A stretch of 64,000 nt of DNA from Haloarcula hispanica ATCC 33960 (GTDB lineage: Archaea; Halobacteriota; Halobacteria; Halobacteriales; Haloarculaceae), in assembly GCF_000223905.1 (NCBI RefSeq), contig NC_015948.1:1302001-1366000 (forward strand). The letters are read 5' to 3'. The notes beneath the pieces were generated by a model. That model was not told the DNA's origin, made no database searches, and saw only the letters and a list, made by a program, of their open reading frames with translations. Both the position numbers and the translations under genes were made by a program. Each line of letters begins with the position of its first letter. Position 1 is the first letter of the stretch. Positions 1-64,000 of the stretch are shown in pieces.

Positions 1-519
1 AATGGTGAGTGCGCCGGCTTCCTGCGCGGCCTGTGCGACGACCGGGGCCGCGCCGGTGCCGGTGCCGCCGCCGAGACCTGCGGTGACGAACACCATGTCT
101 GAGCCGTCGATAGACTGCTGGATGTCCTCGATGTCCTCCTGGGCGGCCTCCTCGCCGATTTTCGGGACCGAACCCGCGCCGCGGCCGCCGGTGCGCTTGC
201 GGCCGATGAGAATCTTGGTGTCGGCGGCCACCTCGTCGGCGAGGTGCTGTGCGTCGGTGTTTGCGGCGACGAGTTTGGCCCCGTGGATGCCCTCCTCCAT
301 CATCCGGGTGACCGTGTTCCCGCCAGCACCGCCACAGCCGACGACCGTGATCTTCGTTTCCAGGTCCTTGACGACGCTTGCCAGTTCCTCGTCGGACATC
401 GTCCCGGACGTGGACATGTCTTGAGACGGCGTCGATGTCGTTTCGTCGACAGTTCCGCCAGCCGCGTCCTCCCCGTCTTGTTCTGCCTCGTCGATAGCGT
501 CGTCAATTATCGAATCCAT
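1..519 (-). CDS. ftsZ: Cell division protein FtsZ, N-terminal 173 residues (truncated by window edge)
   Basis: The first 173 residues of an FtsZ tubulin-type GTPase are visible; the gene runs off the left edge. After an acidic, poorly conserved leader of about 50 residues comes the nucleotide-binding glycine loop ([10 protein letters not shown], residues 59-68), and the tubulin signature GGGTGTG is at residues 150-156. The long acidic leader is usual in haloarchaeal FtsZ1. FtsZ polymerises at mid-cell to organise division; haloarchaea normally carry two paralogues, and which one this is cannot be settled from a fragment, though the long leader favours FtsZ1. The ATG at 519 is the only good start before the conserved core. 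A GGGGG stretch lies about 8 to 12 nt upstream of it. Confidence 0.96.
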
Positions 520-564
520 AATTTAAAACCCCCTTGCAGACGAACAGTTATTAGTTTTCCCCCT

Positions 565-585
565 ACGTCTGACGCACGTCTGACG
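565..585. promoter_or_regulatory. Tandem 10-bp direct repeat upstream of ftsZ
   Basis: The 10-mer ACGTCTGACG occurs twice, at 565-574 and 576-585, giving an 11-bp phasing (about one helix turn). The pair lies 46-66 bp upstream of the ftsZ start, beside a TATA-like stretch read on the minus strand. Two direct half-sites on one helix face suggest a regulator site; the regulator is unknown. Confidence 0.35.
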
Positions 586-622
586 TGTTGAGTCATAGTT
601 TTACCGGCTGACGCGCCAGTGT

Positions 623-1981
623 TCACAGCGTATATCGACGTATACGCTCGCGCTGGAACCGCTCCGGGTCAATCTCTTCGCCGTCGATTTCGACGGATTG
701 GCCCGAGGCGAGTTTCCCGAACTTGGGCCCTTCGGGGATACCGGCCGTTCGTGCGAGGTCCGGGTCGAACGCCGTCTCCCGGGCGACCAGTTCGTCCGCG
801 GTCCAGTCGACGCTGTCGAAGCGCCGTTCGAGGATTTCGACCAGCGGTTCGACGACCGCTTCTATTTCTGTCGCCGCCGGACAGACAATCGGTCCGGTGA
901 GGACAGTCCCGTTTTGCTCGGTCGCGTACGCGATGGACTGGCGTTCGATAGTCTCACGCAGTGCCTCGCTATCGACGCCGCGCACGTCGGAAATAAGCTC
1001 GTTCGGGAGGTCGATTACGGTCCATTCCCCGTCGTACCCGGACGCAAGCTCTCCGAACCTGAGACCATCGTCGACCGGCCGGACAGCGTCTTCCAGCGTC
1101 TCGACGAGGCCCAGGTCGACACCGGTCGTCTCCCGAACGAACGTCTCACTGACGACGCGGTAGCCCAGCGACTCGATGGCGGCCGTGAGGTCCGGCCGGT
1201 CGCCCTCCATGAGAGCGTAGTCGGCCGCGCTGGCACGGAAGGCGCGGTCGAGCACTGTGTCGCGCTCCGCGTCGCTGACGGCCCACTCCGCCAGCGCGTC
1301 CAACGACCAGTTGGCGGCGATGTGGCCGACCGCCCAGTCCGTCTCACGAACAACTCGCTCGAACCGCGGGGCGTAGTGGCCGCCGCCGACCCCGAGGAGG
1401 TGGCGGCGCGTCCCGTTCTCACGCGGCCTGTCAGCCGGTTCGTCGGCGAGGTCCAGTATCGCTCTGGCAGCGGCCTCGGCGGCGTCGGGGTCCTCCCACT
1501 GTGGCTCCGCACTGCCGACCTCGACAAACATCGACGGGACACCGACTGCTGTCGGGCCGTGGTGCGTACACTCCATCCCGACTTCGTAGTCCGGCGGAGC
1601 GTGGCGCTGGAGTGCCGACACCACGGCCTTGTGAGCCCCGGGACAGGCGCGGGCGAACTGCCCGTCTTCGCCGCCGTACTCCGCGACACCGAAGTTTCCG
1701 GTGTGGTGGGCTGTCAGGAGCTCGTCCGTCTCGCCGGCGTGTTTTGAGGCGAACACCAGCAGGTCCGGGTCGTCGAACGCTGCCGCGACGTTTTCGATGT
1801 CCAGATGTAACGCCTCGAACTCGCGGAGTTCCACGCTGTCAATCTGGTACACCGTACCGCCGCCTTCGTCGTCGGGCCGCGTTTCGTCGATGCTCGTTTC
1901 CCAGTCCCGCAATGAGCGCAGGTGCTCTCCGATGTGCATCGATGCCGCGTCGGCGTGTGAGACAACGATTCCGAGCATCAA
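623..1981 (-). CDS. dtdA: D-aminoacyl-tRNA deacylase, archaeal type
   Basis: This 452-residue protein matches the archaeal/plant GEK1-type D-aminoacyl-tRNA deacylase, which frees tRNA mischarged with D-amino acids in the cytosol. The N-terminal part contains the family's conserved stretch with TAHHTGNFG (about residues 90-98) and ECTHHGPTAVGVPSMFVEVGS (about 137-157), and the middle part has GGGHYAPRF (about 199-207); these His residues are the likely Zn ligands. The C-terminal 150 residues form the extra region seen in haloarchaeal members. Its start ATG at 1981 overlaps the stop of the upstream cation exchanger, so the two are probably co-transcribed. Confidence 0.93.
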   Translation of the reverse strand: MMLGIVVSHADAASMHIGEHLRSLRDWETSIDETRPDDEGGGTVYQIDSVELREFEALHLDIENVAAAFDDPDLLVFASKHAGETDELLTAHHTGNFGVAEYGGEDGQFARACPGAHKAVVSALQRHAPPDYEVGMECTHHGPTAVGVPSMFVEVGSAEPQWEDPDAAEAAARAILDLADEPADRPRENGTRRHLLGVGGGHYAPRFERVVRETDWAVGHIAANWSLDALAEWAVSDAERDTVLDRAFRASAADYALMEGDRPDLTAAIESLGYRVVSETFVRETTGVDLGLVETLEDAVRPVDDGLRFGELASGYDGEWTVIDLPNELISDVRGVDSEALRETIERQSIAYATEQNGTVLTGPIVCPAATEIEAVVEPLVEILERRFDSVDWTADELVARETAFDPDLARTAGIPEGPKFGKLASGQSVEIDGEEIDPERFQRERIRRYTL

Positions 1982-3363
1982 TCGGCGTTCTCCAGATGGA
2001 CCGGTTCACGACCCACCGCGGACCGGACGGCGTCACCGGCCAGCCCAAGCAGGTGTTTCAGCGCTTCGCGGCGCTGGACGAACAGTCCGACCCCGAGGAG
2101 GACGTACAGCCCTGTATACGCCAGCAGAAGGTCGTGACTCGATATCGGCAGAGCGAGAAGGTCCCTGATGATGGCGAACTCCAGAACCACCTGCGAGATG
2201 AACAGCGCGAACAGCCCGATTGCTTCCCGGATACTGATCTCGAAGTTGACCAGAATGGCGAGCGCAAAGAAGGACTGGGCCGCTGTAATCCAGATCTCCG
2301 CGCCCTGTCTGGCGTCGAACGGCAGGACGCCGTACCCGCCGAGTGCGATGGAGTACACCACTGCGATGGTCCCGATGAGCAGCGTCCACTGATTGAGTTT
2401 CGAGGAAATGAGGGCGTTGAACCCCGCCGTCGAGCGGGCCTTGTTGACCAGCACGGCGACGACAATGAGCTCAGGTGACTCACTGGCCAGCGGGGCGACC
2501 CACTGGATCATGAAGAACTCGGGAATCCCGTTCGCGACACCGATCTCTTCGAGACCGTGGGCGAACGGCTCAACCGCGGTGAAAATCATTGCGCCGGAGT
2601 AGCCAAACAACGCCAAGACGACGAGTGGCCGCCACGGCAGCGACCACTCCTGGAAGTACTTTGGGACGCCGACGGTGTGCTCGCTGTGTTCGATATCGGA
2701 CTTGAGCACGAGGCCGATGTACGCGACGTAGAGGCCCACCAGAAACAGCGTATCGAAGATACCGATACCGCCGCCGAGAGGGACAAGAAACGCCCACAGC
2801 GTCGCCAGAAAGAGGAAGGAGATCTCGGTTGCGATGTCGGTGTCCAGCTGGACGGCGTCTTTCAGGAAGCCGTCGCGTTTCGTGACTGCGGGGTCCCGTG
2901 TCTTTGCGGCGCGCCAGACGGTGAACACGGCGATACCCGCCCAGCCGATACCGATGAGGATGCGGTTCGCGCCGGTCATGTTCGCAATCGCGAGGTTCGC
3001 GTCGTGACAGGCGCGAGCGAGCCCCCCGCTTGCGGACTCGATTTCTGCCGCCGTGAACTGGCGACAGGCCTCCGTCGTCGCCCCACCAGCCCCGGCGTTC
3101 CAGGCGTACAGCGCGTCAACGGCGTACTCGGGAGCCACGGCGAGAATGGCGAGGACGGCGATAGCGAACGCCCTCGGTACGTCTTTCTCGGCGGTTTCAG
3201 CGCCCCAGGCCAAGAGGAACGACGCCCCGAGGACGGCGAGCCCACTGACCGCGACGGTGGTCACGTTCCCGACCTCAATGCCGGAGATAAATAGGTAAAT
3301 CCAGCCGACAGTCAGGGCCAGCGCGACTGCGACTTGCATCAGTGGATGGCGAAAACGACTCAC
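1978..3363 (-). CDS. CaCA-family Na+/Ca2+ (or H+/Ca2+) exchanger-like membrane protein
   Basis: A polytopic protein with about ten hydrophobic segments and the two inverted alpha repeats of the cation/calcium antiporter family: APEYAVDALYAWNAG in the first half and PLASESPELIVVAVLVNKA in the second, each with the acidic residue that binds the cation. An unusually long hydrophilic stretch separates TM segments after the first repeat. It probably exports Ca2+ in exchange for Na+ or H+. The chosen start is the GTG at 3363, which gives a short basic N-terminus before TM1; the ATG at 3339 is an alternative, and an extension to 3447 would run close to aroE and lacks similarity. Overlaps dtdA by 4 bp. 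Confidence 0.85.
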   Translation of the reverse strand: MSRFRHPLMQVAVALALTVGWIYLFISGIEVGNVTTVAVSGLAVLGASFLLAWGAETAEKDVPRAFAIAVLAILAVAPEYAVDALYAWNAGAGGATTEACRQFTAAEIESASGGLARACHDANLAIANMTGANRILIGIGWAGIAVFTVWRAAKTRDPAVTKRDGFLKDAVQLDTDIATEISFLFLATLWAFLVPLGGGIGIFDTLFLVGLYVAYIGLVLKSDIEHSEHTVGVPKYFQEWSLPWRPLVVLALFGYSGAMIFTAVEPFAHGLEEIGVANGIPEFFMIQWVAPLASESPELIVVAVLVNKARSTAGFNALISSKLNQWTLLIGTIAVVYSIALGGYGVLPFDARQGAEIWITAAQSFFALAILVNFEISIREAIGLFALFISQVVLEFAIIRDLLALPISSHDLLLAYTGLYVLLGVGLFVQRREALKHLLGLAGDAVRSAVGREPVHLENAD

Positions 3364-3472
3364 TGTCGGAAGTGTGGCTGGGTCTGGCTGAAAAGCTTGC
3401 GAAAGTGTCGGCTGCAGACCGTGCTTCCCACAGAGCGTGGCGTTCATACGACCGGGGCGCGCTGGCGTTGGT

Positions 3473-4270
3473 ATGGACGTTTACGGACTCATCGGGAACC
3501 CGGTCGGGCACTCGCTGTCGCCGCCGATGCACGAGGCGGGCTACGAGGCACTGGGACTTGACGCGCGCTACGTCACGTTCGAACCGTCGGCTGACGCCGG
3601 TGCCGAAGCCGTCGAAGCGGCGGAGACGCTCGGAATCGACGGCCTCAACGTTACCATCCCGTTCAAGCAGGACGTACTCGACGCCGTCGACCCCGCGCCG
3701 CTCGCCGAGCGCATCGGCGCGGTCAACACCATTGATTTCGCGGGTGAGACGCCGACGGGCTACAACACCGACGCGGTCGGTGCGGTCCGAGCGCTGGACC
3801 ACCACGACGTGTCGCTGTCGGGTACGGCGGTCGTCGTTGGGGCCGGCGGTGCGGGGCGAGCGGCCGCGTTCGGTCTCGCCGACGAGGGGCTGTCGGTGCG
3901 GATCGCGAACCGGACCGAGTCTAAAGCCGACGCGCTCGCCGATGAAGTCCCGGACGCCTCCGGCCACGGGCTCGATTCGCTCTCCGACCTGCTCGCAAAC
4001 GCCGACATCCTCGTCAACTGCACCAGCGTCGGCATGGAGGAGGACAAGACGCCGGTCCCCGCCGACGCGTTACACAGCGACCTCGCGGTGCTCGATGCGG
4101 TGTACACGCCAATCGAGACCCGTCTGCTACAGGACGCGGCGGCCGCGGGCGCAACGACCGTTGACGGCGCGTGGATGCTCCTGTATCAGGGGGTTGAAGC
4201 GTTTGAACGCTGGACTGGCGAGGACGCACCTGTAGACAGGATGAACGGCCGATTGCGCGAACACTTGTAA
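3473..4270 (+). CDS. aroE: Shikimate dehydrogenase
   Basis: AroE reduces 3-dehydroshikimate to shikimate with NADPH. The 265-residue protein has the substrate-binding start [14 protein letters not shown] (residues 4-17), the catalytic Lys in [10 protein letters not shown], and the NADP-binding loop [11 protein letters not shown] followed by ANRTESKA, where Arg and Thr favour NADP. The C-terminal [11 protein letters not shown] is also typical. The start at 3473 places the first strand properly; an in-frame upstream ATG at 3437 adds 12 unconserved residues. Divergent from the exchanger gene. The later steps aroK and aroQ lie at 41.8-43.0 kb. Confidence 0.97.
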
Positions 4271-4320
4271 CGGAGCGGTCACCAGCAAGAGATTTGTGTT
4301 GGGGATAAATACGTTCATGT

Positions 4321-4905
4321 ATGGGTCTGCTTCAGAAATTGAAATCTGCCCTCGGGCTTGACGGGACTGGGTCATCCACGTCGGGAACCAATCGCGACGT
4401 GGACGTGACTGTCGAGCGAGAGCCCTCTACTGAAGACGAAGACGCTGTGAAGGGGACGAACACCGCGACGACTACCGAGACCCACACATCCGATACCGCG
4501 GACGGGGCCGGGACTGAATCAGGGGATGGGAGTGCAACATCTGCTCAGACAGACGAGTCGGAGACTACTGAGTCACCGACTACCGACGACGAATCGACAT
4601 CTGCGACCGATGCTTCTCCAGCAGGGTCCGAGCAAGAACCAGTGGTCGACGACGAAGCCAGCGACTCGGAAGCCACCGCTGACGAAGAACCGGCCGAGGC
4701 TGATGCCGAGACTGAGGACGAGGAAAGTACTGCCCCAGTCACGGAAATAAAGGGTATCGGTCCCGCCTACGCCGACCGACTCGCCGATATCGGTATCGAG
4801 ACGGTGGGCGAACTGGCCGCTGCGGATGCAGCGGACATCGCCGCAGACACCGACCTCTCAGAGAGCCGTGTTTCGGGCTGGATCGAGCGGGCCGAAGACT
4901 TCTGA
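4321..4905 (+). CDS. Helix-hairpin-helix domain protein with long acidic linker
   Basis: A 194-residue protein in three parts: a short amphipathic N-terminus (about 1-15), a disordered linker of about 120 residues made almost only of D, E, S, T and A, and a C-terminal helix-hairpin-helix domain (about 142-194) with IKGIGPAYADRLADIGIETV, similar to the HhH units used for non-specific DNA binding or protein contact. Haloarchaea encode several such tethered HhH proteins of unknown role. It might contact DNA or act as an adaptor. It lies just upstream of the pabB-type gene but with its own 70-bp gap. Confidence 0.8.
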   Translation: MGLLQKLKSALGLDGTGSSTSGTNRDVDVTVEREPSTEDEDAVKGTNTATTTETHTSDTADGAGTESGDGSATSAQTDESETTESPTTDDESTSATDASPAGSEQEPVVDDEASDSEATADEEPAEADAETEDEESTAPVTEIKGIGPAYADRLADIGIETVGELAAADAADIAADTDLSESRVSGWIERAEDF

Positions 4906-4975
4906 AACCGTTGACGTTCCGTCTTTTTGCGCCGAACCGCAAGGGAATTAGTCGCCGCACTGTTTTCGTTCGGTA

Positions 4976-6445
4976 ATGCAATCGGTCGAAACCGACCGGA
5001 CCACGTTCACCGACCTTGCGGCCGACGCGCATCCAGCGGCGCGCGTCCCTGTCGAGGTTCGAGTGGACGTCGATGACCCGTTTCTCGCCTATCGCCGGGC
5101 GCGCGACGAAACTGGCGGCGTGTATCTGGCGACGACCGGCGGCCAGTCGGGGTGGGGTTACTTCGGGACCGCTCCGGCGGACTTCCGCGAGGTCGACCCC
5201 CGAGCTGGCGGGACCCTCGCCGCACTGACTGAGTTTCTCGACGGCGAGCGGCTGGTCCGTGGTGACTGCGACGTGCCGTATCCCTGCGGAGCCGTTGGAT
5301 GGCTCTCCTACGACGTGGCGCGGGAACTGGAGTCACTGCCCGACAGCGCCGATGCCGACCGCGCGCTCCCAAACCTGCAGGTGGCCCGCTACGACCGCTT
5401 CGCCGCTTGGGAGGAACCCCGCGGTGAGTCGGTGACGCTGCGCGTGACAGCCTGCCCGCGGGTCGACGACTTTGAAACGCCCGAACTGGCCTACGAGTTC
5501 GGCAAGCAACACGCTCTGGACCTGGCCCGGGCGGCCGTGCAGGGTGACCCCGCCGTCGGGGACCCGCCGGTCGAGGCCGACGAAGCCACGTTCGAGAGCG
5601 ACTGCACGCCCGAGGCCTTCGCTGACCGAGTCCAAACGGTCAAGCAGTACATCCGCGACGGCGACACGTTTCAGGCGAACGTCTCACAGCGTCTCCGCGC
5701 ACCCGCCGCAGTCCATCCCGTCGAGGCGTTCGACGCGCTTCGAACTGTGAACCCCGCACCGTACTCTGCCCTGCTTGAGTTCCCTGGCGTTGACCTCGTC
5801 AGCGCCAGCCCGGAACTCCTCTTGCACCGCGACGGCGACCGTATCGAGACCGAACCCATCGCTGGCACCCGCCCGCGGGGCGAGACGCCCGACGCTGACG
5901 ACCGACTGGAAGCGGACCTGCTCGACGACGGGAAGGAGCGGGCCGAACACGCGATGCTCGTCGATCTGGAGCGCAACGACCTGGGGAAAGTGAGCAAATT
6001 TGGGAGCGTCGAGGTGTCGGACTACCGCCGCGTTGACCGCTACTCAGAGGTGATGCACCTCGTCTCGGTCGTCGAGGGCCGACTCCGTGACGGCGCGTCC
6101 CTGCAGGAAGCCATCGCCGCGGTGTTCCCCGGCGGCACCATCACCGGCGCACCGAAACCCCGGACGATGGAGATCATCGACGAGGTTGAGGCCACGCGAC
6201 GGGGGCCGTACACCGGCTCTATCGGCCTGTTCGGCTTCGACGGCCGGGCGACGCTGAACATCGTCATCAGGACCCTGGTCCGGTACGCCGAGGAGTACCA
6301 CCTCCGCGTCGGCGCGGGCATCGTTCACGATTCGGACCCGGACAGCGAGTATCAGGAGACGCTTGACAAGGGCTGTGCGCTGGTCAACGCCGTCGACGAA
6401 GCGCTGGGGAGACGCGTCGACCTGGCGATGGAGGACCAGCAATGA
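4976..6445 (+). CDS. pabB: Aminodeoxychorismate/anthranilate synthase component I
   Basis: A 489-residue chorismate-binding enzyme. An N-terminal TrpE/PabB-type domain (about 1-200) precedes the catalytic chorismate-binding domain with [26 protein letters not shown] (294-302), [11 protein letters not shown] and GPYTGSIG. The next genes encode a glutamine amidotransferase and a class IV aminotransferase in overlapping frames, the arrangement expected for 4-aminobenzoate synthesis (PabB, PabA, PabC) in folate production. The residue that separates the families in E. coli (Lys in PIKGT of PabB, Ala in PIAGT of TrpE) is Ala here, so an anthranilate synthase activity cannot be excluded. Start at 4976 is the only well-placed ATG. 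Confidence 0.85.
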
Positions 6446-7191
6446 GCGGCTCCCGTGGTAGCGACGGCAGCGACGATAGCGACACCAACGCCGCGGGTGG
6501 CCCGACAGCGGACTCGCTGGCTCCGACCGTGCTGGTCGTCGACAACTACGACTCGTTCGCGTACAACCTCGTCCAGTACGTCGGCGAGGTGGTCCTCCGA
6601 CTCGGCGGGACTGAGGACGACGTCATCGTCCGGCGCAACGACGCCATCGACATCGAGGGCATCCGCGAACTGGACCCCGACGGCATCGTCGTCTCGCCGG
6701 GGCCAGGGACGCCCGAAGAGGCGGGCGTCTCGATGCCGATCTTCGAGGAGCTGGACTACCCGACGCTGGGCGTCTGTCTCGGTCATCAGGCGCTGTGTGC
6801 GGCCAACGGCGCGCCAGTCGGCCACGCCGAGGCGGTCGTCCACGGCAAATCGTCGTCGGTTACCCACGACGGAACAGGCGTGTTCGAAGACCTGCCGGAC
6901 CCCGTCGAGGTGGGTCGGTACCACTCGCTCGCGGTCGACCGCGAGGACCTTCCCGACGTGCTGACCGAGACGGCGTACACTGTTGGCCACGACGATGCCG
7001 ACGGAGCCACAGAGACGCCAGACTCGTCCGAACCTGCCACCGCCGACGGCACGGACGAGTCCCAGGTCGTCATGGGCGTCCGCCACAGCGACCGCCCGCA
7101 CATCGGCGTCCAGTTCCATCCCGAAAGCATTCTGACCGACCACGGCAAGACCATGATCGAGAACTTCTGCCTGCTATGCAATACCACGTAG
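6442..7191 (+). CDS. pabA: Aminodeoxychorismate/anthranilate synthase component II (glutamine amidotransferase)
   Basis: A class I glutamine amidotransferase that supplies ammonia to the component I encoded just upstream. The core starts at [19 protein letters not shown] (about residues 30-48), followed by [11 protein letters not shown], the nucleophile elbow GVCLGHQ and the catalytic HPESILT near the C-terminus. The first 28 residues are a Ser/Gly/Asp-rich extension and an acidic insert of about 40 residues lies before VMGVRHS, both common halophilic additions. Its ATG overlaps the pabB stop (ATGA) and its 3' end overlaps pabC by 16 bp, so the three are translationally coupled. Confidence 0.92.
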
Positions 7192-8048
7192 ACGGCGACC
7201 TCGTCCCCGAAGACGAGGCGACGGTGTCAGTGCGCGACCGCGGGTTCATGTACGGCGACGCGGCGTTCGAAACGCTCCGGGCCTACGGCGGCGAGCCGTT
7301 CCGGTGGGATGCCCATCGCGACCGCCTCCAGCGGACGGCCGAGACGCTGGGGTTTGCCGACGCCGTGCCTGGTGACCTCCGGGAGCGCGTCGACGAGACG
7401 CTCGCGGCCAACGACCTCGACGAGGCGTACGTCCGGCTGTCGGTCACGCGGGGCGTCCAGCCTGGGAAGCTCACGCCGGGGAGCGATGTCGACCCGACGG
7501 TCGTCGTCATCTGCAAGGGGCTCCCGAAGGGTGGGTTAGAGGGGGGACGCGTCTGGGACGAGCCGGCGTCGGTCCAGACGGTCCGGACCCGGCGGATTCC
7601 GAGCGAGGCCGTCCCGGCGGACGCGAAGACCCACAACTACCTCAACGGGATTCTCGGCCGGCTCGAACTCCGAAAGGCCGCCGCTGGCGGCGAACCAGCC
7701 GACGAGTGTCTCATCCGGGACACGGACGGGAACCTTGCAGAAGGGGCGACGAGCAACCTCTTTTTCGTCACGGACAACGGCCTCCGGACGCCGAGTACGG
7801 ATCTGGACCTACTGCCGGGGGTCACCCGCGACGTGGTAATGGACATCGCTCGCGGCGAGGATTTCCCTGTCGAGACCGGTCACTATTCGCTCGATGCCCT
7901 GCGTGACGCCGACGAGGCGTTTCTCACCAACTCGACGTGGGAGATCCGCCCCGTTTCGACCGTCGACGGTATCTCCGTGGGGAGCGGGCCGATGACGAAG
8001 CTCCTTCAGCGGCTGTTCGACGAGCGAATCGAGGAGCGGTACTACTGA
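7176..8048 (+). CDS. pabC: Class IV PLP aminotransferase, probable 4-amino-4-deoxychorismate lyase
   Basis: A 290-residue fold-type IV PLP enzyme. It shows the N-terminal SVRDRGFMYGDAAFETLR, the cofactor lysine in DAKTHNYLNGILGRL, the acidic residue of NLAEGATSNLFF and the late phosphate-binding LPGVTRDVVM. Branched-chain and D-amino-acid aminotransferases share this fold, so the lyase assignment (4-amino-4-deoxychorismate to 4-aminobenzoate plus pyruvate) rests on the pabB-pabA neighbours. The ATG at 7176 lies inside the end of pabA in another frame and begins [15 protein letters not shown], the usual start of the family. Confidence 0.86.
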   Translation: MQYHVDGDLVPEDEATVSVRDRGFMYGDAAFETLRAYGGEPFRWDAHRDRLQRTAETLGFADAVPGDLRERVDETLAANDLDEAYVRLSVTRGVQPGKLTPGSDVDPTVVVICKGLPKGGLEGGRVWDEPASVQTVRTRRIPSEAVPADAKTHNYLNGILGRLELRKAAAGGEPADECLIRDTDGNLAEGATSNLFFVTDNGLRTPSTDLDLLPGVTRDVVMDIARGEDFPVETGHYSLDALRDADEAFLTNSTWEIRPVSTVDGISVGSGPMTKLLQRLFDERIEERYY

Positions 8049-8123
8049 TCGCGCTGAAGGTAGTGGAAAGCGAGCCAGCGCGGGTCGCTGGCGTGCCAGC
8101 TTACTGGTGTCCGCGTCCGCGGT

Positions 8124-9425
8124 CTACTCGGGTGCGTAGCAGACCCAACTTGTCGCGGGAACGGTGATCTGGACCCAACTATCGCCGTTGGTCGAGATAT
8201 TGCCCGCGTTGCCGCTGTAATCATTGAGTGTCTGGTTCGTCCAGCTCGTGGGGACCCACTTGCTCCGCTGGCCGCTCGCACGGTTCAGGCCGACGAGGAG
8301 GTTCCCCTCTCGCTCGTAGACGTACAGGTCCTGGTCGACGTGGCGGGTCTGTGAGCCGCCGCTCGCGAGGTTGTTCCGGATCCAGAGGAGGTTCCGGATA
8401 TCGTCGTCGTCGACGCTGATACGGTTGCTGTACACGCGTGGATACCCCTCGTACGTGAGGATGTAGGCGTACGCGAGTTTCTCGTAGTCCGGCGGCCCGC
8501 TGTCGTGGTTTGAAACGAACGTAAACGCCTGGAACGGCGACTGATTCACCATGCCGGCGCCGTCGAGCGCCTGCATGTTGCCGTCGCTGTGGAACGCCTC
8601 CTCTTTCATCGTGTAATAGAGCGGGTAGTCGGTGACGGACATCCCCGTGTCGGCGTACCCTTGGCAGACGCCGATATCGCCGTCGAGCACCTCACCCACT
8701 GTCCAGAGATCGAGGTCGTCGGCCCACTGGTTCGCGTAGTCGGCGAAAAACGACTCGGGGACGTGTTTGGCGGCGTCCCAGCGAATACCGTCGACGCCGA
8801 GGTCCGCGTACTTCTGGACGTAGGCCTGCAACTCGCCGCGGACGTACGCGGACTCCTGTTTCAGGTCCTTCAGCCCGACGAGCCAGTCGTCCTCGACCGA
8901 TTCCGGGTTGTCGTAGTTAATGTCGTCTTTCGGGTGGAAGTCGCGTTCGCTGAACCGGGGGAGGTCCGCGAAGGTAATGCCCGGCGCGTCCCGGAAGTCG
9001 TCGTTTGCGGCCATGTGGTTGATGACCGCGTCGGCGACGACGTCGAGGTCCTGATTGTGGGCCTCCTGCACCATCGCCTCGTACTCGTCCTCTGTGCCGA
9101 ACACGCTGTTGAAATCCGTCAGGTCGACGGGCTGATAGCCAAGCGGTGGGTCGGTGACGCCGTTCTGATGGCTCCGGTCGAGGCGGCTCCGCTGGGCCGG
9201 TGGGACCTGAATCGCGTCGTAGCCCTGTTGTGCGACTGTTTCCAGCGTCGCTGTGATCTCTGTCCAGTCTGTGTGGTAGTACTGGTACACCGCGCTATCG
9301 CCGACAGCCGCGCTACTGCCGACTGAGGCGGCGGTGCCGAATACTGCGGCACCGAGCACTCCGATTCCTTTCAGAACGGTTCGCCGAGACGCCTGCTTAC
9401 TGCCGGTAATTCGGGGTCGATTCAT
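8124..9425 (-). CDS. amyH: Secreted GH13 alpha-amylase (Tat substrate)
   Basis: A 433-residue alpha-amylase hydrolysing internal alpha-1,4 bonds of starch outside the cell. The N-terminus carries a twin-arginine signal (SRRTVLKG, residues 13-20) and hydrophobic stretch ending near residue 42. GH13 regions: ADAVINHM (131-138), DGIRWDAAKH with nucleophile Asp217, GEVL with acid/base Glu245, and VSNHDS with Asp308. A short beta-rich C-terminal domain follows. The length equals that reported for AmyH of Haloarcula hispanica, and I assign the symbol on that ground. Monocistronic. Upstream AT-rich sequence (9426-9530) holds TATA-like elements for the minus strand. Confidence 0.93.
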   Translation of the reverse strand: MNRPRITGSKQASRRTVLKGIGVLGAAVFGTAASVGSSAAVGDSAVYQYYHTDWTEITATLETVAQQGYDAIQVPPAQRSRLDRSHQNGVTDPPLGYQPVDLTDFNSVFGTEDEYEAMVQEAHNQDLDVVADAVINHMAANDDFRDAPGITFADLPRFSERDFHPKDDINYDNPESVEDDWLVGLKDLKQESAYVRGELQAYVQKYADLGVDGIRWDAAKHVPESFFADYANQWADDLDLWTVGEVLDGDIGVCQGYADTGMSVTDYPLYYTMKEEAFHSDGNMQALDGAGMVNQSPFQAFTFVSNHDSGPPDYEKLAYAYILTYEGYPRVYSNRISVDDDDIRNLLWIRNNLASGGSQTRHVDQDLYVYEREGNLLVGLNRASGQRSKWVPTSWTNQTLNDYSGNAGNISTNGDSWVQITVPATSWVCYAPE

Positions 9426-9684
9426 TTGCTCTCCGAGGTATGTCTCATGTTATCTACCATGCTTTTCCGCAAAAGATGATGAGATTCTACATCACAATAA
9501 ATAGTTGGCATATATGATTTGTTACATATCGGAAGTCAATCACACCTGAACAGTAATATAGCGATGATACGGGGACTGAACCACTATCTCTACCGCGTTT
9601 CCGGCTCCCGGAAGACACACTTCGACGCTCCTATTTTATTTGTGATATATACCCGACTTTCTCACCAACCTCGAAGTAGTCCGT
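9426..9684. promoter_or_regulatory. AT-rich intergenic region upstream of amyH
   Basis: About 260 bp without a convincing gene. Read on the minus strand, an AT-rich block near 9490-9520 (containing CATATATG and CTATTTATTG) is the probable amyH promoter, leaving a leader of roughly 40-50 nt. The right half contains T-rich stretches near 9633-9660 that may end transcription of the reductase gene arriving from the right. Confidence 0.4.
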
Positions 9685-10743
9685 TCACACCACGTCTTCG
9701 CGCTCGACACCGTCGACAGCGAGAATGAGGTCGGGACCGTACGCGCCGGCGGGCGTCTGGAACCCGGCGGGCGCGTCGCCGTCGATGACCCGCTGGGTGA
9801 TTTCGACCGCCGTCGCCGCCGTGAGGTCGTAGGTGTGTGGCCCTCGCAGTCGGGACTCGACGCGGTCGCCGTCGTCAGTTCTGGCTTCGCCCCAGACGAA
9901 ACTGGACACACTTGCGCGCTCTTCAGCGTCGGGTCCCTCGGTCGTCTGCTCGATAAACCACTTGAGCGTGGCTTTCACCGGCGGGAGACCGAGTACGGGC
10001 GCGAACAGCCCCGCAAATCGCTGCTGTCGGGCCGCCGACGGCGGCATCGACATGTACACGGTCACGTTCGGTATGCCGGTGGTGTGGTACGCCGTCGACA
10101 CGTCGCCCCACGGGATCGAGACGGTGTTCATCCCATCGTGTCCCCAGCCGAAGTCTATCTCGCGCGATTCGCTCCCGACGGTCACTCGCTCTATGCGGCC
10201 GTCGCGGCGCACCGCCCCGCCTGCGTCGATGTGTTCGACCATCGTCTTCGCGGTTCCCTTCGAGACGCCCATCTCCGCGTGAAACGCCAGCGCCAGCGTG
10301 TCGGCGTCGGGCAGCCGGTCGGCGAGGTGTGCAGCGAGGCAGTCCGTCGGGACCACGTCGAAACCGACACCAGGCAGGAGCACGATCCCGGCCTCCCGTG
10401 CTTCGCTGTCCCGCTTGTGGATGGCCTCAAACACGTCGAGCTCCCCGGTGATGTCCAGGTAGTGCGTCCCGGTTCGCAGGCAGGCCTCGACCATCGGCTC
10501 CCACGTCCGGCTGAACGGGCCGGCGCAGTGGACGACGGCGTCGGCGTCGTCGAGCAGCACGTCGAGCACTTTGGGTTCATCCAGCCCGACGACTTCGGAC
10601 TCACAGCCGAGTTTGATCGCCTGCGTCGAGAGTTCGTCCCGGTTCCGGCCGGCCAGTACGGGCTCTAATCCCCGGTCGATGGCCGCCTGTGCGATGATGT
10701 TGCCGGTGTAGCCGTACGAGCCGTAAATGACGACATCTCCCAT
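9685..10743 (-). CDS. Saccharopine dehydrogenase-like NAD(P)-binding reductase
   Basis: A 352-residue protein of the saccharopine-dehydrogenase-like/trans-acting enoyl reductase family. It begins directly with a Rossmann loop, VVIYGSYGYTGNIIAQAA, followed by AGRNRDEL (NADP-type) and HCAGPFSRTWEPMVEACL, and LLPGVGFDVVPTDCLAAHLA. Family members act on polyketide or lipid double bonds or are uncharacterised; the true saccharopine-dehydrogenase activity is unlikely. The start ATG at 10743 sets the Rossmann strand at residues 3-7; an upstream ATG at 10782 adds unconserved residues. Confidence 0.82.
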   Translation of the reverse strand: MGDVVIYGSYGYTGNIIAQAAIDRGLEPVLAGRNRDELSTQAIKLGCESEVVGLDEPKVLDVLLDDADAVVHCAGPFSRTWEPMVEACLRTGTHYLDITGELDVFEAIHKRDSEAREAGIVLLPGVGFDVVPTDCLAAHLADRLPDADTLALAFHAEMGVSKGTAKTMVEHIDAGGAVRRDGRIERVTVGSESREIDFGWGHDGMNTVSIPWGDVSTAYHTTGIPNVTVYMSMPPSAARQQRFAGLFAPVLGLPPVKATLKWFIEQTTEGPDAEERASVSSFVWGEARTDDGDRVESRLRGPHTYDLTAATAVEITQRVIDGDAPAGFQTPAGAYGPDLILAVDGVEREDVV

Positions 10744-10960
10744 AGCGTCGCGTTCGCAGCGTCCCCCGATAACAGTTGACACTGAATCGACAACCTGACC
10801 AGTGACCGCTGGCTACTCACTTCACGAGAGCTTTGGCCGCGCTCTGGCCTCGCTTCTTACTGCACGGTGCCGTTTCCGTCTGAATAGCCCGTGGCGCTTC
10901 ACGCGGTTACTCGCCGGGATCGGCGGTTTGAAACGGGTTACGTCCGTACGGATGCGTAGT

Positions 10961-11377
10961 ATGGACGAGGACAGCTGTATCGTCGCGCTGGACGAGGTGC
11001 CCGCTGACGGAACCTTTCTGTTCACTGTTCGCGACGGCTTCGACACGAAGGAGGCGATTATCGTCGAGTTGTCCGACGCGGTCGTCGCGTTCGAGAACTA
11101 CTGTCCACACTGGACAGACGTCCGACTCGACAAAGGCAGTGGGGCGACTGTTCGGAATGGGGAACTGGTGTGTGAGAAACACGGGGCGACGTTCGAATCC
11201 GATTCGGGGCTGTGTAACTACGGCCCTTGCGAAGGAGCGGTTCTGGAGGAAGTTTCGATTACCACCGAGGACGACGTCGTCTACCTGACCGACGAGCGCT
11301 ACGAGTTCGAAAACCAGGGGCCGTCCGGCGACCACGACCTCTCTTCGCGCGGTCGCATCGGCTTCTCCGGGAACTGA
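10961..11377 (+). CDS. Small Rieske-type [2Fe-2S] protein
   Basis: A 138-residue cytosolic protein with a Rieske fold. Cluster ligands are visible as Cys-Pro-His in NYCPHWTDV and Cys-x2-His in VCEKHGATF, spaced as in Rieske ferredoxins and the ferredoxin parts of ring-hydroxylating or nitrite reductase systems. There is no signal peptide or membrane anchor, unlike the bc-complex Rieske protein at 26.4 kb. No oxygenase is adjacent, so its partner is unknown. The ATG at 10952 is an alternative start three codons upstream. Confidence 0.82.
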   Translation: MDEDSCIVALDEVPADGTFLFTVRDGFDTKEAIIVELSDAVVAFENYCPHWTDVRLDKGSGATVRNGELVCEKHGATFESDSGLCNYGPCEGAVLEEVSITTEDDVVYLTDERYEFENQGPSGDHDLSSRGRIGFSGN

Positions 11378-11413
11378 GCGGCTGGAATCGGCTTCTCCGG
11401 GACTCCGTACCGG

Positions 11414-11704
11414 TTAGCTGATCCGGTACGCCGGCTCTGAGACCGCTTCGCATTTACACTCCGGACACCGGCTTGGTCGGTTTGTCAGGTCGTCGAAGTC
11501 CGTGAAGCCGCACTCCTCGCACTCCGGCGGCGCGACGAGGAGCTGTTCGTCGGTCGATTCCAGGGATTTCGAAATATGCTCTACGTGCGTGAGCGCGTCG
11601 CTGGTCTGTATTTCGAACTCGTTCGCGATTGTCCCGGCGGCCATCGCTTCGTCGCGTAGTTGGTCAGCGATGCGCTGGCGCGTCGTCCGACTTGCCTCGC
11701 GCAT
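11414..11704 (-). CDS. Predicted regulator: winged-helix domain plus C-terminal zinc ribbon
   Basis: A 96-residue protein. The first 60 residues form a helix-turn-helix (TRQRIADQLRDEAMAAGTIA followed by a recognition-helix-like stretch), and the C-terminus has a zinc ribbon with CEECGF and CPECKCE. This matches the archaeal group of HTH proteins fused to a Zn ribbon (COG3357-like). Target genes are unknown. An upstream in-frame ATG at 11719 would add five residues. Confidence 0.78.
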   Translation of the reverse strand: MREASRTTRQRIADQLRDEAMAAGTIANEFEIQTSDALTHVEHISKSLESTDEQLLVAPPECEECGFTDFDDLTNRPSRCPECKCEAVSEPAYRIS

Positions 11705-11829
11705 GGGGGATGTTGGCATCCGATTGTTATAGGTTTTGTTCCGGACTCACTGCGTCGCAGTGACGCTCTCCCACGTTCCTGTACCAGCCACGATACTTTA
11801 TCACCGACGGCGGTGAATAGCGACACCCA

Positions 11830-12696
11830 ATGTTCGACAGAATCCTCGTTCCGACCGACGGAAGCCCCGGTTCCGAGCGCGCGTTCGAGGTCGCCGCGAC
11901 GCTCGCCAGCACTCACGATGCAGCCGTCCACGTTCTCTCGGTCGTCGACGAACACGGGCCTACGGACGACTGGGACTACGACGGCGACTCCCCAGCAGAA
12001 GCGTTCATCGAGTCCCAAGCCGACCACGTCGACACCGAGGGCCTGTCCGTCACCACCGCGGTCCGCGAGGGAGTCGTCCACGACGCGGTTCTCGACTACG
12101 GCGACGAGAACGAGATCGACCTCATCGTCATGGGGACTCACGGCCGCACCGGTGTCCGGCGGTTCCTCCTCGGCAGCGTTACCGAGAAGGTCGTCCGCCT
12201 CGCCGACGTACCAGTCCTCTCGGTCAAAGCCGACGCGGAGCCGGGGACCGTCTCGTTCGACGACATTCTGCTCCCGACTGATGGCAGTAGCGGCGCGGAG
12301 GCAGCTATCGAACCGACGGGCGCGCTCGCAAGCGCGACCGATGCCACTGTCCATCTCGTCTCGGTCGTGGATACGCGATCACTCGGCATCGATGTCGGGT
12401 CGAGCGTTATCGTCGACGAACTGGAGTCTGTCGCGACGGATGCTGTCGGAGATGCGTCCGATCGACTTTCCGGGATGGGAGTCGAGACTGTCGAGACAGC
12501 TATCACGCACGGTGTCCCGTATCGGGCCATCCTCGACGCCATCGAGGAGGCTGATGCCGACCTCGTGGTCATCGGGACTCACGGTCGCACTGGTATCGAC
12601 CGCTACCTGCTGGGCAGCGTCGCGGAAAAACTGGTCCGAACCTCGCCGGTGCCGGTGATGACTGTTCGAGCGCCGGACGCTGGTGATGAAAGCTAA
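11830..12696 (+). CDS. Universal stress protein with two UspA domains
   Basis: A 288-residue protein made of two complete UspA domains (about 1-140 and 143-284), each starting with an ILxPTDGS strand-loop and ending with the nucleotide-binding GTHGRTG-x9-GS motif, so both halves should bind ATP or a related nucleotide. Fused tandem Usp proteins are frequent in haloarchaea and substitute for the homodimer. A role in stress survival is inferred from the family only. Confidence 0.92.
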   Translation: MFDRILVPTDGSPGSERAFEVAATLASTHDAAVHVLSVVDEHGPTDDWDYDGDSPAEAFIESQADHVDTEGLSVTTAVREGVVHDAVLDYGDENEIDLIVMGTHGRTGVRRFLLGSVTEKVVRLADVPVLSVKADAEPGTVSFDDILLPTDGSSGAEAAIEPTGALASATDATVHLVSVVDTRSLGIDVGSSVIVDELESVATDAVGDASDRLSGMGVETVETAITHGVPYRAILDAIEEADADLVVIGTHGRTGIDRYLLGSVAEKLVRTSPVPVMTVRAPDAGDES

Positions 12697-12758
12697 CATC
12701 GCTCCCGGTTATCCATCGATGAAGTCAGGACCGACCGGTGACACGGCGCTTGACCGAC

Positions 12759-13394
12759 CTATCCGAAGTTCTCGACCTTCGCGTCGTCGGTACTGACGCC
12801 GGCGTCTTCGAGCGCTTCCGTGGCGGCATCGAGGAAGTCCGCGAAGCCGTAGATGAACACTTGACCGCCGTCCTCGACGGCCTCGGCGACCGGCTCAGTC
12901 AGGGGCTCGTCGTCGTCGATGACCGAGACGAGCGCCCCGGCCTTGGCGAGCGCGTCCAGTCGGTCCTCGTGGACCGGCGCGTCGTCCTGGTACACGACTG
13001 CGGCCTCGTTGCCGTCGTCCAGCGCACGCTCGGCGATCCCGACCGCCGGGCCGACCCCGGGACCGCCGGCGAGCACGACGACGCGGCTCTCGCCCTCGTA
13101 GTAATCCGAACCGAACGGCCCAGCGATGCGGACGCCGTCGCCCGCTTCGAGTGCGCCGAGCTGTGGTGCCAGCTCGCCGTCGGGGTCAATGCCGACGGTG
13201 ATCTCGAACGCCCCATCGACCGTCGGCGAGGAGATGGTGTAGAACCGCGAGATGTCCTCCCCGTCGACGGTCAGCGTCAGCTTGACGAACTGGCCCGGCT
13301 GTGCGTCGAAGGCGTCCGGCGTCTCGAAGTCAATCGCCACGGTGTCTGGTCCGACATCTCGGACGGCAACCACGTCGAGGACTCGTTCATCCAT
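12759..13394 (-). CDS. Ferredoxin-NADP reductase-type flavoprotein
   Basis: A 211-residue FNR-family protein: an FAD-binding barrel with RFYTISSP (the RxYS/T FAD motif) and a C-terminal nucleotide-binding domain with AGGPGVGPAVGIAERAL and a late IYGFADFLDAA. No iron-sulfur domain is attached, so electrons probably pass to or from a separate ferredoxin. It is divergent from the ferredoxin-dependent korAB operon with 205 bp between, which suggests, but does not prove, a role in ferredoxin/NAD(P)H exchange. The ATG at 13394 begins the first strand; the longer frame to 13526 is unconserved. Confidence 0.85.
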   Translation of the reverse strand: MDERVLDVVAVRDVGPDTVAIDFETPDAFDAQPGQFVKLTLTVDGEDISRFYTISSPTVDGAFEITVGIDPDGELAPQLGALEAGDGVRIAGPFGSDYYEGESRVVVLAGGPGVGPAVGIAERALDDGNEAAVVYQDDAPVHEDRLDALAKAGALVSVIDDDEPLTEPVAEAVEDGGQVFIYGFADFLDAATEALEDAGVSTDDAKVENFG

Positions 13395-13599
13395 ACCTGA
13401 GAGTTGCCGTGACTGGGCAAGGGGGTTACGGTCGCGGAGTTTCACGTTAGCCAGCATATGTTGCCGGTGTTTTCCCACATACGGGGGATTATGCCGGTAT
13501 TCCCTCGAAACTACGGCGGAATTCACTCGAAACCGAGTAGTGCGCGCGCGGGCGGTTACGGAAGGCTTTTCCTGCCACGCTGGCTACCCGAGGGATATA

Positions 13600-15360
13600 A
13601 TGCCAGAGGACCTGAACTGGGCCATCGGCGGCGAAGCCGGCGATGGAATCGACTCCACCGGGAAGATTTTCGCGCAGGCACTCTCCCGGGCTGGTCGACA
13701 CGTCTTCACCTCAAAGGACTTCGCCTCCCGCATCCGCGGCGGGTACACTGCCTACAAGGTACGGACGTCAGTCGACCGCGTTGAGAGTGTCGTCGACCGC
13801 CTGGACATCCTGATCGCACTCACCGAGCGCACGATCCACGAGAACGAGGACGAGCTCCACGAGGACTCCGTCATCATCTACGACGGCGAGCGCTCGACGA
13901 TGCAGGACGTGGAAGTGCCCGGCGACGCGACGGCGCTCGAAGTACCGCTGAAACGACTCGCCGAGGACGCGGGTGGGGCCATCATGCTCAACGTCGTCGC
14001 CCTCGGTGCGGCGTGTGAGGTCACCGGCTTCCCCATCGAGAACCTCGACGAAAGCCTCGAAAAACGCTTCGGCGACAAGGGCGAGGCCATCGTCGAGAAC
14101 AACAAGGAAGCCGCCCGGAAGGGACAGCACTACGTCCAGGAGGAGTACGGCGAGTTCGACTACGACATGGAGACGACCGACGAGGACTACGTGCTTCTCA
14201 ACGGCGACGAGGCCATCGGCATGGGCGCTATCGCCGCCGGCTGTCGCTTCTACGCCGGCTACCCCATCACACCGGCGACGGACGTGATGGAGTACATGAC
14301 CGGCCGCGTCGACCAGTTCGGCGGCAAGGTCGTCCAGGCCGAGGACGAACTCTCCGCCATCAACATGGCCCTCGGTGCGGCCCGCGCCGGTGCCCGAGCC
14401 ATGACCGCTACGTCCGGTCCGGGTATCGACTTGATGACCGAGACGTTCGGGCTTGTCGCCACCAGCGAGACGCCGCTGGTCATCTGTGACGTGATGCGTT
14501 CCGGTCCCTCGACCGGGATGCCGACCAAGCAGGAACAGGGCGACCTCAACATGACGCTGTACGGCGGCCACGGCGAGATTCCGCGCTTCGTCGTCGCGCC
14601 GACGACCGTCTCGGAGTGCTTCTGGAAGACCGTCGAGGCGTTCAACCTCGCCGAAAAATACCAGACGCCGGTCTTCCTCGTCTCGGACCTCGCAATGGCC
14701 GTGACGGAACAGACCTTCTCCCCCGAGACCTTCGACATGGACGAAGTCGAAATCGACCGCGGGAAGGTCGTCGACGAGAACGAGATCGACGCCTGGCTGG
14801 ACGAGAAGGGGCGCTTCCAGGCCCACTTCGCGGCCGCAGACGGGGTCTCGCCGCGTGCGTTCCCCGGCACGACCGACGGCGCGCACATGACGACCGGCCT
14901 CGAACACGACGAACTCGGCCGGCGGACCGAAGACACGGACGTGCGTATCGAGCAGGTCGACAAGCGCCAGCGGAAAGTCGAGACCGCCCGCGAGCAGGAG
15001 GACTTCGACTACCGCGAGTTCGGCGACTCCGACGCCGATACGCTCGTCATCTCCTGGGGCTCCAACGAAGGAGCCCTGCGCGAGGGGCTGACGCTGCTGG
15101 AGGAAGACGACTACGACGTGCGGTTCCTCTCGGTACCGTACATCTTCCCGCGACCGGACCTCTCCGAAGAAATCGAAGCCGCAGAGGACGTCATCGTCGT
15201 CGAGTGTAATGCCACCGGCCAGTTCGCGGACGTCATCGAACACGACGTCCTCGAACGGGTTCAGCGCATCAACAAGTACAACGGCGTGCGGTTCAAAGCA
15301 GACGAACTGGCAACCGAGATCAAGCAAACGCTTGACACACCCCCGGAGGCAACACAATGA
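13600..15360 (+). CDS. korA: 2-oxoacid:ferredoxin oxidoreductase, fused gamma-alpha subunit
   Basis: A 586-residue fusion. The N-terminal gamma domain (about 1-190) opens with AIGGEAGDGIDSTGKIFAQAL; the alpha domain follows with AGCRFYAGYPITPATDVMEYM and SGPGIDLMTETFGL, and a C-terminal domain with ISWGSNEGAL. With KorB it oxidises 2-oxoglutarate or a related 2-oxoacid to the acyl-CoA, passing electrons to ferredoxin, in place of the NAD-linked dehydrogenase complex. The size and opening sequence fit the haloarchaeal KorA rather than the longer pyruvate enzyme PorA, but substrate cannot be proved here. Start at the ATG right after GATATA; in-frame upstream extension is not conserved. Confidence 0.9.
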   Translation: MPEDLNWAIGGEAGDGIDSTGKIFAQALSRAGRHVFTSKDFASRIRGGYTAYKVRTSVDRVESVVDRLDILIALTERTIHENEDELHEDSVIIYDGERSTMQDVEVPGDATALEVPLKRLAEDAGGAIMLNVVALGAACEVTGFPIENLDESLEKRFGDKGEAIVENNKEAARKGQHYVQEEYGEFDYDMETTDEDYVLLNGDEAIGMGAIAAGCRFYAGYPITPATDVMEYMTGRVDQFGGKVVQAEDELSAINMALGAARAGARAMTATSGPGIDLMTETFGLVATSETPLVICDVMRSGPSTGMPTKQEQGDLNMTLYGGHGEIPRFVVAPTTVSECFWKTVEAFNLAEKYQTPVFLVSDLAMAVTEQTFSPETFDMDEVEIDRGKVVDENEIDAWLDEKGRFQAHFAAADGVSPRAFPGTTDGAHMTTGLEHDELGRRTEDTDVRIEQVDKRQRKVETAREQEDFDYREFGDSDADTLVISWGSNEGALREGLTLLEEDDYDVRFLSVPYIFPRPDLSEEIEAAEDVIVVECNATGQFADVIEHDVLERVQRINKYNGVRFKADELATEIKQTLDTPPEATQ

Positions 15361-16220
15361 GTTCCGACGTTCGCTTCACAGACTTCAAATCCGACAAGCA
15401 ACCGACCTGGTGTCCCGGCTGCGGTGACTTCGGGACGATGAACGGCATGATGAAGGCACTGGCAGAGACGGGCAACGACCCCGACAACACCTTCATCGTC
15501 GCCGGTATCGGCTGTTCCGGTAAGATCGGGACGTATATGCACAGCTACGCCCTTCACGGCGTCCACGGCCGCGCCCTGCCGGTGGGCATCGGCGTGAAGA
15601 TGGCCAACCCGGACCTCGAAGTGATGGTCTCGGGCGGCGACGGTGACGGGTACTCTATCGGTGCCGGCCACTTCATCCACGCCGTCCGCCGGAACGTCGA
15701 CATGAGCTACGTCGTGATGGACAACCGCATCTACGGGCTGACCAAGGGGCAGGCCTCGCCGACGAGCCGCGAGGACTTCGAGACCTCGACCTCGCCCGAC
15801 GGGCCGAACCAGCCGCCGGTCAACCCGAAGGCGCTGGCGCTGGCCTCCGGTGCGACGTTCATCGCGCAGTCGTTCTCCTCGAACGCACAGCGACACGCCG
15901 AGATCGTCAAGCAGGCCGTCGAACACGACGGCTTCGGCTTCGTGAACGTCTACTCACCGTGTGTGACGTTCAACGACGTGGACACCTACGACTACTTCCG
16001 CGACGCCATCGTCGACCTCGACGAGACCGACCACGACCCGTCCGACCGCGACCAGGCCAAGGACAAGATCCTCGAAAGCGAAAAGGAGTACATGGGCGTC
16101 CTGTATCAGGACGAAGACTCCGTTCCCTTCGAGGAACGCGAGGGCGTCGAGGGCTCGATGGCCGAGATCCCCGACGGCGCGCCTGAAGGTGCGATGGATC
16201 TCGTCCGCGAGTTCTACTAG
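15357..16220 (+). CDS. korB: 2-oxoacid:ferredoxin oxidoreductase, beta subunit
   Basis: The 287-residue thiamine-diphosphate-binding subunit. It shows TWCPGCGDFG near the N-terminus, IGCSGKIGTYM, and the TPP motif GGDGDGYSIGAGHFIHAVRRN ending with DNRIYGLTKGQ. The TPP-bound site decarboxylates the 2-oxoacid; the cluster is held with cysteines in this subunit. The ATG overlaps the korA stop by 4 bp (ATGA), so both are one operon. A T-rich stretch at 16223-16229 directly after the stop codon probably ends transcription. Confidence 0.93.
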   Translation: MSSDVRFTDFKSDKQPTWCPGCGDFGTMNGMMKALAETGNDPDNTFIVAGIGCSGKIGTYMHSYALHGVHGRALPVGIGVKMANPDLEVMVSGGDGDGYSIGAGHFIHAVRRNVDMSYVVMDNRIYGLTKGQASPTSREDFETSTSPDGPNQPPVNPKALALASGATFIAQSFSSNAQRHAEIVKQAVEHDGFGFVNVYSPCVTFNDVDTYDYFRDAIVDLDETDHDPSDRDQAKDKILESEKEYMGVLYQDEDSVPFEEREGVEGSMAEIPDGAPEGAMDLVREFY

Positions 16221-16222
16221 TA

Positions 16223-16347
16223 CCTTTTTCGACGGGGGGTTCGCGCTCGCCACTGGCGAGCGCTCAACCCCCGCCCAAAAATCTACGCTAAAAAGGCGAC
16301 TTCGCGGCGCGCCGCGAAGTCGTGAAACGGCGGCCTGCGGCCGCCGT
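16223..16347. terminator. T-run and three consecutive hairpins downstream of korB
   Basis: After a T-run at 16225-16229 come three strong inverted repeats: 16235-16272 (16 paired bases with a small bulge and a 3-nt loop), 16297-16322 (a perfect 26-bp palindrome), and 16327-16347 (9-bp stem with TGC loop). They occupy nearly all the space before the methyltransferase promoter. The T-run is a plausible archaeal terminator; the role of the hairpins is unknown. Confidence 0.6.
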
Positions 16348-16440
16348 ATGCTGGTGGTTCTATTTGAACCGGTAACAGTGACGGTTTCTCAGTAGTAAAT
16401 CCCAGGGCCGAGTTGAGTCGAGTGCAACGCTACCGAATGG

Positions 16441-16450
16441 TTTTATTTAT
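16441..16450 (+). promoter_or_regulatory. TATA box of the methyltransferase gene
   Basis: TTTTATTTAT is centred about 31 bp upstream of the ATG at 16477, the spacing expected for a leaderless haloarchaeal transcript. It supports that start over the other frames that open nearby. Confidence 0.6.
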
Positions 16451-16476
16451 GACAGCTGAATGGGCAGTGTACGGAA

Positions 16477-17262
16477 ATGGGCGGCACACTCGACTACGAC
16501 GAGGCGGAAGCCCGGCAAGAGGAAGCGATATACAGCACGCCGGCGGCCGTGGCGCGACGGGATCGAGTACGGGACCTGTTCGCGCCCGAACCAGGCGACA
16601 AGGTTCTCTCTATCGGCTGTGGGCCGGGCTTTGAGCCGGCGGAGATCGGCTGGGCGGTCGGCAATGCGGGACACGTTCACGGTATCGACCGGAGCAAGGC
16701 GATGCTCGAACTCTCCCGAGCGCGCTGTGCCCCGCTACCGCAGGTGACCCTAGCACAGGGAAACGCCGATGACCTCCCAGTGGCCGACGAATCGGCTGAC
16801 GCGGCCGTTGCGGTGCAGGTGTTCGAGTACCTCGAAACAGTTGCTTCGGCTGTTTCGGAACTGGCCCGAGTTCTGCGGCCCGGCGGGACAGCTGTCGTCT
16901 GTGACGCCGACTTTTCCTCGCTGGTGTGGCGCAGCCCCAATCCCGAACGAATGGCGCGCGTTCTCGATGCCTTCGACGACCACTGCCCGCACCCGCGGCT
17001 GGGTTCCCACCTTGCCCCGCATCTTCGCGGGGCCGGACTGACGATTGACCGGGTCGAACCGAACACCATCGTCAACACCAGCCTCGACGACACCTTCGCG
17101 GCCCACCTCATGACGTTCATCGAGGACTACGCGGCCGACCACGAGGCAATCGGGCCGAGAGAGGCACAGGCCTGGGCCGATGACCTCCGAGAACAGGCGG
17201 CTCACGGGGAGACCTTTTTTAGTTTCACGCAGTACTGCTACCTCGTTCACAAGCCTGCGTAG
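16477..17262 (+). CDS. Class I SAM-dependent methyltransferase
   Basis: A 261-residue Rossmann-type methyltransferase resembling UbiE and other type 11 enzymes. Motif I is VLSIGCGPGFEPAEIG (about residues 44-59), the acidic ribose-binding residue follows in VHGIDRSKAML, and motif II/III is near AQGNADDLPVADESADAAV, then LARVLRPGGTAVVCDAD. The substrate cannot be deduced; related proteins methylate quinones, sterols or small acids. It stands alone with its own promoter. Confidence 0.85.
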   Translation: MGGTLDYDEAEARQEEAIYSTPAAVARRDRVRDLFAPEPGDKVLSIGCGPGFEPAEIGWAVGNAGHVHGIDRSKAMLELSRARCAPLPQVTLAQGNADDLPVADESADAAVAVQVFEYLETVASAVSELARVLRPGGTAVVCDADFSSLVWRSPNPERMARVLDAFDDHCPHPRLGSHLAPHLRGAGLTIDRVEPNTIVNTSLDDTFAAHLMTFIEDYAADHEAIGPREAQAWADDLREQAAHGETFFSFTQYCYLVHKPA

Positions 17263-17361
17263 CGGTCTCAGTATCCCGACCACAGACTGTGCTGTGGCCT
17301 TGATTCCCACACACAATAGAATCGGGTTCGGACCCATATGCAGGTATCCCCAATGAAAGGT

Positions 17362-18732
17362 ATGCACGTCTTCTGGCACCAGCGTGACCTCCGGATACCG
17401 GACAACCGGGGGTTGACTGCCGCCGCCGCAGACGACGAAGTGTTACCGGTGTACGTTATCGACACAGACCTGCTGGCAAGCGTCGGGAAGCGCCAGCGGG
17501 CGTTCCTGCTGGCCGGTGTGCGAGCGCTGAAACAGGCCTATCGGGACCACGGTGGGGACTTGCTCGTCAGGAAGGGGGCCGCCGTCGATGTGCTTTCGGA
17601 CGTCGTCGAAAAGTACAACGCTGACCGCGTGTACTACAACGAGCATTACCGTCCCGCGCGACGCAACCGCCAACGCCGCGTCGACGACGCGCTCTCGACG
17701 AAATCGCTGACCGACCTCGCGCTGGTCGACCCGGCCGGACTTGACCGCGAGTACGAGAACCACAGTCGCTTCTACGACGACTGGCAGGCCCACCACAAGC
17801 TACCGCCGGTCGGGAGTCCGGACTCGGACTCGCTCGTCGATGTGTCGGACCCGACGACGGCCCCGACCATCGATACGGATATCGACCTGCCGACGCCCGG
17901 CTACGAGGGCGCACGGCAGCGGTACGACGACTTCCTCACCGGCGGTATCGAGACCTACAACGACACCCGCGACGACATGCGGGCCGCCGTTGAGCGGCCC
18001 ACCAGCGCCGTCTCGCGTATGTCGCCGTATCTCGCAGCGGGGATGATCGGCATCCGCGAGATGTGGCGCGACGCGTCCGACCGCCACGCCGAAGCCACCG
18101 GCGACGCCCAGCGGAACATCCAGAAGTACCGCTACGAACTCTCCTGGCGCGAGCAGAACTACCATCTACTGTACTACAACCCCACATTGCTGTCGGAGAA
18201 CTACAAGGCGTTCCCGAACCCCATCGAATGGGAAAACGACGCGGATGACTTCGAGGCCTGGAAGCGTGGCGAAACTGGATATCCGTTCGTCGACGCTGGC
18301 ATGCGCCAGCTCGAACGGGAGGGATACATCCACAACCGACCGCGTCAGAACGTCGCTTCCTTCCTCACGAAGCATCTCCTCGTGGACTGGCGCGAGGGGG
18401 CCCGTCATTTCCGCCGGAAGCTCGTTGACCACGATCCCGCCAGCAACGCCGCGAACTGGCAGTGGACAGCATCGACCGGGACCGACTCCGTGGACGTACG
18501 TATCTTCGACCCGGTCGCACAGATGAGCAAGTACGACAGCGGGGCGGACTACGTCACGGAGTATGTGCCAGAGCTTCGCGACGTTCCGGCGAACATGATC
18601 GTCGACTGGCCGACGCTCTCGAACGGCGAACGCGAGGAACTGGCACCGGAGTACCCACATCCAATCGTCGACCGGAACGCCGCCTACGAGCGAGCCCAGC
18701 GCGTGTTCGAGACAGCGCTGGGGAAACGCTGA
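17362..18732 (+). CDS. phr: DNA photolyase/cryptochrome family protein
   Basis: An FAD-containing protein of the class I photolyase/cryptochrome superfamily that uses blue light to repair UV dimers. The N-terminal antenna domain starts MHVFWHQRDLRIPDNRG and the C-terminal FAD-binding part contains TSAVSRMSPYLAAGMIGIREMW, ELSWREQNYH, PFVDAGMRQLEREGYIHNRPRQ and ASNAANWQWTASTGTD, which line the flavin and lesion site. All catalytic regions are complete (456 residues from this start). ATGs at 17338 and 17353 are possible earlier starts. Whether it repairs CPDs, 6-4 lesions or is a cryptochrome cannot be told from motifs alone; repair is likely in this sun-exposed group. Confidence 0.9.
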   Translation: MHVFWHQRDLRIPDNRGLTAAAADDEVLPVYVIDTDLLASVGKRQRAFLLAGVRALKQAYRDHGGDLLVRKGAAVDVLSDVVEKYNADRVYYNEHYRPARRNRQRRVDDALSTKSLTDLALVDPAGLDREYENHSRFYDDWQAHHKLPPVGSPDSDSLVDVSDPTTAPTIDTDIDLPTPGYEGARQRYDDFLTGGIETYNDTRDDMRAAVERPTSAVSRMSPYLAAGMIGIREMWRDASDRHAEATGDAQRNIQKYRYELSWREQNYHLLYYNPTLLSENYKAFPNPIEWENDADDFEAWKRGETGYPFVDAGMRQLEREGYIHNRPRQNVASFLTKHLLVDWREGARHFRRKLVDHDPASNAANWQWTASTGTDSVDVRIFDPVAQMSKYDSGADYVTEYVPELRDVPANMIVDWPTLSNGEREELAPEYPHPIVDRNAAYERAQRVFETALGKR

Positions 18733-18754
18733 GGGAGGGTCGAGGGAAGTGGCG

Positions 18755-19240
18755 CTACGCTCTGTACTGCACAAAGAGATAGGCCGCCACTGCAACGGAC
18801 CCAGTGACGCCGGTGAGCCAGATATCCGTACTCAGATACAGCCCCGGCGTCGGCGGGTGGTACTGCGTCAGTGGCCACAGCACTTCGTAGGACCGCCCAG
18901 AGGCTTTCAACAGGAGCGCATCGGCAAACAGATGGCTGGTGGCTCCAAGCGACAGCAGACCGAACACGCGCCGTCGGTCGGAGCGGTTCACGACGACCAC
19001 GCCAACGAGGACGGCGACGAGAGCGCCGCCGAGCGTATGGACGCCCAGCCAGTCGAACGGGATATCCAGTGTTGCCTCGACGGTTGCAGCATCCACGAGA
19101 AGCTTGATCTTCGCCATGTCCGGGATGAACGCGCCGGCCATCCCCACGGTGACGTACTCTCCAGAGAGCCAGTCGTACCGCAGTGACAGGAGGGTGCAGA
19201 TGGTGAACGCGATGAAAGCGTGCGAGAGCAGATCCGGCAT
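18755..19240 (-). CDS. Membrane-bound metal-dependent hydrolase-like protein (YdjM/DUF457 type)
   Basis: A 161-residue protein with four hydrophobic segments and the conserved polar residues of the YdjM-like family: MPDLLSHAF at the N-terminus, PDMAKIK, HTLGGAL and SHLFADALL, where the His and Asp residues may hold a metal. Its start overlaps the stop of the following membrane protein gene on the minus strand (TGATG), so the two are translationally coupled. Function in haloarchaea is unknown. Confidence 0.75.
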   Translation of the reverse strand: MPDLLSHAFIAFTICTLLSLRYDWLSGEYVTVGMAGAFIPDMAKIKLLVDAATVEATLDIPFDWLGVHTLGGALVAVLVGVVVVNRSDRRRVFGLLSLGATSHLFADALLLKASGRSYEVLWPLTQYHPPTPGLYLSTDIWLTGVTGSVAVAAYLFVQYRA

Positions 19241-19788
19241 CAGGCACGCACCTCCCGCATCATCGTAAGGAGCGCTCGTATCGGCCTGAGCGGCTCTTCA
19301 CGCCGGCACAGTGCCCCCGTTTGCCAGTCAAGCCGCCAGCCACAGATCAGTCGCCCGAGGGTCCACAGGCCGGCGAGGGCAGAAACGAGGTACATCGCAA
19401 CGTAGTTTGTCGCGGGCACACTCACGCTGTTCTCCGCGGTGATGGTCCAATCCGGGCCGAGCGTCCCGTACACCTGCAGCGATTCGCCTTCGGCGACGGC
19501 TCTGTCGACGTTCCGGACCGTGACTGTGAGCGTCCCGCTGTGGCGCTCGCCGCCAGTAGCGTACTCGTACTCGACGGCGATTTCGACGGGGCTGGTCCCA
19601 CTGACCGTGCCGGTCACCTGAACGTACTCGCCGACGTGGCTGTCGTAGTCCTCGGCCAGTGCGTCCTCGGCTGGGTAGTCACCCAGCGCCGGAGCGGGCG
19701 TGGCCGCCCCCAGTCCGACCATGAGCGCGAACAGCACGGCCAACAGTCCACAGATAGCGACGACCCTGCCCACCCACGAGTGAAGCAT
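19240..19788 (-). CDS. Membrane protein with extracytoplasmic beta domain
   Basis: A 182-residue protein with a signal-like TM segment (about 8-30), a domain of about 100 residues rich in beta strands (with GEYVQVTGTVSG and LQVYGTLGPDW, resembling an OB-fold), and a second TM (about 128-150) followed by a basic cytoplasmic tail. I do not recognise a named family. It is the first gene of a two-gene unit with the YdjM-like protein. Confidence 0.7.
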   Translation of the reverse strand: MLHSWVGRVVAICGLLAVLFALMVGLGAATPAPALGDYPAEDALAEDYDSHVGEYVQVTGTVSGTSPVEIAVEYEYATGGERHSGTLTVTVRNVDRAVAEGESLQVYGTLGPDWTITAENSVSVPATNYVAMYLVSALAGLWTLGRLICGWRLDWQTGALCRREEPLRPIRALLTMMREVRA

Positions 19789-19856
19789 TCAAATCCCGGT
19801 GCGGGCGGCGGGATATAAACTCTGGCGCTTGGGTCGAGTCGCTGTCGTTCGTGCGC

Positions 19857-21023
19857 CTACTCGGGCTTGCCGGGTAGGACGTCCGGCTCGCCGGAGCGGT
19901 AGATGTACTCGACAGCGACGCCGGTCAGCGGCGAGTCGGCGACCGTCGCGTACGACTTCGCGAGGTCGAGATACTGTTCGGTCACGTCGACGACGCGCCG
20001 ATAGGCGGCCTCGTCGTCGGGTGCGAGCAGGTACTCGGCGGTGACGGGCGTCAGTTGCCCCTCCGCGCGGTCGTCGCCGTAGTCGTCCACGTCGTCGAGC
20101 CACACCTGCGCGCCGATGATGGCGAGGACGATGGCCTTCGCGAACTCGTCGTCGATATCGAGGCCGGCGAGTCGGTAGAGGTCTAGCATCCCGTCGTAGA
20201 GGACGCCGACGCGCGCGTACTGGGTCTTGCTGTAGGGGAGTTCCTTTTCGGTCTCGGTGAGTGTCGCCGGCTCCTCGTCGTACTCGGCGAACTTGTACTC
20301 CTCGCGGATATCTGTCAGAGAGTCCTCGTCACCGTCCTCAGCCGCGGTCATCAGTTCCCGGAAGTAGCCGTCGCGGTCCTGATGGGCCTCGCTGTAGTCG
20401 ACGGCCCACTGGTAGGCGTTCTCGACAACAGGCGGCATATCCTCCAACAGGCCGTCGAGGTGGGACTGGAGCGCGGATTGGGCGACCTCGGCGACGCGGC
20501 GGCGGTCGGCTTCACTCGCGTCAAAGTCGACCTCGAAATCTTCGAACTCGTCGTCGTTGATCGCGTCACGCATGTCGCCGTCGATAAGCGCCTCGATGGA
20601 GAGGCGAGTCATCTGCTCGGCGCGGACGACCATCTCGCGGGGGGCGAGGTCCTGTGCCGGCCCCTGTTCCAGTGCCGTCTCGTCGACAGTCGGCACGCCG
20701 TCGGCGATAGCGTCGATAACGGGGTCGCCGGGTGCTTGCTGACGAGCGTTGCGGTAGACGTAGCCCAGCGTTAGCTGCGCGGGCAGGATGAGCTTCGTGT
20801 CATAGGAGAATTCGACCGGACGGCCGAACTCGTCTTCGAGGGCGTCCTCGATGCGGTCGGTCACGTCGTCGACCATCGCCTCGGTGCGGTCGTCGATCTC
20901 GGATTTCAGCGAGAGGCTGCCGGCGTCGAACACGCCGGTGTCCGCGTAGTATCCCAGCACTGCCCGTAGTGCCGTGGGAAGCCGCCGCCTGTCCGCGAGC
21001 ACGCCCGCGCCTGTCTTGAACAT
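19857..21023 (-). CDS. Unknown all-helical haloarchaeal protein with Asp-rich motif
   Basis: A 388-residue, acidic, apparently all-alpha protein without signal or TM segments. I do not recognise a named family. In the last third lies VWLDDVDDYGDD followed by GQLTPVTAEYLLA, a DDxxD-type Asp-rich motif in a helical setting that recalls class I isoprenoid synthases and their relatives. The gene is divergent (111 bp) from a geranylgeranyl reductase gene, which acts on isoprenoid chains. The similarity is suggestive only; a second typical Asp motif and the basic residues for diphosphate were not clearly seen. Confidence 0.7.
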   Translation of the reverse strand: MFKTGAGVLADRRRLPTALRAVLGYYADTGVFDAGSLSLKSEIDDRTEAMVDDVTDRIEDALEDEFGRPVEFSYDTKLILPAQLTLGYVYRNARQQAPGDPVIDAIADGVPTVDETALEQGPAQDLAPREMVVRAEQMTRLSIEALIDGDMRDAINDDEFEDFEVDFDASEADRRRVAEVAQSALQSHLDGLLEDMPPVVENAYQWAVDYSEAHQDRDGYFRELMTAAEDGDEDSLTDIREEYKFAEYDEEPATLTETEKELPYSKTQYARVGVLYDGMLDLYRLAGLDIDDEFAKAIVLAIIGAQVWLDDVDDYGDDRAEGQLTPVTAEYLLAPDDEAAYRRVVDVTEQYLDLAKSYATVADSPLTGVAVEYIYRSGEPDVLPGKPE

Positions 21024-21134
21024 TGTATGTCGCCCCGGGTGTTCCCGTCATGGTAGTGGGGCCGTCTTTACCCTTTCGAGACCGCCCTCGGTGTATTCGG
21101 AAAGACTGATTACCGACAGGGAATACCCACAACC

Positions 21135-22370
21135 ATGCGCGAGCGCTTTGACGTGGTGATAGCCGGAGCCGGGCCCGCTGGAGCGCAGTGTGCCCGTGAT
21201 CTAGCGGAGCGAAACTACGAGGTGCTCGTTCTCGAAACCGAGTCCGAAGACGAGTTCCCGCGTCAGAGCAACAAGTCCACCGCCGGGACGTTCATGTCGG
21301 CGATGACGGGCTTTGCGATTCCCGATGACGTGGTGATGAACTACACGGACGACGTCGTGCTCGAATCCCCCAACGACCACTACGTCCGCAATCAGACCGG
21401 AGCGGTCCTGGAGTTCGCGGAGTTCAAACAGTGGCTCGTCTCGGAGGGTCGGAGCAAGGGTGCGACCTACCGCTTCGACGCCCGTGTCTCAGCACCGATC
21501 ATGGAGAACGGGGAGATCGTCGGCGTCCGGTACGACGGCGACGAGGAGGTGTACGCCGACATCGTCATCGACGCCACCGGCCCTGCCGCGCCACTGGCGA
21601 AGAAACTCGACGTGTGTAACCTCAAGCGGGATCATCAGGCTATCGGTGTCGAGTACGAGTTCGAGGGCGTCGAAGTCAACCACGACGACTACGCCGACCT
21701 CCGGGACGCGATGATGCTCCGCCTGGATCACGACCTCGCCCCGGGCGGCTACTCCTGGATTTTCCACACCGGTGAAGACACAGCGAAGGTCGGCCTCTGT
21801 TACATCCAGAACGGCTCTCACCAGAAGTACGCGAAAGACGGGATGGGCATCGACGACTATCTGGAGTACTGGCTCGACTCGGACCCCAGATTCGACGACG
21901 CCGAAAAGATCGAGGGTACGCAAGCCCACCGCGGGTCGGCCCACATCCAGCCCCCCGATTCGATGAGCACGGACAACTTCATGGCTATCGGCGACACCGT
22001 CCCGACCGTCGACCCGCTGTGGGGCGAGGGCATCCACAAGGGGATGAAGTCGGCCCGCGCCGCCGCCGCGACAGCCGATTCGGCGCTCAAGCCCGACGAA
22101 CCCGACACCTCCGCGGAGAACCTCTCTGTCTACGATCAGCTCTGGCACAGCGAGGTAGCCCCGAAACACAACGCCCGCCTGATGATGACGGAGCTGCTGT
22201 ATCTCGCTCCTAACGAGCGGTACGATCAGCTGATGGACGACCTCCGGAGCACCGGACAGGACACCCTCAGGCAGATCAACGGCGGTGACCGTCGGGCGAT
22301 TGCGAAGCTGACCCACCTTTCGGATATGCCGATTCTCGTCGAATACGCGCGCCGTCGCCTCGATATTTGA
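21135..22370 (+). CDS. FAD-dependent geranylgeranyl reductase family protein
   Basis: A 411-residue flavoprotein of the geranylgeranyl reductase family, which saturates double bonds of isoprenoid chains in archaeal lipids. It has the FAD Rossmann motif VVIAGAGPAGAQCARDLAERN (residues 6-26), an ATG-type motif in VIDATGPAAPLAKKL, and the second FAD motif AIGDTVPTVDPLWGEGIHKGMKSA. Some members act on menaquinone tails or other polyprenols instead of lipids. Monocistronic, divergent from the Asp-rich helical protein. Confidence 0.88.
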   Translation: MRERFDVVIAGAGPAGAQCARDLAERNYEVLVLETESEDEFPRQSNKSTAGTFMSAMTGFAIPDDVVMNYTDDVVLESPNDHYVRNQTGAVLEFAEFKQWLVSEGRSKGATYRFDARVSAPIMENGEIVGVRYDGDEEVYADIVIDATGPAAPLAKKLDVCNLKRDHQAIGVEYEFEGVEVNHDDYADLRDAMMLRLDHDLAPGGYSWIFHTGEDTAKVGLCYIQNGSHQKYAKDGMGIDDYLEYWLDSDPRFDDAEKIEGTQAHRGSAHIQPPDSMSTDNFMAIGDTVPTVDPLWGEGIHKGMKSARAAAATADSALKPDEPDTSAENLSVYDQLWHSEVAPKHNARLMMTELLYLAPNERYDQLMDDLRSTGQDTLRQINGGDRRAIAKLTHLSDMPILVEYARRRLDI

Positions 22371-22421
22371 AGTGACCGCGCGGAGTGCGGCAGGTTTTTT
22401 TCCGCCGGCCCGGAGTTTCAG

Positions 22422-23138
22422 ATGATGGGAACCCCCGTTGGTGTGGTCGGTGACGACGCCATAGCAGACGAACTTCGAGACGCTGGCGTGGCTGTTGAAC
22501 GGGGTAGTGACGGCACTGTTCCGAAGACCGACCGGGTCGTGGCAGTCGGTGAGGACGCCGTCGCTGCAGCGGCGCGGGTCGACGGTGACCCGCTCGTGTT
22601 GCCGGTCGCGGCTGGTCGCGGCGTCCGATCAGTACCGCGAGACGACGCCGTCGCCGCTGTGTCAGGGCTTGCTGACGCCCGGGTTGAGACGCATCCGGTC
22701 CTCCGCGTGGCGATGCCTGACGGAACGGTCGAACAGGCGTTCTGGGACGTGACTCTCGTTACCGCCGACGCGGCCCGCATCTCCGAGTTCACTATCGCGT
22801 CGACGGCCGACCGCATCGGGCAGTTCCGGGCCGACGGCGTCGTAATCGCGACGGCCGCTGGCTCACCGGGCTACGTCCACCGCGTCGGCGGCCCGATTCT
22901 GGCGCCGTCGGACCAGGCAGTGGTGGCACCGATCGCACCGTTTGCGACCGACCCGGATCACTGGGTGTTGCCTGTCGCCGGACTCAGTGCTTCGGTGGAA
23001 CGCGACGAGGCGACCGTCGAGTTACTCGTCGATGACCGCGTATCGCAGCCCGTGGGCTATCAGGAGAGTATCACGATCTCGCTCGGCTCCCCCGTTCGGA
23101 CCGCCGTCGTCGACGAGAGCCAGTCCAGGTTCGAGTGA
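22422..23138 (+). CDS. Degenerate NAD-kinase-like protein
   Basis: A 238-residue protein whose C-terminal half matches the NAD kinase beta domain: DGVVIATAAGSPGYVHRVGGPILAPS aligns with the DGxxxSTPTGSTAY...GGPIxxP region, and VVAPIAPFA follows. In the N-terminal half the catalytic GGDGT loop is replaced by AVGEDAV and the NE/D motif is not found. It therefore probably does not phosphorylate NAD; a binding or regulatory role is possible. ATGs at 22422 and 22425 are adjacent. Confidence 0.75.
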   Translation: MMGTPVGVVGDDAIADELRDAGVAVERGSDGTVPKTDRVVAVGEDAVAAAARVDGDPLVLPVAAGRGVRSVPRDDAVAAVSGLADARVETHPVLRVAMPDGTVEQAFWDVTLVTADAARISEFTIASTADRIGQFRADGVVIATAAGSPGYVHRVGGPILAPSDQAVVAPIAPFATDPDHWVLPVAGLSASVERDEATVELLVDDRVSQPVGYQESITISLGSPVRTAVVDESQSRFE

Positions 23139-23179
23139 GATTGGAAAGACACTAATGGACGGTGGACAGAGCTTTGCAT

Positions 23180-23641
23180 ATGCAGCCATCCGTAACGTTC
23201 TTTGGGCCACTGGATACCATTCTGGGGAGCCCCACGGTCGGCGGCGCGCTCCTCATCGAATACGTCATCTTCGGAGTGGTAATCGTCAACTTCCTGACCC
23301 GGCAGCTCGCCCACAGAAGCCACGTCAAACAGTACGAAAACGATGGCGCGGACGCGGTCAGCCGCCACCCGGCGCACACGTTCACCAACATCGCGCTGGT
23401 CGTGCTGTCGTTTTTCTACATGACGCTCCACCATCACGGCGGGATGGTCTTGTCGGTACTCGTCCTCGGCGCAGTCATCACTGACTTCTTCGAGTTCGAA
23501 TCCCGGAAAGTCGAGGCGCGCCGTGACATTCCGCTGGAACGGCCGAAAGGGGCCATCGTCGCTGCCCTCGTAGTGTTCATGTACGCGGGCTACCAGAGCC
23601 TGTTCTGGGTCATCAAGGGTCCCTGGAGCGCCATCATCTAA
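23180..23641 (+). CDS. Haloarchaeal four-TM membrane protein (DUF7313-like)
   Basis: A 153-residue protein with about four hydrophobic segments, conserved FGPLDTILGSPTVGGALL at the N-terminus, a cytoplasmic loop with RQLAHRSHVKQYENDG, and HTFTNIALVVLSFFY-x-TLHHHGG with three His. By recall it belongs to a haloarchaeal DUF group often found near the bc complex cluster. Function unknown. The ATG at 23180 is preferred over 23162. Confidence 0.75.
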   Translation: MQPSVTFFGPLDTILGSPTVGGALLIEYVIFGVVIVNFLTRQLAHRSHVKQYENDGADAVSRHPAHTFTNIALVVLSFFYMTLHHHGGMVLSVLVLGAVITDFFEFESRKVEARRDIPLERPKGAIVAALVVFMYAGYQSLFWVIKGPWSAII

Positions 23642-23875
23642 ACACGGTTTCTCGTTCTGTCGTCTTCGAGTGCCTATAATCCGCTAGTCGCGCGTACTGA
23701 TAGCCCTACGTGTGTGGTCGGCAAGCAATACTGGCTTCAATATCTTACTTTTGTACACATTCTTTCCTTTATTGGCCCCATATATTCACTTTTCTCCGGA
23801 TAGTCTGGCCGATTGGCTTAGAAGTAGGCGAAATAGTTTAATACTCGCACTGTATTTGTATCGGTGTAGACGAAG
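23642..23875. promoter_or_regulatory. Intergenic region before the small HTH gene
   Basis: An AT-rich 234-bp gap with several T-rich runs (23748-23770) and a TATA-like TTTAATA at 23837-23843, about 35 bp upstream of the small ORF at 23876. No convincing gene inside; a short open frame at 23712-23906 has no protein-like composition. Confidence 0.4.
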
Positions 23876-24052
23876 ATGTCACACAGGTCCCTCACAACGG
23901 CGCTGACACTGTATCGCGGGGAAACACTCACACTCGAAGAGGCGGCGACGTACAGCGGGGTATCACCGACAAAATTCGCTACGGCGCTTCGCTCGCGCGG
24001 CATTCAGGTGCGTGACGAAGACGGCGCGCCAGTCGACCGGACTCCGAACTGA
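23876..24052 (+). CDS. Small helix-turn-helix-like protein, 58 residues
   Basis: A 58-residue ORF with an HTH-like core: TLEEAATYSGVSPTKFATAL followed by RSRGIQVRDE. This resembles the DNA-binding end of small antitoxin-type or UPF0175-like proteins. TATA-like sequence is at the right distance upstream. No toxin-like neighbour is present; it precedes, convergently, the bc cluster. Too short for a firm family assignment. Confidence 0.6.
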   Translation: MSHRSLTTALTLYRGETLTLEEAATYSGVSPTKFATALRSRGIQVRDEDGAPVDRTPN

Positions 24053-24091
24053 GAGCGGCGTCGGTCCCGCAGAAAAGGCTACTGCGTACTA

Positions 24092-24361
24092 TTACGCCGA
24101 CCGCTCGTTGAGATACGCCTGGAATTCACTGATCAGCGGAAGCACGACCCAGAAGGTCAGCGCGCCCAGCACCGCGAACCAGAAGAACGCGTCGCCCATG
24201 AACAGGGCGATCTGATCGAACGTGGTCGGTTCCTCGATAGTAAGTTCGCCGGTGAGCTGTGCCCCCTCGAAACTCGGCGTGTTGTACCAGCCCTTGATGG
24301 TCATCCAGCCCAGTCCGCCGACCATGAGGCACGCGAACCCCTTCATGAACTCGTCAGCCAT
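24092..24361 (-). CDS. Small two-TM protein at the end of the cytochrome bc cluster (DUF7314-like)
   Basis: An 89-residue protein with TM segments at about 7-24 and 55-76 and an acidic loop between. It starts at MADEFMKG (ATG at 24361). It is the last gene of the minus-strand bc operon, 10 bp after the preceding gene. Likely an accessory or structural subunit of the complex, by position only. Confidence 0.72.
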   Translation of the reverse strand: MADEFMKGFACLMVGGLGWMTIKGWYNTPSFEGAQLTGELTIEEPTTFDQIALFMGDAFFWFAVLGALTFWVVLPLISEFQAYLNERSA

Positions 24362-24371
24362 TATCCGAACG

Positions 24372-24671
24372 TTAGGTAGCGTCGTCTTTAGACTTTCCCA
24401 TTTCCTCGGTACGGAAGCGCGTCGAGAACGCATAGACGACTGTGCCAGCGAGGATGCACGCGATCCCGGCGATGCCGACCGGAACGTCGATCTCCGAGGC
24501 GGGCGCCGAGGCCCGCTGTGTCGCCACGTCGACGAGGATGAATCCGGCGACGACGCTGACGACCGCAAACAGCGTCGAAAACACCGTCACGGCCTTGTAC
24601 ACGCGCAGCGGCACCACAACGTCCCGCCGCTCCGAACCGTCCTCAGCCCCCGCTGACTGGTCCTCTGTCAT
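24372..24671 (-). CDS. Small two-TM protein in the cytochrome bc cluster (DUF7315-like)
   Basis: A 99-residue protein with a hydrophilic acidic N-terminus, two TM segments (about 26-48 and 62-82) and the basic loop RFRTEEMGKSKDD at the end. The start is the ATG at 24671. It lies between cytochrome b C-terminal subunit and the final small gene, probably in the same transcript; function unknown. Confidence 0.72.
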   Translation of the reverse strand: MTEDQSAGAEDGSERRDVVVPLRVYKAVTVFSTLFAVVSVVAGFILVDVATQRASAPASEIDVPVGIAGIACILAGTVVYAFSTRFRTEEMGKSKDDAT

Positions 24672-24781
24672 CGTCGCTAGTACGGGCGGGAGCCACTTTA
24701 CTGCGGCGAGATGCAGTCGCAACGCTCGCGGTAGTAGTAAGCAGAGAATGTAAAAACCGACGGAGAAATCGACCGGTCAGA

Positions 24782-25546
24782 TTACTTCGGCGGCCGCAGC
24801 CGGTAGTACCGACGGTTGAGGTCGAACATGTAGCCCTCGCGCATCGTCTTGAGCACCGCGTAGGTGATGGTCGCGCTGACGATAGGGACGAGGAACGTCA
24901 GGTCGAACAGCAGGTGCGAGTCCATCGGGACGAGGTTCTTGATGGACAGCGCGGCGATGGTCAGGCTGAAGATGACGCCGGACATCCCGACCGCAGCCCA
25001 GAACGGCTGCTCGACGGGACGGCGCGCGGACCCCTTGTTCAGGAAGGGGACGATGGCAACGAAGCCGACGACCACGACGTTTGCCAGCACACCGTAGGTT
25101 CGGTCAGCCATGAGCTTCGAGCCGCCGAGGATGCTCAGCTCGGGGTTCAGCGGGCCGAGCTTGAGCAGGCCAAAGGACCAGTAGAGATACCAGTCCGGCA
25201 GGATAATTGCCGGCGTCACAGCGGAGTTAGCGGGGTTCGGCATCTCTGGCGGTAACGTCGCCGAGACGAACAGGATCATGCCCACGAAGAACGACGTCAG
25301 CGCGATGTTGCGCATCATCTCGTGGGGCCAGGCCGGGAACGCGAGCACGTCACGCTCGACGTAGTCCGACTGCTGGCGAAGGTCCTGGTCCTCGCGGCGC
25401 GCCCGCTCGAAGTACTCGTAGGTCAGCCGGGAGAGCCCCTGGGTCCGCTCCTTTCGCTCGGACCATGCGGGAGTCTCGTCGTCCGGCGAGACGATACCGG
25501 TGCCGGAACCGTCCGTGCGAACGTCGTCTGTGTCGTTGTCGCTCAT
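24782..25546 (-). CDS. petD: Cytochrome b/subunit IV-like protein, C-terminal part of cytochrome b
   Basis: A 254-residue protein with a 70-residue hydrophilic N-terminus and about four TM segments. It corresponds to the C-terminal half of cytochrome b (subunit IV in b6f). The quinol-oxidation site motif, PEWY in most species, is PDWY here (117-120) in ILPDWYLYWSFGLL. It would form the Qo pocket with the Rieske protein. Stop-to-start spacing to the b-heme subunit is 4 bp, so they are in one operon. Confidence 0.9.
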   Translation of the reverse strand: MSDNDTDDVRTDGSGTGIVSPDDETPAWSERKERTQGLSRLTYEYFERARREDQDLRQQSDYVERDVLAFPAWPHEMMRNIALTSFFVGMILFVSATLPPEMPNPANSAVTPAIILPDWYLYWSFGLLKLGPLNPELSILGGSKLMADRTYGVLANVVVVGFVAIVPFLNKGSARRPVEQPFWAAVGMSGVIFSLTIAALSIKNLVPMDSHLLFDLTFLVPIVSATITYAVLKTMREGYMFDLNRRYYRLRPPK

Positions 25547-25550
25547 AGTA

Positions 25551-26354
25551 TTAGTGTGGCTCAGCGATCCCCTGCATCCAGACGATGCCGATGTGGACCG
25601 CGATGATGGCAGTCGTGATGAACGGCAGGAAGAACACGTGCAGGATGTACATCCGCTGTAGCGTGGCCTGCGAGAGCGTGAACCCGCCGAACATCAGCTG
25701 TGCGACCCACTCACCGATAAGCGGGATGGAGAGGGACATCTCGACGCCGATCTGGCCGGCCCAGAACGAGAGCTGGCTCCACGGCAGCAGGTAGCCGGTG
25801 TACCCGAACACTAGCGTCAGCGAAATCAGGACGATGCCGATGAGCCAGTTCAGCTCCCGCGGCTCCTTGTACGCTCCGGTGAAGTACACGCGGAGCATGT
25901 GGAGGAACACGGCGGCGACCATGATCTGTGCGGCCCAGCGGTGGACCGAGCGCAGGAAGTAGCCGAGGTTGAGCTGGCCCATGATGAGCATCACTGAATC
26001 GTACGCGACCGTCGGCGACCCGTCGGCAGCTGCGGCGGCCGGTGCGTAGTAGAAGCCCAGCAGCGCGCCGGATATCGCGGCGACGACGTACGCAACTGTC
26101 GAGAACGATCCGAGTGCGTACAGTGGGTACCAGTACCAGAACTTGTTGTCGAGATTGTACTGTTCCGTGTGGCTCTTTGGCATCTGCATGTTGACCTTGT
26201 AGTAGAGATCTTCGAGGATCTCTAGGTAGTCAACGACGCGCAGTCGCCTGTCGAGCCAGATGAGCACGGTCAAGTACACCGATTCCACCGGCGTCAGCTC
26301 GCGCGATTCCATCCAGCCTTTGTGGTCGTGTTCGTCTTTGCGTTCGAGACTCAT
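25551..26354 (-). CDS. petB: Cytochrome b, heme-carrying N-terminal subunit
   Basis: A 267-residue cytochrome b6-like protein with four TM segments. Heme ligands: His in SVHRWAAQIMVAAVFLHMLR (two His 14 apart) and two later His in RMYILHVFFLPFITTAIIAVHI (14 apart), the classic bis-His arrangement for two b hemes. VFGYTGYLLPWSQLSFW matches the family. An 80-residue hydrophilic N-terminus precedes TM1. It follows the Rieske gene by 3 bp. Confidence 0.95.
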   Translation of the reverse strand: MSLERKDEHDHKGWMESRELTPVESVYLTVLIWLDRRLRVVDYLEILEDLYYKVNMQMPKSHTEQYNLDNKFWYWYPLYALGSFSTVAYVVAAISGALLGFYYAPAAAAADGSPTVAYDSVMLIMGQLNLGYFLRSVHRWAAQIMVAAVFLHMLRVYFTGAYKEPRELNWLIGIVLISLTLVFGYTGYLLPWSQLSFWAGQIGVEMSLSIPLIGEWVAQLMFGGFTLSQATLQRMYILHVFFLPFITTAIIAVHIGIVWMQGIAEPH

Positions 26355-26357
26355 TGA

Positions 26358-27224
26358 TTACTCCGTTTTTGGTGGGCGTGGCAGCGCCACGAACGTCGAT
26401 TGCACAGGACTGAACGGGTCGTACACGGACTGGTGGCACTGACAGTAGATGTCGTTGGCTGCGGCGAAGTTAGCGCTTCCCTCCTGTGTCTTGAACCCGG
26501 GCACACAGCAGAAGTGTGTACATTTGTTCAGCCAAGCGATGAAGCCCTGGTCGGTCGCCTCGGAGACGAATGACTGGACGTTTCCGGGAAGGTTCGCGTA
26601 CTCGCCCTCGCCGTTGGCCATCTTCTCGACTTCGACTGACCGGATTATCTGCACTGGGGCGCCGTTCTTGCCCTCGCTGTTGGTCCGCCAGACGACGCTT
26701 GCGGGCTTCCCGACGCCAGGGTCGCCGATGCCGTTGCCCCACTCCTGGTAGTCGTCGAACATGTCGACCGTCATCGGCTTGCCGGACTCGTACTCCCCTT
26801 GCCAGGAGAAGGATCCAGTACTGTTGAGGAACGTGTTGTTCCGTTCGGATTGCGGGTAAATAGCCGCAGTACTCTGGATACCGCAGTACTGGAACCACTG
26901 CGAGGAGTAGTCGATACCGCTCCCGCCGAAGTCGGATGCGACCGCCGCACCGGCGTTCTCGTCGTATTCCGGCCAGATACCGCTGATTTCGCCGCCGTTG
27001 ATCTCGATGGGGATGATCGGCATTCCTCGCGGAGCCGGTCCGTCAGTGTTCTCGACGGCGACGAACGGCGTCGTTCCGCCACCTTCGCCGGCGGCATCCG
27101 TCGTCGCGTCGACGGCTGCGGCGCCACCGACGCCGACGCTGGAGAGTGCCGCACTCCCGACGACGCCCTTTACGAAGCGACGACGGCCTGTTTCAGCCGG
27201 ATATTTGTCTTCATCAAGTGGCAT
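26358..27224 (-). CDS. petA: Rieske iron-sulfur protein of the bc complex
   Basis: A 288-residue Rieske protein that shuttles electrons from quinol. Twin-arginine motif GRRRFVKG at residues 13-20 starts a Tat signal-anchor. The cluster boxes are CTHFCC (Cys235, His237) and CQCHQS (Cys261, His264), with Cys240 and Cys263 placed for the stabilising disulfide. The region between anchor and cluster is longer than in bacteria. The acceptor is presumably halocyanin, since no cytochrome c1 gene is present in the cluster. Confidence 0.95.
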   Translation of the reverse strand: MPLDEDKYPAETGRRRFVKGVVGSAALSSVGVGGAAAVDATTDAAGEGGGTTPFVAVENTDGPAPRGMPIIPIEINGGEISGIWPEYDENAGAAVASDFGGSGIDYSSQWFQYCGIQSTAAIYPQSERNNTFLNSTGSFSWQGEYESGKPMTVDMFDDYQEWGNGIGDPGVGKPASVVWRTNSEGKNGAPVQIIRSVEVEKMANGEGEYANLPGNVQSFVSEATDQGFIAWLNKCTHFCCVPGFKTQEGSANFAAANDIYCQCHQSVYDPFSPVQSTFVALPRPPKTE

Positions 27225-27225
27225 A

Positions 27226-27645
27226 TTATTTCTTGTAGTATGGGTACACTGCGCGTTTGAATGTCTCTGCGAACTTGTCGCCGTCCGCCATCGTCGTGCC
27301 GTCGACGTCTTCCTGACGGATATAGAGGTCTTCCCACTTGCGACGGCGCTTCTTGACGATCATTACGTCGGGGAGGAACTCCTTTCGGTACAGCAGCATG
27401 ATGAACGCCAGGTCGATGAAAATCGCCGTCAGCACGCCGCCCATGAACATGTTGGCCTCGATGAGACGGACCGTCAACACCGTGCCGATGCCGGACGCCC
27501 ATCCGGCGATCATGCCGTAGGTGAAGAGGCCGACGAGGCCGACCTGAATCACCGTCAGAAGTACGATACCGACAGCCGCTGCTGTGCTCTCGCGCGGCGG
27601 TTCGTACCGGTGGATATCACCGTACGTGGAGCCTTCGGACGCCAT
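27226..27645 (-). CDS. Two-TM protein in the bc cluster (DUF7318-like)
   Basis: A 139-residue protein with an N-terminal hydrophilic stretch, two TM segments (about 23-46 and 64-86) and a positively charged loop KKRRRKWEDLYI, then a hydrophilic tail ending KRAVYPYYKK. It is sandwiched between halocyanin and Rieske genes with near zero spacing. Unknown function; probably a subunit specific to the haloarchaeal complex. Confidence 0.78.
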   Translation of the reverse strand: MASEGSTYGDIHRYEPPRESTAAAVGIVLLTVIQVGLVGLFTYGMIAGWASGIGTVLTVRLIEANMFMGGVLTAIFIDLAFIMLLYRKEFLPDVMIVKKRRRKWEDLYIRQEDVDGTTMADGDKFAETFKRAVYPYYKK

Positions 27646-28301
27646 TAGTTGTTCCCTCCGCTAGTGTGGGGCGACTCGCCGTACTTCAGCTGGAAGAACG
27701 TGAATATCAGCGGGATGATGACTGCGAGGCCAGCGCCGAACCCGACGTAGTGTGGCTGAATCGGGACGCCGGCGTAGTGCGGGTCGACTTCGACCGGGCC
27801 GCCGCCACCGATTGTCTGCGTCGGGTACTCCTCGCCGACGACGATAGCGCCCTTCATGTTGAGTCCCTCGTGGGGGACACAGAGGTACGGGTAGATGCCG
27901 TCCTCCTCGAAGGTGTGCTCGTAGTTGACGCCGGCACTGGAGGCTGTGCTGCCGGAGTCCAGCGGTCCGTCGCCGTCCGAGACGACGTTGTGGCCGCCGC
28001 CGTTGCCCGTCCATTCGAACTGGACGGTCGCCCCGTTGTCCACATGGACGGCTGGCGGGCCGAACCCGTACGCGCCGCCGTTGGCCTGCACGCCGACCTC
28101 GACAGTTACTGTGTCCTGTCCGGTCGCATCGACGGTCGATCCATCGAAGTTCCCGACCGAATCCAGGAAACCGCCGTAGTCCGGGACGGTTTTCGCACCG
28201 TCACCGCCTTCCTCCTGTGCGGCGGCTGCGCCGGTGGCACTGAGGGTCGCCGCAGCACCGGCGGCCCCCCCTGCTGTCCGGACGAACTCCCGTCTGTTCA
28301 T
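27645..28301 (-). CDS. hcp: Halocyanin, membrane-anchored blue copper protein
   Basis: A 218-residue type I copper protein. Tat-like signal MNRREFVRTAGG at the N-terminus; the cupredoxin domain (about 60-158) has ligands His104 (GGGHNVVSD), Cys141, His144 and Met149 (YLCVPHEGLNMKG). A C-terminal TM at about 186-205 anchors it, which is unusual in position compared with lipobox halocyanins. It likely takes electrons from the Rieske protein. The start ATG at 28301 is set by the Tat motif; a longer frame to 28718 is spurious. It overlaps the next gene by 1 bp. Confidence 0.93.
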   Translation of the reverse strand: MNRREFVRTAGGAAGAAATLSATGAAAAQEEGGDGAKTVPDYGGFLDSVGNFDGSTVDATGQDTVTVEVGVQANGGAYGFGPPAVHVDNGATVQFEWTGNGGGHNVVSDGDGPLDSGSTASSAGVNYEHTFEEDGIYPYLCVPHEGLNMKGAIVVGEEYPTQTIGGGGPVEVDPHYAGVPIQPHYVGFGAGLAVIIPLIFTFFQLKYGESPHTSGGNN

Positions 28302-28365
28302 ATACACTCTGGAATCAGGACTGAGTTTGTATAAACCCACCGAATACCACCCGCAGGAACCGTCA

Positions 28366-29271
28366 TTACCCGGCTTCGTCAGTCTCGGTCGCCCCGTCTT
28401 CAGACCCCGAATTCTGTGGGTCGAGCTCCGGAACGAACTCCGGTCGTTCGCCGTCCTCGAGTCCGATAGCCCGGAGTCTGTCCCGGTACTCTTCGGCGCG
28501 GAACGTGTCCGAGAGCCTCGCGTTTGCGACGGTGAAAAAGAGGACGAGCGACACACCGATGAAGGCAGCGCCAGCCACGACCAGGAGCGCAATGCTGGTT
28601 CCCCTGTTGCCGATGACGCCAGCGGTCGCGAGTACTGCGCCCCCGAGCAGGGCAATCCCGGCCAGGAGCTGCGCCCCGGCAATCGCCTGTAACATCCAGT
28701 TACCGAGTTCGCCGCCACCCTCGGGAACTGACTCCGGTTCGGGAAGGGGCCTGTCGGGGACGTTCTCTGGCACGTCGTAGGAATCCATGGAACACAGCGC
28801 GACCGTGGGCTTCACGTCACGCATGACAGTCCCCTCGCCTTCGAGGCTGCCGTCCGGATAGACAACCGCGTAGCCTTCGTCGGAGTACGCGAGAACTCGC
28901 GGCGGGTCCCGATGGCGTTCGATGCGGGCGAACACGTCGCGGTTTGCAACGCGGTTCCGCAGGTCCCGCGTGACCCGGTCGAGCAGGTCGTCGCCGGTGA
29001 TCCAGGAGTCCTCGTCGAAGGCAACGTCCCATTCCTCAGCAGTCATCTCGGCCATGTCCGCCGGGCCGAAGTTGTCGAAGTCGTACTTCTCTTCGACCTG
29101 CTTCCGGAGTGCCTCCGTGTCGAGTTCCTCGCCCGACTCTCCGTCGTCGGCCGTCTCGCCGCCGTCATCCTTGGCCCCGTGTTCGCCGGGCTCGGTTTCG
29201 GCAGCTACCGCGTCCGCAGGGGTGTTCCCGCGCTCGTCCTCCGTGGGAGACGTCGAGTCCGGGTCGGCCAT
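28366..29271 (-). CDS. Acidic membrane protein of the bc cluster (DUF7319-like)
   Basis: A 301-residue protein, first gene of the bc operon. Residues 1-60 are disordered and acidic, 60-170 form a soluble domain (DFDNFGPADMAEMTAEEWD and RVLAYSDEGYAVVYPDGS), then two TM segments (about 195-215 and 222-244) and an acidic tail. No cofactor motif is seen. Its conserved place suggests an assembly or structural role. Confidence 0.75.
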   Translation of the reverse strand: MADPDSTSPTEDERGNTPADAVAAETEPGEHGAKDDGGETADDGESGEELDTEALRKQVEEKYDFDNFGPADMAEMTAEEWDVAFDEDSWITGDDLLDRVTRDLRNRVANRDVFARIERHRDPPRVLAYSDEGYAVVYPDGSLEGEGTVMRDVKPTVALCSMDSYDVPENVPDRPLPEPESVPEGGGELGNWMLQAIAGAQLLAGIALLGGAVLATAGVIGNRGTSIALLVVAGAAFIGVSLVLFFTVANARLSDTFRAEEYRDRLRAIGLEDGERPEFVPELDPQNSGSEDGATETDEAG

Positions 29272-29358
29272 TGCCCGGGTGTACGGACCGCGACGGCTTA
29301 CAAGTTCTGACCTTCTGCATCCGGCAGTCTTTAGCGAGCACTGTCCCTAGGTCGGCCT

Positions 29359-29841
29359 ATGGTGTCGGACGGCCTCGTGGCCACAGTCGTGTTACTGTCG
29401 GTGAGCCTCAGCCTCCCCTGTTTCCTGTACGGCGCGTATTACATCATCGAGACGGAGCCGGTCACCTGGGACGTGCTCGTGCACCATCTGAAGTTCGTCA
29501 CGACGGGGCTGGTGTTGACCACAGTCCCGATGGTGTTCTGGATGATTCCACGCCTGCCGGACCAGCTCGGTGGCTTGTCCGCCGTCCACGCGATGCTCGG
29601 CCTGCAGGCCTACGCGCTGCTTGCCTTCGGCGGAACCGGAATCGTTCGCATCTTCCGCGCAAAGCGGGAACACGACCTCTACAACGAGTACGACGAAGAC
29701 CTGTTACTGGACGAAATCGGGGACGAGACGTTCAGCCACTGGCGCTCGCGGCTCCGTATCGGCGTGTTCGGATACGTCATCTTCTGGCTGCTGGCGTATC
29801 TGGTCGGTATCGCTCGGTACGCCCTCCGCTACGTGGCGTGA
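29359..29841 (+). CDS. Four-TM membrane protein divergent from the bc operon (DUF7321-like)
   Basis: A 160-residue protein with TM segments at about 5-27, 45-65, 75-95 and 135-155, and an acidic loop RAKREHDLYNEYDEDLLLDE. It is divergent from the first bc gene with an 87-bp shared promoter region. It may serve the same complex; no motif reveals activity. Confidence 0.75.
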   Translation: MVSDGLVATVVLLSVSLSLPCFLYGAYYIIETEPVTWDVLVHHLKFVTTGLVLTTVPMVFWMIPRLPDQLGGLSAVHAMLGLQAYALLAFGGTGIVRIFRAKREHDLYNEYDEDLLLDEIGDETFSHWRSRLRIGVFGYVIFWLLAYLVGIARYALRYVA

Positions 29842-29931
29842 GCGCCGTCGATAGCGGATCTGATTCTCGGAATCTGCGAACGGACTAGATGTTTCATTAG
29901 CATTGCATGTCCATCGCTAGCTGTGGTTCCA

Positions 29932-30438
29932 ATGTACGAACACATCCTCTTTCCGACGGACGGTAGTTCCGGAGCAGAAGCCGCGCTGGCACACGCACGC
30001 ACTCTCGCCGAAACGCACAACGCGACGTTACACATCATGACCGTCCTCGATACGTCGTCGCCGCATATCGGGATGACTGCCGCAGGCCCGGAAGGGGCAA
30101 CGACCGGCATGACTGCGGAGGAGCACGACGAGTCGGAGTCGGGGATGGTCAACGAAGAACACAACATCGAATCGTCGCTGCGGGAGCGGTCACAGGCCAT
30201 CGTCGACGCGGCGGCAGACGAGGTCGACGGAGTCGACACCGTCACCGCCGTCGAACACGGCCCACCGCACAGCGCGATCCTCGACTACGTCGACGAGAAC
30301 GACATCGACCTCATCGTTATGGGGACCCACGGTCGAACAGGAGTCGAGCGATATCTCCTCGGTAGCGTCGCCGAAAAAGTCGTCAGAACGTCCGATGTGC
30401 CGGTTCTCACTGTACGCCTCGGAGAGGACGACAGCTGA
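29932..30438 (+). CDS. Universal stress protein, single UspA domain
   Basis: A 168-residue UspA protein starting MYEHILFPTDGSSGAEA. The nucleotide-binding GTHGRTG-x9-GS motif lies in MGTHGRTGVERYLLGSVAEKV. A His/Met-rich insert of about 30 residues follows the second strand (GMTAAGPEG...HDESESG). Likely an ATP-binding dimer. Convergent with nth. Confidence 0.9.
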   Translation: MYEHILFPTDGSSGAEAALAHARTLAETHNATLHIMTVLDTSSPHIGMTAAGPEGATTGMTAEEHDESESGMVNEEHNIESSLRERSQAIVDAAADEVDGVDTVTAVEHGPPHSAILDYVDENDIDLIVMGTHGRTGVERYLLGSVAEKVVRTSDVPVLTVRLGEDDS

Positions 30439-30453
30439 AGCCCTCGCGCGGGG

Positions 30454-31137
30454 CTACCACGCCTCGCCGCTAGCGAGGTCGACGTCGCTGTCTCCTTTCT
30501 CGGAGGGACAGATGTCCGCGAGCACGCACGCTCCGCACTCCGCGGAGCGCGCGCCACACACCGCTCGCCCGTGGTCGATAAGAAGGTGCGTGAACTGTTG
30601 CCACTCGTCGCTGGGCACCACGTCGAGCAGGTCCTGTTCGATGGCTTCCGGACGCTCTTCTTCGGTAAGGCCCAGTCGCCGCGACAGGCGCTGGACGTGC
30701 GTATCGACGACGATGCCTTCGACAATGTCGTGGCCGTGCTGGAGGACGACGTTCGCCGTCTTCCGGCCCACGCCCGGGAGGTCGGTCAGCGCCGACATCG
30801 TGTCAGGCACCTCGCCGTCGTGTTCCTCGGCCAGAATTTCGCCGATTCCCTGGAGGTAGCCGCCCTTGTTGTTGTGAAAGGTGATGCCGTAGATGTCCTC
30901 AGCGAGTTGCTCCTCGGTAGCTTCGGCGTAGTCTTCGGCGCTCTGGTACTTTTCGAACAGGTCCGCCGTGACCTCGTTGACCCGCTCGTCGGTACACTGC
31001 GCGGAGAGGACGACAGCGATCAGCAGTTCCAGGCGGTTGCTGTAGTTCAGTGAGATAGCCGAATCGGGGTATTCTTCGTGGAGGCGGTCGACGACCTCTG
31101 TTGCCTGTTCTTCGCGTGACTCCAGCAGCGTTCCCAT
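30454..31137 (-). CDS. nth: Endonuclease III (DNA glycosylase/AP lyase)
   Basis: A 227-residue HhH-GPD protein for base excision repair of oxidised pyrimidines. The hairpin LPGVGRKTA carries catalytic Lys126, and Asp145 sits in VVDTHVQRL. The [4Fe-4S] ligands are Cys194, Cys201, Cys204 and Cys210 (C-x6-C-x2-C-x5-C). It is complete. Confidence 0.96.
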   Translation of the reverse strand: MGTLLESREEQATEVVDRLHEEYPDSAISLNYSNRLELLIAVVLSAQCTDERVNEVTADLFEKYQSAEDYAEATEEQLAEDIYGITFHNNKGGYLQGIGEILAEEHDGEVPDTMSALTDLPGVGRKTANVVLQHGHDIVEGIVVDTHVQRLSRRLGLTEEERPEAIEQDLLDVVPSDEWQQFTHLLIDHGRAVCGARSAECGACVLADICPSEKGDSDVDLASGEAW

Positions 31138-31254
31138 ACCTCAGAGCAGTGCTGGGTTCCCTTTGGCGTGTCGTTCTTCGCTGTCTGGTCTACAACTGGT
31201 ATCATTACACATACCACGGCAACACCCTTGTATCAACTATGAGTACTCTTGTAC

Positions 31255-31773
31255 GTGCCAGGACCAGTGTTCATCCACGGCGAGCAGGTGACACTCCACC
31301 CACAGCAAGCAACCGACAGCGACCTGCTACAGCGACTATTAAACGAGCCGCAGGTCCGGCAAAACATCGGGTTCACCGAGCCACTCTCCGAGCCAGCCGC
31401 CGAAGACCTCGACAGCCGCGATGCCGACACGCACTTCGTCGTCTGTGTAGACGACGAGCCGGTGGGGACGTGTTCGCTTCACGAAGACTACCACCCGTGG
31501 GGGTTTGGTGTGCTCGGGTACTCGATGTGTCCGGACCGCTGGGGCAACGGCTACGCGACTGACGCTGTCGACTGCCTCGCACAGTACGCGTTTCAGGAAC
31601 TGCGATTGAACAAACTCGGAGCGGACTGCTATGCCACCAACCCGGCTTCCGCGCGTGTGCTGGAAAAAGTCGGGTTCCAGCAGGAGGGTCGACGCCGCGA
31701 CCACGCCTTCGTCGACGGCGAGTACGTCGACCTGCTGGAGTATGGCCTGCTCGCTGACGAGTGGTGTCCTTGA
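31255..31773 (+). CDS. GNAT acetyltransferase (RimJ/RimL type), first of a tandem pair
   Basis: A 172-residue GNAT that transfers an acetyl group, probably to a protein N-terminus or small amine. Acetyl-CoA loop: CPDRWGNGYATDAVDCLAQYAF; late helix NPASARVLEKVGFQQEGRRRDH. The start is taken as GTG at 31255 because the product then begins MPGPVFIHGEQ, matching MPGPTFLRGET of the next gene; a TTG two codons upstream is less likely. A gene duplication is evident. Confidence 0.88.
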   Translation: MPGPVFIHGEQVTLHPQQATDSDLLQRLLNEPQVRQNIGFTEPLSEPAAEDLDSRDADTHFVVCVDDEPVGTCSLHEDYHPWGFGVLGYSMCPDRWGNGYATDAVDCLAQYAFQELRLNKLGADCYATNPASARVLEKVGFQQEGRRRDHAFVDGEYVDLLEYGLLADEWCP

Positions 31774-31828
31774 AAATATCTCACACACCTACCGAAGCTT
31801 CTTTCACCATCCCTTCGTCGGCTTGTGT

Positions 31829-32368
31829 ATGCCCGGACCAACATTCCTCCGGGGCGAGACAATCACGCTCCGAACGGTCGAAGACGAAGACGTGTCGTTC
31901 CTGCAAGAGACCATCAACGACCCGGATGTCAGACACGGCCTCTCGGCCACGGAGCCGATCTCCGAACGGGCTGAACGCGAGTGGGTCGAATCCGTGGCCA
32001 GCGGCGAGTCCGATGACGTCCACCTGCTCGTCTGTGCTGACGGCGAGGCGGTCGGTATCATCGGGCTGAACGACGTCACGGACCGAATGGGTATGGCCGA
32101 GGTCGGCTACTGGCTCACGCCGGACGCGTGGGGCAACGGCTACGCGACCGACGCCGTCCGGACGCTCACCGAGTACGCCTTTCAGGAGCGGCGGTTCCAC
32201 CGGGTGTACGCGAAGGTCTTCGCCGGCAACGAGGGGTCCCAACGCGTGCTCGAAAAGGCGGGGTTCAAGCGGGAGGGGACGATGCGGGACCACTGGTTCC
32301 GCGACGGCCGCTACGAGGACGTGTATCTCTATGGACTGCTAGAGGGCGAACTGGACCGCGGTGAGTAG
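31829..32368 (+). CDS. GNAT acetyltransferase (RimJ/RimL type), second of a tandem pair
   Basis: A 179-residue paralogue of the preceding protein, about half identical by eye, with TPDAWGNGYATDAVRTLTEYAF and NEGSQRVLEKAGFKREGTMRDH. It starts at ATG 31829, 56 bp after the stop of the first copy. The two probably acetylate different substrates; none is identifiable. Confidence 0.9.
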   Translation: MPGPTFLRGETITLRTVEDEDVSFLQETINDPDVRHGLSATEPISERAEREWVESVASGESDDVHLLVCADGEAVGIIGLNDVTDRMGMAEVGYWLTPDAWGNGYATDAVRTLTEYAFQERRFHRVYAKVFAGNEGSQRVLEKAGFKREGTMRDHWFRDGRYEDVYLYGLLEGELDRGE

Positions 32369-32824
32369 CTACAACTCGGCGAGGCCACGCAGAACCGTGT
32401 CGAGGTCCGGTACAGTCCCGTCCAAATCATCGAATGCTGTCGCCGCCCGAACGCGACATCGCTTGTCAACGACGAACGCCGCTCGCTGCATGCTCCCGTC
32501 CTGTTTTCGGACGCCGAACTGCGCAGCGACGCCGTGGGTGTCGGCCAGCAGGGGGTAGGGAAGCGACAGCGCCGCCGCGAGTGACTGGCAGTCGTCGATA
32601 CCCGCCGGGAGAACGCCAAAGACTGCTACAGCGTCCGAGACGCCTGCCCAGTCTGTCTCGGCTAACTCGGTGAGGAGGGTCCGCGAATCGGAGGCGTCGC
32701 CGGGAGCGAAGGCGACGACCGCCGGCGCGCGGTTCGTTGCGGCCGACAGCCGATAGGTACCAACACCTCCGCCAGCGGTCCCCTGCAGGTCGAAGTCCGG
32801 GGCCGGATCGCCAGGGCTGAGCAT
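32369..32824 (-). CDS. Redoxin-domain (peroxiredoxin-like) protein lacking the peroxidatic cysteine
   Basis: A 151-residue AhpC/TSA-type thioredoxin fold: MLSPGDPAPDFDLQG at the N-terminus, VVAFAPGDASDSRTLLTELAE at the active-site helix, LPYPLLADTHGVAAQFGV and AAFVVDKRCRVRAA later. In peroxiredoxins the active-site loop ends in the catalytic Cys; here that position is Ser or Arg. Two other Cys remain (DDCQSL, KRCRV). It may not be a peroxidase. The start ATG at 32824 gives the usual N-terminus. Its stop abuts the GNAT gene. Confidence 0.8.
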   Translation of the reverse strand: MLSPGDPAPDFDLQGTAGGGVGTYRLSAATNRAPAVVAFAPGDASDSRTLLTELAETDWAGVSDAVAVFGVLPAGIDDCQSLAAALSLPYPLLADTHGVAAQFGVRKQDGSMQRAAFVVDKRCRVRAATAFDDLDGTVPDLDTVLRGLAEL

Positions 32825-33072
32825 ACCGAGCGAACGGGGAAGCGGGACAAAAGTCCCGCGACCTATAGTAGCCATTGAAAATCAGTGCACACCTGCTCGC
32901 ACGACGGCAGTGCGATCAGTGTGTAATTCGTTTCAATTGTTACTATAGACAGGCGACTGCTCCCTGTGTAGGGACGCTGGCAGCGGCATCAGAGTGCGGC
33001 CAGCAGTCGTTGTCCGGGGGCATCTCGTAGCATTTGCTCCCCCGAGCTGGAGACGTTTCAGTCGCAAAGAAG
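32825..33072. other. Intergenic region with no gene seen
   Basis: About 250 bp between the redoxin start and the PRC-barrel promoter. It should hold the minus-strand promoter of the redoxin gene (AT-rich stretch around 32860-32950). No convincing RNA or gene noted. Confidence 0.4.
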
Positions 33073-33080
33073 CTTTATAA
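33073..33080 (+). promoter_or_regulatory. TATA box of the PRC-barrel gene
   Basis: CTTTATAA is centred about 27 bp upstream of the ATG at 33104, matching a leaderless start there. Confidence 0.65.
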
Positions 33081-33103
33081 GCCGTCCGACCAACCACCGT
33101 CGT

Positions 33104-33409
33104 ATGGGAATGGAGAATCTACCACAGGAGATTACAGCCCTCGTGGGTCGCGAGGTGTATTCGAAAAACGGCGTGTTCGTCGGCGAAGTCGAAGACCTTC
33201 GGCTGGAACTCGACCGCAAGGAAGTGACGGGGCTGGCACTCACCCAGCTCAACACGGAGCTGTTCGACGAAGAAGTGAACACAGCCCGGGGCGTCATCAT
33301 TCCGTACCGGTGGGTCCAGGCTGTCGGCGATGTCGTCATCGTCAGCGATATCGTCGAACGGCTCCGCCAGCCCGAGGCCGGCGACGAGGAAGAGGAAGTC
33401 CCCGCCTAG
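33104..33409 (+). CDS. PRC-barrel domain protein
   Basis: A 101-residue protein consisting of one PRC-barrel (about 8-85), as found in RimM and in archaeal small proteins: EITALVGREVYSKNGVFVGEVEDLRLEL and VIIPYRWVQAVGDVVIV, with an acidic tail. Archaeal PRC-barrel proteins have been connected to cell division and RNA processing; a role here is inference only. The stop overlaps the stop of the convergent DHH gene. Confidence 0.85.
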   Translation: MGMENLPQEITALVGREVYSKNGVFVGEVEDLRLELDRKEVTGLALTQLNTELFDEEVNTARGVIIPYRWVQAVGDVVIVSDIVERLRQPEAGDEEEEVPA

Positions 33410-34869
33410 TTTCCGTTCGAACTCTCGCTACTGCTGTCGACACCCATCGCTTCGAACAGTTTCCGCTTGACTGCTTCTTCAGTGAGTTCTAGCAGGGTGT
33501 CTCTGTTGTCGTCGCTCGTATCTAAACCGGTGAAGATGCCGAGCGGTATCTCGACGCTGGCGTCCGTGGAGTGACCCGCCGTCTCGCCCATCCCGCCGAA
33601 CGCGTCCGACAGCACCTTGCCGATGTTCATCCGGATATCCTTCGAGCGCGCGGCGAGGTAGATGGTGTCGTCGGCGATGGCAAACACGGCTGTGGTCGTG
33701 ATGCCCTCCAGATTGAGGAGGTGCTGGGCCGCCTGCGCCAGCGCATCGCGATCCCGGATGAATCCGGCGTTGGAGACGAGATGGCTTCCCTGAACCTCGC
33801 GGTTCCGGATCGCTTCCGCGAGCACGTCGAGCGTCTCCGGACTCATCGACGGCGATTCGACCTGTTCGAGCGTGTCGTGGTCGGCGAAGGGATACAGGTA
33901 CGCCGCGGCGGTCAGGTCCGCCGGCGTCGTGTCCCGTTTGAAATCCAGCGTCTCGGCGCGGATGCCGTACAGCAGCGCTGTGGCGACGCTCTGGTCGAGA
34001 TTGAGGTCCAGTTCCTGAATGTATTTCGTGAGAATCGTCGACGTGGCCGAGATGTTCGGCCGGATATCGGAGAAGGCGGCGTCGTGTTCTAGTTCGTGTT
34101 CGTGCTCGTAGTGGTCGACGACGATGTCGACCGAGTCGATGGCCGGTTCGCCGCCCTTGGCAACGTCCACCAGCGCGAACGTGTCGTATTCGTCGAGGTC
34201 GACGTCCTCGTTCGATGTCAGTTCGATACCGAGGAGATTGACGAACGCGCGGTTCTCCTGGTGGCCAATCTCGCCCTCGTAGATGATGTCGGCCTCGACG
34301 TCGCGGCTCGCAGCGATGGCCCGCAACGCGGCCGCTGAAGCGATGGAGTCCGGGTCCGGCGACCGGTGGATAAGTATCGCCATGCGTTCCTCGGTCCCGT
34401 CGATGACGTCCCCGAGCTGTGAGGCCTTGTACTCCAGTTCCCCGGTTTCCAGCGCTCGAAGCGCCGAATCGGCGATGACCGCCGAGGGGTTGATGACCAC
34501 GTCCGCACCGAGCTCAGTGAGGTCGTCGGCCGACACCGGGTCGTCGGCGCGGGCGACGATGAACTGCTCGCCGCCGGACTCCCGGATGTTCCGGACTGCT
34601 TCGGCGTTGGCGTTCACGTCCGGGGACATGATGAGCACCACGTCGCGGTCGGCGACCGTCTGGGCGACGTCAGTCTCGCAGATGTCTGCCTGCTGTGCGT
34701 TGAGGTCCTGATCGCGGAGCGCCTCGACTCGCCCCTCGTCCGCGTCGAGGATGAGTACGTCTTTCCCCTCCTCGACGAGTTCTTCCGCCACGGCGTGGCC
34801 AACACTCCCACACCCGAGGATGGCGTAGGTCGACATAGAGGCCATCGTGATGCCGCTGGCTGTACTCAT
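33406..34869 (-). CDS. TrkA-N (RCK) domain fused to DHH-family phosphoesterase
   Basis: A 487-residue fusion. Residues about 14-135 form a nucleotide-binding TrkA-N domain (YAILGCGSVGHAVAEEL, then LILDADE). The rest is a DHH phosphoesterase with a DHHA1 C-terminal domain: motif I HRSPDPDSIASAAAL, motif II ALVDVAKG, and motif III DIVVDHYEHEH. The canonical Asp-His-His is Asp-His-Tyr. The C-terminal GGMGETAGHSTDASVEIPLG is DHHA1-like. Relatives degrade cyclic dinucleotides or nanoRNA. Start at 34869 or 34836; both keep the Rossmann strand. Confidence 0.85.
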   Translation of the reverse strand: MSTASGITMASMSTYAILGCGSVGHAVAEELVEEGKDVLILDADEGRVEALRDQDLNAQQADICETDVAQTVADRDVVLIMSPDVNANAEAVRNIRESGGEQFIVARADDPVSADDLTELGADVVINPSAVIADSALRALETGELEYKASQLGDVIDGTEERMAILIHRSPDPDSIASAAALRAIAASRDVEADIIYEGEIGHQENRAFVNLLGIELTSNEDVDLDEYDTFALVDVAKGGEPAIDSVDIVVDHYEHEHELEHDAAFSDIRPNISATSTILTKYIQELDLNLDQSVATALLYGIRAETLDFKRDTTPADLTAAAYLYPFADHDTLEQVESPSMSPETLDVLAEAIRNREVQGSHLVSNAGFIRDRDALAQAAQHLLNLEGITTTAVFAIADDTIYLAARSKDIRMNIGKVLSDAFGGMGETAGHSTDASVEIPLGIFTGLDTSDDNRDTLLELTEEAVKRKLFEAMGVDSSSESSNGN

Positions 34870-35124
34870 TAGTGTCTATATCGCTTGGCGTCAAGCCTCT
34901 TTAATGCCAGCTATTTCTCCAACAACTGGGAACGGCTCCCCGAAAGATCGGTTCGAGAGGGCGTCAAAGGGCGTCTAGTGTGGGCATAGTCGGACCCTGT
35001 GCGATTGGTCTCTCAGTTCAGCACCGCTAGCTGACTGGTGTGTACAAGAAACGTGAGACCGACCGACACGAGGCGTCCGAATGAAAACCTATTTTACCGG
35101 GCCGTCCAGAGCAATGAGTGCACT
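34870..35124. promoter_or_regulatory. Divergent promoter region between DHH gene and tRNA-Lys
   Basis: A 255-bp gap. On the minus strand a TATA-like CATTAAAG stands about 35 bp from the DHH start. On the plus strand CTATTTTA at 35089-35096 is about 32 bp upstream of the tRNA. Nothing else recognised. Confidence 0.5.
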
Positions 35125-35198
35125 GGGCCGGTAGCTCAGTCTGGCAGAGCGACGGCCTCTTAAGCCGTCGGTCGAGGGTTCAAATCCCTTCCGGCCCG
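35125..35198 (+). tRNA. tRNA-Lys (anticodon CTT)
   Basis: A 74-nt cloverleaf: acceptor GGGCCGG pairs with CCGGCCC (35191-35197), followed by discriminator G. The anticodon stem ACGGC/GCCGT encloses the loop CTCTTAA with anticodon CTT, reading AAG. The T arm is GAGGG-TTCAAAT-CCCTT. No intron; CCA not encoded. A TATA box lies about 32 bp upstream. Confidence 0.95.
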
Positions 35199-35620
35199 CT
35201 TTTGCGACGAACACTTCGTGAGGAGCAAAGCGGCTACGAAGCGGTTTTGAACGATGGAGCGAGCGACCTGTGGGAGCGAAGTTCCGGTGGTTCAAATCCA
35301 TTCCGGCCCGTATTCTTGCGCCGCGAACGAAACCGTGAGCGGCGCGAATTCGATAGGAATGGGTTTGAATGACGGCACGAGTGAGTGTCAACGAGCGAAG
35401 TGCAGGTAGTTCAAGTCCATTCCGGCCCGTTTTCCTGCGAACGACGGTGAGAAGTGAAAACTCCAGAAGGATTTGAAGTAAGGAGGGCGTGCACAGCGAA
35501 GCGAGCACGTCCGACCGTGGTTCAAATCCATTCCGGCCCGTTTTTGCGACGCCCTCTCTGTGAGAGCGAAGCAGCTACCGGGCGGAGTGAACGATGGAAC
35601 GAGCGGCGGAAAGGGGGCGA
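35199..35620 (+). repeat. Tandem units of about 110 bp carrying tRNA-Lys 3'-end copies
   Basis: Directly after the tRNA come repeated units ending in imperfect copies of its T-arm and acceptor 3' strand, at 35289-35310, 35409-35429 and 35519-35540 (spacing 112, 119 and 111 bp from the tRNA end). Each copy reads GTTCAAATCCATTCCGGCCCG or close to it, followed by a T-rich stretch and GCG. Within units an earlier GGATTTGAA-like sequence can pair with the TTCAAATCC, so each unit may fold into a hairpin. A partial fifth unit starts at 35541. Confidence 0.85.
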
Positions 35621-35631
35621 CGTTTACAGAC

Positions 35632-36423
35632 TCAGCCACTCACGTCGTACAGGTCGTCAGTGTCGGTGGCGAGCACTGCGTTGACGACGACGCCGACCAT
35701 CAGGACAATCGCGGCCACGTACGTGCTCGTGAGGATGAGGATGAGCCCGCTGAGAACGCCGTAGATGGCGTACTGTCCGGCGTTGGCGGCAAAGAACTGG
35801 ATTGCCGCGTGGAGAGCGGTCCAGCCCATTGCGGTCGTCATCGCGCCGGGGAGGGCATCTTGTGGCGAACTCGCGACGCGTGACGGGACGAAATACAGGG
35901 GCAGCAGCGTGACGGTCAGCGCGACGAACAGGACGGCGAACCCGACGAGTACGCTCAGCGGGCCGGTAGCAAAGAGAGCCAAAAACACGCTCTGGACAAG
36001 TATCACCAGAACGGCGGCCGTAAGCGTCCCGAGGACAGTTGCGGCGTCACACACCTGCCGCGCGAGTGGCTGCTCTGTCACCGCCTCGATACGCTCGACG
36101 ACGGTCAGGACGCCGACGGCGACGTTGGCACCGCTCCACGCCAGCACGACCACGGAGAGGACAGTCGCCGCTGTCCGGCCCGTCGCCGCCGTCAATCCCT
36201 CGTACAGTAGTTGCTGTGTGTCAGGGGTGAGAAACTGCGCGCCCGTGACTGAAACCACGCCGGCCAGTTGCCGGCCGAAGACGATGAAAACGAGCAACAG
36301 CACCGGCATGAGCGAGATGAACGCGTAGTACGCCAGCGACGTCGCGATGTACCTGATGTCGCTCTCGTACGCGATGCTGGCGACTGTCTTCGCAGTTGCC
36401 ACCCACTCGGCTCGTCGCACCAT
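35632..36423 (-). CDS. YihY/UPF0761-family membrane protein
   Basis: A 263-residue protein with six TM segments of the YihY/BrkB family, formerly called ribonuclease BN. It shows the N-terminal SIAYESDIRYIATSLAYYAFISLMPVLLL, the TTAMGWTALHAAIQFF region and a final YGVLSGLILILTSTYVAAIVLMVGV. It may be a transporter or membrane organiser; the ribonuclease label is not valid for this family. The ATG at 36423 is used instead of 36453. Confidence 0.83.
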   Translation of the reverse strand: MVRRAEWVATAKTVASIAYESDIRYIATSLAYYAFISLMPVLLLVFIVFGRQLAGVVSVTGAQFLTPDTQQLLYEGLTAATGRTAATVLSVVVLAWSGANVAVGVLTVVERIEAVTEQPLARQVCDAATVLGTLTAAVLVILVQSVFLALFATGPLSVLVGFAVLFVALTVTLLPLYFVPSRVASSPQDALPGAMTTAMGWTALHAAIQFFAANAGQYAIYGVLSGLILILTSTYVAAIVLMVGVVVNAVLATDTDDLYDVSG

Positions 36424-36559
36424 ATCCCGAAAAGGGTGGAAGCAGGGAAACATGTTTGTTCTGAGATAACTGTGGTCGAGGGACAGCTACGACTGGTCGT
36501 CCGCAGACCGTCCTCAGCCCTCACGACGTACTGCGCCTGCAGGGCCACGTATGGTTAGC

Positions 36560-37000
36560 TCAGCCGTCCAATCGCTTTCGCATCTCGACGTGTGGGATGC
36601 CGGCTTCCTCGAATTCGTCGCTAACCGTTTCGTAGCCGAGTTGCCCGTAAAACGACTCGACGTGGGTCTGTGCGTGGAGTGTGAGCGTAGTCGCGCCGTC
36701 GTCGCGAGCGGCGTCTTCGACGGCTCGCATCAGCGCTGCGCCGACGCCGTCGCCCCGATAGGGCTCGCGGACCGCGACCCGTTCGACCTTGCCGACCGTT
36801 GACTCGGGGAACCGGAGTCGGGCGGTCCCGACAGGATACTCGCCGTCACGGGCCAGAAACTGGACGGCGTCCGAGTCGTTCCCGTCGAGTTCTTCGTCCT
36901 CGGAGACGCCCTGTTCCTCGACGAACACCGCTGTTCGGACGGCTGTTGCCGCGTCTTCGAACTGGTCCCAGGTCCCAACCTCGACAGCGTAGTCGCTCAT
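36560..37000 (-). CDS. GNAT-family N-acetyltransferase (ElaA-like)
   Basis: A 146-residue GNAT: TAVFVEEQGVSEDEELDG early, then the acetyl-CoA-binding VERVAVREPYRGDGVGAALMRAVEDAA and the end LTLHAQTHVESFYGQLGYETVSDEF. The order matches ElaA-like acyltransferases. Substrate unknown. Complete. Confidence 0.9.
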   Translation of the reverse strand: MSDYAVEVGTWDQFEDAATAVRTAVFVEEQGVSEDEELDGNDSDAVQFLARDGEYPVGTARLRFPESTVGKVERVAVREPYRGDGVGAALMRAVEDAARDDGATTLTLHAQTHVESFYGQLGYETVSDEFEEAGIPHVEMRKRLDG

Positions 37001-37087
37001 GACCGCAACTTCGAGCGGGTCCCCTGTATGTGCTGTTACTGGGAATCGCCGAAACCATCAACACAGACCCGGGTGTAGCGGGCATGC

Positions 37088-37312
37088 ATGACGTACGACT
37101 ACGCTCGCGACCACGAGCACGAACTGTCGGCGGAGTATCTGTACGCCTCTGACGCAGAGGTTCTGGGAATCTACGACTCCGATGACTCTCTACAGGTCGA
37201 CGTGGCCGTCATCTGCCCCGAATGCAGCGAGACACTCTGCCTGGAAACGACCGTCGACAAAGTCACGTCGTCCGGGACGGATCTGCCACTGGACGAAGAC
37301 TACTACGACTAA
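37088..37312 (+). CDS. Small acidic zinc-binding-like protein
   Basis: A 74-residue, very acidic protein with VICPECSETLCLET (Cys-x2-Cys plus a third Cys) in the centre, probably a minimal zinc-binding knuckle. Haloarchaea have many such proteins; I do not recognise a family. Followed by another small zinc protein. Confidence 0.68.
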   Translation: MTYDYARDHEHELSAEYLYASDAEVLGIYDSDDSLQVDVAVICPECSETLCLETTVDKVTSSGTDLPLDEDYYD

Positions 37313-37362
37313 TCGACGTATCCGCAATAATTTTTTCCGCGGCGCGAGTACGGCCGTCCGCT

Positions 37363-37479
37363 ATGTCCGACTTCGACACGTTCGAGTGTTCGAGCTGTGG
37401 TGAGTCGTTCAAAGCGTACCCCGACGCGAATGCAGCACGGAAAGAAGCGTGTAGTCCGACCTGCGAAACCGCGGTATAA
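37363..37479 (+). CDS. Zinc-finger mini-protein, 38 residues
   Basis: A 38-residue protein with Cys-x2-Cys (FECSSCGESF) and Cys-x3-Cys (ACSPTCET), fitting one structural zinc site. A T-rich TATA-like AATAATTTTTT at 37326-37336 stands about 32 bp upstream of the ATG, supporting this start rather than longer frames. Small zinc-finger proteins are common in haloarchaea and a few regulate metabolism. Confidence 0.72.
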   Translation: MSDFDTFECSSCGESFKAYPDANAARKEACSPTCETAV

Positions 37480-37517
37480 TCAGCTGCGGCTTTTTACATC
37501 CCCTTCGGTTGTCAGCG

Positions 37518-39002
37518 TTAGCTGTCGGGGCTGTAGTTGGGCGCTTCGTCCGTAATCATCACGTCGTGCGGGTGGCTCTCCTGCTGTCCGGCCGCGGAGA
37601 CCCGCACGAACTCGGCGCGTTGCTTGAACTCGGGAATCGTCTCGGCCCCGACGTAGCCCATCCCGGACTGCATCCCGCCGACGAGCTGGTGGAGTTCGGA
37701 GGCCAGCGAACCCTTGTACGGCGTCGCGGCTTCGACGCCCTCGGGGACGAACTCCTCGCCCTCCTCGTCGTCCTTGAGGTAGCGCTCGCCGCCACCCTCG
37801 TTCATCGCGCCGACGCTGCCCATCCCGCGGTACTGCTTGTACTTCTTGCCGTTCATGGTGATGACGCGGCCCGGAGCCTCGTCGGTCCCGGCGAAGTACG
37901 AGCCAAGCATCACCGCGTCCGCACCCGCGGCGATGGCCTTGATGGCGTCCCCGGAGTATCGGATGCCGCCGTCGGCGATGACCGGCACGTCGTGCTGGCT
38001 CGCTACGTCAGCGACCTGCGCGACGGCGGTGATCTGGGGCATTCCCGCACCGGTGACCACGCGGGTCGTACAGATGGAACCGGGACCGATACCGACCTTG
38101 ACGCCGTCGGCGAAGTCGACGACGGCCTCGGCGGCTTCCCGGGTGCCGATGTTCCCGACGACCACGTCGGCGTCTACTTCGGCCTTGATCTCGCGGGCGC
38201 TCTCGATGACGTTCGCGTTGTGGGCGTGCGCGCAGTCGATGAACAGGATGTCGACGCCGGCCTCGTCTGCGACCTGCGCGCGGTCCATCTCGAAGGGACC
38301 GACGGCGGCACCACAGCGGAGCGAGCCGTCGTCCGCGCGGGCGGCCTGGTCGTACTCGCGGCGCTGGAGGATGCCCTGCATCGTGACCAGCCCGACGAGC
38401 CGGTTCTCGTCGTCGACGATGGGGACGCGCTCGATCTTGTGGTCGTACATCAGTTCCAGCGCCTCACGGGGCGTCACGTCCTCGGGGGCGGTGACGACTT
38501 CGTCGGTCATCGCGTCCGTGACGGCGTCGTCCTCGCCGACCTCCAGATACGGCCGGATGTCCGTCCCGGAGATGATGCCCAGCACTGCGCCGTTGTCGTC
38601 GTCGACGACCGGCGCGCCGGAGACACCCTCGTGTTCCATCATCTCGTCGACCTCACTGACGGTCTGGTTCGGGCTGGCCGTCACGACGTCGCGGATGATG
38701 AGCTCGTCGGCGCGTTTGACTCGCTCGATCTCGGTCGCCATCTCGTCGGCGTTCATGTTGCGGTGGAGGACGCCGATACCACCCTGTCGCGCCATCGCGA
38801 TCGCCATGTCGCTCTCGGTGACGGTGTCCATCGCCGCGGAGAGGACGGGAACGGTCAGCTCGACGGATTTCGAGACCCGCGTCGTCGTGTCTGCCTCGTC
38901 TGGTTCGACCCGGGACTCCTTGGGTCTGAGGAGTACGTCGTCGAACGTCAGCGCCTCCGGCATTCGGAGCTTCTCTGAGAAAGGCTCGGAATCGTTCGCC
39001 AT
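37518..39002 (-). CDS. guaB: Inosine-5'-monophosphate dehydrogenase
   Basis: IMPDH converts IMP to XMP with NAD, the committed step to GMP. The 494-residue protein has the catalytic barrel split by two CBS domains (about 100-220; [11 protein letters not shown] and [11 protein letters not shown]). The active-site loop is [27 protein letters not shown] and the mobile flap with Arg-Gly ([10 protein letters not shown]) follow. The ATG at 39002 gives [13 protein letters not shown]; the frame to 39116 is unconserved. Confidence 0.97.
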
Positions 39003-39415
39003 GTAAATCGTCCACGACGGCCCGGCAAAAACGTTGCGAGACTCGGCGCTACGTGGGGTTCGATGCCACACTTGTCTCGGGAAGCCCGTTCCAGAAATAC
39101 GCCCGTGATGCCGCACTTGTCATTCCCTGCTCTCGAAGGTGAGACATTCGTCCACAAACATCGAGGTATTTCGGAGAATCGGTGGCGTATGTGCGCAGTT
39201 CTCACGCAACGGTTATGTGGGAATGAAGGATAATTAAAAACATGCGACTCACCGAACCCGCACGGAACGGTACTGCCCGCCAGATGACGCCTACAGCGTC
39301 GGGCAACACAGCGTTCGCGTGGTTCGGTACCAAGTTCTGGCAGTTCTGTCGTGTTTGTCAGGACCGAGTGAGAACCTCCCGACGGGAGTTGGGTTACGCT
39401 CGACCGTAACACGAC
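39003..39415. other. Intergenic region with repeats and a possible small ORF
   Basis: A 413-bp gap. The left part carries the guaB promoter on the minus strand. Two 15-bp repeats (one mismatch) of GATGCCACACTTGTC lie at 39062-39076 and 39107-39121. A strong AT-rich GATAATTAAAAA at 39229-39240 looks like a promoter for the plus strand. A 55-codon ORF at 39242-39409 is uncertain. Confidence 0.5.
39242..39409 (+). CDS. Possible 55-residue small protein (uncertain)
   Basis: The ORF starts 2 bp after an AT-rich TATA-like block and ends 6 bp before the next gene. The product is basic (many Arg), contains FCRVCQ, and lacks the acidic character typical of haloarchaeal proteins. The TATA box is too close for this ATG if leaderless. 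It may be a leader peptide or untranslated leader of the next gene. Confidence 0.25.
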   Translation: MRLTEPARNGTARQMTPTASGNTAFAWFGTKFWQFCRVCQDRVRTSRRELGYARP

Positions 39416-40303
39416 ATGAGTATCTCCAGACACCCGATTGCGCTCGACATCGAGCAACAGGTCGGCCGCGGCGGCCGGCTCTTAGCGACCGTCATGGGCC
39501 TCCCGCTCGTCGACGGCATCTTCCCGGTGCTCGTCCTCGCGGGGGCACTCTCGACCTGGATGGGCGTCCTCGAAGTAGGCTTGCTGGTCTTCGGCGGGTC
39601 GGCCACCGTCGCCGTCGTGCTGGCCGAGCTCGAAGGCGGTCCCCGCCAGCAGGCCCGCGCGGTACTCATCATCGGAGCCGTATTGATGCCGATTGCGCTC
39701 ATCGAAGCAGCGCTCGCACCGACGATTGCGGGGGTTGTCAAACTGGGCACCCTCGAACGATTCGCCGGCCTCGTCATCCTCGCCATCGCCGCACAGACCG
39801 CAAGCGCCCGGATCGGCGAGTACCTGCCGCGTCCAGCCGTCATCGTCGTGCTCGGCCTGCTGGCCAGCCTCGACCCCGCCGGCGCGACGCTGGTCACCGC
39901 CATCGAACCCGGCGTCTTGCTCCGCGCGGCTGCCACCACCGGCGTCGGTATCGGCTTCGCCCTCGCCGTCGCGCTGGCGAGCCCGTGGCTCCGCAACGCC
40001 GTCGACATAGACCGGTTCCGCTTCGGTAGCGCTGTCGCGCTCGGCGTGCTCGCCCTCTCCGTCCTCGGCGTGATGCCGACCGACGCACCAGTCGCGCTGG
40101 CCGTGCTCGCCGTCACGGCGCTGCTGTCGTTCGATCCGGAGAACGCCCGCACGCGCCACACGGAATACCGCCCCGACGCTGTGGACCTCACCGCCGCCTT
40201 CGCCGACGGCGGCGCGTCCCAGGGCGTCGCAGCCGACGAACAGACCGACGAAGGGGCCGCGGTCGAGTACGAACCGGATCAAGAACGCGCCCCGTGGCTG
40301 TGA
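39416..40303 (+). CDS. Haloarchaeal multi-TM membrane protein (DUF5794-like)
   Basis: A 295-residue protein with about seven TM segments and an acidic cytoplasmic tail of about 50 residues. The N-terminus MSISRHPIALDIEQQVGRGGRLLATVMGL leads into TM1. No transport or enzyme motif was found. By recall it belongs to a haloarchaeal DUF. The ATG at 39416 precedes the conserved start. Confidence 0.75.
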   Translation: MSISRHPIALDIEQQVGRGGRLLATVMGLPLVDGIFPVLVLAGALSTWMGVLEVGLLVFGGSATVAVVLAELEGGPRQQARAVLIIGAVLMPIALIEAALAPTIAGVVKLGTLERFAGLVILAIAAQTASARIGEYLPRPAVIVVLGLLASLDPAGATLVTAIEPGVLLRAAATTGVGIGFALAVALASPWLRNAVDIDRFRFGSAVALGVLALSVLGVMPTDAPVALAVLAVTALLSFDPENARTRHTEYRPDAVDLTAAFADGGASQGVAADEQTDEGAAVEYEPDQERAPWL

Positions 40304-40344
40304 CGAGGGAGAACTTTTAGGCCTCTCAGGCCCGGTCGTCCGGT

Positions 40345-40572
40345 ATGAGCGACAATCGCGTGGTCCAGGGTCGGATGCAGACCCCCGAGAGCCTGGCCGA
40401 ACTCATCGAAGGAGACGGTGTTATGGACGCAGAGCCTATCGAAGACGCCGATGACGACTGCCCGGAATGCGGCGAGAACGTCATCTCCGTGGGGTACATG
40501 CCCTCTGCGCTGGAGTTTGTTACTGGGTATAAATGCCAGGAGTGCGACTGGTCCGACACCGACCGCGACTGA
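40345..40572 (+). CDS. Small zinc-ribbon protein (DUF5795-like)
   Basis: A 75-residue protein with a C-terminal zinc ribbon: CPECGENV and CQECDWSD, 24 residues apart, after an acidic stretch. It lies 41 bp downstream of the membrane protein and may be co-transcribed. Function unknown. Confidence 0.75.
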   Translation: MSDNRVVQGRMQTPESLAELIEGDGVMDAEPIEDADDDCPECGENVISVGYMPSALEFVTGYKCQECDWSDTDRD

Positions 40573-40626
40573 TCGCCGTCTGCCAATCGAAATCCCTTTA
40601 ATGCGAGTCGGCTTACGCCGGAGTGC

Positions 40627-40807
40627 GGGGTCGTGGCCTAGTCCGGGAAGGCGGCTGACTCCAGAGGCCACGCGCCTGGGACGACACTTCGAGGGCTGAT
40701 ATACTGAGCGGCCGGCTGATCACCGGTTCGCGACGATGACCCTCTGGAGTTCCGAGGCGCAGGACGGAGATATCAGCCGATCGGGGGTTCAAATCCCTCC
40801 GACCCCA
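40627..40807 (+). tRNA. tRNA-Trp (anticodon CCA) with a long intron
   Basis: The acceptor GGGGTCG (40627-40633) pairs with CGACCCC (40800-40806), discriminator A. Exons 40627-40664 and about 40772-40807 together make 74 nt, with anticodon CCA at 40661-40663 and stem GCTGA/TCAGC. The intron of about 107 nt interrupts after position 37, the canonical archaeal site. TATA-like CTTTAATG at 40596-40603. Confidence 0.93.
40665..40771 (+). ncRNA. tRNA-Trp intron carrying a box C/D-type guide
   Basis: The intron contains CTGA and GATGA elements that resemble D and C boxes, and CTCTGGAGT (40742-40750) which is complementary to ACTCCAGAG around the anticodon. Haloarchaeal tRNA-Trp introns are known to guide 2'-O-methylation of C34 and U39 of the same pre-tRNA. 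Exact ends are inferred from the anticodon stem. Confidence 0.75.
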
Positions 40808-41090
40808 TTTCCTGCCGCGAGCTATAACGCGAGCGGCAGAACTGTTGAGAGGTGGATTTGAGCCACGCGAGACGAACGAAGTGAGTCTCGCAGTCAGGTA
40901 AATAATCTCCGATCCCATACTGTTACTCTTCCAGATCCGTCTGTTCGTTTGTTTTCGCCGTAGTCGTACGTCTAAGCCCCTTCAGTCTCGGTTTTCACCC
41001 TCTCGACGCAGCCAGAGCGTTCCGAACACGGCTCCGAGTCGGCGTCAGGTTTGGGAGGGCAACACTGCCCCAGTCCAATGAGTTTACTTC
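40808..41090 (+). repeat. Region after tRNA-Trp with a degenerate tRNA 3'-end copy
   Basis: A unit of about 110 bp follows the tRNA and ends with TAATCTCCGATCCCA (40903-40917), a decayed copy of the tRNA 3' end (AAATCCCTCCGACCCCA). Inside it GCGAGAC (40867-40873) pairs with GTCTCGC, and GTGGATTTGAGCCAC resembles the units after tRNA-Lys. The remainder up to the carbonic anhydrase gene (40920-41090) holds nothing recognised apart from its probable promoter. Confidence 0.6.
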
Positions 41091-41111
41091 ATGGCGGCTA
41101 TCTGCCCACGC

Positions 41112-41792
41112 ATGAGCCAGTTATTACGCGATTTACTTGCCGGAAACGCCGACCACGCGGCGGAGTTCCGGGACCGGTTCGACCAGGTCCAGAACTCGCA
41201 AACGCCCGACGCTGTCACGGTCTGTTGCTCCGATTCGCGGGTGCTCCAGGACCATATGTGGGGCAACAGCGAGCCGGGACATCTCTTCACCTGTAGCAAT
41301 ATCGGAAACCGAGTCATCCAGCGGACCGCGTCCGGCGAGGCGGTCTCGGGTGACGTGTTGTACCCCATCGAGCACACGATGACCGAAACCGCCATCGTCG
41401 TCGGCCACACCGGCTGTGGAGCGGTGACGGCGACCTACGACGACCTGACGGACGGCCTCGATGAGCCGGCCGGTATCGAGCACTGCCTCGGCGTTCTCAA
41501 ACCGCATCTTGAGCCCGCGCTGGAACACCTTCCCGAAGACATCGAGCGGGCGGCGGCTGTCAACCGACTCGTCGAGTACAACGTCGACAGGCAAGTCGAG
41601 TTCCTCCGCAGCAGCGACGACGTTCCCGACGCTGTGGACGTGTTCGGCGTCGTCTACGACTTTCAGGACGTGTACGGCGGCCGACGAGGCGCAGTCCACG
41701 TCATCAACGTCGACGGTGAAACCGATGTCGACGCACTCCGAGCGGCCCATCCCGATATCGACTCGCGGATTACCCGCCTCTGGGAGTACTAG
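41112..41792 (+). CDS. Beta-class carbonic anhydrase
   Basis: A 226-residue beta-carbonic anhydrase interconverting CO2 and bicarbonate. Zinc ligands are Cys39 (CCSDSR, with Asp41/Arg43 dyad), His99 and Cys102 (VGHTGCG). NIGNRV is also conserved. Starting at ATG 41112 gives the family's usual short N-terminus; 41091 is a longer alternative. Alone in its transcript. Confidence 0.93.
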   Translation: MSQLLRDLLAGNADHAAEFRDRFDQVQNSQTPDAVTVCCSDSRVLQDHMWGNSEPGHLFTCSNIGNRVIQRTASGEAVSGDVLYPIEHTMTETAIVVGHTGCGAVTATYDDLTDGLDEPAGIEHCLGVLKPHLEPALEHLPEDIERAAAVNRLVEYNVDRQVEFLRSSDDVPDAVDVFGVVYDFQDVYGGRRGAVHVINVDGETDVDALRAAHPDIDSRITRLWEY

Positions 41793-41797
41793 TCCCG

Positions 41798-42091
41798 CTA
41801 TCGACTCTCTCTTTGTTCGACCTTGTTCAGTTCGATCAGGAGTCGGAAAATCGCTTTCACGAGGTTCTCGTCAACGTCGAACTGCTCCGCGTTGTCGCCG
41901 GCGCGGTCCATGACGGCTTGCTCCTGTTGCTCGTCGGTCGTCGGCAGCCCCTTCTCGTCTTTGACCTGTGCGATGGTGTCGGCCACGTAGGTTCGCTGTG
42001 CGATCTTCTCGACGATCTCCTGGTCGATAGTCCGGATTTCGTCGCGCAGTTCGTCCAGCGACATGTCCTCTGGGTTCGGGTTCGTGCTCAT
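41798..42091 (-). CDS. aroQ: Chorismate mutase (AroQ type)
   Basis: A 97-residue all-helical AroQ-class chorismate mutase that makes prephenate. It shows LDELRDEIRTIDQEIVEKIAQR, with the early active-site Arg, then AQVKDEKGLPTTD and the C-terminal ELNKVEQ. The ATG at 42091 overlaps the stop of shikimate kinase by 4 bp, so the two are coupled. Confidence 0.93.
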   Translation of the reverse strand: MSTNPNPEDMSLDELRDEIRTIDQEIVEKIAQRTYVADTIAQVKDEKGLPTTDEQQEQAVMDRAGDNAEQFDVDENLVKAIFRLLIELNKVEQRESR

Positions 42092-42966
42092 ACTGTGTGT
42101 GTTCCCTTGGTCTGTGTCGTCGTCAGCCAGGTCGCTCCGGGTCGCTCGTCCCAGGCGTCCTGTACGGCTTCGAGTGCGGCCCGCTCGCCAACGGCAGTGA
42201 ACGACGGCCCCGTCCCCGACAGCGAGACGCCTTCGACGTGCTGGAGCGCGTCGAGTACCGGGTCCGTCTCGAAGTCCAGCGCGGCCGAGAACGCGAGGCC
42301 GTTGACCGTCATGGCCCGCTGATAGTCGCCGTCGAGTGCGAGGTCCTCGACGAGGCGGGCCATCGGTGCGATCTGGCGGCATCGCTCGACATCCGCGTCA
42401 GCACTGAACGACTGTTCCGGCGGCGTCCAGACGAGCACGTCCCAGTCGATTTCCTCGCGGGCAAGGAGCGCGTCGTCCTCGTTGTCGGTGACGGTGACAC
42501 CGCCGAGCATCGACGCCGACGCGTCGTCGAAGGCCCCGGTGACGGTGACGCCCACGTCGCGGGCGGCCATGACGCCGAGGCGGGCCATGTCCTCGCGGCT
42601 CATCCGCTCAGTCGCGTCGAGTGCGTCGAGCGTCGCCATGACGGTCGCGTTTGCGGCCGCACTGGAGCTTTTGAGCCCCGACGCCATCGGAACCTCGCTC
42701 TCTGTGCGGACAGTCCCGCCGGAGACCGCCGGGACGCCCACGTTCTGTGGGCCGCCGTGGGCGTCGATGACGTACTCGACACAGCGTTCGATGAGCCGCG
42801 TGTCGGCGTCCGGAGCACCATCCACCTCGCCAGTGACACCGTCGGTCTCAGTCGAGAGCGTGACGGTCGCTGTCGTGTACTCGTCGATAGCAAACGCCGC
42901 ACCGCGGCCGGTCGCGAGCGCGTTGAGGACCGTCCCTGCTGCGGGCGCTGCTGCCTTCCCTTCCAT
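42088..42966 (-). CDS. aroK: Shikimate kinase, archaeal GHMP type
   Basis: A 292-residue GHMP-superfamily kinase, the archaeal replacement for the P-loop shikimate kinase. The start AAAPAAGTVLNALATGRGAAFAID, the ATP loop PMASGLKSSSAAANATVMA and the late SLSGTGPSFTAVGE match the family. It phosphorylates shikimate in the route to chorismate, together with aroE (3.5 kb), and feeds chorismate to aroQ and pabB. Confidence 0.95.
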   Translation of the reverse strand: MEGKAAAPAAGTVLNALATGRGAAFAIDEYTTATVTLSTETDGVTGEVDGAPDADTRLIERCVEYVIDAHGGPQNVGVPAVSGGTVRTESEVPMASGLKSSSAAANATVMATLDALDATERMSREDMARLGVMAARDVGVTVTGAFDDASASMLGGVTVTDNEDDALLAREEIDWDVLVWTPPEQSFSADADVERCRQIAPMARLVEDLALDGDYQRAMTVNGLAFSAALDFETDPVLDALQHVEGVSLSGTGPSFTAVGERAALEAVQDAWDERPGATWLTTTQTKGTHTV

Positions 42967-43105
42967 CGACGTGTACTCCCTCGCGGACCTATTTACTAAC
43001 TGCGATACCCCTGTAGCGGCACGTTGACCGCAGTACGAAGCAGTAGCGTCGCAGTAAGACGGACAACACTATACCGATCAGTTCGAAGGGAACCAGCAAC
43101 GGGAA

Positions 43106-43543
43106 ATGAGCATCGGGAACGCACTCCGGGGAGTCACGGCAGGCATCGCGGTTCTGGGCTACGTCAGCCTGTTTCTGTTGTTGCAGGTCCGGGCGGCCTC
43201 AGTGTCAGTGCTGGCGGGAATTGCGGTACTCGCTACTGCTGCACTCGCCGTCGCTGGCGGCCGGCCCGCAGTTCGCCAGGTTCTGGGTCGCGGGTCGTCA
43301 TCTCAGGAGGACGCGACCGGGTGGTGGCTCGCTCGCGTCGAACCCGCGCTCGAAGACGCCTGGAACACGTATGCGGACCTCGTGCTAACGGTCGGCCTGT
43401 GGGGCATCAGTATCGGCTCCTTCGGCGGACTCGTAACCTATCCCGGCGACGAACCGCCGTTTGGCCTCGCTATGACCGGGTTCCTGTCGATGGTCTGTGG
43501 ACTCATCTCGCTCGGATTTCTCATCGATTCGAGGTACGAGTAG
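43106..43543 (+). CDS. Haloarchaeal membrane protein
   Basis: A 145-residue protein with four hydrophobic segments: about 8-30, 34-52, 92-112 and 120-140, joined by a cytoplasmic loop with GRGSSSQEDATGWWLARVEPALEDAW. No family is recognised. It stands alone between aroK and the K+ transport region. Confidence 0.7.
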   Translation: MSIGNALRGVTAGIAVLGYVSLFLLLQVRAASVSVLAGIAVLATAALAVAGGRPAVRQVLGRGSSSQEDATGWWLARVEPALEDAWNTYADLVLTVGLWGISIGSFGGLVTYPGDEPPFGLAMTGFLSMVCGLISLGFLIDSRYE

Positions 43544-43643
43544 CGGCCGGTGGGACGGCTTCGACGCATACGGATTGTTTGCGCGATGTCCCGGTCTGTT
43601 CCGACGCCGGGAGCTACCCGGAAATAATCTACACCGTCCCGTC

Positions 43644-43778
43644 TCAGGCCGGGAAGAGGAGGTACGGGACGATGAACAGTAACAGAAACATGAACAGAAG
43701 GATGAGGCCGTAGCCGGCGAGTGTCCCGGCGGCTGTCAGCCAGGCCGGATGGTCGAACTGCTCGGTGATGTTTGCCAT
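43644..43778 (-). CDS. Single-TM mini-protein, 44 residues
   Basis: A 44-residue protein: a short hydrophilic N-terminus MANITEQFDHPAW, and one TM of about 25 residues (LAGYGLILLFMFLLLFIVPYL). The ATG at 43778 is best; a longer frame to 43889 is not protein-like. Its gene is divergent from trkA (132 bp). A regulatory subunit of the Trk system is possible by position only. Confidence 0.6.
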   Translation of the reverse strand: MANITEQFDHPAWLTAAGTLAGYGLILLFMFLLLFIVPYLLFPA

Positions 43779-43910
43779 ACCGAGCAGTTCAATCGGGGAC
43801 AGTATAGTGGTTTGGGAGGAGAAGGCACTGACAGACCGAACTACCCGCAATGTCCTGCTTGTGATTGATAACGGTAGTCTTTCAACCATCGGTTCAGTAC
43901 ACTGGCAAAA

Positions 43911-44594
43911 ATGTATATCGTCATCGTCGGCGCCGGTGATATCGGGTCGCCGTTGCTTGAAATCGCGACAGCAGGCGGCAACGAGGTCGTTGCCATCGAA
44001 AGGGACGAGGAGCGAGCGGAACGTGCGTCGAGACAGTACGACTGTCTCGTTATCAACGACGATGCGACGTCGAAAGACACGCTAGAGGACGCCGGTGCGG
44101 ACCGTGCCGACGCGCTCATATCGACGACTGACCAGGACGCGACGAACATCATGGTCTGTCTGCTGGCACAGGAACTGGAAGTGCCGGACATCGTCTCGGT
44201 CGTCCACAACCCCGAGCACATGAACGTGTTCCGCCAGATAGGGGTCAACACGATGCAGAACCCACAGCGGCTCATCGCCGAGTACCTCTATCGGGCCGTC
44301 AAACGGCCGTCTATCGTCGACTTCATGCGTATCGGCGACCAGGCGGAAGTGTTCGAGATCACTGTCACACCCGGCGCACCGATTGCGGGCAAAACGTTGC
44401 AGGAGGCCAATACGGAAGGCCTCATCGGCGGCCAGACACTTATCGTGGCCATCGAGCGCAACGGCGAGGGCGACCCGATAACACCCCGCGGCAATACACG
44501 TATCGAGGCCGACGACTTGCTAACGGTCTACTCGGGCGAGGGGGCGACACCGGAGGTAACCGACATCTTCGGTCACTCCGAGGACCACAACTGA
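43911..44594 (+). CDS. trkA: TrkA-type K+ uptake regulatory subunit
   Basis: A 227-residue protein with a TrkA-N nucleotide-binding domain (YIVIVGAGDIGSPLLEIA, then AIERDEERAE) and a TrkA-C domain from about 140 (EVFEITVTPGAPIAGKTLQEA). It gates the TrkH channel by binding NAD(H) or ATP/ADP on the cytoplasmic side. The trkH gene starts 1 bp after its stop. In salt-in halophiles K+ uptake is essential. Confidence 0.93.
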   Translation: MYIVIVGAGDIGSPLLEIATAGGNEVVAIERDEERAERASRQYDCLVINDDATSKDTLEDAGADRADALISTTDQDATNIMVCLLAQELEVPDIVSVVHNPEHMNVFRQIGVNTMQNPQRLIAEYLYRAVKRPSIVDFMRIGDQAEVFEITVTPGAPIAGKTLQEANTEGLIGGQTLIVAIERNGEGDPITPRGNTRIEADDLLTVYSGEGATPEVTDIFGHSEDHN

Positions 44595-44595
44595 C

Positions 44596-46290
44596 ATGTC
44601 GCGACGGAACGGCGGGCTGTTCCCGATGGACCTGCGGACCATCGCCCGCGACATCGGTTCCCTCCTGCTGATGGAGGCCGGGCTGATGACGATTACGGCC
44701 GCCATTGCGCTCGGCTTTCGGGAGTTCCACGCCGCCCTCGGGTTCTTCACCGCGGCCGGGGTGACCGCCGCCGTCGGCGGTCTCGCGAACCGTGGCTTCA
44801 CTGACGCGCCGGCCCCAGAGATGAAACACGGCATGGTCATCGCCGCCGGCGGGTGGCTGCTGGTCGCCACGTTCGGCTCGCTGCCGTTCCTGTTGACCGC
44901 GTGGTTCACGCCCCCCGCCGTCATGGATACGTTCGTTCCAGTCGGAGCGGACACGAGTACGTGGGAGCCGATCAGGGTCGGCGGGACGACGACGCTCTCC
45001 AGTCTGGCGTACTTCCGGAACCCGCTTCACGCCTTCTTCGAGAGCATGAGCGGATGGACCGGGAGCGGCCTGACGATGGCGATTCACGAGCCCTCGCTCC
45101 CCCGCGCAGTTCAGTGGTGGCGGTCGTTCATCCAGTACGTCGGCGGCGTCGGCGTCATCGTCCTGACCGTCTCCATCCTCTCGCGGCCCGGCAGCGGCAG
45201 TTACGCGCTCTACCAGAGCGAGGCCCGCGAGGAGAAGATTCACCCGAGCGTCGTCTCCACCGTCCGAACGGTCTGGAAACTCGTCGTCGGCTACACGGTG
45301 CTCTCGTTCGCGCTCCTGTTCGGTGCCATCCTCGCCAGCGATAGCGAGTACGCCGAGTCGCTCCCCCTGTGGGAGGTCGCCTGGCAGGCGCTCAACCACG
45401 CCATGACCGGGCTCACGACTGGCGGGTTCTCGGTCACGGACAACTCGATTGCGACGTACAACTCGCCGCTCGTCGAAACCGTTCTGTTGCCGATCATGAT
45501 TCTCGGTGCGGTCGCGTTCCCGGTCCACTACGTCGTCTTGCACGACAGGCAGATTCGCGAACTGGTGTCGGACTTACAGACTCGCTGGCTGTTCATCCTG
45601 CTCGCGCTCGGCGTCGTCGCGCTCTCGGCACAGAACGTATGGTCCGTGCCCGCGACGACTGAGGCGTTTGCCACCCAGTCGTTCCTGCCGTTTTCGGTGC
45701 CGATGCTCGACGCCGCACAGCTCGATGCGGTCCGGGACTCGACGTTCCAGTGGGTCAGCGCCCTCAGCTGTACCGGGTTCCAGTCGGCCCCGATCGGCCG
45801 CTGGCTCGCTGGCGGGAAAGTGCTCGTGGTCGGCGCGATGGTGCTCGGCGGCGCTGCCGGGTCCACCGTCGGCGGCATCAAGATCATCCGTGGCTACACC
45901 ATCGCTCGCGGCATCATCTGGCAGTTCTCGCGGGTGTTCCTCCCGACGAACGCGGTGATTACGGCCCGCATCGGGGACCGGACGCTTGACCGCGAGTCGA
46001 TGGAACGGGAGTTCAGCGAAGCGGCCATCGTCACGCTGCTGTGGCTCATCATTCTGGTGACCAGCAGCGTCGTCCTCACCAACGTCGCGGGACCGGAGTT
46101 CGGCTACGCCGATGCCCTGTTTGAAGTCGCCAGCGCGCAGGGGAACGTCGGCCTCTCCTCGGGCATCACCGGCCCGTCGATGCCCCCGCTTGCAGAGGGG
46201 ATGTTCGTGCTGAATATGTGGGTCGGCCGGCTGGAAATCATCCCGATACTCGTGTTCATCCGCGCTGGACTGTACGGGCTGGAACCGTAG
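44596..46290 (+). CDS. trkH: TrkH-type K+ transporter subunit
   Basis: A 564-residue Trk/Ktr channel subunit with four pore repeats. Selectivity-loop sequences are visible as SGWTGSGLT, TGLTTGGFS, SCTGFQSAP and AQGNVGLSSG, each carrying the key Gly after Thr or Asn. It forms the membrane pore with TrkA. It belongs to the same operon. The first half includes a long external loop between the first pore segments. Confidence 0.94.
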   Translation: MSRRNGGLFPMDLRTIARDIGSLLLMEAGLMTITAAIALGFREFHAALGFFTAAGVTAAVGGLANRGFTDAPAPEMKHGMVIAAGGWLLVATFGSLPFLLTAWFTPPAVMDTFVPVGADTSTWEPIRVGGTTTLSSLAYFRNPLHAFFESMSGWTGSGLTMAIHEPSLPRAVQWWRSFIQYVGGVGVIVLTVSILSRPGSGSYALYQSEAREEKIHPSVVSTVRTVWKLVVGYTVLSFALLFGAILASDSEYAESLPLWEVAWQALNHAMTGLTTGGFSVTDNSIATYNSPLVETVLLPIMILGAVAFPVHYVVLHDRQIRELVSDLQTRWLFILLALGVVALSAQNVWSVPATTEAFATQSFLPFSVPMLDAAQLDAVRDSTFQWVSALSCTGFQSAPIGRWLAGGKVLVVGAMVLGGAAGSTVGGIKIIRGYTIARGIIWQFSRVFLPTNAVITARIGDRTLDRESMEREFSEAAIVTLLWLIILVTSSVVLTNVAGPEFGYADALFEVASAQGNVGLSSGITGPSMPPLAEGMFVLNMWVGRLEIIPILVFIRAGLYGLEP

Positions 46291-46306
46291 TTGAGCGGGC
46301 GGCCCC

Positions 46307-46693
46307 TTACTCTCCGTCGTCGGGATAGACCTCGCCGAGGAACATCCAGCGTGCCTTCGTTCCACCCTCGGGCCGGGATTCCTGTTTGACGTGGTAGAGA
46401 TACGGACCGTGGGGACAGTCGTCACAGCCCTGAGCACAGGAAGCCAGCTTTACCACCTCAGTGTAGCCGTCGCGTTCGGTTGCCCGGATGATGTCTTCGT
46501 TGGGACCCGGTTCTATCGGCGACGCCGTCTCGTCGTGGAACTGCAGCAGTTCCTGCGCGTAGATGATCGTGTTGCGGAGTTCTTCAGGCGTCAACTCCGG
46601 TAGGTCCGTCGCCACCCGGTCCGGAACCCCCTCAGGTGGTGTCGGTTCGTCTGCAGGACTGGTCATACCGAAGTCTCCGTCGGGTAGGTACAT
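46307..46693 (-). CDS. Unknown protein with Cys-rich CPHGPYLYH motif
   Basis: A 128-residue acidic protein. The core has SCAQGCDDCPHGPYLYHVKQE, similar in spirit to the small DUF6788-like domains where Cys and HGPY form a metal site, and a tail RWMFLGEVYPDDGE. The first 35 residues are Pro/Glu-rich. ATGs at 46693 and 46666 are possible. Convergent with trkH; function unknown. Confidence 0.68.
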   Translation of the reverse strand: MYLPDGDFGMTSPADEPTPPEGVPDRVATDLPELTPEELRNTIIYAQELLQFHDETASPIEPGPNEDIIRATERDGYTEVVKLASCAQGCDDCPHGPYLYHVKQESRPEGGTKARWMFLGEVYPDDGE

Positions 46694-46739
46694 AACTGAA
46701 CTGCCAGCTAGAACTGCCGACGGAACGAGTCTCCCGGAC

Positions 46740-48275
46740 TCACTCGTTCCAGAACGCGCCGGTGAATATAACGAACACCGGGATGATCTCCAGTCGACCG
46801 ATCCACATCAGGAATATCATCAGCAGTTTGCTGGTCTCCGGGAAGAGTTCGTAGGTCCCGAACGGCCCCAGAAACCCGAACCCGGGACCGATGTTCCCGA
46901 TGGTCGCCAGGCTTGCGCTGATGGCTTCGAAGACAGTCAGGTCGAGCCCGACACGGCCCGCATCGAGGAGGAGAAACACTGTCGCGACACCGAACGTGAG
47001 CAGGTACAACAGCGTGAACCCGTATATCGCGTTGATGACGTCCTCGTCGATGACCTGCCCGCCGAGCCGAACTGGTTTGACAGCGCTGGGATGAGCTGTC
47101 GTGAACAGTTGGCGTCGGATGCTCTTGAGCACGACCAGCCATCGGACTATCTTGACACCGCCACCGGTCGACCCTGCGGAGCCACCGATGAACATCGCGA
47201 ACAACAGGACTCCCTTTGCGGTGTTACCCCATTCGGCGAAGTTACTGGTCGCGTACCCGGTCGAGTTCAGCAGCGAGGCGACCTGGAACGTGGCTTGCCG
47301 GAGCGAGTTCTCCAGTGCTCCCTGTGTCACACCGCCGAGTTCGAGCGGCGGCGCGGACCCGGTAAAGAGCAGTCCCCAGAGGATGACGGCCACGCCGGCG
47401 TTCGCACCGAGGTACGCCTGGAGTTCGCGGTCCTGAAGGAAGGCGGCGTACTCGTCCTGTAACAGGAGGTAAAACAGCGCGAAGTTCATCCCGGCGATGA
47501 GCATGAACGGGATGACGACCCACTGGACGGCCGGTGAGAAGTAGGCGATGCTCTCGGCCTGGGGGGAGAACCCGCCGGTGGGCAGCGTCGTGAACCCGTG
47601 TGCGACGGCATTATACGCATCCATGTTCGGTGCGTAGCCCGTGTAATGGAGGCCGAGCAGAATGAGGATATACAGAACGGTAAAGCCCAGATAGAACAGC
47701 CAGAGGAGCCGTGCGGTTTCGGCTATCTTCGGCGTCAGCTTCTGGAGTTCGGGGCCGGGCGCTTCGGATTCGATCAACTGCGCCCCGTTGACGGCCGCTT
47801 CCGGAAGAATGGCGACCATCAGAACGATGATACCCATCCCGCCGAGCCACTGGGTGAGCTGTCGCCACATCAACAGCGCGTGGGAGTGGCGGGCAAACGA
47901 TATTTCGTTGGTGACAGTCGCCCCAGTTGTGGTGAAACCGGACATCGACTCGAATAACGCGTTCACGGGCTGTCGGAGCGCAGATTCAGTCCCGTAGCCG
48001 GCGATAATGTAGGGTATCGCACCGATGACCGCGACGGCCCCCCACGAGAGACCGACGAACAGCAACGCTTCGCGTGGCCCGAGTTCGTGACTGTCGCTGG
48101 CTTGCTCCAGTGCAAGGCCGACCACGATGGCAATTGCGATAGAAGTCAGGAACACGACGGTATCTTCTCCGTACACGAAACTGATTCCCAGCGGGACCAG
48201 CATTGCGACGGCGAGATACTTGATTACTGTGCCGGTCAGGGCGACACTCTGTCGCCAGTCGACGCGAACCGACAT
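46740..48275 (-). CDS. trkH: Second TrkH-type K+ transporter subunit
   Basis: A 511-residue Trk pore protein, distinct from the first in sequence. Pore loops: SGFTTTGAT, TTLPTGGFS, NSTGYATS and ATIGNIGPGFG; membrane signature GGSAGSTGGGVKIVRW. No trkA follows it, so it must use the trkA nearby or one elsewhere. The start is ATG 48275 (a GTG precedes it by one codon). It is divergent from a universal stress protein gene. Confidence 0.93.
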   Translation of the reverse strand: MSVRVDWRQSVALTGTVIKYLAVAMLVPLGISFVYGEDTVVFLTSIAIAIVVGLALEQASDSHELGPREALLFVGLSWGAVAVIGAIPYIIAGYGTESALRQPVNALFESMSGFTTTGATVTNEISFARHSHALLMWRQLTQWLGGMGIIVLMVAILPEAAVNGAQLIESEAPGPELQKLTPKIAETARLLWLFYLGFTVLYILILLGLHYTGYAPNMDAYNAVAHGFTTLPTGGFSPQAESIAYFSPAVQWVVIPFMLIAGMNFALFYLLLQDEYAAFLQDRELQAYLGANAGVAVILWGLLFTGSAPPLELGGVTQGALENSLRQATFQVASLLNSTGYATSNFAEWGNTAKGVLLFAMFIGGSAGSTGGGVKIVRWLVVLKSIRRQLFTTAHPSAVKPVRLGGQVIDEDVINAIYGFTLLYLLTFGVATVFLLLDAGRVGLDLTVFEAISASLATIGNIGPGFGFLGPFGTYELFPETSKLLMIFLMWIGRLEIIPVFVIFTGAFWNE

Positions 48276-48335
48276 CACTGATCACCGACCATTAACTGAC
48301 GCTCACACTCCCGATATGAAAAAGCCCCACGTTCC

Positions 48336-48378
48336 AACAGCGCTGCTTCTGACGGAGATACTCGGGAACAGCGCTGCT
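48336..48378. repeat. 12-bp direct repeat in the trkH-usp intergenic region
   Basis: AACAGCGCTGCT occurs at 48336-48347 and 48367-48378. Each copy contains the palindrome AGCGCT. It may be part of the trkH regulatory region; its significance is uncertain. Confidence 0.35.
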
Positions 48379-48463
48379 GTAGGGTTTTCCCTTCCGCCAC
48401 GGAACTCGATATATACTGACAGGTACCGATCCGAGTGTTCCGTTGACGACGTTGGTTTTCCGA

Positions 48464-48496
48464 ATTCGAACATCTATATTTAAATAATGTTCGAAT
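48464..48496. promoter_or_regulatory. 10-13-10 inverted repeat between trkH and usp genes
   Basis: The arms ATTCGAACAT (48464-48473) and ATGTTCGAAT (48487-48496) are exact reverse complements, separated by an all-AT-rich 13-bp spacer. The site lies 51 bp upstream of the usp start and about 190 bp from the trkH start. A TATA-like GATATAAG follows at 48501. It looks like an operator for a dimeric regulator of one or both genes. Confidence 0.6.
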
Positions 48497-48546
48497 ATAC
48501 GATATAAGTAGACACATTCTTACCGACCTATCTACTCCGTCTGTGT

Positions 48547-48987
48547 ATGAACAGTAGCACCAACGAGACAACCACGGACATTCTTGCACATGTCTTGCTA
48601 CCGGTTGCCAACGAGGACGACGGGCTTACGACGGCGACTGCGCTCGAACCGTACGAGCCGGAGCAGGTGACGGCGTTACACGTCGTCGAAAAAGGCGAGG
48701 GTGTTCCGGACAAGACGCCAGTCGAGCAGTCAGAAGAGCTGGCGGCAGAGTCGTATGCGGCCGTCAGGACGGTGTTCCCTGACGCCGACGACCGCACCGC
48801 GTACGCTCGGGACGTCGTCGAGGCTATCTTCGATGTCGCCGAGGAAGTCGAGGCGAGCGCTATCGCATACCGGTCCCGCGGTGGCGGTCGCCTCATGCAG
48901 TTCCTCTCCGGTGATCTCTCGTTGAAGCTTGTGACAAACGCGGAGGTCCCGGTGATTGCGCTTCCGCAGACGGACTCGGGCGAGTGA
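48547..48987 (+). CDS. UspA-domain protein next to trkH
   Basis: A 146-residue UspA-like protein: ILAHVLLPVANEDDG at the first strand, ALHVVEKGEGVPD, then EASAIAYRSRGGGRLMQFLSGDLSLKLV in place of the usual GTHGRTG loop. The nucleotide-binding loop is thus changed (YRSRGGGR). Usp proteins near K+ transporters often regulate them. The start ATG at 48547 has a TATA-like box upstream. Confidence 0.82.
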   Translation: MNSSTNETTTDILAHVLLPVANEDDGLTTATALEPYEPEQVTALHVVEKGEGVPDKTPVEQSEELAAESYAAVRTVFPDADDRTAYARDVVEAIFDVAEEVEASAIAYRSRGGGRLMQFLSGDLSLKLVTNAEVPVIALPQTDSGE

Positions 48988-49149
48988 GCGCCGAGGAACT
49001 GGCGCCGGAGCTCGTGGTGGTGCTGTCGACGCTGAAACCCCGGAGAAACTATTGCTAAACTGCGCTGTTCGAGAACCGAAGGTAGGCCTGTCGTGACACT
49101 CACAGCGCTTGCACAGACCGGCCCCGAAGAGGGATGGAAGTGACGTGTC

Positions 49150-49599
49150 TCAGGCGTGGCCCTGTGCTTTCGCCCCCTCGCGGATCTTCTCCGACCGCTT
49201 GCGGACGCGTGAGACGTACCGTTCGATTTTCTCCGGTTTCTCGCCGTAGAACGACGCGGCCCAGTGGACGTCGACGCCGTCCTGTGTGAGGAAGTACGCC
49301 ACGAGCGTATCACGGCCAGCCTGTATGACCGTCGGCGGCACGCCGCGGTCGCCGGTCCCGGCCTCCTGGAAGCCGTTCACGTCGAAGTACACGTCGGCGT
49401 ACAGCGTCGCCATCTCGGGGTCGGCGAACTCGACCCCCTGGTGGTCCGGGGCCTCGAATCGGTAGCGCGTGTCGCCGTCGCCTGTCGTTCGCTCGACGAT
49501 ACGTACGTCGAGGATGTACTCGCGGTAGGTCGAGCTATCCGTCGGTGCAGCGGTGGTGTCTGGTTGTGGCATGGATAGGTTGGACTGGTCTACGGTCAT
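49150..49599 (-). CDS. Unknown 149-residue protein, third gene of the PhoX-cohesin operon
   Basis: A soluble protein without signal or TM. The centre has YILDVRIVERTTGDGDTRYRFEAP and ADPEMATLYADVYFDVNGF; the C-terminus is basic and helical (GEKPEKIERYVSRVRKRSEKIREG). I do not recognise a family. Its ATG overlaps the stop of the surface cohesin gene (ATGA), so it is translationally coupled to it; a later ATG at 49572 is possible. Confidence 0.72.
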   Translation of the reverse strand: MTVDQSNLSMPQPDTTAAPTDSSTYREYILDVRIVERTTGDGDTRYRFEAPDHQGVEFADPEMATLYADVYFDVNGFQEAGTGDRGVPPTVIQAGRDTLVAYFLTQDGVDVHWAASFYGEKPEKIERYVSRVRKRSEKIREGAKAQGHA

Positions 49600-50342
49600 C
49601 GGCTCGTTCTGGCTGCGAGCGCCGCCACCGCGGCGAGTGCGGCAATGGCCAGCGCTATCGGGAGTGGACCGTTCGCTCCGGTCGTCGACTGGTCGCCGCC
49701 GCCCGCGGAGTCGTCCTCTGTGGCACCTGCGACGCTCGCGGTGCCGGCTGACTCGGCTGTGGACTCGCTGGCGGGTGACGATGCTTCGGTCACGGCGGCC
49801 ACTGTCTCCGTCGTCGCGCCCGGTGACACTGCGAGCGCCGCCGGTTCGGTCGCTGGCTCGACTGCGCCGCCGCCGTCGGCGTCGACCTGGTTCGATGCGA
49901 CGGTCACCTGCGTCTCACCGCCGTCGACGCCGGTAAGCGAGACCGTCGCGAGTACCACGTCGCTGGCTCCGGGCTCGATCTGTCCGTCGAGGTCCGCCGC
50001 TTCGAGCGTGACCGTCCCGCCGTCTGAACTGACAACGGGGTCGGTCGTGAGTCCGAACCGGTCGGGGTAGCTCGCGTTCTCGAACCGGGCGACAGCGGGG
50101 TCGTCGACGGCGAGTTCGAGCTGGTAGCCGGCCAGTCCGTCCGGCGCGCTGGTGAGGACCACCGGCACGGCCGTCGTTTCGCCGGCAGCGACGGAGCCGG
50201 CCTCGATGCTGATTGTCGGCGTGCTCTGCCCTGTGGCGAGCGCGGGGACCGTCCCCGCGAGGAGGACGAGCGCGACGAGCGCGAGGGGGCGACTGGCGGT
50301 TCGGACGCGACCGCGTATCGAACAGGTGGTGTCGTCGGTCAT
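49596..50342 (-). CDS. Cell-surface cohesin-like protein with C-terminal membrane anchor
   Basis: A 248-residue secreted protein: Sec-type signal with hydrophobic core ALVALVLLAGTVPALA (about 20-36), a cohesin-like beta domain (about 41-165; ISIEAGSVAAGETTAVPVVL, then LELAVDDPAVARFENASYP and IEPGASDVVLATVSL), a Ser/Thr/Ala-rich linker, and a C-terminal TM (225-244) with Arg tail. The domain is clearly homologous to the one in the upstream PhoX protein. It would display a dockerin-binding module on the cell surface. It follows PhoX by 45 bp. Confidence 0.85.
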   Translation of the reverse strand: MTDDTTCSIRGRVRTASRPLALVALVLLAGTVPALATGQSTPTISIEAGSVAAGETTAVPVVLTSAPDGLAGYQLELAVDDPAVARFENASYPDRFGLTTDPVVSSDGGTVTLEAADLDGQIEPGASDVVLATVSLTGVDGGETQVTVASNQVDADGGGAVEPATEPAALAVSPGATTETVAAVTEASSPASESTAESAGTASVAGATEDDSAGGGDQSTTGANGPLPIALAIAALAAVAALAARTSR

Positions 50343-50387
50343 TGTGTTGCTGTATCGAAAGATGGGAGGATGGCTCGGTCGCGGCAG

Positions 50388-53054
50388 TCAGTTGACCTCT
50401 TCGTAGAGCGCTGTCACGTCCGCGAAATCGATCTTGCCGTTCTCGTTGAAGTCGTACGCGCCGGTGTTCAACTGGATGCTGTCGGAGTCCATGTTCGAGA
50501 ACAGCACCTGCACGTCCTCGTAGTCGAGACGGCCATTACCGTTGAGGTCCTCGAAGTGGCCGTCGCCGTCGGGATCGGTCGGCGCGGCGTCGCCGACGAC
50601 CGTCTTCGGGCCGCCCACGACGATGCCGTTTCGGACCTCTGCCTCGATGGCGTTGCCGTTCTCGTCGTCCATCTGCTCGATGGAGACGGTCAGGTCGGTC
50701 GTGCCACCGCCGTTGGCGCGGACGTCAAGCGTTGCGAGTGGCACGTCCATCGCACCGGACTGGACGTTCGTGTTGACGTCGGCAACCCGGATTGTCGCCG
50801 ACGAGCCGTCGTCGCTGATGGAACTCTCGGTGAGTCCGAGCGCGTCGGGGAAGGAGACACCGGTGATAGACGCGATTTCGGGGTTCGAGACGCTGACGGT
50901 GAGCCGAGCGCCGGAGAAGCCAGCGGGGAGCGACGAGGCGGTCAGCGGGACGCTACCCGTCGACCCGCTGCCGACCGCGGCGGAGTTGGCGCTGACGACG
51001 ACGTTGGGCTGGTAGACATAGAGGCCGTCGTTCGGATACGAGCGTGCGGGGCCGCCGAAGCCGTCTTCACAGCAGATGACGCGGCCGTCGCGCATCGTGT
51101 AGACGTTGTCGATGTTCCGGAGCGCGTCGTTTGCGTCCTCCGGCGAGTCGGTGAAGTCGGGGCCGGTGATGACCGGTTCGAGCGTCGAGACGTTGTAGTC
51201 CGATTCCAGCACCCCGCGGTAGACGACGCCGCCGTCGACGCGGTCCATCTGGATGTCGCCCTCGTCGTCCGCGAGCGCGTCGTTGAACTCCGAAATGCCG
51301 AAGTAGATGAAATCGCCGGGTTGGGAGTCGTCGACGCTGTCGACGCCCTCGGCCTTGTTGAACTCGATTGACGCGCCGATTTCCTTGGCGGCCGCGCGGG
51401 TCTCCAAGAACGGGACGCGCCGGAGGTCCTCGTCGACGCCGTCGGGACCGTTGGCCTCGTACTGCTCGGCCCACTCGACGATGTCCTCGTTCGTGATGTA
51501 GTTCTGATTCCCGTTCTCGATGACGGAGAGATCGGCTTCCTTGATGGCCGCTTCGGTCACCTCGTCGCCGTCTTCCCAGTCAGCGTGTGCGCTGAGGTAG
51601 TCGGCCTGGGTCACGTCGTCGTACTCGGCGACCCAGGACTCGACCTCGCCGTTCGTGGCGTGGCCGAGTTCTATCCACTCGATTTCGAGCGGGGTCTGTG
51701 CAGGGGAGTTCCGCTCCCCGGCTTCGGCGGCGTTGGCCGCGTCGTTCGTGATCTTCGGTGCGTACAGCGTCCCGGCGACGTCCATTGGGTCGTCGTACTC
51801 CGGAATCGGCTCGTCGGCAACGAACTTGTAGATGCCCTTGCTGTCGCCGTCGGAACAGCCGTAGACGGTCCGCTGGTCGCCTTCGATGTCGGGTGCCTCC
51901 CACGAGGCCCGCCCCATCACGTAGTACTTGACCGCTTCGGGTTCGTCGGCGGTCGGTTCGCGGAAGTCGACGAAGTACCCGTACCGGTACGGGTTCGGAT
52001 ACACGTCGTCGAGCAGCGTCGTTGCGAGGTTCTCGCCGTCGCCCTGGTCATCGCGCTCCGCGCCGAGGTAGTACGCGAGGAACTCGACACCGGTCAGCGC
52101 CCAGTAGCCCTGCGGGCCGAAGTTCTCGTCGAGGTCGCCGCTCTCGGCGTAGGACTCGATCGCGCCCGATATCTCGCTCGGGTTCGGCCGGTTCCAGAAC
52201 TGACATCCGCCGATGAGTCCCTCGCCCGACCCCGCCTCGACGATGTCGCTCACCGTCGCCGTCAGACTGACTCGGGGGTGTGCGTAGTTCTCCTCGGCGG
52301 AAATCATCGTCTCCCACGGGCTGAGGTCCCCGTAGCAGTTGATCCGCGTCCCGCCGTGTTCACGGAGGGAGTCGGTGTTGGTCAAGTTCATTGCGTTCCC
52401 GGTGTCCGCGCTCCACTCACCGTTCTCGTCCTGGCTGAGCGGGACCCGCGAGACGCACCCGGGGCTGTTCTCCCAGTTCGTGAACAGGTAGCCCTCGGTT
52501 CCCTCGTCGTTGCTCGGGACGAACTGGTTACAGTCGGGGTTCGTCGCCGCGCCGCCGTACTGGGTGCCGGCGAAGTTCTCCTGAGTAATATCCGTTCCGT
52601 CAGGCGTCTGGACCACACCGAGCCGTTCCGCCCCGCCGTTGATTGGTTCGCGTCCCTGCACGAGGATTTCGTAGTCGCCGGCTGCGGACCGGACCTGACG
52701 CTGTTTCTCCTCGGTGTCCGGAACCCCCACCTCCGGGAAATCGTCGTTACTCCCGTCGAACTTGAACTGGAATCCGTTGAAATAGCCCACCGCAGCCCGT
52801 CCAAACGGTTCGGGGTTCTCCCCTTCCGGGTGCTGGAGACTGTACAGTAGTGACCCGTCTTCGAAGACGAACGGGCCGGTCACCTCCGCACCGAACGCCG
52901 TCGTCGAGAAGCGTTTGAGACTCCCGGCGACGCTCGGAGCGCCCGGTGTGTCTGTCTCTTCGACCTCTTCCCCACTTGCCACGCCGATGACGCTGGCCCC
53001 AAGCGCAGCAGCCACCGACTGTGAAAGTACCTGCCGTCGAGTGAAATCGACCAT
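50388..53054 (-). CDS. PhoX-family secreted phosphatase with cohesin-like and dockerin domains
   Basis: An 888-residue Tat substrate (FTRRQVLSQSVAAALGASVIG, residues 4-24). Residues about 30-670 match the PhoX/DUF839 family of Ca-dependent alkaline phosphatases (INCYGDLSPWETMISAEENYAHP, KYYVMGRASWEAPDIEG, GDSKGIYKF). Then comes a cohesin-like domain (about 690-815) and, at the C-terminus (826-888), a dockerin-like pair of calcium loops: Asp836-Asp847 (DLNGNGRLDYED) and Asp868-Asp879 (DFNENGKIDFAD). It is first in an operon with a surface cohesin. Phosphatase activity is inferred from the family. Confidence 0.88.
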   Translation of the reverse strand: MVDFTRRQVLSQSVAAALGASVIGVASGEEVEETDTPGAPSVAGSLKRFSTTAFGAEVTGPFVFEDGSLLYSLQHPEGENPEPFGRAAVGYFNGFQFKFDGSNDDFPEVGVPDTEEKQRQVRSAAGDYEILVQGREPINGGAERLGVVQTPDGTDITQENFAGTQYGGAATNPDCNQFVPSNDEGTEGYLFTNWENSPGCVSRVPLSQDENGEWSADTGNAMNLTNTDSLREHGGTRINCYGDLSPWETMISAEENYAHPRVSLTATVSDIVEAGSGEGLIGGCQFWNRPNPSEISGAIESYAESGDLDENFGPQGYWALTGVEFLAYYLGAERDDQGDGENLATTLLDDVYPNPYRYGYFVDFREPTADEPEAVKYYVMGRASWEAPDIEGDQRTVYGCSDGDSKGIYKFVADEPIPEYDDPMDVAGTLYAPKITNDAANAAEAGERNSPAQTPLEIEWIELGHATNGEVESWVAEYDDVTQADYLSAHADWEDGDEVTEAAIKEADLSVIENGNQNYITNEDIVEWAEQYEANGPDGVDEDLRRVPFLETRAAAKEIGASIEFNKAEGVDSVDDSQPGDFIYFGISEFNDALADDEGDIQMDRVDGGVVYRGVLESDYNVSTLEPVITGPDFTDSPEDANDALRNIDNVYTMRDGRVICCEDGFGGPARSYPNDGLYVYQPNVVVSANSAAVGSGSTGSVPLTASSLPAGFSGARLTVSVSNPEIASITGVSFPDALGLTESSISDDGSSATIRVADVNTNVQSGAMDVPLATLDVRANGGGTTDLTVSIEQMDDENGNAIEAEVRNGIVVGGPKTVVGDAAPTDPDGDGHFEDLNGNGRLDYEDVQVLFSNMDSDSIQLNTGAYDFNENGKIDFADVTALYEEVN

Positions 53055-53074
53055 GCGAGTGAGGGGTAGCAGTG

Positions 53075-53083
53075 ATTATTAAA
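53075..53083 (-). promoter_or_regulatory. TATA box of the PhoX operon
   Basis: Read on the minus strand, TTTAATAAT is centred 25 bp before the ATG at 53054, as in leaderless genes. AT-rich sequence continues upstream to 53120 with ATTATAAA (53089-53096), which could bind an activator such as a phosphate regulator; this is only a guess. Confidence 0.6.
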
Positions 53084-53096
53084 GCAAGTTTATAAT

Positions 53097-53343
53097 ATTC
53101 GTATGATGTTTTTAGAGCGGTCATATTGCCTCGGTTCGATACGTACTGCTAATGAATTAGACGTATCAGAAATAGTGCTATTTTGTCGGGATGGGTACTG
53201 AATAGCTCTGATTGCAGTCGTTCACGCACTGATTCGTCCTCACCTACGTACCAGTCCGCTTCGAGTAGCTGGCACAGTGTCGCCCCACTCCCGACCGAGT
53301 CACGAGTCAAACAAGTAGTCGCTGTGGCGGGCGAGCCGGGTGG
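53097..53343. other. Intergenic region upstream of PhoX with no gene seen
   Basis: About 250 bp. The first 80 bp are AT-rich and probably regulatory for the PhoX operon. The rest has no convincing ORF on either strand. Confidence 0.4.
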
Positions 53344-53631
53344 CTACATCCCCATGTCGGCAGCCGGCTCTGGGACCGGAAGCACATTCGGGGATACGCC
53401 CAGCAGTTCCGCCGCGTGGTCGAGCGCCATGTCGAAGCCGTAGTATCGCTCCAGTTCGTCGCCGTCCGCGGTCGGTCGGACCTTCAGCATCGCGTACCCC
53501 TCGATGTTCTGTGCGACCGCGGCGCTCCCGCCGTCGCTCTCGAATGTCAGCAGCCGTTCCTCGTCGGTCTCTCGATAGGTGGCCGTGATACCGTCCGCTG
53601 ACGCCTCGACGGGGAGTTCGGAGTCGGTCAT
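53344..53631 (-). CDS. Small haloarchaeal protein (DUF7111-like)
   Basis: A 95-residue soluble acidic protein with ITATYRETDEERLLTFESDGGSAAVAQNIEGYAMLKVRP, predicted alternate beta strands. By recall it belongs to a haloarchaeal DUF. The ATG at 53631 gives the conserved start; the frame to 53904 is unconserved. Divergent from the PadR regulator. Confidence 0.72.
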   Translation of the reverse strand: MTDSELPVEASADGITATYRETDEERLLTFESDGGSAAVAQNIEGYAMLKVRPTADGDELERYYGFDMALDHAAELLGVSPNVLPVPEPAADMGM

Positions 53632-53718
53632 CGGCGGCTCTAGGGAGCGGGGGTATGCGAACCTGGCGGTCCGCTCGGAACCGCAAACGCGAAACCGGAC
53701 GGCTGTGACGAGACACAT

Positions 53719-54009
53719 ATGGCGAAGTGGCTTCAGAGCGGCCGTCGGCGCGATATGTGCGTCCTGCTGGCCGCCGCCGAGGACGGCGAACTCTCCGGCC
53801 AGCGGCTGAAGACGCGGCTCGAACGCCGCTACGACACGCGAATCGAACCGAAGAGCTTCTACGGCGCGCTCGACGCGCTGGAATCGGCCGGGTTCGTTAC
53901 CCACCGCGAGGACGGCATCGCTGACAAGTACTCACTGACCGACGCCGGTGAGCGGCGGCTTCGAGACCAGTTCGAGTGGATGCGCGAAGCGCTTGGTGAG
54001 GACGGTTGA
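53719..54009 (+). CDS. PadR-family transcriptional regulator
   Basis: A 96-residue winged-helix protein: CVLLAAAEDGELSGQRLKTRLERRY, then EPKSFYGALDALESAGFVTHRED and YSLTDAGERRLRDQFEWM. The order of HTH and wing fits PadR-type regulators. It lacks the long C-terminal dimerisation part of classic PadR. Target unknown; the DUF7111-like gene is divergent. Confidence 0.83.
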   Translation: MAKWLQSGRRRDMCVLLAAAEDGELSGQRLKTRLERRYDTRIEPKSFYGALDALESAGFVTHREDGIADKYSLTDAGERRLRDQFEWMREALGEDG

Positions 54010-54096
54010 CGGCGCTGCTTGCCAGCCTCTGCTGGATTTCGTTGCGCCGCCGTTGATGGGGTACCCTTTTTGTGACCGCTCCCACAGAACACAGGT

Positions 54097-54351
54097 ATGT
54101 CCCTGTCCCGCTCGCTCCTCCTGGCAGGCTTGGACGCCCTCCCGTTCGCGGCGCTCGCCAGCGTCGCAACGTACGTCTTCGCACGCACAGCTGTTCAGCC
54201 GTCGGAAATTGTCGGGATGCTCGCCGGGACCGTCGGCGTGGCGGTACTCCTCACGCTCGGAACAATCAGTGCGAACTGCTACCGTGCGGACGGAAAGCCG
54301 TTTTACTTCACGCGTGCGGTGGTCGTCGAAGCGCTCCTCTCGTTTCCCTAA
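54097..54351 (+). CDS. Small membrane protein
   Basis: An 84-residue protein with two TM segments (about 6-28 and 38-58) and a soluble end NCYRADGKPFYFTRAVVVEALL. No family recognised. Its stop overlaps the end of the convergent acyl-CoA dehydrogenase gene. Confidence 0.62.
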   Translation: MSLSRSLLLAGLDALPFAALASVATYVFARTAVQPSEIVGMLAGTVGVAVLLTLGTISANCYRADGKPFYFTRAVVVEALLSFP

Positions 54352-55496
54352 TCGAGAAGCTCGCTGGCAATCGTATTACGGAGGACCTCGCTGGTGCCCT
54401 CGTAAATCTCGTTGAGTTTCGCGTCGCGGTAGAACCGCTCGGCCGGGAAGTCCTTCGTGTAGCCGTAGCCGCCGTGGACCTGAATGCCCTCGTTCGCCAC
54501 TTCACGGGACACCTCTGAGGCGTACAGTTTGGCCTGGGCGGCCTCTTTGACGAATGACTCGCCGGCCATCTTCTTGTCGGCCGCCTGATGCATCAGCAGG
54601 CGGGCGGCCTGCGTTTTCGTGTCCATGTCGGCGAGCTTGTGCTGGATGGCCTGGAAGTCGCTGATGGGCTGGTCGAACTGCTCGCGGTCCTGCGCGTACT
54701 GCAGTGCCTCGTCCAGTGCGGCCTGGGCGATGCCGACGCCGCGGGCCGCGATAGTGATGCGGCCGCCGTTGAGCGTCTTGAGCGCGTGGACGAACCCGCG
54801 GCCTTCCTCGCCGAGCATACGGTCGGCGGGGATGCGCATATCGTCGAACCGCAGTTCGGCGGTCGGACAGCCCTTGTCGCCGAGTTTGTGCTCGGTCCCT
54901 TCGACGATGAAGCCGTCGTCCTCCTCGGGGCGGACGATGAACGAGGAGATACCCTTGTTGCCGGCCTCGGGGTCGGTCTTCGCGAACAGGACGACAGTGT
55001 CGGCGACGGAGCCGTTGGAGATCCAGAGCTTCCCGCCGTTGACCAGATAGGCGTCGCCGCCGTCGACCGGTTCGGCAGTGGTATCCATCGCCGGCACGTC
55101 ACTGCCCGCGCCTGCTTCGGAGAGGGCGAACGCGCCGATCTCCTCGCCTTCGGCCAGCGGCGTGAGGTAGGTCTCTTTCTGAGCCTCGTCGCCGAACTCG
55201 TAGATCATGTTGCAGGCCAGCGAGATGTGGGCGGCGACGATTGTGCCGAGCCCGCCGCTTCCCCGCGAAATCTCTTCGAGGGCCATCGCGTAGCTGTGGT
55301 AGTCCAGTTCGGCCCCGCCGTACTCCTCCGGAATCGGCATTCCCATCAGGCCCAGATCAGCCATCTCGTCGACGAGGTCCCACGGGAACTCGTCGGTTTC
55401 GTCGATCTCCGCCGCCCGCGGCTTGACCTCGTCGTCGACGAACTCCGAGACCATTTCCTGTATCTGGCGTTGTTCCTGTGTGGGGCTAAAGTCCAT
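54348..55496 (-). CDS. Acyl-CoA dehydrogenase
   Basis: A 382-residue FAD enzyme introducing the 2,3-double bond of acyl-CoA in beta-oxidation. It shows FALSEAGAGSDVPAM, LWISNGSVADTVVLFAKT, GGRITIAARGVGIAQAAL and the C-terminal QVHGGYGYTKDFPAERFYRDAKLNEIYEGTSEV, where the Glu of IYEGT is the catalytic base. Full length. The gene downstream on the right, on the same strand, is 3-hydroxyacyl-CoA dehydrogenase. Confidence 0.95.
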   Translation of the reverse strand: MDFSPTQEQRQIQEMVSEFVDDEVKPRAAEIDETDEFPWDLVDEMADLGLMGMPIPEEYGGAELDYHSYAMALEEISRGSGGLGTIVAAHISLACNMIYEFGDEAQKETYLTPLAEGEEIGAFALSEAGAGSDVPAMDTTAEPVDGGDAYLVNGGKLWISNGSVADTVVLFAKTDPEAGNKGISSFIVRPEEDDGFIVEGTEHKLGDKGCPTAELRFDDMRIPADRMLGEEGRGFVHALKTLNGGRITIAARGVGIAQAALDEALQYAQDREQFDQPISDFQAIQHKLADMDTKTQAARLLMHQAADKKMAGESFVKEAAQAKLYASEVSREVANEGIQVHGGYGYTKDFPAERFYRDAKLNEIYEGTSEVLRNTIASELLD

Positions 55497-55601
55497 GACA
55501 GATTCTAACGCGGGTTGGGTCTTTACTGTTGGCCAACGCGCGGCCCGTTGCCGGGTATGGTACTCGGCTCGCTACTATCTGTGCTCGCCACCGCAGATCT
55601 A

Positions 55602-56459
55602 TCAGTCGTAGTCGTAGAAGCCCCGCCCGGACTTTTTGCCGAGGTCGCCGGCCGTGACTTTGCGTTTGAGCAGGTATGCGGGCTTGTAGCGGTCGCCCAG
55701 TTCCTCATACAGCGTTTCGGAGGCATCGAGGACCACGTCGAGGCCAATGTGGTCGGCCAGTTCGAGCGGCCCCATGGGGACGTTCGTTCCGAGAGTTAGC
55801 CCGCGGTCGATGTCGGCCTTATCCGCGACGCCCTCGTCGTACGCCCGGATGCCCTCGTTTATCCAGGGCATCAGCACCCGGTTCACGACGAACCCGGGCT
55901 TGTCGTCGGCCTCCCAGGTCTCCTTGCCGATGTCGTGTGCGAACTCGCGGCCCAGCGTCACCGTCTCGTCGCTCGTTTTCTCACCGACGACGAGTTCGAC
56001 GCCTTTCATGATCGGTACAGGGTTCATGAAGTGCAGTCCGAGGACCTGTTCTGGCCGTTCGGTGACGCTAGCGATGGTCGTAATCGAGAGCGTGCTCGTG
56101 TTGCTGGCTAGCACCGTGTCCGGCCCGCAGACGGCGTCGAGCTCCTCGAACACGGACTGCTTGATGTCCATGTTTTCTGTTACGGCCTCGACGACGAGGT
56201 CGGCATCCGCGAGGTCCTCCATCTCTGTGGTTCCGGTGATGCGGGCTGTTGCCGCTTCTGCTTCCTGTTCTGTCACTGTGTCGCGCGCAACGAGCGTCTC
56301 GAAGCTCGACTGGATCTCCTCGAACCCGGCGGCAACCAGTTCGTCTGTTACATCGCGCATGACGACGTCGTAGCCGGCCGTCGCTGTGACCTGTGCGATA
56401 CCGTTACCCATCGTTCCGGCTCCGACGACGCCGACGGTGTCGACTGTTTCGAGATGCAT
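55602..56459 (-). CDS. 3-hydroxyacyl-CoA dehydrogenase
   Basis: A 286-residue NAD-linked enzyme: TVGVVGAGTMGNGIAQVTATAGYDV at the N-terminus, VVEAVTENMDIK, LASNTSTLSITTIA, LGLHFMNPVPIMKGVE (with catalytic His) and DKPGFVVNRVLMPWINEGIRA. It catalyses the third step of beta-oxidation, or the butyryl-CoA route. No enoyl hydratase domain is fused. The start at 56459 is chosen by similarity; the longer frame to 56525 is not conserved. Confidence 0.95.
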   Translation of the reverse strand: MHLETVDTVGVVGAGTMGNGIAQVTATAGYDVVMRDVTDELVAAGFEEIQSSFETLVARDTVTEQEAEAATARITGTTEMEDLADADLVVEAVTENMDIKQSVFEELDAVCGPDTVLASNTSTLSITTIASVTERPEQVLGLHFMNPVPIMKGVELVVGEKTSDETVTLGREFAHDIGKETWEADDKPGFVVNRVLMPWINEGIRAYDEGVADKADIDRGLTLGTNVPMGPLELADHIGLDVVLDASETLYEELGDRYKPAYLLKRKVTAGDLGKKSGRGFYDYD

Positions 56460-56609
56460 ACCCGCGCCTTCGTCCGGCGGTCGTGTAAGTCTGCCGACGG
56501 TATCGGATCGGCATGGCGGCCCCAATCCGACCGAGTCAACCTGTCACAGGCTTAGCGGCAAGCACTGCCCCGCGGCTGAATATTCACTCGAAATGTAGTA
56601 AATGTCAGC

Positions 56610-56728
56610 AAAAAGATACTTATGGTGTGCCGGGGAACGTACTGGTGATGAGAGACCCTGCGGGCAGCAGGCTCGGAGAAAAATTCGACTGGTCACCGGA
56701 TGGCCAGTCCCTGCCCCTAATCTGACAA
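56610..56728 (+). promoter_or_regulatory. fbp leader region
   Basis: A TATA-like GATACTTATG at 56615-56624 lies about 110 bp upstream of the fbp ATG, implying an 80-nt leader, unlike most genes here. A short hairpin CCTGC/GCAGG (56657-56671) and ACTGG/CCAGT (56691-56708) can form. An in-frame stop at 56723 excludes an earlier start. Confidence 0.4.
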
Positions 56729-57604
56729 ATGAGTAAGTCACTCGACATTTCGACCACCGAAGCCGAGCAGACAGTCACAGCAGTCATCGAGACCATCGCC
56801 GCGACGACACCGGACGTCCGCCGCGCCATCGCCGACCACCGTGGCCAGAGCAACTCCGTCAACCCCACCGGCGACGACCAGCTCGCGGCTGATCTGCGCG
56901 CCGACGAACTGTTCGAGGAGCGGGTGCTTGACATCGACGGTGTCGCCTCCTACGCCAGCGAGGAACGCGCGGACGTGAAAACGACAGACGGTCGCCTCCA
57001 CGTCGCCATGGACCCGCTCGACGGGTCGAGCAACCTCGAACCCAACAGCGGGATGGGGACGATTTTCGGCGTCTACAGCGAACAGCCGCCGACGGTCGGC
57101 ACCAATCTACTCGCCGCCGGGTTCGTCATCTACGGCCCCATCACCTCGATGGTCGTCGCCCGGGACGGCAGCGTCCGCGAGTACATCCTCGAAGACGGCG
57201 ACAAGCGGGTCGTCGACGACGACGTGACGGTTCCGGAGGACCCCACAGTGTTCGGGTTCGGCGGCGGGGTCGACTCCTGGACAGACGAGTTCGAATCGTA
57301 CGCCGAGTCGGTCCGCCACGAACTGAAACTCCGATACGGCGGAGCGATGGTCGCGGACATCAATCAGGTACTCACCTACGGCGGTATCTTCTCGTACCCC
57401 GCACTGGAGTCACGCCCCGAAGGAAAGCTCCGGGTCCAGTTCGAGGGACAGCCGATGGCCTATATCCTCGAATCGGCCGGCGGTCGGTCCTCCGACGGCG
57501 ACCAGTCGCTGCTCGAAATCGAGCCTGACGAGCTACACGAGCGGACGCCGCTGTATCTCGGGAACGACGACCTGATCGACCGGCTCGAAGCGACTATCGA
57601 CTGA
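56729..57604 (+). CDS. fbp: Fructose-1,6-bisphosphatase class I
   Basis: A 291-residue gluconeogenic enzyme. Metal and substrate motifs are DDQLAADLRADELFEE, ASEE, MDPLDGSSNLEPNSGMGTIFGVY, then LRYGGAMVADINQVLTYGGIFSYP and the late PMAYILESAGGRS. It converts fructose-1,6-bisphosphate to fructose-6-phosphate. Haloarchaea, unlike many archaea, use this class instead of the bifunctional aldolase/phosphatase. Complete. Confidence 0.95.
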   Translation: MSKSLDISTTEAEQTVTAVIETIAATTPDVRRAIADHRGQSNSVNPTGDDQLAADLRADELFEERVLDIDGVASYASEERADVKTTDGRLHVAMDPLDGSSNLEPNSGMGTIFGVYSEQPPTVGTNLLAAGFVIYGPITSMVVARDGSVREYILEDGDKRVVDDDVTVPEDPTVFGFGGGVDSWTDEFESYAESVRHELKLRYGGAMVADINQVLTYGGIFSYPALESRPEGKLRVQFEGQPMAYILESAGGRSSDGDQSLLEIEPDELHERTPLYLGNDDLIDRLEATID

Positions 57605-57620
57605 CGGCTCGGATATTGTT

Positions 57621-59630
57621 TCAGTAACCGAGATATATCGCCAGCGCTTTGAGAACGCCGTACAGCCCGACAGCGACGCCCAGGAGCCCGCCGAGAACGG
57701 TGCCGACGATGCCGTCGGGCCACAGCGAGAGCGGGTTCGGAATCCCGATGGACGGCAACGCGGGAATCGGCAGGCCACCGCTGCCGCCTGTCACGTTCCC
57801 GACGCGTTGCCCGTCGACCATTAGCTCACCAGTCTTGTTTGCGGGTACCGAGCGAGCAAACTCCGTCGTTCGTGTCTCACCGGCAGGGACCGTGACCGTC
57901 CGCGTCGTCAGTATCGAGGTGTTGAGCGCGACGATCACGTTGTGGTCCCCGCTCGCAGTCCCCCGGTTTTCAAGCTCGACGGCGATGACGGTTCGCTCGC
58001 CGGGGCCGAGTTCCGATGGAACTGCCGTGGCGTTCGTGACCACGATATCCGGCTGTCCGGGTTCTTCTGTCTGTGTCTCGGTCGTCTCGGGTTCGGCCGT
58101 CGACGTTTCCGAGTCGGTTGTCGCCGCCTCCGCATCCATGTCTGTCGCTGCTGTCTGTTCGACTCCGACGACGAACGTCGAGAAGCCCGGAGAGTCAGCC
58201 CGGTAGACGATGTGTGACTCGCTCCGGCCGGCAATGTCGGTCGCTAACGGCGTCCACCCGTCGTCTTTCCGGAACAGCGTCACAGCATCGGGTTCCGCGT
58301 CGACCGCCGCCAGCGCGTCACGGTCAACAGTAAACGTGAACGTCGCGTCCTCGGCCGGAACGGAGCCGTGGTCGATATCGAACCGGCTGACGCCGGTGTG
58401 CCCGGTGGCAGTCGTGAACGCTGGCGTGGGCTGGCGGGAGCGGACGGTGAGTGTGGCGGATTCGTTACGCGGGAACGACGCGGCAAGCCGCTCCAGCGTT
58501 CCGTTCTCACTGGTGACGAGTGGCCCCTCCGAGGGCCGAATCTGCTGTGTCTGGCCGGACCCGTTCACCGAGACGTTCGCCACGGTCGCGTTCGGCTGCC
58601 GCACAGTCACATTCCCGGCGGTTCCATTGCCCGTCACAGACACGACTCTGGTCACAATTTCCGTGTTCCCGAGCGGATCGGCGGCGGTCACTGTGACTTC
58701 GTGACTGCCGGGCGAGGCGAAGGCCACGGTGATGTTCTCGCCGGTCAGGATCGTATCGCTCCCCACCTGCCACCGGACCGACTCGACGCCCTGATCGTCT
58801 GTCGTCCCCGCCGCGGAGAAAGTCACCGACTCGCCGACCGTCGCGTTCTCCGGACCGGCAACGGTGACGTTCGGTGCGGAATCGTCATAGAGGAACGTCC
58901 GCTGTCGGCCAAAGGAGTTCTCGTTACCGTTCTCGTCGGTCACCGACATCAGCAGCAGCGAGTACTCACCCTCCTCCGGGAACGTGTACTTTCGTGTGTA
59001 CGTGATCGTGTTACCGGTGCGTTCGGTGAATCCCGAGATGTTGAGTGTGTCTAGCGATGGGCCGCCGACGGAGATTCGAAGCTGCTGTATCGGTTCGTGA
59101 ATCCCAACAGAGATGCGGGCGGTGGAGCTATTGACGCGGCGTACCTCGAACGACTGGTACTTCGGCACGACGGCGTCCATCCCGGTGACGGTGACCGACT
59201 CGTGGGGAAGTTCGTTCCCCGCTTCGTCGGTGATACTGGCGGTGTCACGGAGGCTGACAGTGACGTTGTCTGTGTCGACTTTTCTCTCTAGCAGCAGGGA
59301 GACGCGCACCCCGGTCCTGTTTTCGCCGGAGGCGTTGATCGATGCGACCGAGACGTTCTCCACTCGACCCGCGGTTAGCTCGAAATCCGCTGCCTGAATC
59401 GTACTCGTGTCCACCGACCCACCGTCGTCGTACAGGGACACCTCGATAGTCGTCGCGTTGCCCCGCGTCGCATTGCCCCACTCCGGCGACTCGGTGTCTT
59501 CGGCCGCGACCGTGCCAGAAGCGACTGCAATGAGCAGCGGGAACAAAAGGAATACCGCGAGAAGCAGGAGCCACCGGCGACGACGCCTGGCCGACGGCGG
59601 CGTCTCTCGGGGGTGGCCGGTGGCACTCAT
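57621..59630 (-). CDS. Sequon-rich surface glycoprotein with PKD, PGF-pre-PGF-like and CARDB-like domains
   Basis: A 669-residue secreted protein. A basic start and hydrophobic WLLLLAVFLLFPLLIAVASGTVAA give a Sec signal. Next come two beta domains, a PKD-like unit (TVAGPENATVGESVTFSAAGTTDD), a PGF-pre-PGF-like domain (VSRFDIDHGSVPAEDATFTF to DSPGFSTFVVGV), an acidic Thr/Glu linker, a CARDB-like domain (PDIVVTNATAVPSELGPGERTVIAVELENRGTASG shortened here), and a C-terminal TM. It has about twenty N-x-S/T sequons. No PGF-CTERM sorting tail is seen; anchoring is by the last TM. Confidence 0.83.
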   Translation of the reverse strand: MSATGHPRETPPSARRRRRWLLLLAVFLLFPLLIAVASGTVAAEDTESPEWGNATRGNATTIEVSLYDDGGSVDTSTIQAADFELTAGRVENVSVASINASGENRTGVRVSLLLERKVDTDNVTVSLRDTASITDEAGNELPHESVTVTGMDAVVPKYQSFEVRRVNSSTARISVGIHEPIQQLRISVGGPSLDTLNISGFTERTGNTITYTRKYTFPEEGEYSLLLMSVTDENGNENSFGRQRTFLYDDSAPNVTVAGPENATVGESVTFSAAGTTDDQGVESVRWQVGSDTILTGENITVAFASPGSHEVTVTAADPLGNTEIVTRVVSVTGNGTAGNVTVRQPNATVANVSVNGSGQTQQIRPSEGPLVTSENGTLERLAASFPRNESATLTVRSRQPTPAFTTATGHTGVSRFDIDHGSVPAEDATFTFTVDRDALAAVDAEPDAVTLFRKDDGWTPLATDIAGRSESHIVYRADSPGFSTFVVGVEQTAATDMDAEAATTDSETSTAEPETTETQTEEPGQPDIVVTNATAVPSELGPGERTVIAVELENRGTASGDHNVIVALNTSILTTRTVTVPAGETRTTEFARSVPANKTGELMVDGQRVGNVTGGSGGLPIPALPSIGIPNPLSLWPDGIVGTVLGGLLGVAVGLYGVLKALAIYLGY

Positions 59631-59737
59631 GGTACATGAGTAGTCCGGCACCCGATATCAATGGTGCGCCACCATTACGAGAGGTGATAATCGCACGCGG
59701 GGTAACTACTGTGATCCCCGGGTCCGTTGGGTGTGGT

Positions 59738-61500
59738 ATGAAAGTGCATATCGCGGCCGAGGCCACGCGCGACGAGGCGTCGGCCATCGCGGCCGCCGTC
59801 GCCGAACACACCGGCCGAACTGTGGAAGTGTACGTCGGCGACGATGAAACCCCGACGTTAGTCCGCGAGGTGACCGATGAAGATGGGGCCGAAGATACAG
59901 CCGTGGACGGCGATTCGGCGGACGCTGCACCGACGGAACGAGAGAAACGCCTCCGTGAAGAGATCGCCGACATCGAACGTGGCGGGCCGCAGAAGTACCG
60001 CGACCGCCTCACCGAGCAGGGGAAGCTGTTCGTCCGCGACCGACTCGAACTCTGGTTCGGCGACGATGGCCTGGACTTCGAGGACGGCCGGTTCGCGAAC
60101 TTCGACTCGTGGCATCCCAGCAGTCCCGACGTGGACGACGAGGACGACCGGCTGCCGGCTGACGGACTCATCACCGGCGCGGGGACCTTCGAGGGCAGAC
60201 AGGTACACGTCGCCGCCAACGACTTCACCGTCAAGGCGGGATCAATCGCTCGCCACGGCGTCGAGAAGTTCCTCCGACTGCAAGAGCGCGGGCTGAAGAG
60301 CGGACAGCCGTTACTGTATCTGGTCGATTCCTCGGGCGGCCGTATCGACCAGCAACGAGGCTTCTTCGCCAACCGCGAAGGGATCGGGAAGTTCTACTAC
60401 AACCACTCGCTGCTATCTGGCGCGATTCCACAGATATGCGTCCTATACGGCCCGTGTATCGCTGGCGCGGCCTACACGCCGGTGTTCGCCGACTTCACCG
60501 TCATGGTCCGTGGCATGAGCGCACTGGCTATCGCATCCCCCCGAATGGTCGAGATGGTCACTGGCGAGGACATCGACCTCGAAACGCTCGGCGGGCCGGA
60601 CCTGCACGCCCGTCACTCCGGCAGCGCGGATCTGGTCGCCGACGACGAGGACCACGCCCGCGAGCTCGTGGCGCAACTCTCACGTATCTGCCCGATAACG
60701 CTGACGAGAAACCGCCACGGACCGACGGGACCGCGCCGGCAGTTGACCCTGCGGGCCTCGACTCGGTCATCCCCGCAGAACCGAACAAAGGCTACGATAT
60801 GCACCGAGTTATCGAACACATCGTCGACGCCGACTCCTTCTTCGAACTGCAGTCGGAGTACGGGGCCGAAATTCTGACTGGATTCGCCAGAGTCGACGGC
60901 CGGCCCGTCGGTATCGTCGCCAACCAGCCGAGCCAGCGGGCCGGCGCGATATTCCCTGATTCGGCCCGCAAAGCGGCCGGCTTCGTCTGGACCTGTGACG
61001 CCTACAACATCCCACTGCTGTACCTCTGTGACACGCCGGGATTCATGGCTGGCTCCTCCGTCGAAAAAGAGGGCATCCTCGAAGCCGGCAAGCGAATGAT
61101 TTACGCCACCTCACAGGCCACCGTTCCGAAGCAGTGCGTCGTCGTCCGGAAGGCCTACGGTGCGGGCATTTACGCCATGTCAGGCCCCGCCTACGACCCA
61201 GAAACGACACTCGCGCTCCCGGGCAGCGAAATCGCGATTATGGGCCCCGAAGCCGCAATAAACGCGGTGTACGCGAACAAACTGGACGCAATCGGCGACC
61301 CGGAAGAGCGGGCCGAGCGCGAGCAGGAGCTACGCGAGGCGTACCGCGAAGGCATCGACGTCCACCGGATGGCGAGCGAAGTCGTCATCGACGAGATCGT
61401 TCCGCCGGGTGACCTCCGAGACGAAACCGTTGCCCGGTTTGACCTGTACGAGGATGTCGAAATGGACCGGCCCGAGAAGAAACACGGGACGATTCTCTGA
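59738..61500 (+). pseudogene. Acyl-CoA carboxylase beta (carboxyltransferase) subunit broken by a frameshift
   Basis: Two halves of one carboxyltransferase. The first frame covers 59738 to about 60679, with the QEQGKLFVRDRL-like start (TEQGKLFVRDRLELWF), LYLVDSSGGRIDQQ, YGPCIAGAAYTPVFADF and LGGPDLHARHSGSADLVADD. The second frame, from about 60680 to 61500, continues with LTYLPDNADEKPP, GIVANQPSQRAGAIF, CDTPGFMAGSSVEKEGI and AYGAGIYAMSG. Joining requires one extra base near 60677-60681 and yields about 587 residues, the usual length. It would carboxylate acetyl-, propionyl- or methylcrotonyl-CoA with a biotin partner. Confidence 0.9.
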
Positions 61501-61628
61501 CTGTATTCGCGGCGGCCCATACACCCGTGCTTCCTGGGAGTAGACAGCCCCTACCCCATCCGTTTCAGTAGTAAACACTGTGTATTTAATACATTGGGTG
61601 AAAACAGGAAAACAGACCACGTGGGGGC

Positions 61629-62012
61629 GTGGTTGCGGAGGGTGACGTGTTCACAACGGACCGAACGGTCCCGATAGGGATCATCGACGGGTGGTGTAGC
61701 GCCCTGCTTGACGAACTTGCAGCCGTCGAGCGAGAGCTATGGCTGGTAGTCGCCGTGACGCTCATCATCGACGTGTGGCTGACACACGTCGGCCTCCAGC
61801 ACGGCCTCCACGAGGGAAACCCCGTGATGCGGGCCGCGATAGAGACGTTCGGGATCGCCGTTCTCGGAGCGACGAAAGTCGGCGTTCTCGGGCTTGCAGG
61901 GCTGACCCGCCAGCTGCTGAACGAGCAGCGCGGCGTCGTCGTGCCGCTCGGGCTAGCGCTCCCGTGGGTGGCGGCCGTCGTGATAAACGCGGTCCTCTTG
62001 ATTAGCCTGTAG
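61629..62012 (+). CDS. Small membrane protein (DUF5658-like)
   Basis: A 127-residue protein with three TM segments (about 38-58, 72-90 and 100-125). The DVWLTHVGLQHGLHEGNPVMRAAIE stretch matches a family of short membrane proteins with conserved E-x-NP. It starts at GTG 61629. Function unknown. Confidence 0.65.
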   Translation: MVAEGDVFTTDRTVPIGIIDGWCSALLDELAAVERELWLVVAVTLIIDVWLTHVGLQHGLHEGNPVMRAAIETFGIAVLGATKVGVLGLAGLTRQLLNEQRGVVVPLGLALPWVAAVVINAVLLISL

Positions 62013-62229
62013 CCGTCTCGGGGTTTCCGTCCTCCGATTTCAGTCGTCTGCACGCTGGACAAAGGCCGTCCGCTCGAACGTACAGACGAGCGTGTCGCCC
62101 TTGCTGCAGCGTCGACCTGCATCGTAGCGATACCACGGCCTCGTCGCCGGTCAGTCGCTTGTACAGGACCGCCGTTTCCGCACGGATCGTATCGCCATGG
62201 ACGACTGTGCTCAATCGCCAGCAATCCAT
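62002..62229 (-). CDS. Possible small Cys-containing protein
   Basis: A 75-residue ORF: MDCWRLSTVVHGDTIRAETAVLYKR, RCRSTLQQGRHARLYVRADG and LCPACRRLK, with Cys-x2-Cys at the end. It is basic, unlike most neighbours, and third-position GC is lower than in surrounding genes. I am unsure that it is expressed; an extension to 62313 is less likely. Overlaps the stop of the preceding membrane protein. Confidence 0.4.
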   Translation of the reverse strand: MDCWRLSTVVHGDTIRAETAVLYKRLTGDEAVVSLRCRSTLQQGRHARLYVRADGLCPACRRLKSEDGNPETATG

Positions 62230-62320
62230 GTGGCCGACTAGTGCCGTTGTGGGTATCGCTCGTCTAGAGAATCCCATGGACGGCGGTACTCTTTTGCCCA
62301 CAGTCTGAGACATTCCGCGT

Positions 62321-63577
62321 ATGTCTCCAGAGGTAAACCCGTTTGAGAGTTTACAGGAGCAGATCGACGACGCGTCGGACTATCTCGAATATTCGACCGA
62401 CGTGCTCGAACGGCTGAAACACCCCGAGCGAGTGCTGGAGACGAACCTCTCCGTGGAGATGGACGACGGCTCCGTCGAGGTGTTTCGAGCCTATCGCTCA
62501 CAGTTCAACGGCGACCGAGGGCCGTACAAGGGCGGAATCCGCTATCACCCGCAGGTCACACGCGACGAGGTCAAGGCGCTGTCAGGCTGGATGGTGTACA
62601 AGTGCGCCGCCGTTAACATCCCCTACGGCGGCGGGAAAGGCGGTATCGAGATCGACCCGCGCCAGTACTCGGCCGACGAGATAGAGCGGATAACGCGGTC
62701 GTTCGCGAAGGAACTTCGCCCGATCATCGGCGAGGACCGGGACATCCCCGCGCCCGATGTCAACACCGGACAGCGCGAGATGAACTGGATCAAAGACACA
62801 TACGAGACGCTGGAGAACACCACCGAGCCCGGCGTCATCACCGGCAAGGCCCCGGAGTCGGGCGGCAGTGCGGGCCGCGTCGAGGCGACGGGTCGTTCCG
62901 TGATGCTCACCGCACGCGAAGCGTTCGACTATCTCGGCAAGGACATCGAGGACGCAACCGTGGCCGTGCAGGGCTACGGGAACGCCGGCTCCGTCGCGGC
63001 GAAGCTCATCGAGGACTTGGGCGCGAACATTGTCGCAGTGTCCGACTCCTCCGGTGCCGTCTACAACTCCGACGGACTCGACGCACGCGACGCGAAGGCG
63101 TTCAAAAGCGAGACCGGGTCGCTAGCCGGCTACGAGGGCGCGACGGAAGAGCTGACGAACGAGGAGCTGTTGACGATGGACGTGGATCTGCTCGTTCCGG
63201 CGGCGCTCGAAAACGCCATCGACGGCGACCTCGCACGCGACGTACAGGCCGACATCGTCGTGGAGGCGGCAAACGGCCCGCTGACACCGAACGCGGACGA
63301 CGTATTCACGGAGCGCGACGTGGCCGTGTTCCCTGATATCCTCGCCAACGCCGGCGGCGTCACGGTGTCGTACTTCGAATGGGTCCAGAACCGCCAGCGG
63401 TTCTACTGGTCCGAAGAGCGGGTCAACGACGAACTGGAGACCATCATTACGAACGCGTTTGACGACCTCGTCGAGACCTACGAGGAGACCGGCGCGCCGA
63501 ACTTCCGGACGGCGATGTACGTCGTCGCCATCCAGCGCGTCGTCGCTGCCGCAGAGGAAGGCGGTATCTGGCCCTGA
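62321..63577 (+). CDS. gdhA: Glutamate dehydrogenase
   Basis: A 418-residue hexameric Glu/Leu/Phe/Val dehydrogenase interconverting 2-oxoglutarate and glutamate. It shows [30 protein letters not shown] (with catalytic Lys), [15 protein letters not shown], the NAD(P) loop [27 protein letters not shown] and [13 protein letters not shown]. Haloarchaea carry several gdh paralogues; coenzyme choice is not determined. Complete. Confidence 0.95.
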
Positions 63578-63640
63578 CTCCGTCCCGGCATCGGTCGTGG
63601 CTATCGCGGGTGTTTTGCCGGCGCTTCCCCTACTGCGTGT

Positions 63641-64000
63641 ATGAACGTTTACGAGCGGCAGGTTCGCGTCGAAGCCCCGCTGTCAGAAGTCTGGAAGTTC
63701 CACGCGACGGGCGATGGGCTGGTCGCGCTGACTCCCGACTGGATGAACATCCGCATCGAGGCGGAGCGGGGACCGGATGGCGAGCCGAATCCCGAGGAAC
63801 TGACCGCCGGGTCGGTTGTCGAATCCTCAATCAAGCCGTTCGGCGTGCCGCCGCGCCAGCGCTGGGTCTCGAATATCGTTGCGCGGGAGGAGGGCGAGGA
63901 CGAAGCGATGTTCCGCGACGTGATGGAGGAAGGGCCGTTCCCCCACTGGGAACACACGCATACGTTCAAAGCGCTGAGCGACAGGGAGACGCTCGTCCAC
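63641..64000 (+). CDS. SRPBCC-family protein, truncated by window edge
   Basis: The first 120 residues of a polyketide cyclase/START-like fold protein: MNVYERQVRVEAPLSEVWKFHATGDGLVALTPDWM, SVVESSIKPFGVPPRQRW, HWEHTHTF. It probably binds a hydrophobic ligand. Truncated at the right end; no function assigned. Confidence 0.8.
   Translation, partial: MNVYERQVRVEAPLSEVWKFHATGDGLVALTPDWMNIRIEAERGPDGEPNPEELTAGSVVESSIKPFGVPPRQRWVSNIVAREEGEDEAMFRDVMEEGPFPHWEHTHTFKALSDRETLVH

Follow-up and report, generated by a model that had tools for sequence, protein, structure and literature searches.

The acyl-CoA carboxylase beta-subunit gene on the chromosome of Haloarcula hispanica ATCC 33960 (hereafter A; positions 59738–61500 on the + strand of the 64,000-nucleotide stretch of DNA analyzed here, which we call the window) is one base short of its orthologues at the boundary of two carboxyltransferase domains, and no single open frame of A holds a complete Carboxyl_trans domain. 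In our judgment, the lesion is probably a real and recent loss-of-function mutation in the native chromosomal copy of a biotin-dependent family, which would have become dispensable after a related carboxylase, B, arrived. The frameshift is ordinary in kind; of more interest is the repeated loss of A across the genus.

The 5′ part of A (59738–60679, +), i.e., an N-terminal extension followed by the carboxyltransferase N domain, stays in frame for 314 residues through ...ELVAQL, and the last homologous codon of this frame is CTC at 60677–60679 (residue 314). The count is taken from the ATG at 59738, where the protein start matches the M-[KR]-V of in-genus orthologues; an in-frame ATG is also present upstream at 59636. 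Past the lesion (60677–60682, +), the first frame runs through a tail of 65 codons (60680–60877, +) that has no homology to the family and ends at a TGA (60875–60877), and the homologous continuation LTYLPDN..., which encodes the carboxyltransferase C domain (60679–61500, +), sits in the −1 frame up to a stop at 61498–61500. The original prediction had placed a frameshift at 60670–60690, with 314 residues in one frame and the rest in the next, unrelated sequence after ELVAQLS, and family-like sequence from LTYLPDN. All of this agrees with the break that we find and with the Pfam Carboxyl_trans match (PF01039), which is split between profile positions 4–228 in the first frame (E-value of 4.8e-50) and 217–493 in the second (E-value of 1.8e-78). 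The single missing base that it postulated was likewise borne out by the alignment to Haloarcula amylolytica (G001), in which one column is absent at 60680; its guess at the particular base, within a CTCT, finds no support in the relatives. The site lacks any homopolymer of at least three bases.

The C frame is open from 60163 and thus overlaps the first frame over a long stretch, and an ATG at 60436 opens a mechanical ORF in it; within 60437–60900, this frame has just two start codons, GTG 60454 and ATG 60799. At the other end of the gene, ~92 residues precede the Carboxyl_trans match (window 59738–60013) and are conserved at the start of A orthologues. A search of this N-terminal region gave no Pfam match; it could conceivably be a fused small subunit.

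We compared A with the same gene in relatives, as had been suggested, at 97 loci: 17 in-genus orthologues (L007–L023, with L023 partial) and the best 80 of 382 genome-contig relatives from a scan, which are family relatives and only in part strict orthologues, with several organisms present in both sets. Both halves lie in the same frame in 17/17 in-genus orthologues, of which 16 are also stop-free over the compared stretch, and in each of these best 80 genome-contig loci; the only loci that differ are copies of the window itself (L004–L006). Thus, among the 97 compared loci, the break is private to the H. hispanica lineage. A search of viral contigs for the exact sequence of the lesion gave no match, and the plasmid collection yielded copies at 60–80% identity only. 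The A copy of H. rara SHR3 (L021, the same as L042) is interrupted within its N domain by an in-frame TAG, at about position 5665 of L042. This is a second, independent broken A in the genus, in a genome without a detected B, and its ratio of nonsynonymous to synonymous changes (N/S) is 20/32 (p = 5e-5), or 19/32 when the stop itself is removed (p = 1e-4).

The distribution of the two genes was analyzed in 32 Haloarcula genomes. A is found in 18 and B in 12, four have neither (G006, G008, G014, and the incomplete G028), and H. hispanica and H. amylolytica are the only two in which A and B occur together. G026 is also incomplete, and its A is cut by the end of a contig. A is intact in 1 of the 12 genomes with B versus 15 of the 20 without (p = 0.0006, for genomes that are non-independent and with G026 counted as intact). 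In 10/10 other B-bearing congeners, A is missing from its syntenic slot and the flanks are conserved. The slot is anchored on the left by a fructose-1,6-bisphosphatase-like gene (FBPase; 56729–57604, +) and on the right by a Glu/Leu/Phe/Val dehydrogenase-family gene (GDH; 62321–63577, +), and the FBPase-to-GDH interval measures 2.83–3.01 kb in the 10 B-bearing, A-less genomes versus 4.72 kb in the window. In the A-less slot, the left flank matches up to 59,691–59,754, and the right flank picks up at 61,473–61,540. A scar of the deletion is visible in G027 (L200, about 4355–4425) as short remnants of both A ends. The gene adjoining A, for a putative exported or membrane protein (57621–59651, −), is kept in the congeners that have lost A; it has accumulated 14 nonsynonymous and 12 synonymous changes on the H. 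hispanica branch.

A FastTree tree of the FBPase and GDH codons, built for 30 of the 32 genomes (G026 and G028 were left out), unites all 12 B genomes in a single clade (0.999), places the H. hispanica/H. amylolytica pair inside it (0.999), and sets G027 apart from the other nine with weak support (0.52–0.53). Our reading of this topology is that B was probably gained once in the clade and that A was lost in it at least twice, a frameshift accounting for the loss in H. hispanica and a deletion for that in the A-less genomes, or three times if G027 is separate.

The paralogue B (L036) lies intact on the secondary replicon (G000:C1, 366461–367996, −). It belongs to the same family as A, with protein identities of 74% and 76% to the two halves, but differs from A in being unbroken, in having its own biotin carboxylase next to it, and in falling on another, Natrialbaceae-like branch. 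This second biotin carboxylase, encoded at most about 1 kb away from B, occurs in all 12 B genomes and in no others of the 32. H. hispanica has two biotin carboxylase genes, both outside the 64-kb window, and a biotin carboxylase partner for the beta subunit is therefore encoded in the genome. The B cluster (L126 4261–16931, G000:C1) comprises genes for an amidohydrolase, an HpcH/HpaI-type lyase, a methyltransferase, B, a biotin carboxylase-BCCP, an acyl-CoA dehydrogenase, and an AMP-binding ligase, together with UbiD-like genes; these surroundings suggest a possible role in the breakdown of branched-chain acids such as leucine.

We placed A and B in a tree of 101 rows using a quick method with SH-aLRT support; of the 80 genome-contig loci, L039–L042, L045, L062, L068, L071, L079, and L087 were omitted as duplicates of in-genus rows, and L092 represents the B of G001. 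B falls among Natrialbaceae and Halorientalis (98–99, starred), apart from A, which forms a clade of its own (100); the rows nearest to A are Halosimplex and two unclassified Halobacteriales, with a support of 84, under the starred level. Relatives 73–76% identical to A are also carried by plasmids of Natrinema, Halorientalis, and Haloarcula, and one such plasmid relative, L096, is close to B in the tree. Judged from these sequence relationships, B is laterally acquired, and the case for A as the native copy draws on where A occurs in the genus and on its fixed slot no less than on the tree.

The course of events that we favor can be rationalized as follows. The lineage would have gained carboxylase B, with its own biotin carboxylase, on a secondary replicon, making A dispensable, and one base would have been lost from A at the boundary of its two carboxyltransferase domains; translation of the broken gene would then yield only the N domain with a 65-residue foreign tail. 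In this class of enzymes, active sites arise where the N domain of one subunit meets another subunit's C domain, so the product of A should be dead. The loss of function, the covering of A's role by B, and the permissive effect of B on the loss are all inferred. The original prediction offered a recent inactivation or a sequencing error; these alternatives stand, and the new evidence tips the choice towards inactivation, namely the intact acquired paralogue, the repeated loss of A in congeners, the unusual residues of H. hispanica, and a lesion without a homopolymer in a sequence with few frameshifts elsewhere. Against this, the link to B depends on a single gain of B, H. amylolytica holds both A and B intact, and H. 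rara broke A without B, while four more genomes have neither.

That the ATCC 33960 reference contains a sequencing or assembly error, and that A is intact in living cells, is the most serious alternative, possible in our estimation but somewhat doubtful. It would account for a lone one-base gap in a gene that otherwise looks constrained (dN/dS of 0.06–0.08 against H. amylolytica in both halves) and for the intact A that the closest relative, H. amylolytica, keeps beside B, and it sits well with an overall N/S excess that falls short of significance. Along the same lines, the lab derivative N601 is reported to differ from the published type-strain sequence (PMC3953195); the differences listed are larger events, and the A gene is unnamed among them (PMC3953195). 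The error would, however, have had to strike a site without a homopolymer of at least three bases, in a gene lost by ten congeners and stop-broken in another, on a branch with unusual residues, and to produce the one clear mid-gene frameshift that H. hispanica shows among the 272 ORFs compared.

This last count comes from looking up 272 H. amylolytica ORFs (97,358 codons) in 444 kb of the H. hispanica chromosome. Out-of-frame stretches of at least 40 bp were found in five of them, and A is the sole ORF of the five that is built from two long conserved pieces meeting mid-gene. Three others (ORFs 77774, 223984, and 416607, named by position in the H. amylolytica stretch) diverge close to the 5′ end. 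In the remaining one, ORF 24240, the tail differs, with the H. hispanica tail closer to the outgroup G030, so that H. amylolytica is probably the one that changed, with the caveat that the match in G030 is also split over two frames. In the reverse direction, 7 of 271 H. hispanica ORFs were flagged in H. amylolytica, one being the C half of A. For another 11 ORFs, the homologous frame of H. hispanica contained in-frame stops, which in 9 cases fall inside the first 60 codons; the reverse direction gave 7 such ORFs. The idea of an error-ridden assembly was rejected after this follow-up of the five flagged ORFs, which left A alone as a clear mid-gene break. Elsewhere in the window (17149–17262), H. 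hispanica and H. amylolytica differ by one base close to the 3′ end of ORF 16477–17262, which alters the C terminus, and the H. hispanica tail of this ORF is the closer of the two to the outgroup G030.

Selection on the broken copy was assessed by comparison with H. amylolytica, giving dN/dS values of 0.077 for the N half (250 codons) and 0.060 for the C half (270 codons). Both halves still look constrained, which suggests that the lesion is either very young or absent from the living strain. When changes over the same codons were polarized, the H. hispanica branch showed 17 synonymous and 7 nonsynonymous changes, and the other branch 14 and 2. A general rise in nonsynonymous changes on the H. 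hispanica branch of A was tested in three ways and did not reach significance in any. The N/S ratio of 7/17 compares with 170/635 in 43 other window genes (p = 0.32); against single orthologue pairs, p was 0.06–0.28 in four pairs, a fifth (L007–L010) being unusable because its N half was out of register; and in a set of 420 codons and 98 rows, i.e., the tree rows minus the partial A_G026 and two outgroups, the ratio was 6/15 versus 172/978 (p = 0.12).

The H. hispanica branch of A does carry unusual residues. Four of the six nonsynonymous changes in this last set lead to residues absent from the other 97 rows, and 15 changes on the same branch are synonymous. Set against 25 unique-residue and 978 synonymous changes on 27 control branches, this 4-to-15 ratio gives a Fisher p of 0.0015, a post hoc value from a test chosen after the changes had been seen. 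Restricting the controls to the 15 of A type gives p = 0.0045, and removing one conservative change gives p = 0.011; one of the four changes is V to I. Another of the unique changes hits a lysine present in 96/97 rows and in 80/80 genome-contig loci (the best 80 of 382).

Two further explanations, a two-piece enzyme and recoding, are unlikely. According to the first, the loss of one base was the initial step of a gene fission, producing a carboxyltransferase made of two polypeptides (AccD-like and AccA-like) that still assembles, for which bacterial acetyl-CoA carboxylase, with its separate AccD and AccA subunits, is the natural comparison. The break does coincide with the domain boundary (profile 4–228/217–493), the C half alone weakly matches AccA-type chains, and both halves are still constrained. 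Yet there is no C-frame start near the join, as GTG 60454 lies a long way upstream and a protein begun at ATG 60799 would lack about 40 residues, the N half bears its 65-residue foreign tail, and the split is seen in none of the compared relatives, which together make a fission highly improbable. Programmed −1 frameshifting into a full-length protein, although mechanically possible given the long frame overlap and a C frame open from 60163, is the least credible explanation and was rejected, since, just as the original prediction had argued in calling it unlikely, the region holds no slippery heptamer (no X XXY YYZ in 60561–60806), and the conserved shift that would have signified recoding was looked for and seen in 0/97 compared loci.

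A real inactivation of A remains the reading that we prefer. In the model haloarchaeon H. hispanica, propionyl-CoA carboxylation is a step of the methylaspartate cycle (PMC5592240). The species has four carboxyltransferase genes (five matches, two of which are the halves of A), and a break in one of them, whether it exists in the reference strain itself or in the reference file only, bears on annotation, metabolic models, and the design of knock-outs. A real inactivation would also be a clean case of a native metabolic gene repeatedly lost once a secondary replicon had brought in a related carboxylase. No description of the A frameshift was evident in the literature searched.

Comparison of the whole window with H. 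amylolytica yielded two additional observations. Positions 2–11402 are 92.3% identical, versus 95–96% in the other long window matches, for which either faster genes or an exchanged segment may be responsible. Moreover, H. amylolytica is longer by about 2.1–2.2 kb at each of two places, near window 43631 and at 49022–49147.

With respect to known systems, both domains of A are homologous to acyl-CoA carboxylase beta (by sequence, the propionyl-CoA carboxylase beta type, PDB 1vrg and 3iav), and its C half matches solved propionyl-CoA carboxylase beta chains; A departs from this family in that its domain is split over two frames by the loss of one base. The recent frameshift pseudogene and xenologous gene displacement are general notions, and A resembles both in having a broken native copy, an intact acquired relative, and a native copy that is gone in sister species. 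Nothing about A is different in kind from these, and the repeated loss of the native gene is what makes the case notable.
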